From Hymenobacter aerilatus (GTDB lineage: Bacteria > Bacteroidota > Bacteroidia > Cytophagales > Hymenobacteraceae): DNA of 64,000 nucleotides. Under the pieces are notes generated by a model, which worked only from the letters and a program-made list of their open reading frames with translations, made no database searches and was not told where the DNA came from. The translations under genes and the position numbers were made by a program. The stretch spans positions 5,002,501-5,066,500 of the forward strand of contig NZ_CP095053.1 of the NCBI RefSeq assembly GCF_022921095.1. Reading direction: 5' to 3'. This document shows positions 1-64,000 of the stretch, piece after piece. Within the stretch, counting starts at the first letter, position 1. Each line of letters starts with the position of its first letter.

Positions 1-328
1 TATTGCGAAGGGCATCGACGATGCGAAAAAGAACCTTGTGAAGGTGCCACTGTATAAGCATACGGTGCCACACGCAATGGAAGGTAAATACTCGGGTGGA
101 TTTGTATTAGTACAGCCAGCAGCTGCAGGTACTGGTGTAATTGCTGGTGGTGCTATGCGCGCTGTTTTTGAAAGTGCTGGCATCAAAGATGTGTTAGCAA
201 AATCAAAAGGCTCTTCCAACCCGCACAACGTAGTGAAGGCCACCTTTGACGCTTTAGCCAAAATGCGCGACCCGTTGCAGATTGCGCAGCAACGTGGTAT
301 TAGCCTTCAACAAGTATTTAACGGCTAA
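1..328 (+). CDS. rpsE: 30S ribosomal protein S5, C-terminal part
   Basis: The reading frame is open from base 2 to the stop at 326-328 and gives the last 108 residues of S5; the start lies upstream of the window. The conserved core is visible, including [11 protein letters not shown] and the segment [11 protein letters not shown]5 sits in the small subunit body near the decoding site and supports translational accuracy. The next gene, rpmD, begins 6 bases after the stop, as in the spc operon of most bacteria. Identification is secure from family knowledge and from gene order. Confidence 0.97.
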
Positions 329-334
329 GCAGAG

Positions 335-514
335 ATGACACAGATTAAAATCACCTTGGTGAAAAGCGTTATTGACCGCCCTGAGCGTCAGAAACGTACT
401 GTTCAGGCTCTTGGTCTGGGCAAAATAGGCAGCACAAAGGAAGTTGAAAATACTCCTCAAATTGCTGGTATGGTAGCTGCAGTACAGCACCTTGTAGAAG
501 TAACAGAACTCTAG
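335..514 (+). CDS. rpmD: 50S ribosomal protein L30
   Basis: A 59-residue protein (ATG at 335, stop at 512-514) whose length and sequence fit bacterial L30: it starts [13 protein letters not shown] and contains the typical [14 protein letters not shown] segment. L30 is a small, single-domain protein of the large subunit. It lies between S5 and L15, exactly where L30 is found in the spc operon. It is short but unmistakable. Confidence 0.95.
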
Positions 515-528
515 GTAGTAAGTCGAAT

Positions 529-978
529 ATGAATCTCAGCAATCTAAAGCCCGCTATTGGTGCTACCCGCAATGAAAAGCGTGTAGGTCGTGGTACGGGT
601 TCCGGCCGCGGCGGCACGTCGACGCGTGGTCATAAAGGTGCCAAGTCCCGTTCGGGTTATTCCAAGAAGTCGGGTTTTGAAGGTGGCCAAATGCCCCTGC
701 AGCGCCGAGTGCCTAAGTTTGGTTTCAAAAATATCAACCGTGTGGAATATAAGAGCATCAATTTGGATGTTCTAGCTTCACTCACTGAAAAAGACAGCAC
801 TATTTCTACTTTAGACGCTGCTTACTTCGTGAATGCTGGTTTGGTATCTAAAAACGCTAAGGTAAAGATTCTAGGCCGCGGTGAAATTACCAAAGCAGTA
901 GAAGTTCATGCTCATGCCTTCTCAAAATCGGCTGTTGAGGCCATTGAAAAGGCTGGAGGCAAAGCTGTGACGCTGTAA
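529..978 (+). CDS. rplO: 50S ribosomal protein L15
   Basis: 149 residues, the usual length for L15. The basic, glycine-rich N-terminal tail ([19 protein letters not shown], about residues 20-38) that threads into 23S rRNA is followed by the globular domain with [18 protein letters not shown]15 is a late-assembling protein of the large subunit. It lies 14 bases after rpmD and 13 bases before secY, so it is co-transcribed with them. Confidence 0.97.
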
Positions 979-991
979 AGCATACTAAGCA

Positions 992-2308
992 ATGAAAAAG
1001 TTTATCGAGACGATAAAAAATATTTTCAAAATTGAGGATCTGAGAACTCGGATCCTCAATACTGTTTTTTTCATTGCTATCTATCGGCTAGGCTCTTATG
1101 TAGTTTTGCCAGGGGTAGACCCTACTCAGTTAAAACAGGGTGCTCAAGGCCTTTTCGGTATTCTAGACACTTTGTTGGGGGGAGCATTCAGTCATGCTTC
1201 CATCTTTGCACTCGGTATCATGCCTTATATTTCGGCATCTATCGTGTTGCAACTTTTGACTATCGCTGTTCCTTATTTTCAGAAATTACAGAAGGAAGGC
1301 GAGTCTGGTCGAAAGAAAATCAACCAGTACACTCGCTTCCTTACGATACCTATTGTGATGGCTCAATCAGTGGGTTTCATCGCAACTATCAATGCAGAAG
1401 CAATAACTAATCCTGGATTATTATTCACCATTACTACGATGGTAGTAATCACTGCGGGCACATTGTTCTGCATGTGGTTGGGTGAAAAGATTACCGATAA
1501 GGGCATTGGTAACGGCATTTCCATGATCATCATGATCGGGATTGTATCACGTCTGCCTGGTGCTTTGATTGGGGAAGCGGCAGCCAAGCGTATGCAAGGC
1601 TCTCTTATCTTCCTGATTGAACTCGTTGTGCTATTTTTAGTGGTGATGGCTGTTATTGTGTTGACTCAGGCTGTTCGCCGCATTCCAGTTCAGTACGCTA
1701 AGCAAATTGGTGGTACAACGCAATTGAATGCACAGCGTCAGTTCATCCCAATGAAGGTGAATGCAGCTGGTGTAATGCCTATCATTTTTGCGCAGTCATT
1801 GATGTTTGTTCCTGCTATTGTTGCATCAGTTTGGCAGAACGAAAGCGATACTGCAAGTTATATTGGGCTGAAATTTTCAGATTACACATCTTGGCAGTAT
1901 AACCTAGTTTTTGCTACTCTCATTATTGTCTTTACTTACTTCTACACTGCTATCAGCGTTAACCCTAACCAAATTGCAGATGATCTGAAGCGTAGTGGAG
2001 GTTTTGTTCCCGGTGTGAAGCCTGGACGAGATACCTCAGAATACATTGATGAAGTATTAACGCGGATTACACTGCCTGGTGCAGTAGCTCTTGCATTGAT
2101 TGCTATCTTCCCTGCTTTCGCTTTACTGCTAGGTGTAACGCGCCCCTTTTCAGCTTTCTATGGTGGTACGTCCCTCATTATTATGGTAGGGGTAGTATTG
2201 GACACCTTAAACCAGGTAGAAAGCTACTTACTCATGCAACGATATGATGGCATGATGAAAAGCGGAAAAGTACGAGGCCGGTCGCAGAATATCGCTTTGG
2301 CTTCTTAG
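992..2308 (+). CDS. secY: Protein translocase subunit SecY
   Basis: 438 residues with about ten hydrophobic segments, the normal size and topology of the SecYEG channel subunit in the inner membrane. Family landmarks are GIMPYISASIVLQLL near the first third, IGGTTQLNAQRQFIPMKVNAAGVMPIIFA in the middle region (given here only as a landmark around residues 240-268) and the C-terminal cytosolic end with RGRSQNIA. It works with SecA, encoded at 21079-24483 in this window. The gene is clearly more AT-rich than the downstream part of the window. As in other Bacteroidota, map follows directly and no adk gene lies between. Confidence 0.97.
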   Translation: MKKFIETIKNIFKIEDLRTRILNTVFFIAIYRLGSYVVLPGVDPTQLKQGAQGLFGILDTLLGGAFSHASIFALGIMPYISASIVLQLLTIAVPYFQKLQKEGESGRKKINQYTRFLTIPIVMAQSVGFIATINAEAITNPGLLFTITTMVVITAGTLFCMWLGEKITDKGIGNGISMIIMIGIVSRLPGALIGEAAAKRMQGSLIFLIELVVLFLVVMAVIVLTQAVRRIPVQYAKQIGGTTQLNAQRQFIPMKVNAAGVMPIIFAQSLMFVPAIVASVWQNESDTASYIGLKFSDYTSWQYNLVFATLIIVFTYFYTAISVNPNQIADDLKRSGGFVPGVKPGRDTSEYIDEVLTRITLPGAVALALIAIFPAFALLLGVTRPFSAFYGGTSLIIMVGVVLDTLNQVESYLLMQRYDGMMKSGKVRGRSQNIALAS

Positions 2309-2313
2309 TTCTA

Positions 2314-3084
2314 ATGATAGTTTACAAAACAGAAGAAGAATTAGAGTTGATGAGAGCCAGTGCGAAAGTGCTGGCTCAAGCTCATGGAGAGGTAGCTAAG
2401 CTTATTAAAGAAGGTGTAACTACGCGGCAGCTGGACCAGCGTGCCGAGGAGTTCATCCGTGATAATGGTGGAATACCTTCTTTCAAGGGCTATAACGATT
2501 TTCCCTTTAGTCTCTGTATATCACCTAACTCAGTGGTAGTTCATGGTTTTCCAAGTGACTACACATTAAAGGACGGAGATATAATTTCTGTAGACGGCGG
2601 CGTTTTTCTTAATGGTTACCATTCCGATAGTGCTTACACTTACCCTGTAGGCAATGTTGCTCCTGAGATACTAGCGTTGTTACAGCGAACCAAGGAATCA
2701 CTTTATCTTGGTATTGAACAAGCAGTAGCTGGTAATCGAATGGGCGATATAAGCTATGCTGTACAACAGCATGTTGAAAAACAAGGTTACGGCGTAGTTA
2801 GAGAACTTGTGGGACATGGTGTGGGTAAAAAGCTACATGAACGTCCTGAGGTACCTAACTATGGTAAACGTGGTTCTGGCCTTAAGCTACAGACAGGCTT
2901 AGTTATTGCCATTGAGCCAATGGTCAATTTGGGTACCAAGCAAATTGTGCAAGAAAAGGATGGCTGGACTATCCGCACGAAGGATAAAATGCCTTCAGCG
3001 CACTTTGAGCACACAGTTGTTGTTAGAAAAGACAAAGCAGAGGTACTGACCTCCTTTGAGTACATAGAAAAAGCTTTACAATAG
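2314..3084 (+). CDS. map: Type I methionine aminopeptidase
   Basis: 256 residues, typical of type I enzymes that remove the initiator methionine from nascent proteins in the cytosol. The metal ligands can be placed at D94 and D105 ([15 protein letters not shown]), H168 ([10 protein letters not shown]), E201 (IAIEPMV) and E232 (HFEHTVVV); H77 is the conserved active-site histidine (VVHGFP). The gene starts 5 bases after secY and ends 4 bases before infA, so it is in the same transcript. Confidence 0.96.
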
Positions 3085-3088
3085 CCAC

Positions 3089-3307
3089 ATGGCAAAACAA
3101 TCCTCCATTGAGCAGGACGGAGTCATTCTGGAAGCACTATCCAACGCCATGTTCCGCGTGGAATTGGAAAACGGTCACCAGCTTATTGCCCACATCTCGG
3201 GTAAAATGCGGATGCACTACATTAAAATTCTGCCAGGGGATAAGGTGAAGTTGGAAATGTCTCCTTACGACCTGTCGAAAGGTAGAATCGTTTACCGTTA
3301 TAAATAA
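3089..3307 (+). CDS. infA: Translation initiation factor IF-1
   Basis: 72 residues, the standard length of IF-1, a single OB-fold protein that binds the ribosomal A site and helps IF2 and IF3 during initiation. The motif [19 protein letters not shown] and the ending GRIVYRYK are characteristic. It follows map by 4 bases. A 110-base gap with a promoter-like box separates it from rpmJ, so transcription may be topped up there. Confidence 0.97.
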
Positions 3308-3341
3308 GGGTCTTAGAGACTCAGAATTTCAGGAAGTTGTG

Positions 3342-3349
3342 TACTTTTG
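3342..3349 (+). promoter_or_regulatory. Bacteroidota -7 promoter box (TACTTTTG) before rpmJ
   Basis: TACTTTTG matches the Bacteroidota -7 consensus TAnnTTTG and is followed by CACC. It lies in the infA-rpmJ gap, 68 bases before the rpmJ start. I see no good TTTG at the -33 position. Inference: an internal promoter driving rpmJ-rpsM-rpsK-rpsD-rpoA-rplQ. Confidence 0.55.
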
Positions 3350-3417
3350 CACCACTTTTCCAGAATTCGGGGTCTTTCTAAGGCCTCATGTCTCATAGAC
3401 CCTAAGTTTCCAAACTC

Positions 3418-3534
3418 ATGAAAGTCAAAGCGTCCGTAAAGAAACGTAGCGCTGACTGTAAAGTGATTCGCCGCAAAGGCAAGCTTTACGTCATCAACAA
3501 AAAAAACCCGCGTTATAAGCAGCGGCAAGGTTAA
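3418..3534 (+). CDS. rpmJ: 50S ribosomal protein L36 (zinc-free type)
   Basis: A 38-residue protein beginning [15 protein letters not shown] and ending PRYKQRQG, the size and sequence of L36. In zinc-binding L36 the ligands are Cys11, Cys14, Cys27 and His33; here these positions are Ser, Cys, Asn and Tyr, so this is the zinc-independent form. The gene lies between infA and rpsM as in most bacteria. Confidence 0.95.
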
Positions 3535-3552
3535 GCACTCAGATCCTACAAC

Positions 3553-3930
3553 ATGGCTCGTATTGCAGGGGTAGATATCCCGGACAACAAGCGGGGCGAA
3601 ATCGCCCTGACGTATATTTTCGGCATCGGCCGTCCTTCCGCTCAACAGATACTGACTAAAGCTGGCATTTCGCTGGACAAGAAGGTAAAAGACTGGACTG
3701 AGGACGAAGCTGGCGAAATCCGTAGCATCATTGCTTCCGAGTACAAAACGGAAGGTGTGTTACGCTCGGAAGTGCAACTGAACATCAAGCGTTTGATGGA
3801 TATTGGTTGCTATCGTGGTCTACGTCACCGTAAAGGCTTGCCGGTTCGTGGTCAGCGTACCAAGAATAACTCGCGTACTCGTAAGGGTAAACGTAAAACG
3901 GTTGCCAATAAGAAAAAGGCTACTAAATAA
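3553..3930 (+). CDS. rpsM: 30S ribosomal protein S13
   Basis: 125 residues; begins [20 protein letters not shown] and carries the helix-hairpin segment around [14 protein letters not shown] and the basic tail [19 protein letters not shown] that contacts the P-site tRNA and the subunit bridge. It is 18 bases after rpmJ. Length and sequence are normal for the family. Confidence 0.97.
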
Positions 3931-4000
3931 CTAGTAGCGGAAATCGGAGCTAGCGACAGTAGATAGCTTCAACACCTTCCGCATATTTTGCGATAACCAA

Positions 4001-4393
4001 ATGGCACAAAAGAGAAAAGACAAAGCCAAGAAGCGCGTTGTCCAGGTTGAACAGACCGGCCAAGTACATATTAAGGCTTCGTTCAATAATATCATCATCT
4101 CCATCACTAACAATAATGGCCAAGTAATTTCTTGGGCATCAGCTGGTAAGATGGGATTCCGTGGTTCGAAGAAGAACACTCCTTATGCTGCTCAAATGGC
4201 AGCTACGGATTGCGGCAAAGTAGCTCATGACTTGGGCATGCGTAAAGCCGAAGTATTCGTAAAAGGTCCGGGTTCGGGCCGGGAGTCGGCTATTCGTACC
4301 ATCCAGAACGTGGGTATTGAGGTGACGACCATCCGCGACGTGACGCCGCTGCCCCACAACGGCTGCCGTCCTCCTAAACGTCGTCGCGTCTGA
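4001..4393 (+). CDS. rpsK: 30S ribosomal protein S11
   Basis: 130 residues with the S11 hallmarks [23 protein letters not shown] and, at the C-terminus, [22 protein letters not shown]; these are the parts that line the platform of the small subunit near the E site. The gene follows rpsM after 70 bases and precedes rpsD after a 140-base leader. Confidence 0.97.
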
Positions 4394-4436
4394 TATAATG
4401 AACTGGCAGCTGACGCTTGGCGTTGGTTTGCCCTCC

Positions 4437-4495
4437 GTGTCGGGTTTCTGATGCAGCCTTTCACCCCTGCAAGGCACATTCGAGAGGCCCGACAC
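4437..4495 (+). promoter_or_regulatory. Structured leader upstream of rpsD
   Basis: The 140-base rpsK-rpsD spacer is GC-rich and folds: GTGTCGGG (4437-4444) can pair with CCCGACAC (4488-4495), and the enclosed part holds a smaller GCAG/CTGC stem. S4 is a classical autoregulator of its own operon in other bacteria, so an S4-binding mRNA leader is a reasonable inference, but the fold was drawn by eye only. Confidence 0.4.
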
Positions 4496-4533
4496 ACGCA
4501 GTTCAACCCCCAGTAAAACTCAATAACCCCGAA

Positions 4534-5139
4534 ATGGCACGTTATACCGGTCCTAAAACCAAAGTTGCCCGTCGCTTCAATGAGCCGATCTTCGGCCCAA
4601 GCAAGGCACTCAACAAGAAGAACTACCCCCCCGGCCAGCATGGTCGTGGCCGTCGCAAGAAGCAGTCGGAATACGCTATCCAGTTGATGGAGAAGCAGAA
4701 GGTGAAATACCTCTACGGCGTATTGGAAAAGCAGTTTGAAAACCTGTTTCACAAAGCTGCTACCCTCCCTGGCATCACAGGTGACAACCTGCTGGCTTTG
4801 CTAGAATCGCGTCTTGATAATACCGTTTATCGTTTCGGTATTGCTCCTACCCGTCGGGCTGCTCGTCAGCTAGTGCTGCACAAGCATATCACAGTGAACG
4901 GTGAAGTTGTGAATATCGCTTCATATAAACTACGCGCTGGCGATGTTGTGGGTGTTCGTGAAAAATCGAAGTCGCTGGAAGCTATTACCGATAGCTTGAG
5001 CGTACGCAATGCACGCCAGTTCTCGTGGCTGGAGTGGGATGGCAAGGAGATGGTAGGCAAATTTCTAAATGCTCCTTCCCGCGAACTGATTCCGGAGAAA
5101 ATTACTGAACAGCTTATTGTCGAGCTGTATTCGAAGTAG
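4534..5139 (+). CDS. rpsD: 30S ribosomal protein S4
   Basis: 201 residues from the ATG at 4534. The frame is open further upstream (to 4417), but those codons encode nothing like S4, and the true N-terminus [14 protein letters not shown] starts at 4534. The S4 RNA-binding domain is at about residues 90-155 ([33 protein letters not shown]). S4 nucleates 16S rRNA assembly. This S4 lacks the N-terminal zinc cysteines found in some species. Confidence 0.96.
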
Positions 5140-5144
5140 TAACT

Positions 5145-5264
5145 GCCCTAGCTGCGGCTGGGGCGTTCATTCGATTTTCTTCGTTGTATTTAATGGATTT
5201 GAGTACTGAGTAGTAGGTAGCAGGACGTAAACAGTTTGTTTGTGGTCTTGCTACCTACTACTCA
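5145..5264 (+). promoter_or_regulatory. Stem-loops in the rpsD-rpoA spacer
   Basis: Two hairpins lie here. A short one pairs 5145-5152 with 5157-5164. A long one pairs 5207-5226 with 5245-5264 (20-base arms with a single G-U pair, 18-base loop) and ends 26 bases before the rpoA start. No U-run follows the long stem, so it is unlikely to be a simple terminator; an mRNA leader or RNase processing site is the inference. Confidence 0.5.
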
Positions 5265-5290
5265 TACACACTACATATAAAGCCCCACTT

Positions 5291-6280
5291 ATGTCAATCT
5301 TAGCTTTTCAAATGCCGGAAAAGGTCGTGATGGAGAAATCAGACGACTTTTACGGAACGTTTGAATTCAAACCGCTGGAGAAAGGCTACGGCGTCACGAT
5401 CGGCAACGCTCTGCGCCGCATCCTGCTGTCGTCGCTGGAGGGCTATGCCATCACGTCGGTACGTACCAGCAGCGTTCTGCACGAGTTTATGACTATTGAA
5501 GGTGTGATTGAGGATATGTCCGAAATCATTCTGAACCTGAAACAGGTTCGCTTCAAAAAGGTGAGCGACGCCATTGAGGATAAAATCACGGTGCGCATCA
5601 AAGGTCAGGAAACTTTCTCGGCGGGTGATATTAATAACTTCACCAGCGGTTTCCAGGTCCTAAATCCGGATCTGGTGATTTGCCACGTTGATCCGGGTAC
5701 GGAACTCGAGTTTGAGTTCACGATTCAGAAAGGCCGTGGTTATGTGCCAGCTGAGGAAAACAAACCAACTGACCAGGTTTTCGGCCAGATTGCTATTGAT
5801 GCGATTTTCACGCCTATCAAAAACGTGAAATATAGCATCGAGAATACCCGTGTAGAACAGAAAACGGACTACGAGCGTTTGTTGGTTGAGATTCAGACCG
5901 ATGGCTCTATCCATCCGGAGGAAGCGTTGAAAGGCGCTGCCAACATTTTGATCCAGCATTTCATGCTGTTTTCTGACAATACAATGACTTTCGAATCGGC
6001 TAAGCCTGAGGAAGAAGAAACTGTAGATGAGGAGACGCTGCATATGCGCAAGGTTCTGAAGACGCCATTGGCAGACATGGACCTAAGCGTACGTGCTTAC
6101 AATTGCCTCAAGGCCGCTGACATCAAAACGCTAGGCGATTTGGTGCAGCTGGACATGAGTGACATGATGAAGTTCCGCAACTTCGGTAAGAAATCGTTGA
6201 CAGAATTGGAAAACCTCGTAGAGGAGAAAGGTCTGACCTTTGGGATGGATCTTGGCAAATATCGCCTCGACGAAGATTAG
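5291..6280 (+). CDS. rpoA: RNA polymerase subunit alpha
   Basis: 329 residues from ATG 5291 ([20 protein letters not shown]); the upstream in-frame codons to 5240 fall in the hairpin spacer and are not family-like. The N-terminal dimerisation domain shows [20 protein letters not shown] and the C-terminal DNA-contacting domain, after the acidic linker around residue 240, shows [20 protein letters not shown] and [17 protein letters not shown]. Alpha nucleates core enzyme assembly. Position between rpsD and rplQ is canonical. Confidence 0.97.
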
Positions 6281-6288
6281 TATTGAAT

Positions 6289-6355
6289 AGCCGAATGGCT
6301 GAACTGCTGCATGGTTGCTCAATGAGCATACCACCAACGGTTCGGCCATTCGGCT
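6289..6355 (+). promoter_or_regulatory. Large stem-loop in the rpoA-rplQ spacer
   Basis: AGCCGAATGGCTGAAC (6289-6304) pairs with GTTCGGCCATTCGGCT (6340-6355), 16 base pairs with one G-U, and the 35-base interior contains a further GCTC/GAGC hairpin. It starts 8 bases after the rpoA stop. A T-run occurs only about 20 bases later (6379-6385). It may be a partial terminator or a leader controlling rplQ. Confidence 0.5.
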
Positions 6356-6482
6356 GTTTACTTGTTACAGAACACACTTTTTTTAACCAGTGAGCCCTGA
6401 GGGACGTCGGTACTAATGTGGAGGCAGCAACACTGCTTACCCGCCGTGGCCGGCATCCGCAAGCTTACATTTTCTCTTTTTT

Positions 6483-7076
6483 ATGCGTCACGGTAAATCC
6501 ATCAACCACCTGGGTCGTACTACGTCCCACCGCAACGCGATGCTGTCGAACATGGCAGTTTCGCTGATTCAGTACAAGCGTTTGACTACGACGGTAGCCA
6601 AAGCAAAGGCACTGCGCCAGTTCGTAGAGCCGTTGCTGACTAAAGCCAAAAACGACACGACGCACTCCCGCCGTACTGTATTTGCTACTCTGCAAAACAA
6701 AGAAGCCATCAAAGAACTGTTCGGCGATGTAGCTGCTAAGATTGGTAGCCGTCCCGGTGGTTACACTCGCATCATTAAGCTGAGCCAGAACCGTCTGGGT
6801 GATAATGCTGAAGTGTGCATCATCGAGCTGGTTGACTACAACGAAACGCTGTTGGAAGCTAAGAATGCTGGTGAAGCAAAAACTACTACCCGTCGTTCGC
6901 GTCGTGGTGGCAAGAAGGCTGCTGACGCAACTAGCGCTACCGAAGTAAGCAGCGAAGCTGTTGCTCCGAATGCTACCGTTGAGGTATCAGCTCCCGAAGA
7001 TACCCCCACTACTACTGTGCAAGAAGGCGAAAGCCGCGAAGAAGCACAGCAGCGTGACGAAGAAGCTGCTTCGTAA
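6483..7076 (+). CDS. rplQ: 50S ribosomal protein L17 with acidic C-terminal tail
   Basis: 197 residues. Residues 1 to about 120 are standard L17 ([57 protein letters not shown]). After a basic patch ([12 protein letters not shown], about 137-148) comes a low-complexity tail of about 50 residues rich in Ala, Thr, Val and Glu, ending [12 protein letters not shown]. Many L17 proteins are about 120-130 residues, so the tail is an extension, seen in other Bacteroidota as I recall. Last gene of the ribosomal operon; a terminator follows. Confidence 0.96.
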
Positions 7077-7093
7077 GCAACTACTTCGAAATG

Positions 7094-7124
7094 AAAAGGA
7101 CTGGCATCAAGCCAGTCCTTTTTT
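7094..7124 (+). terminator. Rho-independent terminator after rplQ
   Basis: A 12-base perfect stem (7094-7105 with 7111-7122), loop ATCAA, runs directly into a T-tract. It closes the ribosomal protein operon. Confidence 0.85.
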
Positions 7125-7139
7125 GTTGATAGTCTATAA

Positions 7140-8546
<1,407 letters not shown>

Positions 8547-8583
8547 AGCAGCGATTTTGCTGAATAGGCTGATAAAGAGAATG

Positions 8584-8618
8584 GCACCGTTGCTTTCGAG
8601 CGGCGGTGCTGTTTTTGT
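8584..8618 (+). terminator. Terminator after eno
   Basis: Stem 8584-8593 with 8600-8609 (ten pairs including two G-U), loop TTTCGA, followed by TGTTTTTG. Confidence 0.7.
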
Positions 8619-8700
8619 TGTGAGCGGTATCAACTGAAATCTTGATATTTGTGGTAGGTGCCCGCTCTATGAGGTTTCCTACCCTTACTGACCAGTTGCT

Positions 8701-9015
8701 ATGAGTTTACTTGACGTATTTCATCGTGTGCCGCGCTTTCTGCGCAGTTTCTACTTTCTGGCAGGGATGGGCTTTCTGGTGTGGATGTTCGTCTTCGATG
8801 CCAATGACTTGGTGAAGCAATATGATATGTATGCCAAATGGCGTGATCTGCAAACCGAGCGCGACTACTACCTCAAGAATATTGAGCAAGTGAAGCAAGA
8901 CCGCGCCGAGCTATTGAGCAGCCCCGAATTGCTGGAGAAGTTTGCTCGCGAAAAATACATCATGAAGCGGCCAGGAGAAGACGTGTTTATCTTAGTGCCA
9001 CAAGAAGACGAATAA
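8701..9015 (+). CDS. FtsB/DivIC-family septum formation initiator protein
   Basis: 104 residues with the family architecture: short cytosolic N-terminus, one membrane helix (about residues 14-31, FYFLAGMGFLVWMFVF), then a coiled coil (about 40-75) and the C-terminal motif SPELLEKFAREKYIMKRPGEDVFIL. FtsB/DivIC links FtsL and FtsQ in the divisome. It lies just downstream of eno, an arrangement also known for E. coli ftsB, which supports the call. Confidence 0.88.
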   Translation: MSLLDVFHRVPRFLRSFYFLAGMGFLVWMFVFDANDLVKQYDMYAKWRDLQTERDYYLKNIEQVKQDRAELLSSPELLEKFAREKYIMKRPGEDVFILVPQEDE

Positions 9016-9020
9016 GACGC

Positions 9021-9057
9021 AAAAGCCGGTGCTGCCCAACGCAGCACCGGCTTTTGC
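9021..9057 (+). terminator. Terminator after the FtsB/DivIC gene
   Basis: Perfect 15-base stem (9021-9035 with 9041-9055), loop CCAAC, with A-run before and T-run at the end of the stem. Confidence 0.85.
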
Positions 9058-9069
9058 AGTAACAGAGTC

Positions 9070-9525
9070 ATGATCTATTTTACCCAACAGCAGCGAGCAG
9101 CTTTTTTTACCTTTTTATTCATCGTCTGCGGCGGTTTACTATTGGCAGCAGGTCTGCCACCTAAAAAAACGTCGCAGGTGCAACTAACGCGAAAATTCCT
9201 GTTGACGGTGCTGCAAGGCAAATACCGTGATGCCTACCCACTCCTAACGTCTGAAACTCGACAACATCTGACAACTGCTCAGTTTCGCACGGATAGCCGG
9301 GTACTCTACGAGCATGGAAAGCGCTTTGGGCCACGCATCACGCTGTATAAGCTGGGATTTCGCTTCGGTGACGATCAGAAAGCGCATCCGTTCTACCAGT
9401 TTCACTTTGCCAGCGATACACTCCGTCCAAAGCCACAAGTGCTGCTAGACGTAAGCTTTCGTGACTCAACGGCTACTCAAGTGATGACATTTGGACTGGT
9501 ACCAGCGCCGCAAAAAAGAAAGTAA
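9070..9525 (+). CDS. Hypothetical protein with N-terminal membrane segment
   Basis: 151 residues. Residues 10-30 (AAFFTFLFIVCGGLLLAAGL) form a membrane anchor or uncleaved signal, followed by a small soluble domain with FLLTVLQGKYRDAYPLLT, a pattern like NTF2-type or DUF3887-type domains that start with a long helix. The rest ends in a predicted beta-rich part (VLLDVSFRDSTATQVMTFGLV). I do not recognise a specific family. It faces hscA across a long hairpin. Confidence 0.7.
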   Translation: MIYFTQQQRAAFFTFLFIVCGGLLLAAGLPPKKTSQVQLTRKFLLTVLQGKYRDAYPLLTSETRQHLTTAQFRTDSRVLYEHGKRFGPRITLYKLGFRFGDDQKAHPFYQFHFASDTLRPKPQVLLDVSFRDSTATQVMTFGLVPAPQKRK

Positions 9526-9532
9526 AGCATTA

Positions 9533-9602
9533 CCTACCCTTCTAAATGCAGTGAAGGCCTTTATCACGTGAGAAAGGCCTTCACTGCATTTAGAAGGGTA
9601 GG
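9533..9602. terminator. Two-way terminator: 30-bp perfect inverted repeat
   Basis: Arms 9533-9562 and 9573-9602 are perfect reverse complements around the 10-base loop ATCACGTGAG. The element sits exactly between two convergent genes (9525 plus, 9607 minus). The arms start and end with the CCTACCC/GGGTAGG word that is frequent in this window. It is far longer than an ordinary terminator stem. Confidence 0.75.
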
Positions 9603-9606
9603 GTTT

Positions 9607-11466
9607 CTACTCTATTTTTTTACCCGACATGGCTTGCTTGATGGAGATGTTCATCACGCGCTCAGCGAAGGGGCGGGTGTATTCTTCCAGCGTGTCCATG
9701 GCTTTCAGAATGGTATCCTTATCGTTGCTGGCAAGGCTTTCGCGCAGGGTTTCGGTGAGGGCAGCTGTTTGGGTGATTTCCGTCTCCTCCAGATACTGCG
9801 AGTTTTTATTTACGAACCGCTCTACCTGATACAGTAATTGCTCGGCAGCGGTGCGGGCCTCAATCACCATGCGAGCCGATACGTCGTCGCGGGCGTGCGT
9901 GAGCGAGTCCATCAGCATTTGCTCTACCTGTTCATCGGTGAGGCCATACTGGGGCTTGATTTCGACCTGCTGACTAACGCCTGAACGTAGCTCAATGGCT
10001 TCTACCTTCAAAATACCGTCGGCATTCAAGATAAAGTTAACGTCTACCTTAGGTAGGCCGGCGGGCATAGCTGGAATGCCGCTCAACACAAACTCGCCTA
10101 GCTTGCGGTTTTCCTTTACCAAGTCTCGCTCGCCCTGGTACACGGAAACCTTCAGGTTTACCTGACCATCTACCGAAGTGGTGTATTGGCGGCCGGCTTT
10201 GGTCGGAATTTTAGAGTTGCGCGGAATGATGGAGTCCATCAGGCCGCCCATGGTCTCAATGCCCAGCGTGAGCGGCGTTACGTCGAGCAGCAGCACGTCG
10301 CGGCGGTTGCCAGCCAGGATGTCGGCCTGAATGGCAGCGCCCAGGGCCACTACTTCATCGGGATGCAGAGAATTGTTGGCGGGTTGCTGGAAAAAGGCCG
10401 ACACCGAATCGTAGACCAACGGCACGCGGGTAGAGCCGCCTACCAGCAGCACGGCATCCAGGTCTTTTGGGCTGAGCTTGGCGTCGGTTAGGGCTTGTTG
10501 ACAAGCATCCAAGGTGCGACGCACAAGGGGCGTAATTAGCTCATTAAACTTGGCCTTGCTTAAGGGTAGGCGCACCTCATCAAACTGTACTTCAAACTCG
10601 TCGTTTTGGCTGAGGTGGCGCTTGGCCTGCTCCGCCAGCAAGCGCAGCTGCTGCTGGGCTGTTACGTTCTGAAATAGCAGGGTAGAGAGTTGGTACTCTG
10701 TAGCCCAGTAGTGGTAAATGGCTTGGTCAAGGTCGTCGCCACCCAGGTAGGTGTCGCCGTTCGTGCTCAATACTTCAAAAATGCCTTGCTGAATGCGCAG
10801 AATCGAAATATCGAAGGTGCCGCCGCCTAGATCGTACACAGCTACGGTTTTTTCCTCATCGGGCGAGAGGCCAATGCCGTAGGCCAGCGCGGCGGCGGTA
10901 GGCTCGTTTACGATGCGCAGCACCTCCAGACCTGCCAAACGGCCCGCGTCGCGGGTAGCCTGGCGTTGCGAGTCGTTGAAATAAGCTGGTACCGTGATAA
11001 CGGCGCGGTTGACAGGTGTTTTCAGAGCGTGCTCGGCGCGCTGGCGGAGTTCCTTTAAAATCTCCGCCGATAGCTCGATGGGGGAGTAAAATCGTTCGCC
11101 TACCCGCACCTGCACTAAGCCTTCCGAGTTGTCGTCAATAATTTTATATCCCAGCTGTTCGGCGTGGCCCCCTAGGTCTTGATAAGCTTTTCCCAGCAGG
11201 CGTTTCACCGAGTAAATAGTGTTCTGCGGATCGGTAAGCAGATACTGCTTGGCCTCGGTCCCTACTACGGGCGCGGTGCCATCGGCCGGAAAATGCACCA
11301 CCGACGGCACAATAGTGCCCCGGCCCTGGTCGTTGATGGCCACAGGCTGGCGGGATTCTGGGTGAATGTAGGCAACCAGCGAGTTGGTCGTGCCCAGATC
11401 AATTCCGACAATAATTTCTTCCTGTTGCAGGCTCCCAGTGGAAAGGTTGATTGCGACTTTAGCCAT
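9607..11466 (-). CDS. hscA: Hsp70-family chaperone HscA
   Basis: 619 residues from the ATG at 11466 ([20 protein letters not shown]). The Hsp70 ATPase domain (about 1-390) shows [22 protein letters not shown] and [13 protein letters not shown]; the substrate-binding domain follows with [14 protein letters not shown] and [20 protein letters not shown]. The N-terminal lead-in and the shortened lid are like HscA, the chaperone that helps IscU deliver iron-sulfur clusters, rather than DnaK. No iscU or hscB is next to it, so the exact name rests on sequence impression. Confidence 0.85.
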
Positions 11467-11564
11467 AAGATGCGAAAAGCAGCGCGCCAAGCGCGCGATG
11501 AGGCGAACGGTAGAGGATGTAGTGTGTGCGTACGTATACGAACAAATAAACCGTTGCGGGCGCG

Positions 11565-11572
11565 CAAAAGTA
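11565..11572 (-). promoter_or_regulatory. -7 promoter box (TACTTTTG) for hscA
   Basis: On the minus strand TACTTTTG, followed by CGCGCC, matches TAnnTTTG and lies 98 bases upstream of the hscA ATG. A -33 TTTG is not evident. Confidence 0.5.
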
Positions 11573-11676
11573 AGGAAGAAACAATGGTTGGGTAAGGGAG
11601 GAGCGCAGGTAGCTTACCAAAGTGGCGCAGTTACCAACGAGCGAGGTGGATTTTCAGCTGAAGCTGCTTAAAAAGT

Positions 11677-11795
11677 AAGTCAGAACGTCTTGCGGAGCCT
11701 GTTGAAGCGTCTCGCGTGCTGATGTTTGCGTGGTAATGCAACGTCAGCACGCGAAATGCTTCGACACGCTCCGCAGGACGTTCAATCTTCTGACT
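11677..11795. repeat. Imperfect palindromic repeat (GTCAGAACGT/CTTCTGACTT type)
   Basis: The sequence from 11677 (AAGTCAGAACGTCTTGCGG) is reverse-complemented at about 11739-11795 (ending TCTTCTGACTT), with a few mismatches and a 6-7-base insertion in the right arm. It belongs with the other intergenic palindromes of the window that carry AACGTC or CATGACGTT ends. Confidence 0.65.
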
Positions 11796-12052
11796 TCCTA
11801 GACAGCCTCAGCTATGTAGCATAGCAGCGTTCCAAACGATGTAGAAACGCATACTTGCAACTGCCTATCGTTGTCATAGTAAGCAGCGTGCAAGCAGCAC
11901 GTATTTGCATCGCTACCCATTCGGTGTAGCATGTCAGAATTTGGGCTGCCAAATACGTTGTGCTGCAACTGGACCAACGGCGCAAGGGTAGGCAGTTTGT
12001 CTTTGGTATTCCCCCTGCTTATTCGTGCCGTTTTTCTTCTCTTGCTTTGATG

Positions 12053-12529
12053 ATGCATAGCAGAACCCTACTAAAAAACTGCTACTGGCTGCTCCGGCTG
12101 CTTGGATTCTGAGCGTGATGGGTGCAAACTGGAGCTGGCAACGGCGCCCGAGGGTAGGGGAGCAATTCCTTTTCAGCCTACCTGGGACTCGTTGGTCCAG
12201 TATCAGACACCCGAGTGGTTCCGTGACGCGAAGTTTGGCTTGTGGGCGCACAGGGGGCCACAGTGCCAACCCGAGCGCGGCGACAGGTATGCCCGCGGTA
12301 TGTAACAGGAGGGGTCAGACCAGTACAGGTTTTATTGCGAAAAGTATGGGCACGCATCGAAGTTTGGCTTAAGGATATGATACAGGAATGGAAAGCCGAA
12401 CAATGGAACCCCGAGGAAATACTGGGCGCTAAAGGCAAGCTCCGGTTTGCGCATATCCCCAAGGGCTTGACCATTGTATTACCCACTCAGAAGCCGAATG
12501 CCATTGCTTACGCCCTGAAGATTGCTTAG
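12053..12529 (+). pseudogene. Decayed alpha-L-fucosidase (GH29) remnant
   Basis: Three reading frames together give pieces of a GH29 alpha-L-fucosidase. An N-terminal hydrophobic start at 12053 soon stops. From about 12147 the frame reads [20 protein letters not shown] and GDRYARGM, the family's first conserved block, then meets a TAA at 12303. The same frame continues QYRFYCEKYGHASKFGL (12321-12371), after which a one-base shift gives KDMIQEWKAEQWNPEEIL. This runs straight into GAKGKLRFAH and ends KPNAIAYALKIA, which resembles the extreme C-terminus of these enzymes, so several hundred codons have been deleted. It cannot make an active enzyme. Confidence 0.8.
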
Positions 12530-12723
12530 GCTTGATAAGAGATAAAGCATATAAAATGACTGCAGTATGTGCCTGCAAGACAGAATTGCTAGCATATAGC
12601 ACTATGCTAATAAAATGAAGTAGTGGGAAACTGAATCATCCGGTAGCATTGTTCGTATAGGACCAGGTAAGTGCCGAACGTGCGCGTGGGCGCTTTTTTC
12701 TTCCAGTAAGACTCTTATTCCCA

Positions 12724-13563
12724 ATGGAAAAGCCGAGTGTAGTACATCGTCAGCGACTGAAGCGCCGGGCCAAGCGGTTCACGCGTCGTATCATGCCTTT
12801 TGTGGCCGCTCTGTTTCTGGCAACGCCGGTAGCAGCGCCCGTTAGCAAAACGCTGGCGCGCACCCGTACGCACCAGACCCTACCCACGGCCGAGGAGATG
12901 CGTGCTACCTTCCTCAACCAGCGGTTTGATAAACTTTATCAGGCCATGAACCTGGAAGCGCAAGGGTTGCGGTTTGAGGTGTTTGAGAAGGCCATGACAG
13001 GCTACCTCAACCTGAAAGAAGCCGACAAGCTGGGCGGAAAAGACCGTCTGACGGTAGTAGATTTCAGCTTGCCCTCCACCGAGAAGCGCCTGTGGGTATT
13101 AGACTTGGATAGCAAGCAGGTTCTTTTCCATACGCTAGTGGCGCACGGCCATAACTCTGGCGAAAACATGGCGACCAACTTTTCCAACGAGAACGAGTCG
13201 AACATGAGCAGCCTGGGTTTCTACGTGACGCAGGCCGAGTATGTGGGCAAACACGGCCGGTCCCTTAAATTGGTAGGCCTCGATGAAGGCTATAACGATA
13301 ACGCCTTGAAACGCGCCGTCGTCATGCACGGTGCAGATTACGTGAGCGAAGACTTTATTCGGCAGAATGGCCGCTTGGGACGTAGCCTGGGGTGCCCGGC
13401 CCTACCCATGGACCAGTATGCTCAGATCATTGACGCGGTAGGCGGACAAACCTGCTTGTTCCTAAATGGCAATGATGCATCGTACAGTTCGCACTACCTC
13501 AACCAAGATATAGCAGCACAGGCACTGGCCGCGGCTAATACCAACACTGGTCAACTCATTTAG
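12724..13563 (+). CDS. Murein L,D-transpeptidase catalytic-domain family protein
   Basis: 279 residues. A basic N-terminus and a hydrophobic segment (about 24-40, MPFVAALFLATPVAAPV) suggest export. The catalytic region has VDFSLPSTEKRLWVLDLDS, the conserved histidine H202 in VVMHGADYVSEDFI and the nucleophile C224 in GRSLGCPALP, the pattern of the YkuD_2-type family. Such proteins are predicted to act on peptidoglycan stem peptides in the periplasm. The family is clear; the physiological reaction is an inference. Confidence 0.85.
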   Translation: MEKPSVVHRQRLKRRAKRFTRRIMPFVAALFLATPVAAPVSKTLARTRTHQTLPTAEEMRATFLNQRFDKLYQAMNLEAQGLRFEVFEKAMTGYLNLKEADKLGGKDRLTVVDFSLPSTEKRLWVLDLDSKQVLFHTLVAHGHNSGENMATNFSNENESNMSSLGFYVTQAEYVGKHGRSLKLVGLDEGYNDNALKRAVVMHGADYVSEDFIRQNGRLGRSLGCPALPMDQYAQIIDAVGGQTCLFLNGNDASYSSHYLNQDIAAQALAAANTNTGQLI

Positions 13564-13583
13564 CGTAGAATATTCTAAGAAAC

Positions 13584-13622
13584 GCAACAAGCCGCCGTGA
13601 GTCATTCGCGGCGGCTTGTTGC
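13584..13622. terminator. Two-way terminator between convergent genes
   Basis: Perfect 14-base stem (13584-13597 with 13609-13622), 11-base loop, between genes ending at 13563 (plus) and 13642 (minus). There is no long T-run. Confidence 0.7.
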
Positions 13623-13641
13623 ATTGGTGGGGTAGGCAGTT

Positions 13642-14703
13642 CTACAGGGTAAGCCCAAACTTTTGGCCGACCGTTTCGAGGTCTTTTACCACCGGATCGA
13701 GCAGCGGAATGCCATCCAGCAGTCGCTTGGCCGACGATTCGCGCTCTGGGTCGCCGGGGATGAGTACTTGCTGGCCGGGCACAGCGCGGGCGTTGCGGAA
13801 AGTGGAAATCCAGTTGTCCATGTGGGCCTTGAACTCGTCGGCGGGGCGGAAGGCATCCACGCGCATTGCCCCGAAGAAATGGCCGATGCCTTGCCCCACC
13901 GGATCGGCGGGCGGTTGCAGAAACGCCACGAAGGGTGGCACCCACGGCCCGTAGTTGGCGCCACTCAGCACGGCCGAGAAAATATCGACTACGCTGCCCA
14001 GGCAATACCCCTTGTGCGAACCAGTTTCGCCGCCCAGTGGCTGCAGGGCGCCGCCATCTTTCAACTCATTCGGGTTGGTCGATACGTTGCCTTCCTTGTC
14101 CTGAATCCAGCCGGTGGGGGCTGGTTGATTTTTACGTTGCAGGATTTCCAGCTTGCCGTTGGCGGCCGTGGTAGTAGCGAAGTCTGCCACAAAATCGGGC
14201 TGCTCGGCGGCCGGAATGGCTACGGCAATGGGGTTAGTGCCCAACAGACGGTCGAGGGAGTGGGTAGGGGCCACTAAGGGCGAGGCGTTGGTCATGGCCA
14301 AGCCGATCATATCGTGCGCCAGCGCCTTCATGGCGTGGTAGCCCGCAATGCCGAAATGGTTGGAGTTTCGCACCGATACCCAACCGGTACCCGCCACGCG
14401 GGCTTTCTCAATGGCTACCTCCATCGCCTTGGGCGCTACCACCAGGCCTAATCCCCCGTCGCCATCTACCACCGCCGTGCTGGGCGTTTCGTAGGTCACG
14501 CCCACACGGGGGGTGGGGTTGATGCGGCCGGCTTCCCAGAGCCGCACGTAGCCAATCAGCCGGGCCACGCCGTGCGAGTCTACCCCGCGTAGGTCGGCGG
14601 CCAGCAGACTTTCGGTGGCCAGCGTCGCGTCGGCCTCCGGGCAGCCCATGCTGCGGAATACGTTTTCGGTGAAGGCGAAAAGATGGTTGTAGGAAAAGGT
14701 CAT
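13642..14703 (-). CDS. Ldh-family (malate/L-lactate/ureidoglycolate-type) oxidoreductase
   Basis: 353 residues from ATG 14703 (TFSYNHLFAFTENVF). The family's NAD(P)-dependent dehydrogenase fold, unrelated to classical malate dehydrogenase, is indicated by ADLRGVDSHGVARL, VRNSNHFGIAGYHAM, ASPLVAPTHS, GTNPIAVAIP and GSHKGYCLGSVVDIFSAVLSG. Members oxidise 2-hydroxy acids such as malate, L-lactate, ureidoglycolate or sulfolactate; the substrate here cannot be told from sequence by eye. It stands alone, facing the L,D-transpeptidase gene. Confidence 0.88.
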   Translation of the reverse strand: MTFSYNHLFAFTENVFRSMGCPEADATLATESLLAADLRGVDSHGVARLIGYVRLWEAGRINPTPRVGVTYETPSTAVVDGDGGLGLVVAPKAMEVAIEKARVAGTGWVSVRNSNHFGIAGYHAMKALAHDMIGLAMTNASPLVAPTHSLDRLLGTNPIAVAIPAAEQPDFVADFATTTAANGKLEILQRKNQPAPTGWIQDKEGNVSTNPNELKDGGALQPLGGETGSHKGYCLGSVVDIFSAVLSGANYGPWVPPFVAFLQPPADPVGQGIGHFFGAMRVDAFRPADEFKAHMDNWISTFRNARAVPGQQVLIPGDPERESSAKRLLDGIPLLDPVVKDLETVGQKFGLTL

Positions 14704-14723
14704 GGTGTTCGAACTGTTTCTGT

Positions 14724-14803
14724 GAAACGTCATGCCGCACACAGGCGCAGCATGACGTTTCGGTATGGCTTCTCAGATTCCTCGCTATGCTCGGAATGAC
14801 AGG
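14724..14803. repeat. Intergenic palindromes (CATGACGTTT and CTCGGAATGACAG types)
   Basis: GAAACGTCATGC (14724-14735) pairs with GCATGACGTTTC (14750-14761). Next to it lies CTCAGATTCCTCGCTATGCTCGGAATGACAG in outline (14773-14803), a second well-known type of dispersed repeat. Both sit between two minus-strand genes. Confidence 0.6.
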
Positions 14804-14807
14804 ATTG

Positions 14808-15749
14808 CTACCCCAACATCTCCGCCAGCATGCCTTCCTTCAGAGCATAAGCAGAGGCAATAATCTGGGTCAAACCGTAAGTCTGCAATACGTAGTCGAT
14901 GAGGACGCTGGCCACCACAATCATATCGGCGCGCATAGGCAGCATACCGGGTAGGGCGCGGCGGCCAGCGTTGTCGAGTGTGCGGAAAAGATGGTAGCTT
15001 TCGTAGAAGCTCTCTGGCGAAAGGGGGGTAGCGGGTGGCGGTGAGGTAAGGCGCGGTTTACCCAGACGAGCCATGTGCATATCGGCCAGCGTATCGAAGG
15101 TGCCTGATGAGCCCACCAACACCGTAGGTTGGTACTGCTGCACGGCCACCGTGAGGGGGGCTAGCGAAATAGCGAGGTAGGCCTGCTCATCGGTAATATC
15201 AGAGGGTAGGAGCGGGTCGTGGCGAAAAAACTGATCCAATAGCCGTTGCCCACCAATCTCGAAGCTCTGCTTCCAGAAAATCGTGTCGGCATCGGCAATA
15301 ATAAACTCTACCGAGCCACCGCCAATGTCCATCAGCAAGTGGCGTGTAGTGCCCAATGGCACGGCTTGCCGGATGCCGTAGGCAATCAGCTCGGCCTCAC
15401 GGGCCCCGTCAATTACGTCTACCCGAATACCTGTTTCCTCAAACACGCGCTGCACAAACTCGCGGCCGTTGCGGGCCACCCGCACAGCGCTGGTGGCGGT
15501 GGCGCGCACTTCTGTTACTTGGTGCAGCTCAATTTCTTCCTTGAAGCCTTGCAGCGTGTGCAGAGCCCGGTCCATGGCGGCGGGTTGCAGCTCGCCTTTG
15601 CTCACCCCGCCTTCGCCCAGTTTCACGCCGGCTTTGGTGCTGAGCAGCGTTTTGGGCGCCGCGTGGCTGGCCTCGGGTAGCTCCACAATCAGCAGGTGAA
15701 AGGTATTGGTGCCCATGTCGATAAGGGCAAGGCGACGGTGGCGGATCAT
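14808..15749 (-). CDS. Ppx/GppA-family exopolyphosphatase
   Basis: 313 residues from ATG 15749 (IRHRRLALIDMGTNTFHLL); the upstream in-frame codons lie in a repeat and are not family-like. The actin-like ATPase fold is shown by the phosphate-1 loop IDMGTNTFHLL, the phosphate-2 loop LLMDIGGGSVEFIIAD and the adenosine-type loop LVGSSGTFDTL. The length fits the short, two-domain Ppx/GppA proteins common in Bacteroidota, which cut phosphate from polyphosphate or pppGpp. Which of the two is the substrate is not decided by the sequence. Confidence 0.9.
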   Translation of the reverse strand: MIRHRRLALIDMGTNTFHLLIVELPEASHAAPKTLLSTKAGVKLGEGGVSKGELQPAAMDRALHTLQGFKEEIELHQVTEVRATATSAVRVARNGREFVQRVFEETGIRVDVIDGAREAELIAYGIRQAVPLGTTRHLLMDIGGGSVEFIIADADTIFWKQSFEIGGQRLLDQFFRHDPLLPSDITDEQAYLAISLAPLTVAVQQYQPTVLVGSSGTFDTLADMHMARLGKPRLTSPPPATPLSPESFYESYHLFRTLDNAGRRALPGMLPMRADMIVVASVLIDYVLQTYGLTQIIASAYALKEGMLAEMLG

Positions 15750-15858
15750 TGATTTTTGGTTGTTTATTTTCGGATTCTGGCTATTTGAGTACTTGAAGTT
15801 GAGAAAGGCGAGTTGACTAAGCGAGAGCCACAAACCAAAATCAAACAACCAAAAACCA
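15750..15858. repeat. TTTTTGGTTGTTT inverted repeat, copy 1
   Basis: TGATTTTTGGTTGTTTATTT (15750-15769) is mirrored by CCAAAATCAAACAACCAAAA (15835-15854). A related copy lies after glf (20846-20922). The element separates two minus-strand genes and could act as a terminator or be a mobile palindrome. Confidence 0.55.
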
Positions 15859-15859
15859 G

Positions 15860-16741
15860 TTAGTTAGCAAACCGACAGAAGGTGCCCAGCGGCAATTTAC
15901 GCTGACCTTGGTCGTGCAGGTAGATTTCGCCGATTTCGCGCTGCCCGGCCGGCACACCGAAGATGGCGGTGGTCAGATTGTCCAGAATCAGGGCCGAGAA
16001 GCCCAGTGAGTAAAGGTTAATCAGGAAAAAATGATCTTGCGGGTCTAGTAACTCGCGGCAGAGCTTGAGCATTTCGTTCAGCTCGTCTTCCAACTGCCAT
16101 TTTTCGCCGTTGGGGCCGCGGCCGTACGCAGGCGGGTCCAAGATCAGGCCCTGGTATTTGTTGCCACGTTTCACCTCGCGCCGCACGTATTTCATGGCGT
16201 CTTCCACTAACCAGCGCACGCCATCAATACCCGAGGCCTCCATGTTGTCGCGGGCCCAGAAATTTACCTGCTTCACCGAGTCGAGGTGCGTGACGTCGGC
16301 GCCGGCGGCACGGGCGGCCAGCGTGGCGGCACCGGTATAGGCAAACAAGTTCAACACCCGCGGGGTAGGGGTGCGGCGCTTGCGGGTTTGCTCGAAAATA
16401 AAACGCCAGTTGGGGTCCTGCTCCGGAAACAGTCCCACGTGCTTAAACGACGACAACCCCAATCGGAACCGCAGCCGTAGGTCGCCCTGATCGTAGTTGA
16501 TCACCCACTGCTCGGGCATACTAGGTTTCAGCTTCCACTGACCGCGCTCCTGGCTGCCTTTCTCGCGGGTGAAGGTGGCGTGGGCACGCTGCCACTCCGA
16601 GGCCGGCAGGTGCGGGTCCCAGATAGCCTGCGGCTCGGGCCGGGCCAGGATATAGTTGCCGAAGCGCTCCAGCTTTTCAAAATTGCCCGCGTCCAGCAGT
16701 TCGTAGTCCGGCCAGGTGCCAGTGGTGAGGAAAGAGTACAT
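15860..16741 (-). CDS. Class I SAM-dependent rRNA methyltransferase (RlmI/RlmK-like)
   Basis: 293 residues from ATG 16741. A GTG two codons earlier is in frame but overlaps the promoter box. The Rossmann-like methyltransferase fold shows LNLFAYTGAATLAARAAGA (SAM-binding motif I), THLDSVKQVNFWARDN, and the catalytic-type ILDPPAYGRGPNGEKW. The N-terminal part (DYELLDAGNFEKLERFGNY, RPEPQAIW) matches a family of putative 23S rRNA cytosine methyltransferases. The exact target nucleotide is unknown. It is transcribed divergently from dapF, 50 bases away. Confidence 0.85.
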   Translation of the reverse strand: MYSFLTTGTWPDYELLDAGNFEKLERFGNYILARPEPQAIWDPHLPASEWQRAHATFTREKGSQERGQWKLKPSMPEQWVINYDQGDLRLRFRLGLSSFKHVGLFPEQDPNWRFIFEQTRKRRTPTPRVLNLFAYTGAATLAARAAGADVTHLDSVKQVNFWARDNMEASGIDGVRWLVEDAMKYVRREVKRGNKYQGLILDPPAYGRGPNGEKWQLEDELNEMLKLCRELLDPQDHFFLINLYSLGFSALILDNLTTAIFGVPAGQREIGEIYLHDQGQRKLPLGTFCRFAN

Positions 16742-16746
16742 AGCCA

Positions 16747-16754
16747 CAAAGGTA
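16747..16754 (-). promoter_or_regulatory. -7 promoter box (TACCTTTG), 5 bases before the methyltransferase start
   Basis: TACCTTTG on the minus strand matches TAnnTTTG and is separated from the ATG at 16741 by only TGGCT. Transcription would begin at or within a few bases of the start codon. Confidence 0.5.
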
Positions 16755-16779
16755 GGGAGTAGGGTAGAACGGCGCGCCG

Positions 16780-16787
16780 TATCTTTG
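16780..16787 (+). promoter_or_regulatory. -7 promoter box (TATCTTTG), 4 bases before dapF
   Basis: TATCTTTG matches TAnnTTTG; only CGGC separates it from the dapF ATG at 16792, implying a leaderless or nearly leaderless mRNA. It is back to back with the methyltransferase promoter. Confidence 0.5.
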
Positions 16788-16791
16788 CGGC

Positions 16792-17595
16792 ATGACGCAG
16801 CTCTCTTTCTTCAAATACCAAGGTACCGGCAACGACTTCGTGATGGTAGACGACCGAGCCAATCAGTTCGACGCCACCAACCACCAACTGGTGCACCACC
16901 TCTGCGACCGGCGCCGGGGTATTGGGGCCGATGGTCTGATTTTGCTGCGCCTGCACCCCGAGTATGATTTCGAGATGGTGTATTTCAACGCCGACGGGCA
17001 TTTGGGCTCTATGTGCGGCAACGGCGGACGTTGCACCGTGGCCTTTGCCCGCCAGGTAGGCGTGATTGATACCATGGCCCGCTTTCTGGCCGCCGATGGT
17101 CCCCACGAGGCCACCATCGACGCCGATGGTACCGTGCACCTGCGCATGCAGGACGTAGCCGGCCAAGAAGAAGTAGCGGCCCACAACGGCGTCTTTCTCA
17201 ATACCGGCTCACCCCACCTCGTGCGGTTTCTACCCGCCGACTCCCTGGGCGCCTTCAATGTGTTTGCCGAGGGTAGGGCCGTGCGCTACGGGGCACTATA
17301 CGCCGAGAAAGGAACCAACGTCAACTTTGTAGAAGAACCCAGCGCGCCCGATGCGCCCTGGCAAGTTCGTACCTACGAGCGCGGAGTAGAAGACGAAACC
17401 CAGAGCTGCGGCACCGGCGTAACGGCTGTGGCATTGGCAGCTTCGCGACGCGGTGCTAGCAGCCCTGTACACCTGCGCACACCCGGTGGCGACCTGCGCG
17501 TGGCGTTTCAGGCCCACCCCGACGGTTCATTCACAGCTATTTATTTGAGCGGCCCCGCTACCCGCGTATTCGACGGAACCATCGAAATAGTGTAG
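16792..17595 (+). CDS. dapF: Diaminopimelate epimerase
   Basis: 267 residues. The enzyme converts LL- to meso-diaminopimelate for peptidoglycan and lysine synthesis. Both catalytic cysteines are in place: C75 in GSMCGNGGRC and C206 in ETQSCGTGVTA. The N-terminal FFKYQGTGNDFVMVDDR block is also typical. The gene is followed by an acetyltransferase 49 bases later. Confidence 0.95.
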   Translation: MTQLSFFKYQGTGNDFVMVDDRANQFDATNHQLVHHLCDRRRGIGADGLILLRLHPEYDFEMVYFNADGHLGSMCGNGGRCTVAFARQVGVIDTMARFLAADGPHEATIDADGTVHLRMQDVAGQEEVAAHNGVFLNTGSPHLVRFLPADSLGAFNVFAEGRAVRYGALYAEKGTNVNFVEEPSAPDAPWQVRTYERGVEDETQSCGTGVTAVALAASRRGASSPVHLRTPGGDLRVAFQAHPDGSFTAIYLSGPATRVFDGTIEIV

Positions 17596-17644
17596 CTTTC
17601 GGCATCAGTAACTAGTTGCTATTGCGTATTTCTATCTTGAGTTG

Positions 17645-18208
17645 ATGTTGCGTTGTCCTTTGGTGAGCTTGCGGGCGCTCGAAAAATCGGATTTAGACTT
17701 TCTCTATCAACTCGAAAACGACCCTGTGATTTGGGGAGTGTCGGATACGCTGGCGCCCGTGTCGCGCTATATGCTGCGCCGCTACCTCGACCACGCCGCC
17801 GCCGACTGGCACGAGGTGCGCCAATTACGCCTCGTAATTTGTGCTACCGCCGACGAGCGGCCCATCGGCACGCTCGATTTTTTCAACTACGACCCCCTGC
17901 ACCAACGTGCCGGGGTAGGCATCACCATTCTGGCCGCCGAGCGACGGCGGGGCTTTGCATTGGCTACTCTGGAGCTGGTGCTCGACTATGCCTACCACAC
18001 CCTACGCCTGCACCAGCTCTATTGCACTGTATCGGCCCGCAATACGGCCAGTTTGCGATTATTTCGGGCGGCTGGCTTTCGGCGGGTAGGTGTCCGGCAC
18101 GATTGGCTGCGCACCGCCGCTGGCTGGGAAGATGCTGTAGAATTTCAACGCTTGCTTATAGCACCCGTAACGCTTGCGGCAGTTGTAGCGGAAGAAGGTA
18201 AACAGTAA
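17645..18208 (+). CDS. GNAT-family N-acetyltransferase (RimJ/RimL-like)
   Basis: 187 residues from ATG 17645. The GNAT fold is indicated by VSLRALEKSDLDFLYQLEND, the acetyl-CoA loop region around AGVGITILAAERRRGFALAT and the later strand LHQLYCTVSARNTASLRLFR with FRAAGFRRVG. RimJ/RimL-type members acetylate protein N-termini or small molecules; the substrate here is unknown. Confidence 0.82.
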   Translation: MLRCPLVSLRALEKSDLDFLYQLENDPVIWGVSDTLAPVSRYMLRRYLDHAAADWHEVRQLRLVICATADERPIGTLDFFNYDPLHQRAGVGITILAAERRRGFALATLELVLDYAYHTLRLHQLYCTVSARNTASLRLFRAAGFRRVGVRHDWLRTAAGWEDAVEFQRLLIAPVTLAAVVAEEGKQ

Positions 18209-18346
18209 CGAGAGTAAGCCCACAAATTGTTGCACCTCGACAATATCCTTTTGTTGGCAACCCCGTATGCCAGAAATACTACGGCACAGCAAGTGTGAGA
18301 TCTGCTGTGTGTGGGCCATCCTCTACCTTTTTTACTGTTCCCGTAC

Positions 18347-19603
18347 ATGCCGTCTCCGCCTTCGGCCAAAGAATCTGCGCGCGCTACTGAAGCCGCATCT
18401 GCTCCTGTTCTACATCCTCTTCCTGCCATCAGCGATACTACTGTGCCTGATCTGGTGTGTTTTGCGCACTTGCATTGGGATTTCGTGTGGCAGCGCCCTC
18501 AGCACCTGCTCTCACGATTTGCGCAGCAGGGGCGTGTGTTCTACGTCGAAGATGCCTTTGTGCACCCCGATCAGGTGGAACCGCACCTCGAAATTAAGGA
18601 GCGGCAAAATGGGTTGAAGGTAGTAGTGGCCCATCTGCCCCACGGCCTAGATGAGGCCCACAGCAACCAGATTCAATATGAGTTGCTGGCGCGCTACTTT
18701 GCTGAAAACAGCATCGAGAGCTATATTTTTTGGTACTACACGCCCATGGCGCTCGATAAGTCGCGTCAGTTTAAGCCCGTGCTGACGGTATATGACTGCA
18801 TGGACGAATTGGCCGCATTCAAGTTTGCGCCGCCTGCGCTACGCGAGCGGGAGCAGGAACTTTTTGAAAAGGCCGATCTGGTATTTACGGGCGGCCACAC
18901 GCTCTACGAGGCCAAAAGCCAGCAGCACCGCGACGCTCACGCTTTCCCGAGCAGCATCGACAAAGACCACTTTGGCCAGGCCCGGCAGGAGCTACCCGAG
19001 CCCGCAGATCAGGCCGGTATTGCTCACCCCCGCATCGGTTTCTTTGGGGTAGTAGATGAGCGGCTTGATATTGAGTTGCTTGGCCAACTGGCCGAAGCGC
19101 ACCCTGAGTGGCAATTTGTAATCATTGGCCCAGTAGTGAAAATTGATCCGGCCACCTTGCCACACTTTGCCAATATTCACTACCTAGGTGGTAAAAACTA
19201 TCAGGAACTACCCGCCTACCTACGGGGTTGGGATGTAGCCACGCTGCTCTTCGCCGACAACGAAAGCACCAAGTTCATTTCACCTACCAAAACGCCCGAG
19301 TACTTGGCCGCTGGCCGGCCAGTAGTAAGCACCCCCATTCGTGATGTGGTGCGGCCCTACGGCGACCTGAACCTGGTGCACATTGCCGCTACTGCTAATG
19401 AGTTTGCGCAAGGAATCGAGAAAGCCTTGCAGCAACACCAGGATGCCGATTGGCGCCAGCGCACCGACGACTACCTCAGCACCATTTCTTGGGACCTAAC
19501 CTGGGAGCAAATGGTGAAGCTTATGCAAGACCGCATGGAGCGCAAAACGAACCCGGCCTCGGAAGATTCGGCTTCCAGCCCTACCCCCGACGAGCGTAAA
19601 TAA
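18347..19603 (+). CDS. Glycosyltransferase, GT-B type
   Basis: 418 residues if started at ATG 18347 (PSPPSAKESAR); a more upstream start at 18311 is possible. The sequence HLHWDFVWQRPQHLLSRFA near the N-terminus, IGFFGVVDERLDIELLGQLA in the middle and FISPTKTPEYLAAGRPVVST in the C-terminal donor domain are typical of GT-B enzymes that use nucleotide sugars. It is followed 54 bases later by UDP-galactopyranose mutase, so it may transfer galactofuranose, though this is inferred only from the pairing. Confidence 0.82.
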   Translation: MPSPPSAKESARATEAASAPVLHPLPAISDTTVPDLVCFAHLHWDFVWQRPQHLLSRFAQQGRVFYVEDAFVHPDQVEPHLEIKERQNGLKVVVAHLPHGLDEAHSNQIQYELLARYFAENSIESYIFWYYTPMALDKSRQFKPVLTVYDCMDELAAFKFAPPALREREQELFEKADLVFTGGHTLYEAKSQQHRDAHAFPSSIDKDHFGQARQELPEPADQAGIAHPRIGFFGVVDERLDIELLGQLAEAHPEWQFVIIGPVVKIDPATLPHFANIHYLGGKNYQELPAYLRGWDVATLLFADNESTKFISPTKTPEYLAAGRPVVSTPIRDVVRPYGDLNLVHIAATANEFAQGIEKALQQHQDADWRQRTDDYLSTISWDLTWEQMVKLMQDRMERKTNPASEDSASSPTPDERK

Positions 19604-19657
19604 GCAGTTGCTTTTACACTAAACTTCCTACCATACAACCCAAAACACCCCTCTATT

Positions 19658-20839
19658 ATGTTTGACTATCTCATCGTCGGGGCCGGGTTTGCCGGCAGCG
19701 TGCTGGCCGAGCGGCTAGCCACTCGTTCCAACAAGAAAGTACTCATCATTGATAAGCGTAGCCACATCGGCGGCAACGCCTATGATCATTACAACGAAGA
19801 AGGCATCCTGATTCACAAATACGGGCCGCACATCTTCCACACCAATTCCAAGGACGTATTCGATTATCTGGGCAACTTCACGGAATGGCGCCCCTACGAG
19901 CACCGCGTATTAGCTTCCGTAGACGGGCAGTTTGTACCGATGCCCATTAACTTGGATACCATCAATAAACTGTACGGTCTGAACCTGACTAGCTTTCAGG
20001 TAGAAGAATTTTTTGCTTCGGTGGCCGAGCCGGTAGCTACTATCAAAACCTCAGAGGATGTGGTAGTAAGCAAGGTAGGGCGCGAGCTGTACAATAAGTT
20101 TTTCAAGAACTACACCAACAAGCAGTGGGGCCTCGACCCCTCGCAACTGGATAAGTCGGTGACGAGCCGCGTGCCTACCCGCACCAATCGCGACGACCGG
20201 TACTTCACCGATACCTACCAGGCCATGCCCCTGCACGGCTACACGCGTATGTTTGAAAAGATGTTGGATCACCCCAACATCAAGATCATGCTGAACACGG
20301 ATTATCACGAGGTCATTGACTTCATTCCGTTCAAGGAAATGATTTTCACCGGCCCGGTAGACGAGTATTTCGACTATAAGTTTGGCAAGCTGCCCTACCG
20401 CTCGCTGGAGTTCAAGCACGAGACCTTGAGCAAGGAAAAACATTTGGCCGCGCCCGTAGTGAACTACCCTAACGACAACCTCTACACGCGCATCACCGAG
20501 TTCAAGGCCCTCACCGGCCAAGAGCACCCCAAAACGGCTCTTGTGTATGAGTACCCACAAGCTGAGGGTGACCCATACTACCCCATTCCGATGGCCGAAA
20601 ATGCAGAGCTGTACAACAAGTACAAGAAGCTGGCTGAGGAAACGCCCAACGTGCACTTCGTGGGTCGCTTGGCTACCTACAAGTACTACAACATGGACCA
20701 AGTAGTGGCCCAGGCCCTCACGCTGTACAAGAAGCTGACAGAAAAATCAGACGAGGCAATCAAGAAGCCTGCTATTTCGGGTTCTGCCTCGCTGGTTGAA
20801 AAACTGGTGTCCCGCGACCCGGCTAAGCCGAAAGCGTAA
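19658..20839 (+). CDS. glf: UDP-galactopyranose mutase
   Basis: 393 residues. The FAD-binding Rossmann motif VGAGFAGSVLAERLA is at the N-terminus, followed by IDKRSHIGGNAYDHYNEEGI, IHKYGPHIFHTNSKDVFDYL (landmarks of the family) and later NYPNDNLYTRITEFKALTGQ and FVGRLATYKYYNMDQV. The enzyme converts UDP-galactopyranose to UDP-galactofuranose for surface polysaccharide synthesis. It is the second gene of a two-gene unit with the upstream glycosyltransferase. Confidence 0.95.
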   Translation: MFDYLIVGAGFAGSVLAERLATRSNKKVLIIDKRSHIGGNAYDHYNEEGILIHKYGPHIFHTNSKDVFDYLGNFTEWRPYEHRVLASVDGQFVPMPINLDTINKLYGLNLTSFQVEEFFASVAEPVATIKTSEDVVVSKVGRELYNKFFKNYTNKQWGLDPSQLDKSVTSRVPTRTNRDDRYFTDTYQAMPLHGYTRMFEKMLDHPNIKIMLNTDYHEVIDFIPFKEMIFTGPVDEYFDYKFGKLPYRSLEFKHETLSKEKHLAAPVVNYPNDNLYTRITEFKALTGQEHPKTALVYEYPQAEGDPYYPIPMAENAELYNKYKKLAEETPNVHFVGRLATYKYYNMDQVVAQALTLYKKLTEKSDEAIKKPAISGSASLVEKLVSRDPAKPKA

Positions 20840-20845
20840 GGTAGT

Positions 20846-20922
20846 TTTTGGTTGGTTGTTTTTAGTTTTTGTCAGAAGGCGACAATTGCAAGAGCCAAAA
20901 ACCAAAAACAACCAACCAAAAC
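20846..20922. repeat. TTTTTGGTTGGTTGTTTTT inverted repeat, copy 2
   Basis: TTTTGGTTGGTTGTTTTTAG starting at 20846 is mirrored by the stretch 20895-20922 (CCAAAAACCAAAAACAACC, then AACCAAAAC). It is related to the copy at 15750-15858. It lies just after glf. Confidence 0.6.
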
Positions 20923-20947
20923 AAAGCTGACACCTTTTCAGCAAACT

Positions 20948-20984
20948 AAAACCCCGCACACTCTTTGAAGTGTCGGGGTTTTAG
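20948..20984 (+). terminator. Terminator after glf
   Basis: AAAACCCCG-C-ACACT pairs with AGTGT-CGGGGTTTT (20948-20962 with 20969-20982, one bulged base), loop of six bases, ending in T-run. Confidence 0.8.
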
Positions 20985-21033
20985 CGTTTTGAGGAACAGG
21001 GCCGCGCTCGGTCGGGTTTTACTCGAAAATCTG

Positions 21034-21041
21034 TAAATTTG
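21034..21041 (+). promoter_or_regulatory. -7 promoter box (TAAATTTG) for secA
   Basis: TAAATTTG fits TAnnTTTG and lies 37 bases before the secA ATG. The -33 region is not a good match. Confidence 0.4.
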
Positions 21042-21078
21042 AGGTGCGCCCCGGCGTTTCATTTTCTATACTACCAGC

Positions 21079-24483
<3,405 letters not shown>

Positions 24484-24508
24484 GCTGCTCTACCTACCCA
24501 AAAAGAGA

Positions 24509-24548
24509 CGGTGGCAGTTGGATTTATTCCATCTGCCACTGTTTGTTT
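24509..24548 (+). terminator. Terminator after secA
   Basis: CGGTGGCAGTTGG (24509-24521) pairs with CCATCTGCCACTG (24529-24541) including G-U pairs; the loop is ATTTATT and TTTGTTT follows. Confidence 0.75.
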
Positions 24549-24632
24549 CCGGGAGGGCCAACGCCCCTGCTATTCTTTGCACAGTTATTGAGTATAGCCC
24601 GCTGCTAACCGAATATTAACCTGTTCGCCCTC

Positions 24633-25313
24633 ATGGAAGTGACTACTACGCTTGCGCACCGTATCGACCATACGCTCCTCCGGCCCGACGCCACGCAGGC
24701 AGATATCGATAAGCTTTGCACCGAAGCAGCCCACTATGGGTTCGCCTCTGTTTGTGTGCCTCCCTGTTTTGTGCGCCGCGCTACCGGCAAGCTGGCAGGC
24801 TCAGGGGTGTCTGTCTGCACAGTGGTAGGCTTTCCATTAGGTTATCAGCTCTCTAAAGTGAAGTTCTTTGAGACGCATCAGGCATTGAGCGACGGCGCCA
24901 AGGAAATCGACATGGTAATGAACCTGGCGGCTTTCCATTCGGGACAGTATACAGAAGTAGAAGAGGAAATTGGAGAAATAGCAGAACTTTGCCACCTGCG
25001 CGGTGCCAAGCTAAAAGTCATCATCGAAACCGCTCTGCTCTCCGACGAGGAAATTGTGCTGGCTTGCCAGCTCTGCGCCGAGGCGGAAGTGGATTTTGTG
25101 AAGACTTCTACGGGCTATGCCAACCGAGGGGCTACGGTAGCAGATATTCGGCTGATGCGTCGTCATTTGCCGGGCTCTATCCGTATTAAGGCCTCCGGGG
25201 GCATTCGCACCCGCGCGGCGGCGCTGGCCTTGGTTGCGGCCGGTGCCGACCGTATTGGCTCCTCTAACAGCATTGCCCTGCTGGACCTGCATGATGAAAC
25301 GCCTATTCCGTAA
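24633..25313 (+). CDS. deoC: Deoxyribose-phosphate aldolase
   Basis: 226 residues, a TIM-barrel class I aldolase that splits deoxyribose 5-phosphate into glyceraldehyde 3-phosphate and acetaldehyde. The Schiff-base lysine is K157 (DFVKTSTGYANRGAT), with K186 in IRIKASGGIRT and D93 in KEIDMVMNL. The start IDHTLLRPDATQADID is typical. Its last codons overlap the next gene by about 20 bases. Confidence 0.95.
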   Translation: MEVTTTLAHRIDHTLLRPDATQADIDKLCTEAAHYGFASVCVPPCFVRRATGKLAGSGVSVCTVVGFPLGYQLSKVKFFETHQALSDGAKEIDMVMNLAAFHSGQYTEVEEEIGEIAELCHLRGAKLKVIIETALLSDEEIVLACQLCAEAEVDFVKTSTGYANRGATVADIRLMRRHLPGSIRIKASGGIRTRAAALALVAAGADRIGSSNSIALLDLHDETPIP

Positions 25314-25833
25314 CGTGTTCTTGCTGCCGACTTTGTTTGCAGTGGCGGCCTGTGCCACCAACTCCCCCTCGGGCCCTACTGCCTCCCGGCCCGATACCAC
25401 CCGCCGTACCCCGTCCGAGGACGTAAGTAAATACCGACCCGTATTTGAGGCACCTGTTACTGCTGCGGCTACCACACCAGCCCCGGTACCCAAGAAACCG
25501 GTAGTGCCTACCAACCAAGTGAATGCGCAGATTGAGCAGCGCCTGCGCGACCAGGCGGCCGCCAATCTGAACGTTAAGTATGCTCAGGGCTATCGTATTC
25601 TGGCCTATGCAGGGCTGGAGCGCGACCAGGCTATGGCTGTGCGGCGGGCCATTATCAGTCGCTACCCCGAAGAAACAGACTATCTGACTTTTAAACAGCC
25701 TGTGTACCGGCTGTATATCGGCGACTACCTGACCCGTCTGGAAGCCGAGCAGGCCTTGCTGCGCCTCAAACCATTGGCTCCCAAAGCCGAATTGCAAGTG
25801 GCGCAGGTGCTGCTGAGCAAGGCGGGGCAATAA
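25294..25833 (+). CDS. SPOR-domain lipoprotein (hypothetical)
   Basis: 179 residues from ATG 25294 (another ATG is directly before it). The N-terminus KRLFRNVFLLPTLFAVAACA has a lipobox ending at Cys about residue 20, so it should be lipid-anchored. A Pro/Thr-rich linker (25-75) leads to a C-terminal domain (about 110-179) with RILAYAGLERDQAMAVRRA and YRLYIGDYLTRLEAEQALL, which looks like a peptidoglycan-binding SPOR repeat. It overlaps the end of deoC, so the two are translationally coupled or at least co-transcribed. Confidence 0.75.
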   Translation: MKRLFRNVFLLPTLFAVAACATNSPSGPTASRPDTTRRTPSEDVSKYRPVFEAPVTAAATTPAPVPKKPVVPTNQVNAQIEQRLRDQAAANLNVKYAQGYRILAYAGLERDQAMAVRRAIISRYPEETDYLTFKQPVYRLYIGDYLTRLEAEQALLRLKPLAPKAELQVAQVLLSKAGQ

Positions 25834-25862
25834 GCGGGGTAGGGCAAAGTCAAACTTCGCCC

Positions 25863-25870
25863 TACTTTTG
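25863..25870 (+). promoter_or_regulatory. -7 promoter box (TACTTTTG), 5 bases before the M20 gene
   Basis: TACTTTTG matches TAnnTTTG and is separated from ATG 25876 by TGCCT only, suggesting a nearly leaderless transcript. Confidence 0.5.
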
Positions 25871-25875
25871 TGCCT

Positions 25876-27078
25876 ATGATTCAGCCCGAAAAAATCCAGG
25901 AACTGGCCGCTGCATATGCTGCCGATGTTGTAGCGGTGCGGGAACACCTGCACGCTCACCCCGAGCTTTCATTCCAGGAAACCAACACGGTGGCTTACGT
26001 AGCCGAGCAACTGCGCCAGCTAGGACTAGACCCTCAGCCCGTAGCGGGTACTGGCTTGGTAGCCCTCATCGAAGGCCGCAACCCCGAAAGTCGGGTAGTG
26101 GCCTTGCGGGCTGATATGGACGCCCTACCCATTCAGGAGCAAAACGACGTACCCTACAAATCGACCAACCCCGGCGTGATGCACGCCTGTGGGCACGACG
26201 TGCACACGGCATCACTACTGGGCGCAGCTCGTATTCTGATGCAGGTGCGTGATGAGTTTGAAGGAACCATTAAGCTATTGTTTCAGCCTGGTGAGGAGTT
26301 GCTACCCGGTGGCGCCTCACTGATGATTAAGGATGGCGTACTGGAAAACCCGCGGCCACAGAGTGTGTTGGGACAGCACGTATTTCCGCACTTGCCGGCT
26401 GGCAAAATCGGGCTACGGGCCGGGCGCTACATGGCCAGCACCGATGAGCTTTACCTCACTGTGCGCGGCAAAGGTGGCCACGGCGCCATGCCAGAGCAAA
26501 ACATTGACCCCGTAGTGGTAGCAGCCCATATCATTGTGGCGGCCCAGCAGATTGTAAGTCGGCGCGCTAGTCCCAAGCTACCCTCGGTGCTGTCGTTCGG
26601 GAAGGTAATTGCCAATGGCGCTACCAACGTTATTCCCAATGAGGTATACATTGAAGGCACGTTCCGGACCCTGAACGAGGAGTGGCGCGACGAAGCGCAC
26701 CGGCACCTGCGCACCCTATGCGAAGGCCTAGCGGCCAGCATGGGTGCTAGTTGCGAGCTGGAAATTCGTCGCGGCTACCCCTATCTCGAAAACGAACCCC
26801 GTCTTACAGCCCGTACCCGCCAGGCCGCCGAAGCCTACCTGGGCGCCGACAACGTGGCGGAGTTGGATCAGTGGATGGCCGCCGAAGACTTTGCATATTA
26901 CTCACAGGTATCTGATGCCTGCTTCTACCGCCTCGGTACCCGCGCCGCCGATGGCCGCTACGCCGCCTCCGTACACACGCCTACCTTCGACATTGACAAG
27001 CAGGCCCTGGAGGTAGGGCCCGGCCTGATGGCATGGCTGGCCCTGCACGAATTGGCCGCGCTACCATCGGCTAAATAA
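25876..27078 (+). CDS. M20-family amidohydrolase (N-acyl-amino acid hydrolase type)
   Basis: 400 residues from ATG 25876; the GTG at 25870 is part of the promoter box. Metal-binding residues are visible at C105 and H107 (MHACGHDVHTASLLG) and in the FQPGEELLPGGA segment at about 137-147. VRGKGGHGAMPEQNIDPV marks the dimerisation domain and AEDFAYY the C-terminal metal site. Members cleave N-acetyl, hippuryl or indole-acetyl amino acids; the substrate is not identifiable here. Confidence 0.9.
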   Translation: MIQPEKIQELAAAYAADVVAVREHLHAHPELSFQETNTVAYVAEQLRQLGLDPQPVAGTGLVALIEGRNPESRVVALRADMDALPIQEQNDVPYKSTNPGVMHACGHDVHTASLLGAARILMQVRDEFEGTIKLLFQPGEELLPGGASLMIKDGVLENPRPQSVLGQHVFPHLPAGKIGLRAGRYMASTDELYLTVRGKGGHGAMPEQNIDPVVVAAHIIVAAQQIVSRRASPKLPSVLSFGKVIANGATNVIPNEVYIEGTFRTLNEEWRDEAHRHLRTLCEGLAASMGASCELEIRRGYPYLENEPRLTARTRQAAEAYLGADNVAELDQWMAAEDFAYYSQVSDACFYRLGTRAADGRYAASVHTPTFDIDKQALEVGPGLMAWLALHELAALPSAK

Positions 27079-27104
27079 TTACTGTTGTTATATCTAGTGT
27101 ATTC

Positions 27105-27929
27105 ATGAAAATTGCTACCTGCTTTGTTGGCTTATTGGTAGCGTTGCTGGCAACGGCAACGGTTGCCATTGCGCAGCGCCGGACCGTCAACGATGTGGCC
27201 TTGCTACCGCAGCTACAAGCAGAATATGCCCTACATGGCGATGACTACTTGCTGCTAAACCTACGTGGACTTATCAGCCCTGGGCGTACCGGCAATGGCT
27301 TGGAGCGAACGGGTTTGCAGGTAGGCTATGAGCGATTCTGGAATACCCAGTGGAGTGGGGGAGCTACTGTAGGGTTTAAAGTATCTGAAGACAACCGTTT
27401 CAGTACGGATCTTAATACGTTCTCCCCCAACCTCGCGCCTGAACTATTTGTGCGGCACTGGAACACCATCGGAGGTTTTAATTTTCGACAGCGCTTAGGG
27501 GTTGCATACGCCGTGTATAGTACCCAGATGGTCGATAACCGTGCTTTTACCAGTCTACGCCTCGATGTAGACCGGCCCGTACCGGTAGGGGAAAAGGTAA
27601 CTCTACTGCCGCGCTTGGCCTATGAAGCAACGGCCTACCTCCGTTTTCAGCGAGATGAAGCCACCCAACCAAAAGAGCGGGTTATTGACTTTGGCTACGC
27701 TCGCGCCGAAGTAGGCGTGCGGTTCTCCAACCGCTTCGATATCACACCATGGTTCGGTTATCAAACCGAATACATTTTTGCTTTGCCACAAACGGACGGC
27801 ACGGGCAAAGTGACGATTCCCGGTGGGCGGCTGAATAAAGTGACGCCCGTAGCAGGACTAGATGCACGCTTCACACTGTTTCGAGGCGGTAGTGTATTTG
27901 AAAGGCGCCAATTACCTACTCAGCACTAA
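27105..27929 (+). CDS. Predicted outer membrane beta-barrel protein
   Basis: 274 residues. A cleavable signal peptide (about 1-23, LLVALLATATVAIAQ) precedes alternating amphipathic strands, for example TGLQVGYERFWNTQWSGGATVGF and RAEVGVRFSNRFDITPWFGY described here as two separate strands pairs. The pattern resembles DUF2490-like barrels. No specific function can be given. It starts 26 bases after the M20 gene and may be co-transcribed. Confidence 0.7.
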   Translation: MKIATCFVGLLVALLATATVAIAQRRTVNDVALLPQLQAEYALHGDDYLLLNLRGLISPGRTGNGLERTGLQVGYERFWNTQWSGGATVGFKVSEDNRFSTDLNTFSPNLAPELFVRHWNTIGGFNFRQRLGVAYAVYSTQMVDNRAFTSLRLDVDRPVPVGEKVTLLPRLAYEATAYLRFQRDEATQPKERVIDFGYARAEVGVRFSNRFDITPWFGYQTEYIFALPQTDGTGKVTIPGGRLNKVTPVAGLDARFTLFRGGSVFERRQLPTQH

Positions 27930-28167
27930 GCGCCGTAGTAAGCTTACTGACATTGCGTCATATATTTAATTTCAGCAAAAGTGCCTTCACAAGCAGTATG
28001 AATACTATTGGCTGAAAATATTTCAGATGAATATAGACTATGCTACTCGAAATAAGACAAAAAGTCATATAAATGTCAACTATACAGCCACTGGTACAGA
28101 TTTTATAGAATAGAGGGTAGGAACACGATGTAGTTCTTCTTTAACTCTTAACTTCTACAGTACCAAT

Positions 28168-28620
28168 ATGGCAACTCTGCTTTATAACAACCTGCCTGCC
28201 CGCCGTTCGGCGCGTCCCTTCAACACGGTCTTCAACGAGCTCCTGCGCGAGACGCTGCCTGCTGCCATCGAGCCTGCCACGTCGTTTGTACCTAGCACCG
28301 ATGTACTGGAGTCGAAAGATGGCTACGAGTTAGTGCTGGTGGTGCCCGGCGTAGCCAAAGACAGCCTTAGCCTCGACGTAGAGGAAGGCAAGCTCACGAT
28401 CAAGGGTGAGCGCAAAGCTCCAGTAGCAGCCGAGGGCGACGATACTATTGCCCGCTTCCGCCGGGTAGAAACCAGCTACGGCACCTTTACCCGCAGCTTC
28501 CGCCTACCCGATACGGTGAATGCCAAGGCCATTGTGGCCGATTTGGCCGACGGCTTGCTGCGCGTGCAGCTTCCCTTTGATACCGACAAGGTGACCAAGC
28601 ACCACATTGAGGTGCGCTAG
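28168..28620 (+). CDS. Hsp20/alpha-crystallin-family small heat shock protein
   Basis: 150 residues. The alpha-crystallin domain (about 45-140) includes VPSTDVLESKDGYELVLVVP, VEEGKLTIKGERK and the typical ending FRLPDTVNAKAIVADLADGL. Small heat shock proteins hold unfolding proteins in large oligomers. The upstream 230-base spacer is AT-rich and has no gene; I could not place a heat-shock promoter in it. A terminator follows. Confidence 0.93.
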   Translation: MATLLYNNLPARRSARPFNTVFNELLRETLPAAIEPATSFVPSTDVLESKDGYELVLVVPGVAKDSLSLDVEEGKLTIKGERKAPVAAEGDDTIARFRRVETSYGTFTRSFRLPDTVNAKAIVADLADGLLRVQLPFDTDKVTKHHIEVR

Positions 28621-28634
28621 GTAACCGCTCTACG

Positions 28635-28660
28635 AAAAAGGCTCCGCACGGAGCTTTTTT
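28635..28660 (+). terminator. Terminator after the Hsp20 gene
   Basis: AAAAAGGCTCCG pairs with CGGAGCTTTTTT with one bulged G; short loop and T-run. Confidence 0.8.
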
Positions 28661-28806
28661 CTTTGATATAGTGTTATCTGAATGCAACGCATACCAAGCG
28701 GCCGGGCTCTTCCGTTAGCGAATCGAAACCAGTCGCCGCTCATGGTTTTTTCATTCAGAATTTCTACTTTAAGACTGTTTTCATTTTCCAACCCTCTTTC
28801 TATCCC

Positions 28807-30312
28807 ATGCAAGCAAGACAAATGATGCTCGGCCTCGTAGGCTCCGCTATCCTGGGCGGGGGCGTGGCCGTGGGTGGTTACAAACTGCTGGAGCCCGCCG
28901 CGGGCTCCCAGCAGCAAGTGGTAGCCGCCGACCCCAATGTTCGCTACACCAGTGAGCTGCGTTCTTCCAACTACTCCGTGCCCGAAGGCCTCAACTTCGT
29001 GGCCGCTGCCGCTTCCGTGACGCCCGCCGTGGTGCACGTGATGACGGAATATTCACCGCAAATGAACCAAGACCAGAGCGCGATGGGCATGGACCCCTTC
29101 CTGCGTCAGTTCTTTGGCGAAGATATGCGGGGCTACCGCCAGCAGCGCGGCCCGCAGATGGGCTCGGGCTCCGGGGTTATCATTGCGGCCAACGGCTATA
29201 TCGTCACCAACAACCACGTGATTGAAAAGGCCGACAAGATTGAGGTGGTGATGGACGACAAGCGCAAGTTTAAAGCGAAGCTGGTAGGCGCCGACCCCAA
29301 CACCGATATTGCCGTGCTGAAGGTAGAGGCCGACAACCTGCCCTTCGTGCGCTACGGCAACTCCGACGACGTGAAGATTGGCGAGTGGGTACTGGCCGTA
29401 GGCAACCCGTTTAACCTAAACTCCACCGTAACGGCCGGCATTATCTCTGCCAAAGGCCGTAACATCAACATCCTGCGCCGCGAGGACAACATGGGCATCG
29501 AGTCGTTTTTGCAGACCGACGCTGTCGTAAACCCCGGTAACTCGGGTGGTGCACTGGTGAACCTGAAAGGCGACCTGATCGGTATTAACTCGGCCATTGC
29601 CTCGCACTCAGGGGCGTTTGAAGGCTACTCGTTTGCCGTGCCTAGCTCTATCGTGAGCAAGGTAGTAGACGACTTGCTGAAATACAAAGTAGTGCAGCGT
29701 GCCTTGCTGGGTGTGAATATCCAGGAGGTGAATGCTCAACTGGCTGCCGAGAAGAAGCTGAGCAGCCTGAACGGCGTGTACGTGGCTGGTGCTAATAAAG
29801 GCAGCGCCGCCGCCGCCGCTGGCTTGCAAGAGGGTGACATCATCACCGCCATCAACGGGGTGAATGTAAACACCTCCTCGCAATTGCAGGAGCAAGTAGC
29901 TCGCTTCCGTCCCGGCGATAAGATCAAGGTAAGCTACCTGCGTGGTTCTGACGCTCGTACGGCTACCGCTACCCTGCGTAATGCCACGGGTACTACCGAT
30001 GTAGTGCGTGAGGAAGTGGCCGCTGCTACCGTGAAGTACGAAGGTGCCACCCTGAGCGCCGTATCGCGCCAGGAAGCCAGCAAGCTGGACTTACAAGGTG
30101 GTGTAAAAATTACGGGTATCCGCAGCAGCAATTTCCGCCGCACGGGTATTGCCGATGGCTTTATCATCACGGAGATTGATAAGCACAAAGTATCCAAGCC
30201 GCAAGACGTGCAACGCTACCTCGATGCGGCCAAAGACAGCGAAGGCGTACTGCTGAAAGGCGTGTACCCCGATGGCCGCGAAGCCTACTACCCTATTGGG
30301 CAGGCCGGCTAA
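28807..30312 (+). CDS. Trypsin-like serine protease, DegP/DegQ (HtrA) family
   Basis: 501 residues. An N-terminal membrane anchor or signal (about 6-25) precedes the protease domain with catalytic H137 (TNNHVIEKAD), D167 (NTDIAVLKV) and S246 (NPGNSGGALVN). Two PDZ domains follow: the first about 285-385 (GAAAAGLQEGDIITAINGVN-like region around 335-355), the second about 405-495 with ADGFIITEIDKHKV. HtrA proteases degrade or refold damaged periplasmic proteins. A strong terminator follows. Confidence 0.93.
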   Translation: MQARQMMLGLVGSAILGGGVAVGGYKLLEPAAGSQQQVVAADPNVRYTSELRSSNYSVPEGLNFVAAAASVTPAVVHVMTEYSPQMNQDQSAMGMDPFLRQFFGEDMRGYRQQRGPQMGSGSGVIIAANGYIVTNNHVIEKADKIEVVMDDKRKFKAKLVGADPNTDIAVLKVEADNLPFVRYGNSDDVKIGEWVLAVGNPFNLNSTVTAGIISAKGRNINILRREDNMGIESFLQTDAVVNPGNSGGALVNLKGDLIGINSAIASHSGAFEGYSFAVPSSIVSKVVDDLLKYKVVQRALLGVNIQEVNAQLAAEKKLSSLNGVYVAGANKGSAAAAAGLQEGDIITAINGVNVNTSSQLQEQVARFRPGDKIKVSYLRGSDARTATATLRNATGTTDVVREEVAAATVKYEGATLSAVSRQEASKLDLQGGVKITGIRSSNFRRTGIADGFIITEIDKHKVSKPQDVQRYLDAAKDSEGVLLKGVYPDGREAYYPIGQAG

Positions 30313-30335
30313 AAAGTGTCTTGCTTGTGTAAAGC

Positions 30336-30371
30336 AAAAAGCCCCCAACCGTGTGGTTGGGGGCTTTTTTT
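30336..30371 (+). terminator. Terminator after the HtrA protease gene
   Basis: Perfect 15-base stem (30336-30350 with 30355-30369), loop GTGT, followed by TT. Confidence 0.85.
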
Positions 30372-30463
30372 ATCGAAATGTAGGCTGCGAGAAGTACATG
30401 AGTTTTACAAAGACGTAAAGTGTCCTACTGCAGGATACGAGCAATGTATTTTATACAATGAGC

Positions 30464-30868
30464 TTATTCCAGCAACCACTCCATGGCCTTGCCTTCGTCG
30501 CATACCAAATGCATCTGGTAGGCTTGGTGCGCGATACCATGGTCGAGGTAGCTTTGCTGTTCGGCACTGGCCGCATACACCGCCATGCGTGCCGGGGAGC
30601 ACAACACCGATAAGCGCAACGGCTGTGGGGCCAACCGGGCAGCAGCGCGCGGAAAGAAAACGCGGGTAGTCCAGTCGCCAAGCTGCGGATTGAGGTGGGC
30701 CCGGCGGCGTACGTCGAGCAGCCAGCGGGCCGTGCCGTGCTGCTCGGCTACGGCCAAGATGGCCTCAAAGTCGTCTTGCAGGGTAGGAAACGGGGCATCG
30801 GTAGGCCAGCGTACAATCAGGGCGCCCAGATCGGGGCGGTAGGCGATGGAGCAGGTAGGGGACAGCAT
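30464..30868 (-). CDS. Hypothetical protein, STAS-like
   Basis: 134 residues. It begins LSPTCSIAYRPDLGALIVRW and contains DDFEAILAVAEQHGTARWLLDVRRRAHLN in the middle, the alternating strand-helix pattern of a STAS/SEC14-like small domain (an acidic residue followed by a strand ending WLLDVRRR). No signal peptide. I know of similar small proteins in Hymenobacter only by impression. Function unknown. Confidence 0.65.
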   Translation of the reverse strand: MLSPTCSIAYRPDLGALIVRWPTDAPFPTLQDDFEAILAVAEQHGTARWLLDVRRRAHLNPQLGDWTTRVFFPRAAARLAPQPLRLSVLCSPARMAVYAASAEQQSYLDHGIAHQAYQMHLVCDEGKAMEWLLE

Positions 30869-31062
30869 AACCAGGGCGGGAGAGGATGAAGGGTGGGTTA
30901 GGTAAGCTACGCATTTTGACGAATATGTCGTTTAGGCTATGCTGTAGATTTAGGAGCACAGCCGCTTAGCCAGCTAGACCAACAACCAGTCGGGAAAAGC
31001 TCAACCGTAGAGCAGCTGTATCGGTTGGATACAATCCGCGTTCAGTTTCCTACCTTCCTCCT

Positions 31063-32358
31063 ATGTTCCGCCGCCTCTTATTGCTTTGGTTGCTGGCCCT
31101 GCCGGCCGCACCGGCCGCCGCCTACTCGGTACTCACCCACCAAGCCGTTATCGACTCCACCTGGAACAAGCACTTAAGGCCACTGCTGTGCCAGCGCTAC
31201 CCCGGCACCGACTCGGTGCAATTGGCCGAAGCCAAGAGCTACGCCTATGGCGGGGCTATTATTCAGGACATGGGCTACTACCCGCTGGGCGTAGAGTTTT
31301 TCACGGACCTCACGCACTACGTCCGTAGTGGCGACTTTGTACGCAACCTGCTGCGCCAGGCGCATACCCGCAATGAGTATGCCTTTGCCCTGGGCGCCCT
31401 CTCGCACTACGCCGCCGACAACATAGGCCATCCGGAAGGTACCAACCGAATTATGCCCACCGTGTACGCGGACCTGCGCGCTACGTACGGCTCTGTTGTG
31501 ACCTACGAAAACGCGCCTATTCGTCATACTGAGTTGGAATTTTCGTTTGATGTGGTGCAAGTAGCTGCCGGCCGCTACCGCACCCAGGACTACCACAAAG
31601 CCATTGGGTTTCGGGTAAGCAAAGAGGTACTGGAGCGGGCCTTTCGGGCTACGTATGGGCTGGAGCTGGGGCAGGTGTTCCCGAGCGTAGACCTTAGTGT
31701 GGCCTCGTTTCGGTTTGCTGTAAACCAGCTGTTGCCGGCGGCAGCGCGGGCCGCCTGGCATAGTCAGCGCAAAGAAATCCGGCGGGTGAGCCCCCGTGCC
31801 CGGCGCCGTGAATACCTCTACAAAACCAACCGGAGCAAGTTTGAGCGTGAGTTCGGGACCAAATACGAGAAGCCGGGCTTTGGCGCGCGGGTGGTTGCCA
31901 AGATCATCAATCTGCTGCCAAAGATCGGACCGCTGAAAGCCTATGCTTTTGAGTTGCCCAGCCCAGCTGGCGAGCAGCAGTTTCGGCAGAGCTTCCGGGC
32001 CGTATTGCGCGAGTATACCACCCTCACCGCCGAACTGCCCCGCGATACGGCCATGCTCGACCCGCACCTGCTCAACACCAACCTCGACACCGGCCAGCCC
32101 ATACGCCCCACTATCTACCACTTGGCCGATGCTACGTATGGCGAGCTGCTGCGCGAGCTGCACAAGCACAACTTTGAACACCTCTCGCCCGACCTGCGTG
32201 CCGATTTGCTCACCTACTTCATTCAGGGAGTGCCTACCCTCGCCCAGCAAACCGACCAGCTCGGCGGCCACGACGCCGACGAAGACCAGCGTGAGTACGA
32301 GAAGGAACGCAAGGAAACCGAAGAAGCGCTGGCCGCCCTGCGGGCACTGGCACCGTAA
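31063..32358 (+). CDS. Zinc-dependent phospholipase C-like secreted protein
   Basis: 431 residues. A signal peptide (about 1-20) ends just before YSVLTHQAVID, where H26 is the likely first zinc ligand as in S1/P1 nuclease and zinc-phospholipase C folds. Further candidate ligands are in the GALSHYAADNIGHPEGTN segment (about 112-129) and RHTELEFSFD. The C-terminal half (about 245-431) is basic then acidic (QREYEKERKETEEALAA) and not family-typical. It probably acts outside the cytoplasm; the substrate is unknown. Confidence 0.72.
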   Translation: MFRRLLLLWLLALPAAPAAAYSVLTHQAVIDSTWNKHLRPLLCQRYPGTDSVQLAEAKSYAYGGAIIQDMGYYPLGVEFFTDLTHYVRSGDFVRNLLRQAHTRNEYAFALGALSHYAADNIGHPEGTNRIMPTVYADLRATYGSVVTYENAPIRHTELEFSFDVVQVAAGRYRTQDYHKAIGFRVSKEVLERAFRATYGLELGQVFPSVDLSVASFRFAVNQLLPAAARAAWHSQRKEIRRVSPRARRREYLYKTNRSKFEREFGTKYEKPGFGARVVAKIINLLPKIGPLKAYAFELPSPAGEQQFRQSFRAVLREYTTLTAELPRDTAMLDPHLLNTNLDTGQPIRPTIYHLADATYGELLRELHKHNFEHLSPDLRADLLTYFIQGVPTLAQQTDQLGGHDADEDQREYEKERKETEEALAALRALAP

Positions 32359-32379
32359 GGAGGGTAGGGCACAACAACT

Positions 32380-32420
32380 AATTGTCATCCTGAGCCTGCA
32401 AAAGATCTTCTCAGGATAAC
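32380..32420. repeat. Small GTCATCCTGAG palindrome
   Basis: GTCATCCTGAG is mirrored by CTCAGGATAAC with an AAAGATCTT-containing middle. It belongs to the same repeat type as the large palindrome at 39243-39412. Confidence 0.55.
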
Positions 32421-32592
32421 AGGTGATTGTCAGATAGTATTGTTCAATTTCGTTATTGCTTGTTCAGGCAGTAAACTAACGGACCTCTCTGCATCGCGCC
32501 GATGTTATTAGCTTTGTTACGACCATTTGATGCGTCCAGAAGAGTAAACGAAAACGCTTGTACTGCCACTCTAATATCCTACCCCTTCCGAT

Positions 32593-34191
32593 ATGAAACA
32601 AGCCCTTGAAGAAGCTGCTGCCACTGGCGCGGCCCCCGCGCCAGAAGATCCGCACGGCATCCGGACAGTGTTGCAGGAACTGGGCGTGCAGCCCGAAAAT
32701 GCTGCGTACTCCACCGGCCGCTATTGGAGCAAGGTAGGCAGCGGACCGCAACGAGCCATCCACTCGCCCGCCGACGGGCAACTGATTGCGCAGGTGCAGC
32801 TGGCCACTCCCGAGGAATACGAGCAGGTGGTGAAAGCCGCTCAGGAGGCCTTCACGGCCTGGCGCCTGGTGCCCGCACCCAAGCGCGGCGATATAGTGCG
32901 GCAAATTGGCAACAAGCTGCGTGAGTACAAGGCGCCGCTGGGCAAGCTGGTAAGCTACGAGATGGGCAAGATAGAGCAGGAAGGCTTAGGCGAAGTGCAG
33001 GAAATGATTGACATCTGCGACTTTGCCGTGGGACTTTCGCGGCAGCTGCACGGCTTCACGATGCACTCCGAGCGCCCTGCCCACCGCATGTATGACCAGT
33101 ACCACCCGGTGGGCGTGGTCGGCATCATTTCGGCTTTCAACTTTCCGGTGGCTGTGTGGAGCTGGAACGCCATGCTGGCCGCCGTATGCGGCAACGTGTG
33201 CATTTGGAAGCCCTCCGAGAAAACACCGCTGGTGGCAGTAGCTGTGCAGCACTTGGTAGCGCAGGTATTGCAGGAAAATGACCTGCCCGAAGGCATCTTC
33301 AATCTGATATTAGGTGATGCAGGGGTAGGCGCAGCCATGGCCGCCGACGAGCGGATTCCGCTGGTGTCGGCTACGGGTAGCACCCGTATGGGCAAGCAGG
33401 TAGGCGCGGCCGTAGGTGCCCGCTTGGGCAAGTCGCTGCTGGAGTTGGGGGGCAACAACGCCATCATCCTCACCGAGCATGCCGACCTGGACATGGCCAT
33501 GCGCGCCGTGGTGTTTGGGGCGGTGGGCACGGCCGGGCAGCGCTGCACCACCACGCGCCGCCTCATCATCCACGAATCAATTTTTGACGATGTACAGGCA
33601 CGCCTCCTCAAAATATACCCCAACTTACCCATAGGTCACCCCCTGGCCGACGGCACATTGGTAGGCCCACTCATTGACACACAGGCTGTGGAAGCCTTTT
33701 CCAATGCCCTCGCCAGCGTGCAGCAGGAAGGCGGTACATTGCTAACAGGCGGTGAAGTACTAAGCGGTGCCGGCTATGAAACCGGCACTTACGTGCGTCC
33801 CGCGCTGGTACTGGCCGAAAATCACTACCACACGGTGCAGGAGGAAACCTTCGCCCCGATTCTCTACTTAATCCGATATAGCGGCGACGTGCAAGAGGCC
33901 ATTGCCCTGCAAAACGGTGTGCGGCAGGGCCTGTCGTCCAGCATCTTCACCCTGAACCTGCGCGAGGCCGAAGCCTTCCTGGCTAGCACTGGCTCCGACT
34001 GCGGCATTGCCAATGTGAATATTGGCACCTCAGGCGCCGAAATAGGCGGGGCCTTTGGCGGCGAAAAAGACACCGGCGGTGGCCGCGAGTCTGGCTCCGA
34101 TGCCTGGAAGGCGTATATGCGCCGCCAGACCAATACCATCAACTACTCTCGCGAGCTGCCGCTGGCGCAAGGCATCCGGTTTGACGTATAG
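32593..34191 (+). CDS. Aldehyde dehydrogenase, ALDH7 (alpha-aminoadipic semialdehyde) type
   Basis: 532 residues. Catalytic residues are visible: N183 (SAFNFPVA), E285 (LLELGGNNA) and C318 (GTAGQRCTTTRRL). The sequence HPVGVVGIISAFNFPVAVWS and the C-terminal GAFGGEKDTGGGRESGSDAW strongly resemble antiquitin/AmaB, which oxidises alpha-aminoadipic semialdehyde in lysine breakdown. An N-terminal extension of about 25 residues is Ala/Pro-rich. No other lysine pathway gene is adjacent, so the role is inferred from family alone. Confidence 0.88.
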   Translation: MKQALEEAAATGAAPAPEDPHGIRTVLQELGVQPENAAYSTGRYWSKVGSGPQRAIHSPADGQLIAQVQLATPEEYEQVVKAAQEAFTAWRLVPAPKRGDIVRQIGNKLREYKAPLGKLVSYEMGKIEQEGLGEVQEMIDICDFAVGLSRQLHGFTMHSERPAHRMYDQYHPVGVVGIISAFNFPVAVWSWNAMLAAVCGNVCIWKPSEKTPLVAVAVQHLVAQVLQENDLPEGIFNLILGDAGVGAAMAADERIPLVSATGSTRMGKQVGAAVGARLGKSLLELGGNNAIILTEHADLDMAMRAVVFGAVGTAGQRCTTTRRLIIHESIFDDVQARLLKIYPNLPIGHPLADGTLVGPLIDTQAVEAFSNALASVQQEGGTLLTGGEVLSGAGYETGTYVRPALVLAENHYHTVQEETFAPILYLIRYSGDVQEAIALQNGVRQGLSSSIFTLNLREAEAFLASTGSDCGIANVNIGTSGAEIGGAFGGEKDTGGGRESGSDAWKAYMRRQTNTINYSRELPLAQGIRFDV

Positions 34192-34252
34192 CGCAGGGTA
34201 GGGGTGGCTGCAGCCGCCCGTAGCCGGGCGCAGTGGATTGTGAAATTAGAAA

Positions 34253-34305
34253 AGGAGCGTGTTGTGAGCTATACCATAGTGTAGCTCACAACACGCTCCT
34301 CTTTT
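34253..34305. terminator. Terminator with 19-bp perfect stem after the ALDH gene
   Basis: Arms 34253-34271 and 34282-34300 are perfect reverse complements with a 10-base loop; the stem is flanked by AAAA on the left and CTTTTTG on the right. Confidence 0.85.
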
Positions 34306-34348
34306 TGTGTTTAATACAAAAGACAGGGTTACTCTCGTTGTGTATTCA

Positions 34349-34383
34349 GCTGGTATTTTGCCTGCCAGCAGCAAAATACCAGC
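34349..34383. promoter_or_regulatory. 13-bp inverted repeat upstream of the ECF sigma gene
   Basis: GCTGGTATTTTGC (34349-34361) and GCAAAATACCAGC (34371-34383) form a perfect stem with a 9-base spacer, 125 bases before the sigma factor start. It may be an operator or an mRNA hairpin; no T-run follows. Confidence 0.45.
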
Positions 34384-34507
34384 CCTTGCAACCTTCCTCC
34401 TCAATCACTTGTCTTTCTCCCGCTTACCTGCTGAAACTAGCAGCTTAGCCCAGAATTTCGGATATTGGACAGCTAACCTGATTCCGAAACCCTGAAACGC
34501 CTTTTGC

Positions 34508-35077
34508 ATGGAAGCTTTCGCGTATACCGATATCAATGCCCCGCTCGTAGAACGCTGCCGCCTTGGCGACCGGCGTGCGCAGGCGGAGATTTATAAACGC
34601 TACTCGAAAGCCATGTTCAATGCTTCCCTGCGCATCACCGGCGACTTTGCTGAGGCTGAGGATGTGTTGCAGGAAGCGTTTCTAAGCGCGTTTCGGGAGT
34701 TGCACAGCTACAAAGGCGATTCGTCGTTTGGCTCCTGGCTGAAGCGCATCGTCATCAACAAAAGTATCAACTGCCTACGCAACCGTCGGCTGCAAGTGGT
34801 GCCTTTAGCAGAGCAGCACGACGCGGCCGGCGCCGATGCCGACGACTACTTCTCGGAGGCCGATGCGCGGGAGCTGCACTGGCGGGCCGACGTAGTACGC
34901 CGCTGCGTGCAGGAACTTCCCGACGGGTATCGGGTTGTACTCTCGCTCTACTTGCTCGAAGGCTACGACCACGCCGAAATAGCTGGCATTCTCGATATCA
35001 CCGAATCAACTTCCAAATCACAGTATAGCCGGGCGCGTAAGAAGCTGCTCGAACTTGCCCGGCAGCACGGATTGTAA
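34508..35077 (+). CDS. ECF-family RNA polymerase sigma factor
   Basis: 189 residues. Region 2 (about 20-95) shows AMFNASLRITGDFAEAEDVL, QEAFLSAFRELHSYKGDSSF and GSWLKRIVINKSINCLRNR; region 4 (about 135-185) shows LPDGYRVVLSLYLLEGYDHA, EIAGILDI and SKSQYSRARKKLLE. It lacks region 3, as ECF factors do. A transmembrane anti-sigma candidate follows 97 bases later, so it likely responds to an envelope signal. Confidence 0.93.
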   Translation: MEAFAYTDINAPLVERCRLGDRRAQAEIYKRYSKAMFNASLRITGDFAEAEDVLQEAFLSAFRELHSYKGDSSFGSWLKRIVINKSINCLRNRRLQVVPLAEQHDAAGADADDYFSEADARELHWRADVVRRCVQELPDGYRVVLSLYLLEGYDHAEIAGILDITESTSKSQYSRARKKLLELARQHGL

Positions 35078-35174
35078 AACCCCCGCGGCCCCAGACGCGT
35101 TATTCCACCACCCATCATATACACTGCAAGCAGTTGACCGTGGCCAGATGCGGCTGTGTGTATCTCTATTGAGT

Positions 35175-35918
35175 ATGAACAAGAACCCTAACGGATTAGA
35201 GGCTTTCGTGGAGCTGCATCGCGCTGACTTCGACGCATTTGAGCCCCGCCCCGACTTATGGGACGACTTAGAACAAGCCCTGGATGCTCCGGCAACTCCA
35301 GCGCCTGCTCCCCTGCGTATTGCAACCGATGAGGCTCTGGCGCAACCAGTAGCTGCTGCCATCGACACTCCAATAGCCGAAACGCCTCCTATGCGCCGTC
35401 GCTATGCATGGGCTGCTGCCTGTGCCGCTCTATTGCTGGCTGGCAGCGGTTATTTTTGGAAAACAACAACCCAAAATAACTTCGCTTGGGCCACTCCACC
35501 CGCGGCTACCAGTGCCCCATCAGCAGCTCCCGATTTGTCGCTCCACATGGGCATCGAGCCAATGGCCGTAGAAGCTTCCAACGCGCCTGCCCAACGCCTA
35601 GCTACGGCCGTGCAGCGAATGGAAGCCTACTATGCTACGCAGATCCAGGAGCGTCAGGGTGACTTACATGAATTAGAAGCCGCCACCGCCGCTACCCCCG
35701 ATGCCGACTGGCGCCAGGAGTTGACCGCGCTGGACTCTACCTACCGCCAGCTACGTGTGGAGCTGTACCGTAACCCCGAGCCCGACGTAGTGCTGGATGC
35801 CATGAACCGCAACCTGCAAATCCGGCTGGATATTCTCAATCAGCAGTTGCGCACCCACGAGCAGGTACAGGCCTACGAAGAGCCGTTTGCGCTGGCCGAT
35901 AATCACCGTCGCAAATGA
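35175..35918 (+). CDS. Membrane protein, probable anti-sigma factor
   Basis: 247 residues from ATG 35175; the open frame upstream is not protein-like. A short acidic cytosolic N-terminus (FVELHRADFDAFEPRPDLWD) precedes a Pro/Ala linker, one membrane helix (about 77-95, YAWAAACAALLLAGSGYFW) and a periplasmic part with a likely coiled coil (about 135-235). This is the topology of ECF anti-sigma factors, although no zinc-binding anti-sigma motif is present. Its stop overlaps the next start (ATGA at 35915). Confidence 0.7.
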   Translation: MNKNPNGLEAFVELHRADFDAFEPRPDLWDDLEQALDAPATPAPAPLRIATDEALAQPVAAAIDTPIAETPPMRRRYAWAAACAALLLAGSGYFWKTTTQNNFAWATPPAATSAPSAAPDLSLHMGIEPMAVEASNAPAQRLATAVQRMEAYYATQIQERQGDLHELEAATAATPDADWRQELTALDSTYRQLRVELYRNPEPDVVLDAMNRNLQIRLDILNQQLRTHEQVQAYEEPFALADNHRRK

Positions 35919-37180
35919 GCGGTTGGCAATTTACACAGGCGGCCTGGGGTAGGGCACTGCTTACCTCACTTTTATGGGCAGGGGCCTCTTTAGCCTACGC
36001 CCAAACGGCTGCCCCCGCAGAAACATCGGGTGAGTTTTACAGGCAGCCAGCAGCTGCTGAAGCTGCCACAGCACTCCCTCAGCAAACGGCTCCTACCCAA
36101 GGAACCACTACCCCGGCCCAAGGCGAGGCCCCAGCCCAGGGCGAAACGCCGGCGCAGGACCCCGGCGCTATTGCCGTGGAAAAGTCGCGCAAGCTGAGCC
36201 GCACGTTTGCAGCCGTGCCAGGCAAAAGCTACATGCTGGAAACTCGCTATGGGCGCGTACAAATCAACACGTGGAGCCGCAAGGAAATCCGAACGGATGT
36301 AGAAGTGCTCACGCGTGCCTCAACGGACGAGAAAGCCCAACAGCTGCAAGATATGATTCAGGTGCAGCTGCAAGAAAACGACCCCGCTACGGGGGGCGTC
36401 TCGGCTCGCTCGCGCTTCGGGCTGATGCCCAAGGAGTGCTGGAGCAAGCGCCGCATCTACGAAGTGAACTACACCATCTGGCTGCCCAAGAATACGCCGC
36501 TGAAGCTCCAGAATACCTTCGGTGAAATCAGCATCAACGGCGACCTGACGGGCAGCACCGACTTGGCCGTGCATTACGGGCAACTGCGCGCCGGGCGTTT
36601 AGATGGCGCACAAAATGCCGTACGCGTGAGCAACGGCCAGGCCACTGTGGCCTACGCCCGCGCCGCTACCATAGATGCCTGCTACTCCCGTCTGCGTCTG
36701 AGCGCTGGGCGAACCATCGAGCTGCGTAATAACTACTCGGATATCGACATGGGCACGGTGCAGGACCTGACAGTGCACAGCAAGTACGGCGACGTGGTGC
36801 TGGGGACCGTGCACAGCCTCAGTGGCTCATCGGGCTTCTCCAAGTTCAGCATCGACAAGCTTGACAACAAGTTGGATATGAAAGTGCAGTATTGCCCGGC
36901 TTTTGAAGTGCGCAATACGGGCAAGAACTTCCGCCAAATCAACCTCGATGGCGGCTACAGCACCTTTCTGCTCAACTTCGCCGCCGATGCCGGATTTTAC
37001 TTTGATGTAAACACCGACCACGGCAAGCTATTAGTCGATAAAGACATGGTGAAAGTGGCTTCCGAGGAGAGCAGCGAGGCTACTAGCGATATGCAAGGTA
37101 GTTTTGGGGTAGTGCAGGCGCGCAATGCCAGCAATGTGAACATCAAGGTACGTTACGGCAACGTCCGCTTCAACCGCTAG
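35915..37180 (+). CDS. Secreted DUF4097-type beta-helix-like protein
   Basis: 421 residues. A signal peptide (about 13-30, ALLTSLLWAGASLAYAQ) is followed by a linker with repeated Gln-Gly-Glu-Thr-Pro-Ala units (about 45-80), then a domain of short repeated strands: MLETRYGRVQINTWSRKEI, LQNTFGEISINGDLTGS, LRNNYSDIDMGTVQDLTVHS and KYGDVVLGTVHSL. This is the DUF4097/adhesin-like pattern. It overlaps the anti-sigma candidate by 4 bases and is probably the envelope end of the same sigma system. Confidence 0.75.
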   Translation: MSGWQFTQAAWGRALLTSLLWAGASLAYAQTAAPAETSGEFYRQPAAAEAATALPQQTAPTQGTTTPAQGEAPAQGETPAQDPGAIAVEKSRKLSRTFAAVPGKSYMLETRYGRVQINTWSRKEIRTDVEVLTRASTDEKAQQLQDMIQVQLQENDPATGGVSARSRFGLMPKECWSKRRIYEVNYTIWLPKNTPLKLQNTFGEISINGDLTGSTDLAVHYGQLRAGRLDGAQNAVRVSNGQATVAYARAATIDACYSRLRLSAGRTIELRNNYSDIDMGTVQDLTVHSKYGDVVLGTVHSLSGSSGFSKFSIDKLDNKLDMKVQYCPAFEVRNTGKNFRQINLDGGYSTFLLNFAADAGFYFDVNTDHGKLLVDKDMVKVASEESSEATSDMQGSFGVVQARNASNVNIKVRYGNVRFNR

Positions 37181-37513
37181 AGTAGCGTACCGAACTACGC
37201 GCTATGCATGGAAAAGGCCGGCTTAATAGCTGGCCTTTTTTTGTGCTCTGTATCGGGTAGTTCTCTGTGAGAGGATACGACGTGCAAGCACGTGCAGCTG
37301 GTAGTCCAGAAGTTCTCGGCGGCGAGCCAAGTAGTTTTCACTCTGCGCAAAAACGCTACCCTCGTTCCCTTAATCTCATACCAGGGTCAGCCGATGATAA
37401 AGAGCTGATGCAGTGGGTGAGATGAAGTAAGAGGAAGGCGGAGTGTCAGGGTAGGGGCTGGTTCGCGTATGGCTGATATATTGTGTCTCCGCACCGTGTA
37501 CCGACTGACTATT
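37181..37513. other. Intergenic spacer
   Basis: Contains a terminator (37212-37243). The remaining 270 bases show no recognisable gene, repeat or clear promoter. Confidence 0.6.
37212..37243 (+). terminator. Terminator after the DUF4097-type gene
   Basis: AAAAGGCCGGCT pairs with AGCTGGCCTTTT (one G-U), loop TAAT, ending in seven T. Confidence 0.85.
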
Positions 37514-37993
37514 ATGAACCCTGCTCAGCAAACGTTTCAACGCAATATCTTGAGTCCGTGGAAGCTGCAGCTTTTTCTGCTGCGTAGCTTGCCGATGGCC
37601 TACCTGGCGGGGCTACGGGTGCGGAGCCTGACGGCGGAGCAGGCTACGGTTACGATACCATTCAAATACCTTACGCAGAATCCGTTTCGGAGCATCTACT
37701 TTGCCTGTCTGAGTATGGCGGCCGAGCTGGCTAGCGGAGTGCAGGCCATGCTGCACATCCAAGGTGCGGGTAGGGTGTCGATGCTGGTGGTGGGACTAGA
37801 GGCAGAATTCACGAAGAAGGCTACCGGTCTTATCACGTTCACTTGTTCCGATGGTGCGGCAATTGCCCAGGCTATTGCCGCTAGCCGCGCTACTAGCGAA
37901 GGCCGCACGGTAATATGTACCAGCACCGGCCGCGATGCTGTCGGCGACGTGGTAGCCGTGTTTCGGGTACAGTGGTCGTTCCGAGCGAAATAG
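37514..37993 (+). CDS. DUF4442 (hotdog-fold, thioesterase-like) protein
   Basis: 159 residues from ATG 37514 (NPAQQTFQRNILSPWKLQLF). The sequence MAYLAGLRVRSLTAEQATVT, then FKYLTQNPFRSIYFACLSMA and AELASGVQAML is the pattern of DUF4442 proteins, a hotdog fold related to acyl-CoA thioesterases. In these proteins an acyl chain or CoA thioester is the presumed ligand. No neighbour points to a pathway. Confidence 0.78.
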   Translation: MNPAQQTFQRNILSPWKLQLFLLRSLPMAYLAGLRVRSLTAEQATVTIPFKYLTQNPFRSIYFACLSMAAELASGVQAMLHIQGAGRVSMLVVGLEAEFTKKATGLITFTCSDGAAIAQAIAASRATSEGRTVICTSTGRDAVGDVVAVFRVQWSFRAK

Positions 37994-38119
37994 CGATTTG
38001 CAAAAAATGTGGCGGTGGCAAACGATGCCGATAGTTTATGATGCCCTGCGAGGGTAGGAAGGGGTAGTAAAGCTGGGTGGATTCTACGTATTTGCCGCTT
38101 TCCACCTCTATTGGTCCCT

Positions 38120-39220
38120 ATGCACTACCCACATTCCTACCTACTACTAGGCGCCTTGCTCAGCCTAGCTGCCTGTGAATCGAATAGCACCAAGCAGCCC
38201 GAAACCGCTGCCGCTACTACTACCACAACGGCCGCTGCCGACTCGAGCAAGTACCTGACACAGCCGCTGGTGCGCGACATCTACACGGCCGACCCCTCGG
38301 CGCACGTGTTCAACGGCAAAATCTACGTATACCCGTCGCACGATATCGAGACGGGAATGCCGGAAAACGACAACGGTGACCATTTCGCCATGCGTGACTA
38401 CCACATCCTGTCGATGGATAGCGTAGGAGGGAAAGTGACTGACCACGGCGTGGCTCTCGATGTGAAGGATATTCCCTGGGCTAAGCGCCAATTGTGGGCA
38501 CCCGATGCAGCCTTCAAGAATGGTACTTACTATCTATATTTTCCTGTAAAGGACAAGCAGGATATTTTTCGCATTGGGGTAGCAACTAGCACTTCGCCTA
38601 CCGGCCCGTTCAAAGCCGAGCCGCAACCCATCAAAGGCAGCTACAGCATCGACCCAGCCGTGTTTACGGACACCGACGGCAAGGTCTACATGTACTTCGG
38701 CGGGATATGGGGCGGACAGCTTCAGCGCTGGCGCACCGCCCAGTACGACTCTACGGTAGCGCCCAGCCAGCCGGCGCAAGAGGTAGCCATTGGTCCCCGC
38801 GTAGCCGCCATGAGTGCCGACATGAAGGAGTTTGCCGGCCCAGTGAAGGAAATTCAGATTCTGGGTAAAGACGGCAAGACGCTACTGGCTGGCGACAACG
38901 AGAAGCGCTTTTTTGAGGGTGTTTGGATGCACAAATACAACGGCAAGTACTACCTGTCCTACTCCACCGGCGACACGCACCTGCTGGTATATGCCACCGG
39001 CGACTCGCCCATTGGCCCCTTCACTTACCAAGGCGTCATCATGGAGCCCGTACAAGGCTGGACTACCCACCATTCCATCATCGAAAAAGACGGCAAGTGG
39101 TACATCTTCTACCACGACACGCAGTTATCTGATAAAACTTGGCTGCGCAACGTGAAAGTAACGGAGCTAAAGCGCAATCCGGATGGCAGCATTCAGACTA
39201 TTCAGCCGATGGGGAAATAG
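38120..39220 (+). CDS. Glycoside hydrolase family 43 lipoprotein
   Basis: 366 residues from ATG 38120. The N-terminus has a lipobox LAAC with Cys at 19, then a Thr-rich linker to about 42. The five-bladed propeller domain carries the catalytic base D58 (TADPSAHVF), the pKa-modulating D178 (YSIDPAVFTD) and the acid E266 (FFEGVWMHKYNGKYYLSYS region). GH43 enzymes cut arabinan, xylan or galactan side chains. No SusC/SusD pair is adjacent, so it is not in a typical polysaccharide utilisation locus. Confidence 0.88.
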   Translation: MHYPHSYLLLGALLSLAACESNSTKQPETAAATTTTTAAADSSKYLTQPLVRDIYTADPSAHVFNGKIYVYPSHDIETGMPENDNGDHFAMRDYHILSMDSVGGKVTDHGVALDVKDIPWAKRQLWAPDAAFKNGTYYLYFPVKDKQDIFRIGVATSTSPTGPFKAEPQPIKGSYSIDPAVFTDTDGKVYMYFGGIWGGQLQRWRTAQYDSTVAPSQPAQEVAIGPRVAAMSADMKEFAGPVKEIQILGKDGKTLLAGDNEKRFFEGVWMHKYNGKYYLSYSTGDTHLLVYATGDSPIGPFTYQGVIMEPVQGWTTHHSIIEKDGKWYIFYHDTQLSDKTWLRNVKVTELKRNPDGSIQTIQPMGK

Positions 39221-39242
39221 TGAAGTTGTGAGTTTGTAAAGT

Positions 39243-39412
39243 GTGAAGTGAAAAGCGTCTGTCATCCTGAGCATTCCGCGAATCAAGCGGCGACGAAGGA
39301 CCTTCTCCCGTAAGAACGAGTCGTTGGTACGCTTGTCGTTCACGCGTGAGAAGGTCCTTCGTCGCCGCTTGATTCGCGGAATGCTCAGGATGACAGACGC
39401 TTTTCACTTCAC
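39243..39412. repeat. Giant perfect inverted repeat (65-bp arms)
   Basis: Arms 39243-39307 and 39348-39412 are reverse complements at all 65 positions by my base-by-base reading, around a 40-base spacer. The arms contain GTCATCCTGAGCATTCCGCG and AAGGACCTTCTC. The element lies between convergent genes (39220 plus, 39425 minus), so it also would act as a two-way terminator. It is the best example of the palindrome family of this window. Confidence 0.85.
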
Positions 39413-39424
39413 CATTTCCTCCTC

Positions 39425-40987
39425 TTATTCCTCTTCTAAACTCTCCTTAGTCAAAACGTCAACCAAACCATCTTCACTGACTACAATGGCCATGCAGGGG
39501 TAGGGGGAGCTTTGCACGTAGCGGATAGCGGAATTGTAGCGGGCGCCGCGGGTGCTATTGCCGCGCCCCGTGGCCGTGCCATCCAGAATCACGCCGATGG
39601 AGTAGCAGTAGGAGTCGGGGTCGAGGAGAACGGCGCCGTCGATGGCCGTGACCAGACGGGTGATGAGGGGCGTAAGCGGCACCGGCTCGATGAGCGTGCA
39701 TTGCAGCTTCAGGCGGTCGGCTTCGGCCAGGGCCTCGGTGGTGATGACCAGCAGCGTGCCGTGCTTTTGGCGGCTGGCTTCGGCGGCCACTTCCCAAAGG
39801 CGTTCCACCTTTTCGGGGTTGGTGAGGTCGAAGGTGCGGCGCAGCTCCTTGCGGAAGCTGCTGCGGTTGAGACGCGCCCGCGCCAGGCTAGGCTGCCCGT
39901 AGTGCGTGCGCATCAGCACCTTGCCCGCGTGCTGAAACTCCCAGGCGTAGTGCGTCACGAAGCTAATAACGAATAAATCCTCGCGGCTAGCGTCGTACTG
40001 ACCAATTTGCCGGCCCAGGGCGTACACGTTTTCACCGTCGGCGAGCAGGCTCACGTCGGGGGTAGTCATTTCCAGCAACTTGCGTACGGCCCGGTAGTCG
40101 CTGAGCGGGGTAGGGCAGGTGAGGGCAAACACTTCTTCGAGGTTGGGATGGTGCCGGGCCGCCAGCATCATTTTGCCTACCCCCTCCATGCCCTCGTAGC
40201 GCAGCGAGGAAATGGTGTTGAGCGTAGCGTAGAGCTTAGCCTCGGCCTTGCTGATACCCAGGTCCTGGGCAGGCGTCTGCATAAACAGCGTGCCGGCGGC
40301 GCGCACCAGCTCGTCGGTTTCGCGGGGGCGCATCAGCAGGCCTGCGCCAGGCTCCGGCTCGCTCAACGACTTGGCACACTCCTCGTGAAAGCGAATAATA
40401 GCCGCCTGAATCAGCGACGGTATCACCGGCCGGCCGTTGGTATAGAACCGATCGGGGCGCAGGGTAGGGTGGCGCCGAACGGTCTTGCGATTTAGTTGCA
40501 AGATGGGCAGCACATGAAAGCCGTTGATGAGCACTGGCCAGCCGGCAAAAGACGCTCTGGTATGGTGAACCTTATCATGTTCATCCAGAATCTCCTGAAT
40601 GGCCAAGCGCAGCACATAGCCCTCATAGCGCCGCCGTACGGGCTCCTCGGGCGTCTGCTCGGTGCGCTCGGTCAGGATCCAGCTGCCCCGGTCGTGCAGG
40701 CGCTGGCAGCGCGTATGCGCATCGGCAAACGTTACGGGGTCGTAGTCAGAGGTATCGGAGCCGAGCAGGGAGGCCAAGCCAGTGGCGTTATCAATAGCCG
40801 GTAAGGCCAATAGCTGCACACGGGGCTGCAAATCTTCGTCCAGTGCGTCAAATACGCCATCCGCAATAGTCTGTGCGGCCTGGCGGAAGTGCGCCTGGTA
40901 GGGCCAGATGAGGGTAGGGTCGGGGCTGGGGGTAGGAAGACCTGGCGCGACGGGCGGAGCGGCAAGCAAGGGGAGGGTCGTCAGCAT
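39425..40987 (-). CDS. Diadenylate cyclase (DisA_N/DAC)-domain protein with long N-terminal region
   Basis: 520 residues from ATG 40987; upstream in-frame codons overlap the neighbouring gene. The last 120 residues look like a DAC domain: LLVITTEALAEADRL, IDGAVLLDPDSYCYSIGVIL with the DGA motif at 450-452, and RGNSTRGARYNSAIRYV. The second catalytic motif, RHR in DisA, is RYN here (483-485). The N-terminal 390 residues have no membrane helix and no domain I recognise; sensor-type domains fused to DAC have been described by others, which this may be. It would make c-di-AMP, a nucleotide messenger, if active. A TonB-C protein gene lies 104 bases upstream on the same strand. Confidence 0.75.
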   Translation of the reverse strand: MLTTLPLLAAPPVAPGLPTPSPDPTLIWPYQAHFRQAAQTIADGVFDALDEDLQPRVQLLALPAIDNATGLASLLGSDTSDYDPVTFADAHTRCQRLHDRGSWILTERTEQTPEEPVRRRYEGYVLRLAIQEILDEHDKVHHTRASFAGWPVLINGFHVLPILQLNRKTVRRHPTLRPDRFYTNGRPVIPSLIQAAIIRFHEECAKSLSEPEPGAGLLMRPRETDELVRAAGTLFMQTPAQDLGISKAEAKLYATLNTISSLRYEGMEGVGKMMLAARHHPNLEEVFALTCPTPLSDYRAVRKLLEMTTPDVSLLADGENVYALGRQIGQYDASREDLFVISFVTHYAWEFQHAGKVLMRTHYGQPSLARARLNRSSFRKELRRTFDLTNPEKVERLWEVAAEASRQKHGTLLVITTEALAEADRLKLQCTLIEPVPLTPLITRLVTAIDGAVLLDPDSYCYSIGVILDGTATGRGNSTRGARYNSAIRYVQSSPYPCMAIVVSEDGLVDVLTKESLEEE

Positions 40988-41091
40988 ACAACAGCGGGGC
41001 AAAAGCGCCGCCTGATACGTAACGGGCAGCGCCCACCGCAGGGAAGCGCGGCAGTTAGATAGCAACCGCCAAAAGCCCCTTCTGGTTGCGC

Positions 41092-41868
41092 CTATAGCTG
41101 AAATACTATGGGGAGTACCATTTTCTGGCGCATGGGCTTGCCCTGAAACCGGGCCGGCTCCCACTTGGGTGCGACTTTGATCAGGCGGATGGCTTCCTCA
41201 TCTAGCCCCGAGCCCAGACGTTTAGCCACCTTCACATCGGTGAGCGAGCCGTCGGGCTGAATCAGGAACTCCACCATTACCCGGCCCTGAATCTTGCGCT
41301 GCCGGGCCAGGGCAGGGTAGCGCTGGTTTTGCTGCACCCACTCAAAAAAAGCATCGGTGCCGCCCATGGGTCGGGCCGGCGAGTCGGGCTTCACAGTGAT
41401 GGGGCCACCGTTGGGATTGGGGGTAGGAGCCGCGGCCCCCGTGGCATCCGTCGGAATCTGGAACATAACGGGTACCGTGACACGCTGGCGCACTTTCTGG
41501 CCTTTGTGCTCGGCGGGTGTCCAGCGCGGGGCGGCGGCAATCAGCCGCATGGCTTCGGCATCTAGGGCCGGGTCTACGGGCTTCTCTACCTTCACCTGCG
41601 AGATGCTGCCCGTTTTTTCTATCACAAACGACACCGGCACCGTGCCTTGCTTGCCCGCCTGCAACGCCTGAGTAGGGTATTGCTGATGCTCAGCCAGGTA
41701 CTGCGCGTAAGCCTCCACGCCCCCGGCCGGAATGGCGGGCTTCTCTACTTCATCGTAGATTTCCTGCGGGTCAGCTTTCGGGTATTTCAGCTTTTGCTGG
41801 GCTTGGGTGGTGAGGCTGGCGGCGCTAAGGGCTACTATAAAAGCGAAGCGGGGTAGGAGGCGAGGCAT
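41092..41868 (-). CDS. Secreted protein with two TonB C-terminal domains
   Basis: 258 residues from ATG 41868 (PRLLPRFAFIVALSAASLTT, a signal peptide). Two TonB-C-like units follow: about 60-135 (YPTQALQAGKQGTVPVSFVI) and about 175-258 (YPALARQRKIQGRVMVEFLI), each ending in a PRW or PKW-plus-P motif (APRWTPAEHKGQKVRQRVTV; APKWEPARFQGKPMRQKMVL). Classical TonB has a membrane anchor and one such domain; here the protein looks exported with tandem domains, joined by a Pro/Gly-rich linker. The role in energy transduction is uncertain. Confidence 0.8.
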   Translation of the reverse strand: MPRLLPRFAFIVALSAASLTTQAQQKLKYPKADPQEIYDEVEKPAIPAGGVEAYAQYLAEHQQYPTQALQAGKQGTVPVSFVIEKTGSISQVKVEKPVDPALDAEAMRLIAAAPRWTPAEHKGQKVRQRVTVPVMFQIPTDATGAAAPTPNPNGGPITVKPDSPARPMGGTDAFFEWVQQNQRYPALARQRKIQGRVMVEFLIQPDGSLTDVKVAKRLGSGLDEEAIRLIKVAPKWEPARFQGKPMRQKMVLPIVFQL

Positions 41869-41937
41869 GGGACAAGCAATGAGAAACCAGGTAGGGCGGG
41901 CAACAACCGCACCAGCCATCCGGCACGGCGCACCCCG

Positions 41938-41945
41938 TATCTTTG
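41938..41945 (+). promoter_or_regulatory. -7 promoter box (TATCTTTG) for the MutS-family gene
   Basis: TATCTTTG matches TAnnTTTG and lies 22 bases before the GTG start at 41968, in the divergent spacer with the TonB-C gene. Confidence 0.5.
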
Positions 41946-41967
41946 AACAAAACCTGCTCCCATTACC

Positions 41968-43803
41968 GTGCCCGAAACCAGCTTCCGCCCGCTTACTGTT
42001 GCCCCTGTTGATGTTTTCACCGAGAACGTAACCACGCACGCCGCCCGCGAGGCCTACTTCGCCGGCCGCCACCGAGTAGTGGCCTGGGTGCGGGTGGCGG
42101 CCTTTGCAGCCGCTGGGGTAGGGGCCTACTACTTCCTGTCGGAAGGTAAATTGGTACCGGCGCTAGCGGTACTTTTTGCGCTGTATCTGGTGTTTCTGGC
42201 CCTAGTACGCTGGCACGACACAGTAGGCTACCAGCGTGAGCAGCACCGCCTGTTGGCCCAGCTCAACCGTAATGAGCTGGCCCGCCTGGACGGCAAGCTC
42301 GATAAATTCGACGCGGGCCTGCGCTACCTCGACGCCGTCCATCCCTACGCCGCCGACCTTGATGTGTTTGGCGCGCATTCGCTCTACCAGCTGCTCAACC
42401 GCGCCACCTCCCGCCTGGGCCACGACTGGCTGGCCGGCTGGCTGCTCGCGCCCGCGCCGGCTGCCGAGGTGGTAGGCCGGCAGCAAGCCGTGGCCGAGCT
42501 GGCACCCGATGTGGCCTGGCAGCAGGAGTGGCAGGCGCGGGCGCGGCACTTCCCTCAGCAAGAAACGGATCCGCGCACCTTCACAGCCTGGCTCCGGCAG
42601 CCCGATTTCTTCGCTGGCCGGGCCTGGCTGAAACCCCTGTTGGTGCTGCTGCCTGCGCTGGCCGTGGGTAGCATAGTGGGCTGGCTGCTGGACTACTGGC
42701 CAATCTGGCCGCCGGTAGCTGTTGTTGGTCTGATTGGCTTATTGAACGCCCAGTTCCGCGCCGCTCGCGACGAGTATTATCAGCACAGTGCCACCGTGCG
42801 CGACGCCTTGCGCGCCACCCGCGACCAGTTGCCGTTGTTTGAGCAACGCACCTGGCAGGCGCCTCGGCTGCGGGCACTGCACGCTACCCTGCACGCAGGC
42901 GGCACCGCCGCATCCCAGCAGATTGGCCAGCTGGCGCGCATTGCCGGGCTATTCTCAGCCCGGCAAACCCCCTTCGGTAATTTGTTTATGAATAGTCTGT
43001 TTGCCTGGGACTTACAGTGCATGTGGCGTCTGGAAAACTGGAAAGCCCAGGCCGCTACCAACCTCGATGCTGTGCTAGAAGCCAGCGCCGAACTGGAGGC
43101 ACTGGTGAGCTTGGCCGGTTTCGCTTTTGCCAACCCTACCTACGTGGTGCCCGAACTGAGCCCGGCCGAGCTGGAATGCACGGCCACGCAGTTGGGCCAC
43201 CCGCTCATCTTCGCCCGCCAGCGCATCACCAACAATTTCAGCATGATGGGAGTAGGGCACACCGCCGTGATTACCGGTTCCAATATGTCGGGCAAAAGCA
43301 CGTTTCTGCGCACCGTTGGGCTCAACATGGTGCTGGCGCAGGCCGGAGCCGTGGTATGCGCTGCCGGCATGCGCCTGAGTTCAGCGCAGGTGTATACGGC
43401 CATGCGCACCCAGGACAATCTGGCTGAAAGCACCTCGTCGTTCTACGCCGAGCTGAAGCGCCTGCGCCTGCTACTGGAGCTGACCAGCACCGGACAACCC
43501 GTGTTCTACCTACTCGATGAGATTCTGCGTGGCACCAACTCGCTGGACCGGCACCGGGGGGCGCACGCCCTCATTCATCAACTGCACCAGCGCCGGGCTA
43601 GCGGCCTCATTAGCACCCACGATCTGGAGCTGGCCGCCCTTGCCGATGAGCTGCCTGGCGCTGTGCAGAACTTCAGCTTCAATAGCACGATCGAAGGCGA
43701 CGAAATTCGCTTCGACTATCAGCTGACGCCAGGTGTGTGCCGGGCCTTCAACGCCAGCAAGCTCATGCAACTCATGGGCATAGCCGTTGGGGATGAGAAA
43801 TAG
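41968..43803 (+). CDS. Membrane-anchored MutS-family ATPase
   Basis: 611 residues with a GTG start at 41968; no ATG in frame would keep the N-terminus. Two membrane helices lie at about 40-82 and another hydrophobic stretch at about 215-255. The C-terminal MutS ATPase has Walker A ITGSNMSGKSTFLRTVG (about 435-451), then AESTSSFYAELKRL, Walker B VFYLLDEILRGTNS and the STHDLELA switch. The N-terminal mismatch-recognition domain of MutS is absent. Such MutS-like membrane proteins are common in Bacteroidota but their role is unknown to me. Confidence 0.88.
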   Translation: MPETSFRPLTVAPVDVFTENVTTHAAREAYFAGRHRVVAWVRVAAFAAAGVGAYYFLSEGKLVPALAVLFALYLVFLALVRWHDTVGYQREQHRLLAQLNRNELARLDGKLDKFDAGLRYLDAVHPYAADLDVFGAHSLYQLLNRATSRLGHDWLAGWLLAPAPAAEVVGRQQAVAELAPDVAWQQEWQARARHFPQQETDPRTFTAWLRQPDFFAGRAWLKPLLVLLPALAVGSIVGWLLDYWPIWPPVAVVGLIGLLNAQFRAARDEYYQHSATVRDALRATRDQLPLFEQRTWQAPRLRALHATLHAGGTAASQQIGQLARIAGLFSARQTPFGNLFMNSLFAWDLQCMWRLENWKAQAATNLDAVLEASAELEALVSLAGFAFANPTYVVPELSPAELECTATQLGHPLIFARQRITNNFSMMGVGHTAVITGSNMSGKSTFLRTVGLNMVLAQAGAVVCAAGMRLSSAQVYTAMRTQDNLAESTSSFYAELKRLRLLLELTSTGQPVFYLLDEILRGTNSLDRHRGAHALIHQLHQRRASGLISTHDLELAALADELPGAVQNFSFNSTIEGDEIRFDYQLTPGVCRAFNASKLMQLMGIAVGDEK

Positions 43804-43990
43804 AAGACGAAAGCGTCTTAATCTATGCAGTAGGGTAGTGTAGTTTGCTTGTATCTACGCAACTTTCGGCAACAATACCGGTAGAAGACCAGTGCGTGGG
43901 CGCACCGGTGTGTAGCCTGTATAAACCACTGCACTACGCTGGAAAGACGTCTGCTGTCTATCTTGCTTTCCCGCGGCCCTATCCTCTCCT

Positions 43991-44959
43991 ATGTATATTC
44001 GCGAAAACCTACGCTGGCGCGTCATCTGGAAATACGCCTGGCCGAGCCTGCTGTTCTTTACCATCTACGACACAGCTATCTGCTACCTGTACGGGCCACT
44101 AGGGTTCCGCTCGCTGGATATTCCGTGGCAGCCGGTGGGTACGCTGGGGGTAGCAGTGGCGTTCTACGTGGGCTTCAAGAACAACGGCTCCTACGACCGT
44201 TTCTGGGAGGGGCGCAAGATGTGGGGCGGCATTGTGAACTACAGCCGTACCTGGGCCATTGAGGCGCTGGAGTTTGTGACATCGGTGGTCGATGCACCCG
44301 ATGTGCAGGCGCCGCCCGCCTCGGGTCAGGAACTAACCGAGCGGCACCGCCGCCTGGTATACCGCCATATTGCTTGGGTGAATGCCGTGCGCCTGAACTT
44401 GCGTCGCCAACCGGAGCTGTGGGACGAAGCCGTAGCCCCATTCCTGGAGCCGGCCGAGTCGGAGCAGATGCGCCAAACGTCCAACCCGCCCACGCACATC
44501 CTGCGGGCGCAAGCCGCCGAAATGCGCGTGCTGCGCGAAAGCCGCGGCCTGCTCAACGACTTTCAGCACGTGACCATGATGCGGGTGATAGAAGAACTGT
44601 TCAACCTGCAAGGCGGCTGCGAGCGAATCAAAAACACACCTTTCCCGCGCCAGTACGCCTATTTTAGCGCCGTTTTTGTGTGGTTGTTTGCGTTGTTGCT
44701 GCCGCTGGGCCTCATCGGCGAGTTTGAACACATGGGGCCAAGCCACTTCTGGCTCACGGTACCGTTTTCGGTGCTGGTATCGTGGGTGTACTATACCATT
44801 GAGTGGGTAGGGCACCACAGCGAGGACCCCTTCGAGAATGAGATGAACGACGTGCCCATGACGGCCATCTGCCGCAACATCGAGATTGACTTGCGCCAAC
44901 TGCTAGGCGAAACCAACATGCCGCCGAAGATTGAGCCAGTAAACGATATTCTGTACTAA
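43991..44959 (+). CDS. Bestrophin-family (UPF0187) membrane channel
   Basis: 322 residues. The start MYIRENLRWRVIWKYAWPSL, the SYDRFWEGRKMWGGIVNYSR segment and the ending with WVGHHSEDPFENEMNDVP are hallmarks of bacterial bestrophins. About four membrane segments are seen (17-37, 48-62, 225-245, 250-270). Members form pentameric ion channels in the inner membrane. It stands alone. Confidence 0.9.
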   Translation: MYIRENLRWRVIWKYAWPSLLFFTIYDTAICYLYGPLGFRSLDIPWQPVGTLGVAVAFYVGFKNNGSYDRFWEGRKMWGGIVNYSRTWAIEALEFVTSVVDAPDVQAPPASGQELTERHRRLVYRHIAWVNAVRLNLRRQPELWDEAVAPFLEPAESEQMRQTSNPPTHILRAQAAEMRVLRESRGLLNDFQHVTMMRVIEELFNLQGGCERIKNTPFPRQYAYFSAVFVWLFALLLPLGLIGEFEHMGPSHFWLTVPFSVLVSWVYYTIEWVGHHSEDPFENEMNDVPMTAICRNIEIDLRQLLGETNMPPKIEPVNDILY

Positions 44960-44986
44960 GCCACATTGGCTATGGTGCATAGTCAG

Positions 44987-45017
44987 AACGTCATGTCGCA
45001 CGCTGCGGCATGACGTT
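44987..45017. repeat. AACGTCATG palindrome after the bestrophin gene
   Basis: AACGTCATGTCGCA (44987-45000) pairs with TGCGGCATGACGTT (45004-45017), one G-U, followed by TTGCTTTT; it may terminate transcription and belongs to the CATGACGTT palindrome type. Confidence 0.7.
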
Positions 45018-45086
45018 TTGCTTTTAGGCCCCGACTTTGCAGGTTGCCGTTGCGTATAGGCAACGCGCTGCCTGTGCTACTGCCCT

Positions 45087-47291
45087 ATGTCTACCTTTTT
45101 TCGCAATCTGCATTACTTTTTTGCCAGCCAGGATTTCTCCGATGGCTTGCGTACCACCGTGGGCATCCTGACGCCGGCACTGGTATGCGCTCTACTCGGC
45201 CACCTCGAAATAGGCATGACGCTCTCGCTGGGTGCAGTAGGCGTGAGCGTAACCGATACGCCCGGCCCTGTGAAGCACAAGCGCAACGGCATGCTCTACG
45301 GGGCACTGTTTGTGTTTGTCACTACCCTGCTCACGGGGTTGGCCCGCCTGCATCCGGTTACGCTGGGCATAGAAATTACTGTGCTGAGCTTCTTCTTCTC
45401 GATGCTGCTGGTGTACGGCGCCCGCGCCGGGGCTGTGGGCACGGCCGCGCTGCTGCTCATGATCCTGCAAATGGATAAGCCCCTGGCGCCGGCCCAGGTG
45501 CTACCCAATGCCCTGCTGGTGCTGGCCGGCGGGCTATGGTATATGGCATTGGCACTGGCCTTTTTTCGGGTGCTACCCTACCGGGCGGCCCAGCAGGCAC
45601 TGGGTGAGAATATCCACGCCGTGGCCGATTTCCTGCGCATCAAGGCCGAGTTCTACCGCACCACTACCAACCTCGACGACGACTACCGCCGCCTGGTGGC
45701 GCAGCAGGTAACAGTAAGCGAAAAGCAGGATGCCACCCGCGAAATTATGTTTAAAACCCGGCGGCTGGTGCAGGAATCGACGCGTACGAGTCGGCGGCTG
45801 GTGCTCACCTTCGTGGACATGGTGGACCTCTACGACCACATCACGGCTACGTATTTCGATAATGCGGCTATTCGGGAGAAATTCGGCCCTACAGGAATTT
45901 TGGAGGAAATAGCTACAGTGATTGAGCGCCTGGCCGATGAACTGGACGCCATCAGCTTCGCCATCCAAACCAACCGCACGCACCGTCGCACCACCGACCT
46001 CACTGCCCAACTAGAACATCTCAAAACCCGCATCGATGCCCTCACCGGCGACGAGCAGGTAGGCAGCACACTAGTACTGAAAAAAGTGCTGGTGAGCCTC
46101 CGCAGCCTCACGCAGCGGGTGCAAGACATTGTGAAGTATTTCCACGCCGATGCCGAACTGCCCAAAGTGGCGCGGGCAGCCAACGCCCGCGAATACGCCC
46201 GTTTTGTGTCGCCGTTGCGCTTCAGTTGGGAGGCCCTACGCGACAACCTCACGCTCAGTTCCTCCCACTTCCGCCACGCGGCCCGCGTGATGCTGGCCTG
46301 CGTGTTCGGCTTCCTGGTTTCGAAACTGTTCTTCACCGGCCACCATAGCTACTGGGTGCTGATGACCAGTACGCTCATGCTCAAGCCGTCCTTCAGCCTT
46401 ACCAAGCAGCGCAACTACCAGCGCATTTTGGGTACAGTGGTAGGAGGGGTGATTGGGGTGGCCGTGCTGGTGCTGTTGCCTACCCACCCGCGGGTGCAGT
46501 TTGGGCTGCTAGTGGTGTTCATGCTCACGGCCTACAGCTTCCAGCGTCGCAACTACGTGGTGATGGTCATTTTCCTGACGCCCTACCTGCTCATTCTCTT
46601 TAGCTTCTTGGGCTTGGCCTACTTTAACGTGATTGAGGAGCGCGTGACCGACACGGCCGTGGGCTGTGCCATTGCGCTGGCAGCCGCCTACCTGCTGTTT
46701 CCCAACTGGGAGTCGGAGCAGTTGCGCAACTACATGCGCGCCGTGTTGCAGGCCAATATGGCCTACCTCCAACAAATTGCCCAGCGTCTCGGCGGCCAGC
46801 CACCCTCCCTCACCGACTATAAACTAGCGCGCAAAGACGTGTATATCAGCTCGGCCAACCTAGGGGCAGCTTTTCAGCGTATGCTTTCGGAGCCTAAGAG
46901 CAAGCAGCGGCACAGTTCCGACGTGCACCGGTTTGTGGTGCTCAACCACATTCTATCGTCCAATATGGCCACGGTGGCGGCTTCCCTGGAAAACGGGGTG
47001 CCCCAACACGCCCGCGACGGGTTGCGGCCGGTGAAGCAGGCGTTGTCGGCGCTGCAACGGAGCGCGCAGCAGCTAGAACCGACAATGGCGGCTACCACGC
47101 CTACCCCAGCTGTTGCCCCCAGCTTGGCTGCCACCGCTGCCGCTACCCTCACCGCCGACGACCGGCTGCTGCTCGATCAGCTTGAGTTCCTGCAGAAAGT
47201 CAGCAGCGATATTGGCCGTACCACCGAGCAGGTACTGGCTGAGGACGAAGCACCAGCCTACCCAAACGGCCAGGCAGTGGCCGGGGGCTAA
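45087..47291 (+). CDS. FUSC-family (YccS/YhfK-like) membrane protein
   Basis: 734 residues. Two blocks of about five to six membrane helices (about 15-165 and 395-550) each precede a soluble part, the double arrangement of YccS/YhfK proteins. Landmarks are LEIGMTLSLGAVGVSVTDTP and RNYQRILGTVVGGVIGVAVL. FUSC proteins are thought to export aromatic acids or related compounds, though most are uncharacterised. The C-terminus (about 660-734) is Ala/Thr/Pro-rich. An MFS gene follows 46 bases later. Confidence 0.88.
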   Translation: MSTFFRNLHYFFASQDFSDGLRTTVGILTPALVCALLGHLEIGMTLSLGAVGVSVTDTPGPVKHKRNGMLYGALFVFVTTLLTGLARLHPVTLGIEITVLSFFFSMLLVYGARAGAVGTAALLLMILQMDKPLAPAQVLPNALLVLAGGLWYMALALAFFRVLPYRAAQQALGENIHAVADFLRIKAEFYRTTTNLDDDYRRLVAQQVTVSEKQDATREIMFKTRRLVQESTRTSRRLVLTFVDMVDLYDHITATYFDNAAIREKFGPTGILEEIATVIERLADELDAISFAIQTNRTHRRTTDLTAQLEHLKTRIDALTGDEQVGSTLVLKKVLVSLRSLTQRVQDIVKYFHADAELPKVARAANAREYARFVSPLRFSWEALRDNLTLSSSHFRHAARVMLACVFGFLVSKLFFTGHHSYWVLMTSTLMLKPSFSLTKQRNYQRILGTVVGGVIGVAVLVLLPTHPRVQFGLLVVFMLTAYSFQRRNYVVMVIFLTPYLLILFSFLGLAYFNVIEERVTDTAVGCAIALAAAYLLFPNWESEQLRNYMRAVLQANMAYLQQIAQRLGGQPPSLTDYKLARKDVYISSANLGAAFQRMLSEPKSKQRHSSDVHRFVVLNHILSSNMATVAASLENGVPQHARDGLRPVKQALSALQRSAQQLEPTMAATTPTPAVAPSLAATAAATLTADDRLLLDQLEFLQKVSSDIGRTTEQVLAEDEAPAYPNGQAVAGG

Positions 47292-47337
47292 GGCAATTTC
47301 CAGTATCTTCCGGAGCCTACCCTCTGATAAAGACTCT

Positions 47338-48633
47338 GTGAAGCATCTGGTTCTCCGCGAAAGCGCGGGCTTGCGGTATTTTACCTTTTTCTACCTGTAT
47401 GTGATGCAGGGCATTCCGGCGGGTTTTGGGCTCACGGCCGTGGTAAATTACCTGATAGGTAGGGGACTGAATGCCGAAACAGTTGCCTCATTTGGAGCTA
47501 TTGTGGGCCTGCCCTGGACCATCCAGTTTGTGTGGGGGCCGCTCATCGACAAGTACCAATACTCTGTGATTGGGCACCGCAAGCAGTGGGTGGTGCTCAC
47601 GCAGTTTGTGGCATTTCTGGCCTCGCTGGGGCTGCTGACGGTGCGGCAGCCCGCGGCACAACTGCCGTTGCTGGGAGCGTTGTTTTGCCTGCACAGCATC
47701 TTCGCGTCTATTCAGGATGCCAGCGTCGATGCCATTGCCATTTCAGTGGTGCCCGAGGCCGAGCGGGGTAGGGTCAATGCGTTTATGCGCGGAGGCTTTT
47801 TGCTGGGGTCCTCGCTGGGGGCCGCGGCACTTTCCACGGTACTGCACCGCTATGGGTTCTTCTGGGCGGCCCTGGCGCAGTCGGCCACGCTGCTGCTGCT
47901 CACAATCCTCACGTTCTTCATCCGCCTCGACCACGACGACCAGCTGATTCCCCGGTTCGGAGCGCGGAAGGTGGCGCCTACCCAGTCCAACGCCGATAAC
48001 CCATCGATAGCTTGGCTGTTCAGGGAGCTGTGGCGGGCCGTGCGGGAGCCACGCTCTTTGCGGCTATTTGGCATTATTGCGGGGGCCTACCTGTGCGCCG
48101 GCGTGTTTGGCTGGGCCTACAACTACCACCTCATCCATACCCTGCGCTGGTCCGATGCAGCCGTGTCAGTGCTGCAAGGCAGCTGGGGCAGCATCGCTAC
48201 GATGGTGCTCATCACCGGTGGCGGCATCCTGGCCGATCGGATTGGGGCAGCTCTACTCCAGCGCCGGGTGTTACTGGCGTTGGGTGCGTTTCTGCTGCTA
48301 TTTTGTGGGCTAAGCTACTTCTGGTCCTACCCGGCGTTTGCCACCGTGGGCTTGCTCGTCTGGAACATGGCCGACCCCAGCATCAGCGTGGCCGCCATGC
48401 CGCTGTTGATGGCCCTGTGTCGCCCCCAGATAGAAGGCTCACAGTTCACGACCTATATGGCTCTTGTCAACCTGTCGGGGGTAGCGGGCTCATTCATGGC
48501 GGGGTGGGCGCTTAGTGTGGTGTCGGCACCGATGCTAGGAGGGGTGTGCGCTATTACGCTGCTAGGGCTGCTGGTGGCGCTTCAGCGGCAGAAAGAGCCA
48601 AAGCCCAACTTGGTGGTAGTGGCTGCCGAGTGA
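47338..48633 (+). CDS. MFS transporter, AmpG-like
   Basis: 431 residues with a GTG start at 47338 (VKHLVLRESAGLRYFTFFYL); upstream in-frame codons overlap the FUSC gene and are not protein-like, and the next ATG would cut the first helix. About twelve membrane helices. The N-terminal half (YVMQGIPAGFGLTAVVNYLI, GLPWTIQFVWGPLIDKYQY) resembles AmpG-type permeases for muropeptides; this is a family-level inference. The start is the weak point. Confidence 0.82.
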   Translation: MKHLVLRESAGLRYFTFFYLYVMQGIPAGFGLTAVVNYLIGRGLNAETVASFGAIVGLPWTIQFVWGPLIDKYQYSVIGHRKQWVVLTQFVAFLASLGLLTVRQPAAQLPLLGALFCLHSIFASIQDASVDAIAISVVPEAERGRVNAFMRGGFLLGSSLGAAALSTVLHRYGFFWAALAQSATLLLLTILTFFIRLDHDDQLIPRFGARKVAPTQSNADNPSIAWLFRELWRAVREPRSLRLFGIIAGAYLCAGVFGWAYNYHLIHTLRWSDAAVSVLQGSWGSIATMVLITGGGILADRIGAALLQRRVLLALGAFLLLFCGLSYFWSYPAFATVGLLVWNMADPSISVAAMPLLMALCRPQIEGSQFTTYMALVNLSGVAGSFMAGWALSVVSAPMLGGVCAITLLGLLVALQRQKEPKPNLVVVAAE

Positions 48634-48657
48634 TTTCACACTTTATTCTCCCAAAAC

Positions 48658-48695
48658 AGACGTGTTTGCGTATAGCTTGAGACACGTCTTTTTTA
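48658..48695 (+). terminator. Terminator after the MFS gene
   Basis: AGACGTGT (48658-48665) pairs with ACACGTCT (48682-48689), followed by TTTTTT. It lies just before the gluconokinase start. Confidence 0.75.
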
Positions 48696-48707
48696 GCACT
48701 TCACTGA

Positions 48708-49229
48708 ATGCAACTCAGTTCAATTTACATTGTGATGGGGGTATCGGGTAGCGGTAAAACCACGGTAGGCAAGCTGCTGGCCGAGCGGTTAGAATTACCC
48801 TTCCACGACGCCGATGATTTTCACCCCGCCGCCAACATCGAGAAGATGAGCAACGGCATCCCGCTCGACGACGCCGACCGGGCCGGCTGGCTGGCCGATA
48901 TGGCCAAGGCTATTACCAAGTGGGAAACCACCGGTGGCGCCGTATTGGCGTGCTCCGCGCTCAAAGAAGCCTACCGCCAAACATTGCAAGGCGGTGCCCG
49001 CCAGCCCCTGCGTTGGGTGTTCCTGGACGGCTCCCGTGAGCTATTGAGCGACCGAATCGAGCACCGCAAAGGTCACTACATGGCCGTCGATATGCTGGAC
49101 TCGCAGCTGGAAACGCTGGAAAAGCCGGCCTATGGTCTGCATATCGAATTGCGTAACGATCAGACGCCCGAGCAGGTGACCGAACAGATTGTGCATGCAG
49201 ATGCTGCGGCTGAAACTAAGCCTGCGTAG
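48708..49229 (+). CDS. Gluconokinase
   Basis: 173 residues, the size of small P-loop gluconokinases that phosphorylate gluconate to 6-phosphogluconate. The P-loop is GVSGSGKTTVGKLLAERL (11-28), then FHDADDFHPAANIEKMSNGI, PLDDADRAGWL and VLACSALKEAYRQ, all typical. The end is RKGHYMAVDMLDSQLETLE. No gluconate transporter is next to it. Confidence 0.93.
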   Translation: MQLSSIYIVMGVSGSGKTTVGKLLAERLELPFHDADDFHPAANIEKMSNGIPLDDADRAGWLADMAKAITKWETTGGAVLACSALKEAYRQTLQGGARQPLRWVFLDGSRELLSDRIEHRKGHYMAVDMLDSQLETLEKPAYGLHIELRNDQTPEQVTEQIVHADAAAETKPA

Positions 49230-49328
49230 GCGTACTGTGCTCGGCTGGCGCTAATCAGGCAGGGGCTTCCTCACAAAAAGAACGCCGTTACTCTATTATA
49301 TATAGTTATGATAGAGTTAAGCTACCAG

Positions 49329-49511
49329 TTACTCCGATTTTTTTCGGCCAGAGCCACTTTTCTTGCCGCCGCCGTCTTGTTTGTTCACGGTGGCCCAGGC
49401 ACGTTTCTCGACTTCTTCTTCCGATACGCCGCGTTTCTCGTAGCTTTCTTCAATGTGTTCGGCCTGCCGCTTCTGCTTGTCGGTGTAGGCCGATTTATCT
49501 CCTTGTGGCAT
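49329..49511 (-). CDS. Small basic protein, plasmid-stabilisation-like
   Basis: 60 residues, beginning PQGDKSAYTDKQKRQAEHIE and ending AWATVNKQDGGGKKSGSGRK then KSE. This highly charged small protein type is widespread in soil bacteria and usually named plasmid stabilisation protein or left hypothetical; no mechanism is known to me. The Gly-Lys tail could bind nucleic acid. Convergent overlap with nothing; isolated. Confidence 0.75.
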   Translation of the reverse strand: MPQGDKSAYTDKQKRQAEHIEESYEKRGVSEEEVEKRAWATVNKQDGGGKKSGSGRKKSE

Positions 49512-49642
49512 GATGTGAGGGCATTAGGTGAAAAGGAAACGAACAACTTACTATACGCACTGCCTACGTGCACGTTATAGACGGGCTTCCACCTAGCTTG
49601 AGACACACTGCGTATCTTCGCGCCTCATTTACGCTACCTGCT

Positions 49643-49888
49643 ATGCGCCAACTTGCCGTCGTTCCGCACCCCGAAGTCAAAATCACGCTCTTTGCCTGGA
49701 ATGGTAAATACCTGATTAAGCTGGAAAAAGGCATGTTTGAACAGACCTATAAGGTAAGCGAAATGGACATCACCAGCGAAGATGATGTGCACGCGCTGCT
49801 CGATCAGGAGTTTCTGCAAGCAGCTATTGCCCGTTTTGCGGGTATGCGCACCGATTTGCAGTCGGCATTCGACCGGCACGACCTGTAA
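49643..49888 (+). CDS. Hypothetical conserved small protein
   Basis: 81 residues from ATG 49643 (RQLAVVPHPEVKITLFAWNG). Strand-rich start KYLIKLEKGMFEQTYKVSEM then a helical end (VHALLDQEFLQAAIARFAGM). The upstream open frame to 49568 is not protein-like. A TATCTTCG box 30 bases upstream may be a promoter. I do not recognise the family. Confidence 0.65.
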   Translation: MRQLAVVPHPEVKITLFAWNGKYLIKLEKGMFEQTYKVSEMDITSEDDVHALLDQEFLQAAIARFAGMRTDLQSAFDRHDL

Positions 49889-49917
49889 ACGCTGCATCGC
49901 AAGGAACACTCTCCCGT

Positions 49918-50652
49918 ATGACTTCTAAATCTCTTATAGTATTGCTGCTAGTCAGTAGCATATATGTCCTGCGGCCGCAGTTTGCTGCCGCCCAACTCTA
50001 CGAAGCGCGCAATGGCTCTGTAAGCGTAGATGGCCAGGCGCGCGATGCTGTGCAGGTACAGACTGACGGCTCGGCGCAATGGTTGCGCGACTTCTGGCAA
50101 TCCTGGCTGAAAGACACCTACAACATCCGGCTGAAGGGTAACGGTATGCTGGGGGTAGGGAAAAAGGCGGTGCTGGAAGCGCAGCAAGTGCCCGTGTCGA
50201 GTGTATCGGGTAAGCTGTTGAACTTCTACTCCACCATCGTAGCGCCTACCGACTCTACGGCCGAGCTAGCCGTGTACGCTGCTTTCGATAAAACGGCATA
50301 CCTCAGCGCTTCCGACACACCTACTGAGTACGCTGCCCTACGCAATATTGCGCAAGGCTTTGCCACTGCTGCCCGACAAAAAGCCTACCGTGAGCAGCTT
50401 GCGGCGGCGGAAGAGCAACTGCGCACCACCGAAAAGGAAAAAGAACGCCTTTCCAAAGACGTCACCAACCTGCAAACCAACACGGCGGCCAACCTTCTCA
50501 AGATTGCTACCCTGCAACAGCAAAACGAGGCCAACGTGTTGCAAGCCCGCCAGGACTCCGTGAAGCTTGTGCGCAACGCCCAAGAGCTGGAGCTGTATAA
50601 GCAGCGCGTGCAGCGCCGCCGCGACCAACTATCTGCTCTCGGTCGTAAATAG
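49918..50652 (+). CDS. Secreted coiled-coil protein of unknown function
   Basis: 244 residues. A signal peptide (about 5-25, SLIVLLLVSSIYVLRPQFAA) is followed by a compact domain (26-140) with DGQARDAVQVQTDGSAQWLR and a C-terminal coiled coil (about 155-235) rich in Gln, Glu and Lys (YREQLAAAEEQLRTTEKEKE). It starts 29 bases after the upstream gene. Function unknown. Confidence 0.7.
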   Translation: MTSKSLIVLLLVSSIYVLRPQFAAAQLYEARNGSVSVDGQARDAVQVQTDGSAQWLRDFWQSWLKDTYNIRLKGNGMLGVGKKAVLEAQQVPVSSVSGKLLNFYSTIVAPTDSTAELAVYAAFDKTAYLSASDTPTEYAALRNIAQGFATAARQKAYREQLAAAEEQLRTTEKEKERLSKDVTNLQTNTAANLLKIATLQQQNEANVLQARQDSVKLVRNAQELELYKQRVQRRRDQLSALGRK

Positions 50653-50695
50653 CTGATGGCGTAGCCGTCACATATAGTTTTTCGTACTGCCTTCT

Positions 50696-51748
50696 ATGGA
50701 AAAAGACCCCTCACCGCTCGACACGCTCCGCCAGCTCAAAGAATGGTTGGATGCCGGGGCCATTACACCTCAGGAGTTTGAAGCGCTGAAAAGTAAGCTG
50801 GTGTTCAACCAAGGCACTCACCACGAAGGGTTACCGCTACCAGGCACGCCTTCTGTGGAGCCCGTAGAGCCGGCGGCTGAGTCAGAGTATACTCCGCCGC
50901 CGGCTACCCAACCGCCTTACGTAGCACCGGGTGCCGCTGCGGGACCGGCAGTGCCACTAACCACCCCCGTCACCCCCGACGTACCATCGACGTCGGCTGG
51001 CCTCGATCCGCTGGCGCCTAGCGTAGGGCCGGTGCCTGAAGCGGGCGAGTCGCGCAGTCCGTTAGGAATTATTCTGATTGTGGGAGGTATCGTGTTGCTC
51101 TTAGGGCTGATGGCTTACCTGGTATTTGGTGGGCGCGAGTCGGAGCGCCTGACCAGCACCTCTCAAACTGCCGCCGATACAGTAGCCGTGCAACCAGAGG
51201 TAGGACCCCAGGCCGAGCAAATTGAGCTGCCGCCTGTTGTCGCGCCCGAAACTGTGCGCGTAGAGCCGGCTCAGCTTCCGGCCGCCCCCGCCCCGGTTAC
51301 CGATTCCACGACAACTGCTACTGTGCCTACCCCTACCATCGCCGATGACAAAGCGGTACGCACTCGCGTGCAGCAGGCTCTTACTGCGTATTATGCTGAT
51401 TTACAAGCCCCGCCATTTGCTGCCGAAGACCATTTTGCCCCAAGCGTAGAGCGGTTCTATACCTTGCAGAACACTACCCCAGAAGCCATCGGCGCCGACT
51501 TGACGGCCTCACACTTTCCTGAGTTTACGGAGGAGCAAACACAAGTAGTGCCGGGCAGCCTAAAAGTAGAGCCCGCTGCCGAAGACGGTACTCGCACCGC
51601 TACCTACCTCGAAACCAGCACATCTTTCCGGCAGTCGCGTCAGCAGCACCAACAGACGAAAGCACAAGTGCGTGTGCGCTTCGATTCGGACTATAAAATT
51701 GTATATCTGCGCCAAGAGCGCCTGTTGGAAAACAAATTTACAGAGTAG
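50696..51748 (+). CDS. SHOCT-domain membrane protein (hypothetical)
   Basis: 350 residues. An N-terminal SHOCT-like motif (about 8-40, DTLRQLKEWLDAGAITPQEF) precedes a Pro-rich stretch, one membrane helix (about 122-143, LGIILIVGGIVLLLGLMAYL), an acidic Pro/Ala linker and a C-terminal domain with VQQALTAYYADLQAPPFAAE that looks like an NTF2-type fold. Probably an envelope protein; no function known. Confidence 0.7.
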   Translation: MEKDPSPLDTLRQLKEWLDAGAITPQEFEALKSKLVFNQGTHHEGLPLPGTPSVEPVEPAAESEYTPPPATQPPYVAPGAAAGPAVPLTTPVTPDVPSTSAGLDPLAPSVGPVPEAGESRSPLGIILIVGGIVLLLGLMAYLVFGGRESERLTSTSQTAADTVAVQPEVGPQAEQIELPPVVAPETVRVEPAQLPAAPAPVTDSTTTATVPTPTIADDKAVRTRVQQALTAYYADLQAPPFAAEDHFAPSVERFYTLQNTTPEAIGADLTASHFPEFTEEQTQVVPGSLKVEPAAEDGTRTATYLETSTSFRQSRQQHQQTKAQVRVRFDSDYKIVYLRQERLLENKFTE

Positions 51749-51780
51749 CGCTCTGCATCCCTTGCTTATCTACTCTGCGT

Positions 51781-52845
51781 ATGACAAATCATAGAAACCT
51801 GCGCCGAGGATTTGGGGTAAGCCTGTTGCTGCTGATGGGGGTGCTTTCCTCGTGCCTGAAGTTGCTGAAACCGGGACATCCAATCAGCAAAGAGACGCCT
51901 CCCAGCCCCCCTATCTATAGCGACTCGGCTGCGTGGGCCGCCTTACCCACTCGCCCCGACTCGGCAGATACGGTGCCCTATGGCTCCGACTTGCGCGACC
52001 AGCAGCAGCAGGCCAGCGCCGATGTGTTTTTCGTGCACCCTACCACCTACTACGGCCGCAAAAGCTGGAATGCCGCGCTGGACAATGACTTGGTGAATAA
52101 GTTTACGGACCGAGAAGTCATCCGCAAACAAGCGAGTGTGTTTAATGCTGCCGGCCGCATCTATGCGCCCCGCTACCGGCAGGCAACGTTGTATGCCTTC
52201 TTCGAGAAGAAAAGAAAGCACAATGGGGAAAAGGCTTTAGACCTAGCCTATACCGACGTGAAGGCATCCTTCGAATACTATCTGGCTCACTACAACCAAA
52301 ACCGACCAATTATTCTGGCCAGTCACAGCCAGGGTACCGTACTAGCCACCCGGTTGCTACGCGAGTTTTTTGACCAGGATCCGGCATTACGTCGCCGGTT
52401 GGTGGCGGCTTATCTGATTGGGTATAAAGTGCCTGCTACCACCTACCAAGTACTACGGCCATGTGCCGATTCCACCCAAACTGGCTGCTATGTAAGCTGG
52501 AATGCCGTAAACTGGCGAAAACCATTTCCGCGGTTCGAGGGCGGGGTGGCAGTGAATCCGCTTACCTGGACCACCGATACCGCCTATGCGCCTGCTACCC
52601 TTAACCAAGGCAGTGTGCCCCAATCCTTCGACCGCATCGACCGGGGGGTAGCAGATGCCAAGGTACATAACGGCCTCCTGTGGCTTCACGACCCAGCTGC
52701 CAACGGCTACACTCGCGTGCGGATATTTGGCCACCATCAGTTGCACTACTCTTTCCACTTAGTGGATTACGGCCTGTACTACATCAACTTACGTCGAAAT
52801 GCCCAGACGCGGGTGCGAGCCTGGGAGCTAACGACCGAGCAATAA
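51781..52845 (+). CDS. DUF3089 alpha/beta-hydrolase-like lipoprotein
   Basis: 354 residues. Lipobox MGVLSSC with Cys at 25. The family motifs ADVFFVHPTTYY (80-91) and a nucleophile elbow SHSQGT with S183 are visible, as is a second region GVAVNPLTWTT. DUF3089 proteins are alpha/beta hydrolases of unknown substrate. It is the last of four same-strand genes (49643-52845). Confidence 0.82.
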   Translation: MTNHRNLRRGFGVSLLLLMGVLSSCLKLLKPGHPISKETPPSPPIYSDSAAWAALPTRPDSADTVPYGSDLRDQQQQASADVFFVHPTTYYGRKSWNAALDNDLVNKFTDREVIRKQASVFNAAGRIYAPRYRQATLYAFFEKKRKHNGEKALDLAYTDVKASFEYYLAHYNQNRPIILASHSQGTVLATRLLREFFDQDPALRRRLVAAYLIGYKVPATTYQVLRPCADSTQTGCYVSWNAVNWRKPFPRFEGGVAVNPLTWTTDTAYAPATLNQGSVPQSFDRIDRGVADAKVHNGLLWLHDPAANGYTRVRIFGHHQLHYSFHLVDYGLYYINLRRNAQTRVRAWELTTEQ

Positions 52846-52868
52846 ATGGTGCTAGTGTCTGCCTAGTA

Positions 52869-52918
52869 TAAAGCCCAAATCCCTGGTATCTATGAAGATG
52901 CCAGGGATTTGGGCTTTA
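52869..52918. terminator. Two-way terminator between convergent genes
   Basis: Stem 52869-52886 with 52901-52918 (18 perfect pairs), extended by four more pairs including one G-U, loop TATGAA. It separates genes ending at 52845 (plus) and 52930 (minus). Confidence 0.85.
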
Positions 52919-52929
52919 CAACGAACAGA

Positions 52930-53298
52930 TTAGCTTAATACATCCGTGTACTTCTTCAGTACTTGACGTGCTACCGCCAGGTTGGTATCGCGGGAATTCA
53001 CTGCCAGGTAGATAAACTTTTGCGCGTTCGGCGATAGTTTCAGCAGGTGCAGCTGATCCGTTAGCGTCAGCAAAATATCCTGTACTGTTTGGTTCAGCTT
53101 CAGTGCCGAAATAGCCTTCAGCTTTTGCTTGATTACTTCGGTATTGTATGCCGCTGCAGTTTCAACATCGAAATCGGCGCTGTTTGAGTGAGCTGCCAGG
53201 GGCATACCCGTCTCTGTTTCAACCACTGCCACTGCTACCAGTGAGGGCAGGTCTTTCATAATTTCCTTAACCGTTTGATCAGGAGTAATAACGCTCAT
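52930..53298 (-). CDS. Roadblock/LC7-like protein, paralogue A
   Basis: 122 residues. The order helix-strand-helix-strand and the segments LPSLVAVAVVETETGMPLAA and YLAVNSRDTNLAVARQVLKK suggest a Roadblock/LC7 fold. It is clearly related to the upstream gene (53347-53769): both share LP(S/E)L, (T/S)G, LAA and DTNLA(V/L)AR. Roadblock proteins act with small GTPases such as MglA, but no such gene is in the window. No signal peptide. Confidence 0.7.
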   Translation of the reverse strand: MSVITPDQTVKEIMKDLPSLVAVAVVETETGMPLAAHSNSADFDVETAAAYNTEVIKQKLKAISALKLNQTVQDILLTLTDQLHLLKLSPNAQKFIYLAVNSRDTNLAVARQVLKKYTDVLS

Positions 53299-53346
53299 GG
53301 CACTAAAGAGAAAAGTGAGTGAGAAAATGAGATGAAAAAAGATGTA

Positions 53347-53769
53347 TTAGCTGGCATGCTGGCGCAGTATTTCACGCGCTAAAGCCAGATTGGTATCGTG
53401 TGTGTAAACCAGCAGCAGGCAACCCAACTGTTGGTCCGCCGTCAACCGAAAAATGGCTAGCTGCTCATCAAGTACTAGCACCAAGTCCTGCAACTCTTGT
53501 GTGGTTAATCCTGGCTGATTAGGTAGCCGGGCCAGATGTCGGGCAGTAGCAACGGTGTAAGCTGTTATCTTATAAGGATCCGACTGCGCCTGTTTGGTGT
53601 AAGCCGCCAATAGCCGTCCAGAGCTCAGGTCTACAACGGTGGCAAGGAGCAGTTCAGGTAGTTCCTGTAATATTCCTTCCAGTATTCCGGTTGCCCGTTC
53701 ACGAGCAGCGCCCGTAGCGTCGCTTGTAACTTTCCTGACAGCAACTTTTTGCAGAAATGGAATTCTCAT
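53347..53769 (-). CDS. Roadblock/LC7-like protein, paralogue B
   Basis: 140 residues. Aligns over most of its length with paralogue A: GILQELPELLLATVVDLSSG, RLLAAYTKQ and LLLVYTHDTNLALAREILRQ. A basic N-terminal extension (about 1-28, RIPFLQKVAVRKVTSDATGA) is specific to this copy. The two genes are 48 bases apart on the same strand and likely co-transcribed. Function unknown. Confidence 0.7.
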   Translation of the reverse strand: MRIPFLQKVAVRKVTSDATGAARERATGILEGILQELPELLLATVVDLSSGRLLAAYTKQAQSDPYKITAYTVATARHLARLPNQPGLTTQELQDLVLVLDEQLAIFRLTADQQLGCLLLVYTHDTNLALAREILRQHAS

Positions 53770-54146
53770 TTGGATAGAACTCTATCTGATTCCGGCAGGT
53801 AGAGATAGTAAGAACATCAGAGAGGTAAGCTGCTACACGGTAAAAAATAAATGCACTACCTGCGTAGCATTTGATAGCTAACCGGACAAATAAGAGGGTA
53901 AGATTTTGTCTTCTCTTTATCCTGTTCAATAAGCTTTCGTGAGAACTATAGGCCAAATAGAATGCCAAAAATACAATTGTGATTCCCGTAGATAAAAAAT
54001 AAGCGGTGATATAAGGAGCGGTAAAATATTCCTTTGAATAGTAGTATATGCCCTGCATTATAGTGCAGCTTGTGCAAGGCATCATACTGTCATCAAAAGA
54101 ATAATCCACCCCTTATACCACCGCTGTAACCTGTGCTACTTAGCTA
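53770..54146. other. Spacer between the Roadblock pair and the CarboxypepD_reg gene
   Basis: AT-rich for this genome. A hydrophobic minus-strand frame (54109-53699, starting with GTG and running 71 bases into the downstream gene) is open, but I do not consider it a gene. No other feature is seen. Confidence 0.5.
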
Positions 54147-54839
54147 TTAAAAGAACAGCCAGTGACGCTTCTGCTTTTTCGCTTTTTCCATGTTGGGCAG
54201 CAGGGTCATGTTTTCTACAGCGCCGCCTTTTACCTGAACTTCATCGTCGTTGTAGCCAGCATAGCCATATTGCAGCGTTGCCGCACGGCCAGCTGGAACC
54301 CGTAGTGAGTAGTTGCCCTGTGCATCAGTGCTAACACCCCGGCTAGTGCCTTTCTGTAGAACTGTAGCACCTACCAGAGGGCGGCCGTTCTCGTCTAGGA
54401 TGCGGCCGCGCACCACCACGGTTGCAGCATTCATTGAAGCTGCTGAAGCTACTTCTGCTGCACTAGTTTCCGAAGCTACTACAGCTACAGGAGCAATAGC
54501 TGTATTCTCAACCGTGCGCCCAGAGTTAGCAAATACAGCGCCGCCTACTAGTACGCTGCCTACCAGCATAGAGGCAGCCCGACGACGAAAACGTTGTGGC
54601 TCCGTCCGGATCAAATCAAATTGCCGCTGTACCCAACCAACAGGCTGCACCTTATGACCCTGCTGCTTCATCTCATAGAAGCGACGCAAGGTAGCATCGG
54701 CATGCATGCTGTTGGCTTTAATGTAAGCGTCAACAAGGGTAGTGTTTTCAGTCGATAAGTCGCCACGCAGATAAGCATCGCGGTATACCGGTAATAGGTC
54801 TCCCGAAATGGGATGAAATGGGTTGGCGCTGAGTTTCAT
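54147..54839 (-). CDS. Membrane protein with CarboxypepD_reg-like domain
   Basis: 230 residues. The cytosolic N-terminus (about 1-85) contains DAYLRGDLSTENTTLVDAYI, then a membrane helix (about 88-106, AASMLVGSVLVGGAVFANSG), a linker and a CarboxypepD_reg-like domain (about 142-215) with VVRGRILDENGRPLVGATVL and GVSTDAQGNYSLRVPAGRAA. Such domains occur at the head of TonB-dependent receptors, but here it stands alone at the end of an anti-sigma-like topology. Confidence 0.78.
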   Translation of the reverse strand: MKLSANPFHPISGDLLPVYRDAYLRGDLSTENTTLVDAYIKANSMHADATLRRFYEMKQQGHKVQPVGWVQRQFDLIRTEPQRFRRRAASMLVGSVLVGGAVFANSGRTVENTAIAPVAVVASETSAAEVASAASMNAATVVVRGRILDENGRPLVGATVLQKGTSRGVSTDAQGNYSLRVPAGRAATLQYGYAGYNDDEVQVKGGAVENMTLLPNMEKAKKQKRHWLFF

Positions 54840-55474
54840 AATAAAGAGTTTTACAGTAGAAGTGCTATTGCTTTGAGTAATACAAATTTCAGTAAAAAAA
54901 TGGATATTATCTATTTTTAAAATAGTGATAGTAAAGGTTTTGAACTATTGTCTTCTTCGATAAATGCAGTTGAATAACCGGTAAACGGCTCAATTTACCA
55001 ACTAAACGACATAAGCAAGTGTGATTTTGTTAACATTTAATTCATAATTTTATTATAAAAATTATAAACTTTAATGATATATTCACACATAATTTCTTCA
55101 TATTAGAATGATTTTCCTGTTTTGGGAATGATTTAGTGTCTGTTTCATGATTTCTACATGTGAGATAGTCCAAAGCAAGGAGATATATAATTATTTATGG
55201 TAAATTGTATTATATTAATTATAATTATAATATTTTTTTATTTAATGTTAAACGAAAAATGAAATAAATCATACTCATTCGATATGTTACTATTAGGCTC
55301 CCCCGTTATAGTTAGTGTCCTTGTTGAAGTATATTGAGTGAAGACTATACTTTAGCAGCTTTACTGTATGCCTTTGCCACGCCTGCTTTACGTCAGGTTG
55401 TATCGCTCATAGAGCATAATTCTTCAGGTATAAACCTCATCCAGCTATGCTAGGTGAGGGCAGGTGTAAGGCCT
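54840..55474. other. Very AT-rich gene-free spacer
   Basis: No gene or recognisable RNA is seen here. The stretch 55201-55260 has only 4 G or C in 60 bases, far from the rest of the window. Between 55340 and 55450 a few weak hairpins can be drawn (for example CCTCA/TGAGG near 55427-55449), but without support. It separates the accessory-like run from the ribosomal genes. Confidence 0.6.
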
Positions 55475-55516
55475 AAAGACAAAAAGCCCGCTACATGTAG
55501 CGGGCTTTTTGTCTTT
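55475..55516 (-). terminator. Palindromic terminator after tsf
   Basis: A perfect 42-base palindrome: arm 55475-55495 mirrors 55496-55516, with GCCCGCTACATGTAGCGGGC at the centre and A/T runs outside. Serves the minus-strand tsf gene. Confidence 0.9.
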
Positions 55517-55540
55517 AAGGATAAGCTATGCTAAACGCAA

Positions 55541-56377
55541 CTAGGCAATAGCAACACGCTTGAAATCTGTTACAGTCATACCCTTACTAGTCTTATCGAG
55601 CAGTTGAGCAATCGTAACCGAGTTGTCTTTCACGAATTCCTGGTTGAGCAAGGTATTCTCTTTGTAGAACTTATTGAGCTTGCCTTGGGCAATCTTTTCC
55701 AGCATAGCCTCGGGCTTACCTTCAGCGCGGGCTTGCTCTTTACCAATCTCAATTTCACGTTCTACCGTAGCGGAGTCTACACCGTCTTTGTCAACGGCAA
55801 CAGGCTTCATAGCTACAATCTGCATTGCTACGTCGCGGCCTACCTCGTTGGTATTGGCGTCGCCTACATTTTTCAGGCCTACCAGTACACCCTTCTTATT
55901 ATCAGAGTGGATGTAAGAAGCAACTTTCTCAGCAGTCAGCGTTTCGTAGGCTACTACGTCCAGCTTCTCACCAATTTTGCCCATCAAGTCGGTGATGTGC
56001 TCCTGCAGCGAACGGCCATCGTCTTGCTTGGCGGCGAGCAGATCTTCTTTGGTACCAGCGTTCGACTGTACAGCCGAATCCAGTACTTGCTGGGCCAGCT
56101 TACGGAAGTCTTCTACCTTGGCAACTGGTTCGGTTTCGCAGGCCAAGGCTACCAATTTGCCGGTAGTACCATCTTCGCTTACGCTTACCAGCACTACGCC
56201 TTCAGCCGTAGCATTCTCGGCACGCTTATCCGCAATTTTCTGACCCTGCTTACGCAGAATGTCGCGGGCGGCTTCGAAATCGCCGTCTGCTTCGGTCAGT
56301 GCTTTTTTGCAATCCATCATGCCCGCGCCGGTCATAGCGCGCAGCTTGTTCACGTCTTGGGCGGTAATTGCTGCCAT
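55541..56377 (-). CDS. tsf: Elongation factor Ts
   Basis: 278 residues. EF-Ts recharges EF-Tu with GTP. The N-terminal UBA-like domain shows ITAQDVNKLRAMTGAGMMDCKKAL, here quoted as landmarks within residues 3-27, and the EF-Tu contact TEPVAKVEDF-type region follows (about 80-95). The end is NSVTIAQLLDKTSKGMTVT. It lies 213 bases after rpsB, with a hairpin between. Confidence 0.95.
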   Translation of the reverse strand: MAAITAQDVNKLRAMTGAGMMDCKKALTEADGDFEAARDILRKQGQKIADKRAENATAEGVVLVSVSEDGTTGKLVALACETEPVAKVEDFRKLAQQVLDSAVQSNAGTKEDLLAAKQDDGRSLQEHITDLMGKIGEKLDVVAYETLTAEKVASYIHSDNKKGVLVGLKNVGDANTNEVGRDVAMQIVAMKPVAVDKDGVDSATVEREIEIGKEQARAEGKPEAMLEKIAQGKLNKFYKENTLLNQEFVKDNSVTIAQLLDKTSKGMTVTDFKRVAIA

Positions 56378-56527
56378 TCTTCGTGTATGTTTAGGAGTTG
56401 GGGTATGTTAAAGTAACTGAACAGCGCACGAGGTGCACGTTCTAAAACAGGTAGTACAAAAGTCTTGCGAAGGCTATTGGGTCTGCCATATCGGCACACA
56501 TACCAGCCGCCTACCTGAATAAAAGAA

Positions 56528-56567
56528 AGAGGGAACACCGGAGCCGAGTGCTTCGCATGTTCCCTCT
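56528..56567 (-). terminator. Hairpin with T-rich tail between rpsB and tsf
   Basis: AGAGGGAACA and TGTTCCCTCT (56528-56537 and 56558-56567) form a 10-base stem with a 20-base loop; on the minus strand TTCTTTT follows. It may be a partial terminator that lowers tsf expression relative to rpsB. Confidence 0.6.
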
Positions 56568-56589
56568 CACTCAATCAATGGGCTAGAGC

Positions 56590-57357
56590 CTATTCGTCGG
56601 CAGCTTGTTTTTCCTGGATGCCTTCGTCTTCCGACTGCTTCCGGTCAGACTCTTCTTTGTCTACCTTCCGTTCCGACAGACCATCTTCGATGGCCTTACC
56701 GATAACACCGATGATCAGCGATACTGATTTCGAGGCGTCGTCGTTAGCCGGAATTGGGAAGTCTACCAGCTCGGGGTTGGAGTTGGTGTCCACGATAGCG
56801 AATACCGGAATGTTCAGCTTTTGAGCTTCTTTCACAGCAATGTGCTCACGCTTTACATCTACTACGAACAGCGCAGCAGGTAGGCGGCTCAGGTCGGCAA
56901 TGCCGCCCAGTACACGCTCCAGCTTCTCACGCTCGCGCGACATCATCAGCTTCTCACGCTTTGCGAGGGCTGCATAAGCCGTATTTTCCTTCACCATCTT
57001 ATCGATGGTGCTCATTTTCTTCAGCGACTTGCGTACAGTAGCGAAGTTGGTGAGCATGCCACCTAACCAACGGTCGGTTACGTACGGCATTTTGAGGCGC
57101 TTGGCCTCTTCCGTTACGATTTCCTGCGCTTGCTTTTTGGTAGCTACGAACAATACTTTCCGGCCCGATTTAGCAATCTGACGGATAGCAGCCGCGGCCT
57201 GATCCAGCGAAACGAGGGTCTTGTTCAGGTCGATAATATGGATGCCGTTCTTCTCCATGAAGATATACGGCGCCATTTTCGGGTCCCACTTGCGCGTGAG
57301 GTGACCAAAGTGGGCACCTGCATCAAGCAGTTCTTTATATGTGGTGGTCTGAGCCAT
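56590..57357 (-). CDS. rpsB: 30S ribosomal protein S2
   Basis: 255 residues. Typical S2: TTYKELLDAGAHFGHLTRKW, FVATKKQAQEIVTEEAKRL, RWLGGMLTNFATVRKSL and NPELVDFPIPANDDASKSVS. The C-terminal 25 residues are acidic and Lys-rich (DEGIQEKQAADE). It follows rpsI by 21 bases in the same operon. Confidence 0.96.
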   Translation of the reverse strand: MAQTTTYKELLDAGAHFGHLTRKWDPKMAPYIFMEKNGIHIIDLNKTLVSLDQAAAAIRQIAKSGRKVLFVATKKQAQEIVTEEAKRLKMPYVTDRWLGGMLTNFATVRKSLKKMSTIDKMVKENTAYAALAKREKLMMSREREKLERVLGGIADLSRLPAALFVVDVKREHIAVKEAQKLNIPVFAIVDTNSNPELVDFPIPANDDASKSVSLIIGVIGKAIEDGLSERKVDKEESDRKQSEDEGIQEKQAADE

Positions 57358-57378
57358 GATAGGAATTCCTCTGGAAGA

Positions 57379-57765
57379 TTAGCGTTTCGAGAACTGGAAC
57401 GAACGACGAGCTTTGCGCTTACCGAATTTTTTGCGTTCCACCATGCGCGGGTCGCGGGTCAGGAAGCCTTCTTTCTTCAGCGCCGGACGAACCTCAGCAT
57501 TGTCGCCTACGAGGGCTTTCGAGATGGCCAGACGGATAGCTTCAGCCTGAGCTGAGATGCCGCCGCCGCGCACGTTCACCTTAATGTCGTACTGACCGAC
57601 TTGCTCGATCGTCGCCAAAGGCTGGTTCACGATGTTTTCCAGGAGCTCGTTACCGAAGTACGATTTCATGTCCCGGCCATTGATAGTGATATTCCCTTGC
57701 CCGGCTTGCATGTAAATGCGCGCCACCGAGGTTTTTCTTCTACCAGAGGTGTTGGAAATTTCCAT
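57379..57765 (-). CDS. rpsI: 30S ribosomal protein S9
   Basis: 128 residues ending with the conserved RKARRSFQFSKR tail that reaches the P-site tRNA; the core GRRKTSVARIYMQAGQGNIT is also typical. It lies 41 bases after rplM. Confidence 0.96.
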   Translation of the reverse strand: MEISNTSGRRKTSVARIYMQAGQGNITINGRDMKSYFGNELLENIVNQPLATIEQVGQYDIKVNVRGGGISAQAEAIRLAISKALVGDNAEVRPALKKEGFLTRDPRMVERKKFGKRKARRSFQFSKR

Positions 57766-57806
57766 TAATAGAATGCGATTAGAGAAAAAGGAAAGCCTTG
57801 TATGGC

Positions 57807-58259
57807 TTACAGGTGCTTAAGATCAACAGCTTTGGGCTGCTGTGCTGCGTGGGGATGCTCGGCGCCAGCATACACGAACAGGTTGCGGAACTGCTCCGAA
57901 CCCAGACGGTTGCCTTGCAACATGCCTTTCACAGCGTGCTCGATTACGCGAGTCGAGTCTTTGGCTTTCTTGTCACGCAGGTTGATGCGCTTCTGGCCGC
58001 CGGGGTAGCCCGAGTGTGTGAGGTAGATTTTGTCGGTCAGCTTCTTGCCCGTAACGCGCAGCTTGTCAGCGTTAACAACAATAACGTTGTCGCCGCAGTC
58101 CGAGTTGGGCGTGAACGAGGGCTTGTGCTTGCCGCGCAGGATGTTGGCAACTTGGCTGGCCAAACGGCCTAGCGTAGCGTCACCAGCATCAATCACGACC
58201 CAGCCCTTATTGGCGTTGGCTTTGTTGACGGAAATCGTCTTGAAGCTCAGATGATCCAT
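57807..58259 (-). CDS. rplM: 50S ribosomal protein L13
   Basis: 150 residues. L13 hallmarks: WVVIDAGDATLGRLASQVAN, GDNVIVVNADKLRVTGKKLT and HSGYPGGQKRINLRDK. It is an early 50S assembly protein. First gene of the operon rplM-rpsI-rpsB-tsf, with a good promoter upstream. Confidence 0.96.
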   Translation of the reverse strand: MDHLSFKTISVNKANANKGWVVIDAGDATLGRLASQVANILRGKHKPSFTPNSDCGDNVIVVNADKLRVTGKKLTDKIYLTHSGYPGGQKRINLRDKKAKDSTRVIEHAVKGMLQGNRLGSEQFRNLFVYAGAEHPHAAQQPKAVDLKHL

Positions 58260-58323
58260 TGATGAGTTGAGTAAACGTTTGAAAATGAGGCATGAACCGG
58301 ATACGGTTCGGGAAAAACGGACA

Positions 58324-58354
58324 CAAAGTTACCGCTTTTCCAGCAGTATGCAAA
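58324..58354 (-). promoter_or_regulatory. Consensus Bacteroidota promoter for rplM (TTTG-N19-TAACTTTG)
   Basis: On the minus strand TTTG (58354-58351) is followed after exactly 19 bases by TAACTTTG (58331-58324), matching both parts of the Bacteroidota promoter consensus. It lies 65 bases before the rplM ATG. Confidence 0.8.
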
Positions 58355-58436
58355 TGATGCTATAAAGTTTTGTGTGTGAAAGCCATAGCGTTGCACACAA
58401 GACCACTTTTTAGGAAGTGCACGAAGCGGCTGATGG

Positions 58437-59150
58437 CTACTGATACTGACGCAGCGTATCCACTAAAACCCGGAAATCTTTGGGGTAGGAAGCCTCGATG
58501 GTTACCTGTTCGCCGTCCATCTTTGCAAAGGTGAGCTGCCGGGCATGCAAGGCAAAACGTTTGATAAACGGCTGTTCTTCCTCGCCTTCTTTCACGTTAA
58601 ATTTGCGCTTGAGCGAGGAAAGGTAGAATTCCTCGCCACCATATAGGCCGTCGGCTACAATGGGCGCCTGCAGAAACATCAGGTGCAGGCGAATCTGGTG
58701 CATACGGCCGGTGACGGGTACGCACTGCACCAACGTATGCCGGGCGAAGGCTTCGAGGGTAGTGAAATACGTTTCAGCGGGCTTGCCTTTGAATGCTAAG
58801 CGAGCTTTGCCTTTCGAGGTGGTTTCGATCTTGCGGTCTACCAGCAGGTTGTCGAAGTGGTGCACGCCCCAGGCTACGGCGTGGTAGAGCTTATTCACCT
58901 CTCGGTTTTCAAACTGAATGGAAAGGTGGCGGTAAGCCGCTGGGTTCTTGGCCAGCGCCAGAGCGCCCGACGTTTCTTTATCGAGGCGGTGGCAGGCCTG
59001 CACATCGTCGGCGTACTCGCGGGCCATGCGCAGAATGTTGTTGGCCCCGCCAAAACGCTCGTCGAGGGTAGCCAGAAAAGGTGGCTTGTTGATGACGATA
59101 TAATCTTCGTCTTCAAACAGAATCAGGTCTTGGAAATCAATATGCTTCAT
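58437..59150 (-). CDS. RluA-family pseudouridine synthase
   Basis: 237 residues from ATG 59150 (KHIDFQDLILFEDEDYIVIN). The catalytic aspartate is D57 in HRLDKETSGALALAK. Other family parts are NKPPFLATL (21-29) and FDNLLVDRKI. It lacks the S4 domain that some members carry at the N-terminus. It converts uridine to pseudouridine in rRNA or tRNA; which site is unknown. A TACCTTCG box lies 7 bases before the ATG. Confidence 0.9.
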   Translation of the reverse strand: MKHIDFQDLILFEDEDYIVINKPPFLATLDERFGGANNILRMAREYADDVQACHRLDKETSGALALAKNPAAYRHLSIQFENREVNKLYHAVAWGVHHFDNLLVDRKIETTSKGKARLAFKGKPAETYFTTLEAFARHTLVQCVPVTGRMHQIRLHLMFLQAPIVADGLYGGEEFYLSSLKRKFNVKEGEEEQPFIKRFALHARQLTFAKMDGEQVTIEASYPKDFRVLVDTLRQYQ

Positions 59151-59187
59151 TACACTACGAAGGTAGCGGGAAGCGCGCACATGCGTA

Positions 59188-60273
59188 TCAGCCTGCCGGC
59201 TCTGAAGGTCTTATGGATTGCTGCTTAAGCTTAGGCTTGGGTAGTTTAAACTCAAAAGTGGTACCCTGGCCCGGCTCACTGTGCAGGCGCAAGACAGACT
59301 TATGGCCTTCTACAATGTGCTTGCTGATAGCTAGCCCCAAGCCCGTGCCGCCCGAGTTGCGCGAGCGGCTTTTCTCGATACGGTAGAAACGCTCGAAAAC
59401 GCGGTGATGGTGCTGCTTGGCAATGCCTTCTCCATCATTGTGTACGGCTATGCGCACCGCTTTGGCAGTCTCAGTGAGGTGCACGGAGACGTGGCCTCGC
59501 TCCTGTCCATACTTGATACCGTTGTCGATGAGGTTGATGAGCACTTGCCGGATGCGGTTGCGGTCGGCCAGCACCAGTAGCTCGGCATCGGCGAGGGTAG
59601 GGGGGAGCAGTTCCAGCGTTACGCCGCGTTGGGCAGCAGTCAGCTCCAACTGCTCCAGAATATCGAGTACCAGCCGCACTACGTCGAAGCGCTGACGACG
59701 TATCTGCACTACGCCCTTCTCCAACTGCGAAATGGTGACTAGGTCTTGCACCAGATCATTAAGAGCGTCGAGGCTGCTGGCAGCTTTGGCCAAAAACTTC
59801 CGTTGGGTTACTTCATCTATGTCCTCGTCGTCTAAGATGGTGTGCACAAAGCCCTGAGCGGCGAAGATGGGTGTCTTCAACTCGTGCGATACATCAGCCA
59901 GAAACTCGCGTCGCAATACTTGCAGGCGTTTCAGTTCGTCTATTTCCTGCTGCTTGCGGGCGGCCATCTGCAAAATCTCGTCGCGCAGGCGCTTGAGGGG
60001 CTCGGGCCGAAACAGGAATTTATTAGACAGCTTGCGCAACTCCTTGCGCTTAATCATCTCTAAGCCCGAATAGATTGTGTTGATTTCCCGGAAAATCAGG
60101 GCTTCAAAGGACAAGTAAACAAGCAGAAAGCATGCGGCTACTGTAATGCCCGCTGTCAAGAAGGCATCCTGAAACTCCATCTGCGGCGCATAAATGGCCA
60201 AAGCCGTAAGCACACCAGCTACGAGCAGAGAGATAAGGATGGCAATAGTGCGCGAGGATAAATGGATTCTCAA
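59188..60273 (-). CDS. PhoR-like sensor histidine kinase
   Basis: 361 residues with a TTG start at 60273; the next in-frame ATG would remove the first membrane helix. Two membrane helices (about 10-29 and 41-59) precede a short linker and the HisKA domain with the phospho-acceptor H130 (FLADVSHELKTPIFAAQGF). The ATPase domain has VLINLIDNGIKYG (N box), VHNDGEGI (G1) and GGTGLGLAISKHIVEGHKS (G2). No HAMP, PAS or large sensor domain is evident. It pairs with the response regulator just upstream. Confidence 0.9.
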   Translation of the reverse strand: MRIHLSSRTIAILISLLVAGVLTALAIYAPQMEFQDAFLTAGITVAACFLLVYLSFEALIFREINTIYSGLEMIKRKELRKLSNKFLFRPEPLKRLRDEILQMAARKQQEIDELKRLQVLRREFLADVSHELKTPIFAAQGFVHTILDDEDIDEVTQRKFLAKAASSLDALNDLVQDLVTISQLEKGVVQIRRQRFDVVRLVLDILEQLELTAAQRGVTLELLPPTLADAELLVLADRNRIRQVLINLIDNGIKYGQERGHVSVHLTETAKAVRIAVHNDGEGIAKQHHHRVFERFYRIEKSRSRNSGGTGLGLAISKHIVEGHKSVLRLHSEPGQGTTFEFKLPKPKLKQQSIRPSEPAG

Positions 60274-60310
60274 AAGAAAAAGGAAAGAAGCTACAGGGTG
60301 AAAACAAGGT

Positions 60311-60423
60311 ATGCTGAGTGCAGCGTAGCGGAGCCGAAGCGGCCCTCTGTCAAGATAATAATTCCTGTACTCTGAATTACTACCAGTAGAGACACTTCAG
60401 CTCCGCTACGCTGCACTCAGCAT
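60311..60423. repeat. 24-bp perfect inverted repeat between regulator and kinase
   Basis: ATGCTGAGTGCAGCGTAGCG plus GAGC (60311-60334) is mirrored at 60400-60423, with a 65-base spacer. CATGACGTTC follows the right arm. It lies inside what should be a two-gene operon and belongs to the palindrome family. Confidence 0.8.
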
Positions 60424-60447
60424 GACGTTCTAAAAACTAGGGTAGGA

Positions 60448-61146
<699 letters not shown>

Positions 61147-61324
61147 GGAGCGAGGCGGTTTGGGGTAGAACAGAACGCGGGCTGATAGGCCAACGCGACG
61201 ATGGGGAGTGGTAGGGGTAGAAAGAACGTTTTTGCGAGCTGGCAGTGTCTTAACCGTTGATGCCAAGGGAGGGGAACGTTTGGAGTGAAACAGAAGGTGC
61301 GGGCCGTTTGCGCCGCCGAATTAC

Positions 61325-61354
61325 AAAAAAAGCGACCCTCACGGAGTCGCTTTT
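61325..61354 (-). terminator. Terminator after the DUF3108 gene
   Basis: AAAAGCGAC (61328-61336) pairs with GTCGCTTTT (61346-61354); on the minus strand seven T follow. Confidence 0.8.
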
Positions 61355-61362
61355 CCTTACAA

Positions 61363-62190
61363 TCAATTAGAGGCCACTAAATTCAGTCGATTTTTAAGGC
61401 CCTGATATTTATACATGTCCACTTTCACGGAGCCAACAAACATTTCGGCCTGAATCAGGACCGGAATCTTGTTGCGGTCATCTGACAGGTACACCGAAAT
61501 AGCATTTTCGCCGCGGAAGAGCTTGTTGCTAGGCATCTTGGGCACTAGGCGAAGCGCCCGCACAATGCCTGCTTTGGTTTCTACCGTTTCGCGCCCTTTG
61601 TAGATAACGTCCATGCTGAACACTTCGTCGTCAAAAAAGCCCTGCACCCGGATAACCTCACCGGGCCGGCGCTGGTCAAAATTAATAGTTCGCAGGAAAT
61701 AAACCCCACTCACAATATCCTGCACATTGCTTGGCACCTTAAAGGTACCGCGTTTTACGTCGTTTTTATTCTTTTTATACGACTCGACGGAAGCAGTGGC
61801 GCGGGTGTGGTCGAAGTCCACCGTCTCACGCTTGCGATAGTGATTCTCCTCAATGTTGCGGAAAAAGCGTTGGGGCCGGATGGTAGCCGTGTCGATGTAG
61901 GAGCGCCACGTGTCCCGGATGCGCAGAAAAAAATCGAAGGACCCCAGCGTACGGCCCGTAACGGTAGCCTGGTAGCACGGCCGGTTGTTCACGCGGTGAA
62001 TATTGTCGGAAAGTTCAATAGTAGCCTCCGCGGCGTTTATCAGGCCGTAATGCACCTTATAGCTGAGCACTTCACCATTAGTGAAGCTGTCGTTAGACAC
62101 CACACGGGTAGCCTCTGTCGGCTGAAAGGCAGAAAGGCTTGCACCAACGAAAAGCAGCAGGAAAACGTAATAAAACCAGCGACGGGACAT
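61363..62190 (-). CDS. DUF3108 secreted protein
   Basis: 275 residues from ATG 62190 (SRRWFYYVFLLLFVGASLSA), a signal peptide of about 23 residues. The body is beta-rich: GEVLSYKVHYGLINAAEATI, YQATVTGRTLGSFDFFLRIRD, VYFLRTINFDQRRPGEVIRV and ISVYLSDDRNKIPVLIQAEM (listed as landmarks). DUF3108 proteins are periplasmic or outer-envelope proteins of unknown role. The upstream open frame to 62322 is not family-like. Confidence 0.8.
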   Translation of the reverse strand: MSRRWFYYVFLLLFVGASLSAFQPTEATRVVSNDSFTNGEVLSYKVHYGLINAAEATIELSDNIHRVNNRPCYQATVTGRTLGSFDFFLRIRDTWRSYIDTATIRPQRFFRNIEENHYRKRETVDFDHTRATASVESYKKNKNDVKRGTFKVPSNVQDIVSGVYFLRTINFDQRRPGEVIRVQGFFDDEVFSMDVIYKGRETVETKAGIVRALRLVPKMPSNKLFRGENAISVYLSDDRNKIPVLIQAEMFVGSVKVDMYKYQGLKNRLNLVASN

Positions 62191-62321
62191 ACGGAACGGC
62201 GGGGTTGTTTCAGCTGATACGTATTCAAAAGCGGTGCCAGCAAAGCTACATAACATACGAATGTGCCGCCAGCTTAGTGCACTCAGACTTAGACAGTATA
62301 ACAGAAAGCACGCAGGATACA

Positions 62322-62356
62322 AGAAAGCCCCATAGCCAATGGCTATGGGGCTTTCT
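62322..62356 (-). terminator. Terminator after recA
   Basis: Perfect 16-base stem (62322-62337 with 62341-62356), loop AAT; on the minus strand the stem ends in TTTCTTG. Confidence 0.8.
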
Positions 62357-62382
62357 ACATATAAGCCAGGGTAGGAAAATGC

Positions 62383-63477
62383 CTACTCAGCTAACACGTC
62401 GTCGTCCTCGTCCACCGAGCGGTCTTCGGGGATGGCAGCCAGCGCGGCTTCAGGCTCACCCTTCACCATCTGACGAATCTTGTTTTCGATTTCGTTAGCC
62501 AGCTCCTCATTGTCGTGCAGGATGGTCTTCACACCTTCACGACCTTGGCCTAGCCGGTCACCGTTGTAGGAGAACCACGAGCCCGACTTGGCGATGATAC
62601 CCATGTCTACGCCCAGGTCCAGAATCTCACCGATTTTGGAGATACCCTCGCCGTAGATAATGTCAAACTCAATCACCTTAAAGGGTGGCGCTACTTTGTT
62701 CTTCACCACTTTCACCTTGGTACGGTTACCAGTGATGTTGTCTTTGTCCTCCTTGATCTGGCCGATACGGCGAATATCAAGGCGTACAGAAGCATAAAAC
62801 TTTAGAGCGTTACCACCGGTGGTGGTTTCGGGGTTGCCGAACATCACACCGATTTTCTCACGCAACTGGTTAATGAAGATGCAGCAGCAGCCGGTTTTAT
62901 TGATGGTACCGGTGAGCTTACGCAGTGCCTGCGACATCAAGCGAGCGTGCAGACCCATTTTCGAGTCGCCCATGTCGCCTTCCAGTTCGCCTTTGGGCAC
63001 CAGGGCAGCTACGGAGTCAATTACACAGATATCAATAGCGCCGGAGGAAATCAGCTGATCAGCAATTTCCAAGGCTTGCTCGCCGTTGTCGGGCTGGGCG
63101 ATGAGCAGGTTCTCAGTGTCGATGCCCAGCTTCTCGGCATAGCTCTTATCAAAAGCGTGCTCGGCGTCGATGAAGGCCGCGATGCCGCCTTTCTTCTGCG
63201 CTTCGGCAATGCAGTGCATTGTGAGGGTAGTCTTACCCGACGATTCGGGACCGTAAATCTCGACAATACGACCTTTGGGCAGGCCGCCAATGCCCAGTGC
63301 AATATCCAAGCCCAGCGAACCAGTGCTGATGGCCGGAATGTCGACAACTTTGTTGTCGCTGAGCTTCATCACGGTGCCTTTGCCGAACGACTTGTCCAGC
63401 TTTTCCATCGTGAGTTGCAGGGCCTTTCTTTTTTCAGCGGCCGGATCGGCGACGACTTTCTCTGTGGTTGCAGCCAT
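62383..63477 (-). CDS. recA: Recombinase RecA
   Basis: 364 residues. Walker A is at 76-84 (GPESSGKTT), the L2 and core motifs follow with [20 protein letters not shown] and [19 protein letters not shown]. The N-terminus carries an extension of about 15 residues and the C-terminus is acidic ([10 protein letters not shown]). RecA drives homologous recombination and the SOS response. It is alone, divergent from the gene at 63642. Confidence 0.97.
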
Positions 63478-63641
63478 TTGAGGGTAGGTTATAAAAAGTA
63501 CTTACGTTTGATGAAAATTACGCTTTTTCCGGCTGCCCGACAAGCTCGGCACTGCACGTTGAAACATGTGGCAGCGCTCATCTGGGGCAGCTTTTTCTAA
63601 CACCCGACCCTGGCTTTTCGTGCCACCGCGCCGATAAATAT

Positions 63642-64000
63642 ATGAGAAATTATTTACTAAATATATTAGCCGTTGGAAGCCTGTTAGTTAGCACAAACGT
63701 AGCGCAGGCACAGATAGATAATCGGGCGTTTACAAATACTACACCAGGCAAGAAAGAGGCGTTTACTTTCAGCCAGCAAGTTTCTCCGGCCACAGAAGAA
63801 AACGTAGCTGGCGACTTACATCTGTCCCTGCGTTCATTCACGTTTTTCAAAGACAACGAGTATTTTAACCCTATTATCGAGGGATATACGTTGTTCGGCA
63901 CGCAGTTGAACCCACAATTGGTTTATTATCCCACGTCCAATCTACGGCTGGAAGGGGGCGTGTTCTTGTGGAAGGATTTTGGCAACGCCCGGGTGCGGCA
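63642..64000 (+). CDS. Secreted protein of unknown function, partial (runs off the edge)
   Basis: 119 residues are visible from ATG 63642 with no stop to the window end. The signal peptide (RNYLLNILAVGSLLVSTNVA, cut near AQA) is followed by LHLSLRSFTFFKDNEYFNPI, EGYTLFGTQLNPQLVYY and SNLRLEGGVFLWKDFGNARV. The pattern suggests an outer-membrane or surface beta protein. I do not recognise the family. Confidence 0.75.
   Translation, partial: MRNYLLNILAVGSLLVSTNVAQAQIDNRAFTNTTPGKKEAFTFSQQVSPATEENVAGDLHLSLRSFTFFKDNEYFNPIIEGYTLFGTQLNPQLVYYPTSNLRLEGGVFLWKDFGNARVR

Follow-up and report, generated by a model that had tools for sequence, protein, structure and literature searches.

Does a diadenylate cyclase (DAC) domain that carries RYN in place of the canonical RHR motif still belong to a working enzyme? 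The question is raised by a protein encoded in a 64,000-nucleotide stretch of Hymenobacter aerilatus DNA, referred to here as the window. An earlier note on this DNA had left it between a sensor that makes c-di-AMP or another dinucleotide and a degenerate enzyme used as a receptor. We conclude that the protein, which we call copy A, is probably a soluble, cytosolic diadenylate cyclase of the DACNG-DACNH-DAC type, a known but scarcely investigated kind in which two probable sensor domains precede the DAC domain, predicted to be catalytically competent and serving a housekeeping role rather than CBASS.

Translation of the window places the start of the 520-aa, minus-strand open reading frame at the ATG at 40987. 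A longer frame, starting from a GTG at 41164, is possible; the ATG is common to many orthologues. The nearest named orthologues, those of H. citatus and H. profundi, are 97% identical, and a dN/dS of 0.033 against the H. citatus orthologue indicates that copy A is under strong purifying selection. Three DAC proteins are encoded in the genome, namely a canonical CdaA (Pfam DAC and CdaA_N), copy A, and copy B, a paralogue 38% identical to copy A at C1:1326006-1327463. Copy A has no membrane or hydrophobic segment (the maximum 19-residue Kyte-Doolittle mean is 1.4), no export segment was seen, and neither an HhH domain nor CdaA_N is among its Pfam matches. The earlier description of a protein without membrane helices or an HhH domain, and otherwise unlike DisA or CdaA, is therefore accurate; in their place stand DACNG and DACNH. 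Coordinates are collected in the table.

Table. Features of the copy A locus, with positions in the window.
Feature	Position	Strand	Basis
DAC-domain protein, copy A, 520 aa	39425..40987	-	ORF and translation
DACNG domain, residues 27-236, probable sensor domain	40280..40909	-	Pfam PF21752, E 3.3e-65
DACNH domain, residues 251-354	39926..40237	-	Pfam PF21750, E 1.3e-28
DAC catalytic domain, residues 402-513	39449..39784	-	Pfam PF02457, E 1.1e-9
DGA motif, residues 450-452	39632..39640	-	D450 and G451 the same in all 113 homologues
RYN motif, residues 483-485, replacing RHR	39533..39541	-	R483 and N485 invariant in 113/113 homologues
Double TonB_C protein, 258 aa, likely start 41868	41092..41868	-	Pfam TonB_C, two stretches

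The 390-residue N-terminal region, which had been called unknown and could not be placed, is made up of two Pfam domains. PF21752, PF21750 and PF02457 match in that order with 220.3, 99.5 and 38.3 bits, all above the curated cut-offs of 27 bits, and the suspected fusion of sensor-type domains to a DAC domain is thereby given its names, with DACNG as the probable sensor. Among the orthologues of copy A, mean identity to it rises from 0.48 in DACNG to 0.82 in DACNH and 0.89 in DAC; the N-terminal domain is fast-evolving and the DACNH-DAC unit highly conserved. This low conservation, the Pfam label and weak GAF-like structural matches suggest that DACNG senses a ligand or partner. DACNH-DAC proteins without DACNG occur on Priestia plasmids, at a locus of genome G123 (L174) and on a viral contig (L140), where the DAC part was detected by alignment and not by Pfam. 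They share with copy A the DACNH and DAC segment with R-[YF]-N and differ from it in their N-terminal region, so DACNG is an exchangeable part.

The DAC fold of the C-terminus is confirmed by profile and by structure model. In an AlphaFold2 model built from 37 sequences (pLDDT 84.7, pTM 0.81), residues 388-518 match structures of CdaA and DisA at Z 12.3 (VIA-align); the match to 9g69_D covers 124 residues at Z 12.3 with an rmsd of 2.6. Direct sequence comparison of copy A with solved structures, by single sequence and by profile, gave nothing meaningful. Copy A shares with CdaA/DacA the fold (Z 12.3), the DGA motif and the serine-acidic motif SE(D/E), but lacks the CdaA_N membrane part and has RYN for RHR, and the same genome encodes a separate canonical CdaA. 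It likewise shares the fold with DisA (Z 12.3 to the M. tuberculosis protein, 12.1 to the T. maritima D75N mutant), but its DAC domain is C-terminal, it has neither linker nor HhH domain, and RYN again stands for RHR.

The motifs were compared across 113 homologues, comprising 80 copies A, 21 copies B, two proteins from a single-copy sister genus, and 10 from plasmids and viral contigs. Twenty-one residues are invariant, among them D450, G451, I467-G470, R480, G481, R483, N485, R489, Y490, S504 and D506. The DGA motif is thus present as described, with position 452 being A in 110 proteins and T in three. Both MAFFT and hhalign place RYN one-to-one on the RHR of CdaA, although the hhalign alignment, in which one side is a single sequence, has a low probability of its own, and no relative shows RHR aligning at another position. 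Y, F and L all occur at position 484, giving a family pattern of R-[YFL]-N. Since R483 and N485 are kept in all 113 proteins, the mobile homologues included, and an E. coli DS-2-type DAC also has RYN, we read RYN as the family's own motif and not as decay, which goes against the degenerate enzyme that the earlier note had offered as one alternative. R480 and R489 stand at positions where the aligned CdaA has no arginine, and are candidates to compensate for the lost RHR residues.

The main argument against competence is that canonical DACs need RHR, so that loss of its second and third residues could matter. With RHR changed to AAA, M. tuberculosis DisA is inactive and no longer binds ATP (PMC3328451), and CdaS is likewise inactive (PMC4568413); our literature search found no measured activity for any RYN-type DAC. 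A domain that has lost catalysis and now acts as a receptor, binding c-di-AMP or another nucleotide, would accord with the reduction of RHR to R-Y-N; conservation of the motifs also fits binding only, as a nucleotide-binding receptor would keep them too, and the canonical CdaA of the genome could supply the ligand. We nevertheless consider such a receptor quite unlikely. The metal and nucleotide positions are fully kept in the 113 homologues, including DGA, S504, the acidic positions 505-506 and two further invariant arginines, and DS-2 defence needs the predicted catalytic residues of an RYN-type DAC (PMC13092281). The same substitutions might instead mark a changed substrate, with a product other than 3',5'-c-di-AMP, whether a cyclic di- or mononucleotide: an invariant ILDG stands where CdaA has ILPV, in addition to RYN for RHR. 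The domain is nonetheless recognized as DAC by Pfam, and a changed substrate seems highly improbable to us. As to turnover, a PgpH-type 7TM-HD phosphodiesterase was not found in the whole genome, and the only candidates that emerged for degrading c-di-AMP are two DHH proteins.

The distribution of the family points to a core function in Hymenobacter. A search with the copy A protein found at least two family copies in all 101 same-genus genomes, with copies A 58-97% and copies B about 38% identical to the query. In a family search, DACNG occurs in four of 395 Bacteroidota genomes, all four of them Hymenobacter, and in 76 of 150 Hymenobacteraceae genomes; Hymenobacter and genus g174 have two copies each and genus g171 one, and none is listed for genera g172, g173 and g175. 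A DACNH search adds one distant genus. Copies A form one clade in the tree and copies B another (100/100 each); copy B groups with the single g171 copy (100/99), and the g174 copies are nested inside the Hymenobacter copies A. The DS-2-type group (Citrobacter, Gluconobacter and the viral contig L137) falls outside both clades, with long branches leaving the deeper order unsure. No homologue of copy A was found in the phage collection, PADLOC returned no match, a second scan of viral contigs with the Citrobacter protein as query found nothing, and the literature search returned no paper treating Hymenobacter together with c-di-AMP or diadenylate cyclase. What is newly seen here is DACNG-DACNH-DAC as a fixed, duplicated core gene of Hymenobacter with a constant TonB-C neighbour.

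The nearest characterized relative lies in anti-phage defence. The DS-2 system, found with DefensePredictor, protects E. coli against phages and includes a DAC, and mutating two predicted catalytic residues of that DAC abolishes defence (PMC13092281). An E. coli protein listed by NCBI as 'anti-phage protein', encoded in a trio of phospholipase, nucleotidyltransferase and DAC genes, carries DGT and RYN; we take this trio to be DS-2, an assignment made from names and gene order rather than from an accession match. Copy A shares with the DS-2 DAC the order DACNG-DACNH-DAC and the RYN motif. Its closest NCBIfam model is DS2_3_antiphage (NF053872), matched with 436.4 bits over positions 5-487 of 576, below the equivalog cut-off of 630 bits; the C-terminal extension of about 85 model positions is absent. 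Against the same model the relatives from Citrobacter, Gluconobacter and L137 reach 803.8, 712.2 and 721.4 bits, and copy A is about 30% identical to the Citrobacter protein over 94% of its length. As in DS-2, the relatives on plasmids and viral contigs adjoin a CD-NTase and either a phospholipase (patatin) or a Cap15 effector. One prophage-like viral contig (L137:766-4076) carries a CD-NTase, a Cap15 effector and a DS-2-type DAC, and is thus a CBASS whose effector differs from that of E. coli DS-2; at another locus (L136:1-2963) a DACNG-DACNH-DAC gene directly adjoins a phage-type integrase. The genome of copy A itself has a SMODS CD-NTase, far from copies A and B, next to a 261-aa protein without a Pfam match (L173:7765-9357, equal to G000:C1 about 1055764-1057356); the two are homologous to a pair that adjoins a DACNH-DAC gene on the Priestia megaterium plasmid pFDU301D (L038).

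These resemblances raise the question of whether copy A is an anti-phage cyclase linked to DS-2 or CBASS, acting alone or in trans, which became fixed in the genus and still serves immunity. The nearest model, the company kept by the mobile relatives, and the Priestia plasmid homologues of the CD-NTase and its neighbour all speak for such a role. The score below the cut-off and the missing C-terminal positions speak against it, as does the setting. Homologues of the CD-NTases tested, of patatin and of Cap15 were absent near copies A and B, both in the window and in 100 Hymenobacteraceae loci tested; with no CBASS gene adjoining either copy, the core DAC is independent of CBASS in cis. Whereas all 101 genomes of the genus have the DAC, a SMODS CD-NTase is present in just 21 of them, so that in most genomes the DAC is independent of this enzyme as well. 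Copy A further differs from DS-2 in being a core chromosomal gene with two family copies per genome, held at a fixed site under strong purifying selection. A continuing role in immunity is, in our judgement, unlikely.

The setting of copy A is marked by the gene for a double TonB_C protein, which lies directly upstream of its start, 104 bp away. In all 79 named copy A loci that reach far enough to show the upstream gene, TonB-C is directly upstream on the same strand, with a median gap of 94 bp (range -26 to 589). The pair is also found in four g174 loci, and g171 has a TonB-C relative at 49-51% without an adjoining copy A. On the other side, the conserved gene is DUF4442, separated from copy A by more than 1 kb in 27 of 77 loci. 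The earlier proposal that the TonB-C protein is a partner of the DAC holds as far as this adjacency is concerned. A direct complex is unlikely, because the TonB-C protein, whose N-terminus is signal-peptide-like, appears to be exported and the DAC to be cytosolic; co-expression is likelier than contact. The neighbours of copy A in the window are GH43, TonB_C and a MutS-type protein. The GH43 glycoside hydrolase gene at 38111-39220 (+), between the DAC gene and DUF4442, occurs in two of 80 orthologous loci and is therefore a recent insertion. Copy B is neighboured in many genomes by a DUF4112 gene and an FAD-type enzyme; it often lies near DUF4112 (L002:858-2919; L141, L152, L157, L158 and L160), as does the family gene of the single-copy sister genus g171.

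Structure prediction of the N-terminal region, which the earlier note had proposed comparing with DAC-associated sensor domains, gave DAC-like matches for DACNH and weak matches for DACNG. When residues 24-385 were modelled alone (pLDDT 89.3, pTM 0.89), the top 16 entries in VIA-align were all DACs (CdaS, DacM, CdaA, CdaM and DisA), at Z 8.2 to 5.9; by the program's own note, values near 8 are borderline and can arise by chance. The matches fall mostly on model residues 217-343, that is, protein residues 240-366, the DACNH region. Ranked by Z, 2fb5 comes first but superposes poorly (rmsd 6.6); 7dfx comes second, at Z 8.0 and an rmsd of 3.5 across 118 residues. Read by eye in both models, the strand and helix order of DACNH follows that of the DAC domain minus the RHR-bearing helix. 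When DACNH and DAC were compared with hhalign, the score of 15.1 was lower than that of a reversed control (16.89) and than the highest value among 200 column shuffles (18.95). In our own profile alignment 10 of 300 shuffles did at least as well; it chose an unrelated register, and the register seen by eye was discarded as evidence. DACNH may thus be a degenerate second DAC domain, a possibility to which sequence comparison lends no support. DACNG resembles GAF domains, LuxR-type ligand domains and longin/roadblock proteins weakly (Z about 4-6, VIA-align), and MglB at Z 8.0 in the first model only. As Foldseek with the N-terminal model alone gave no match under E 0.38, its fold stays at a weak GAF- or longin-like resemblance.

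We tentatively extend this to a broader proposal, which we hold at somewhat less than even chances: copy A and the whole DACNG-DACNH-DAC family, the DS-2 cyclase included, would be tandems that combine a pseudo-DAC with an active DAC of the RYN type within one chain, present in Hymenobacter as a fixed, CBASS-free core gene. To our knowledge, DACs function only as face-to-face dimers, and for this reason the pseudo-domain might act as an internal dimer partner or as a gate that senses nucleotides, through contacts made by the invariant E265, R302 and K303.

For copy A as a competent housekeeping cyclase, we envisage that DACNG would sense a ligand or partner and that the DACNH-DAC unit would respond by joining two nucleotides into c-di-AMP or a closely related cyclic dinucleotide. 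R-[YF]-N would take over the function of RHR, together with the additional invariant arginines R480 and R489. The gene, probably co-expressed with the exported TonB-C protein encoded upstream, would serve a housekeeping signal beside the ordinary CdaA and in two paralogous copies. An apparently degenerate cyclase is thereby resolved as an intact member of a phage-defence-linked family. Should RYN-type DACs prove active, annotation could not safely rely on the RHR motif as a test for DAC activity, and if DACNH is a pseudo-DAC, the switching-on of DS-2-type cyclases becomes directly testable. Hymenobacter offers a setting in which this DS-2-related DAC family is open to study as a core gene, free of CBASS.
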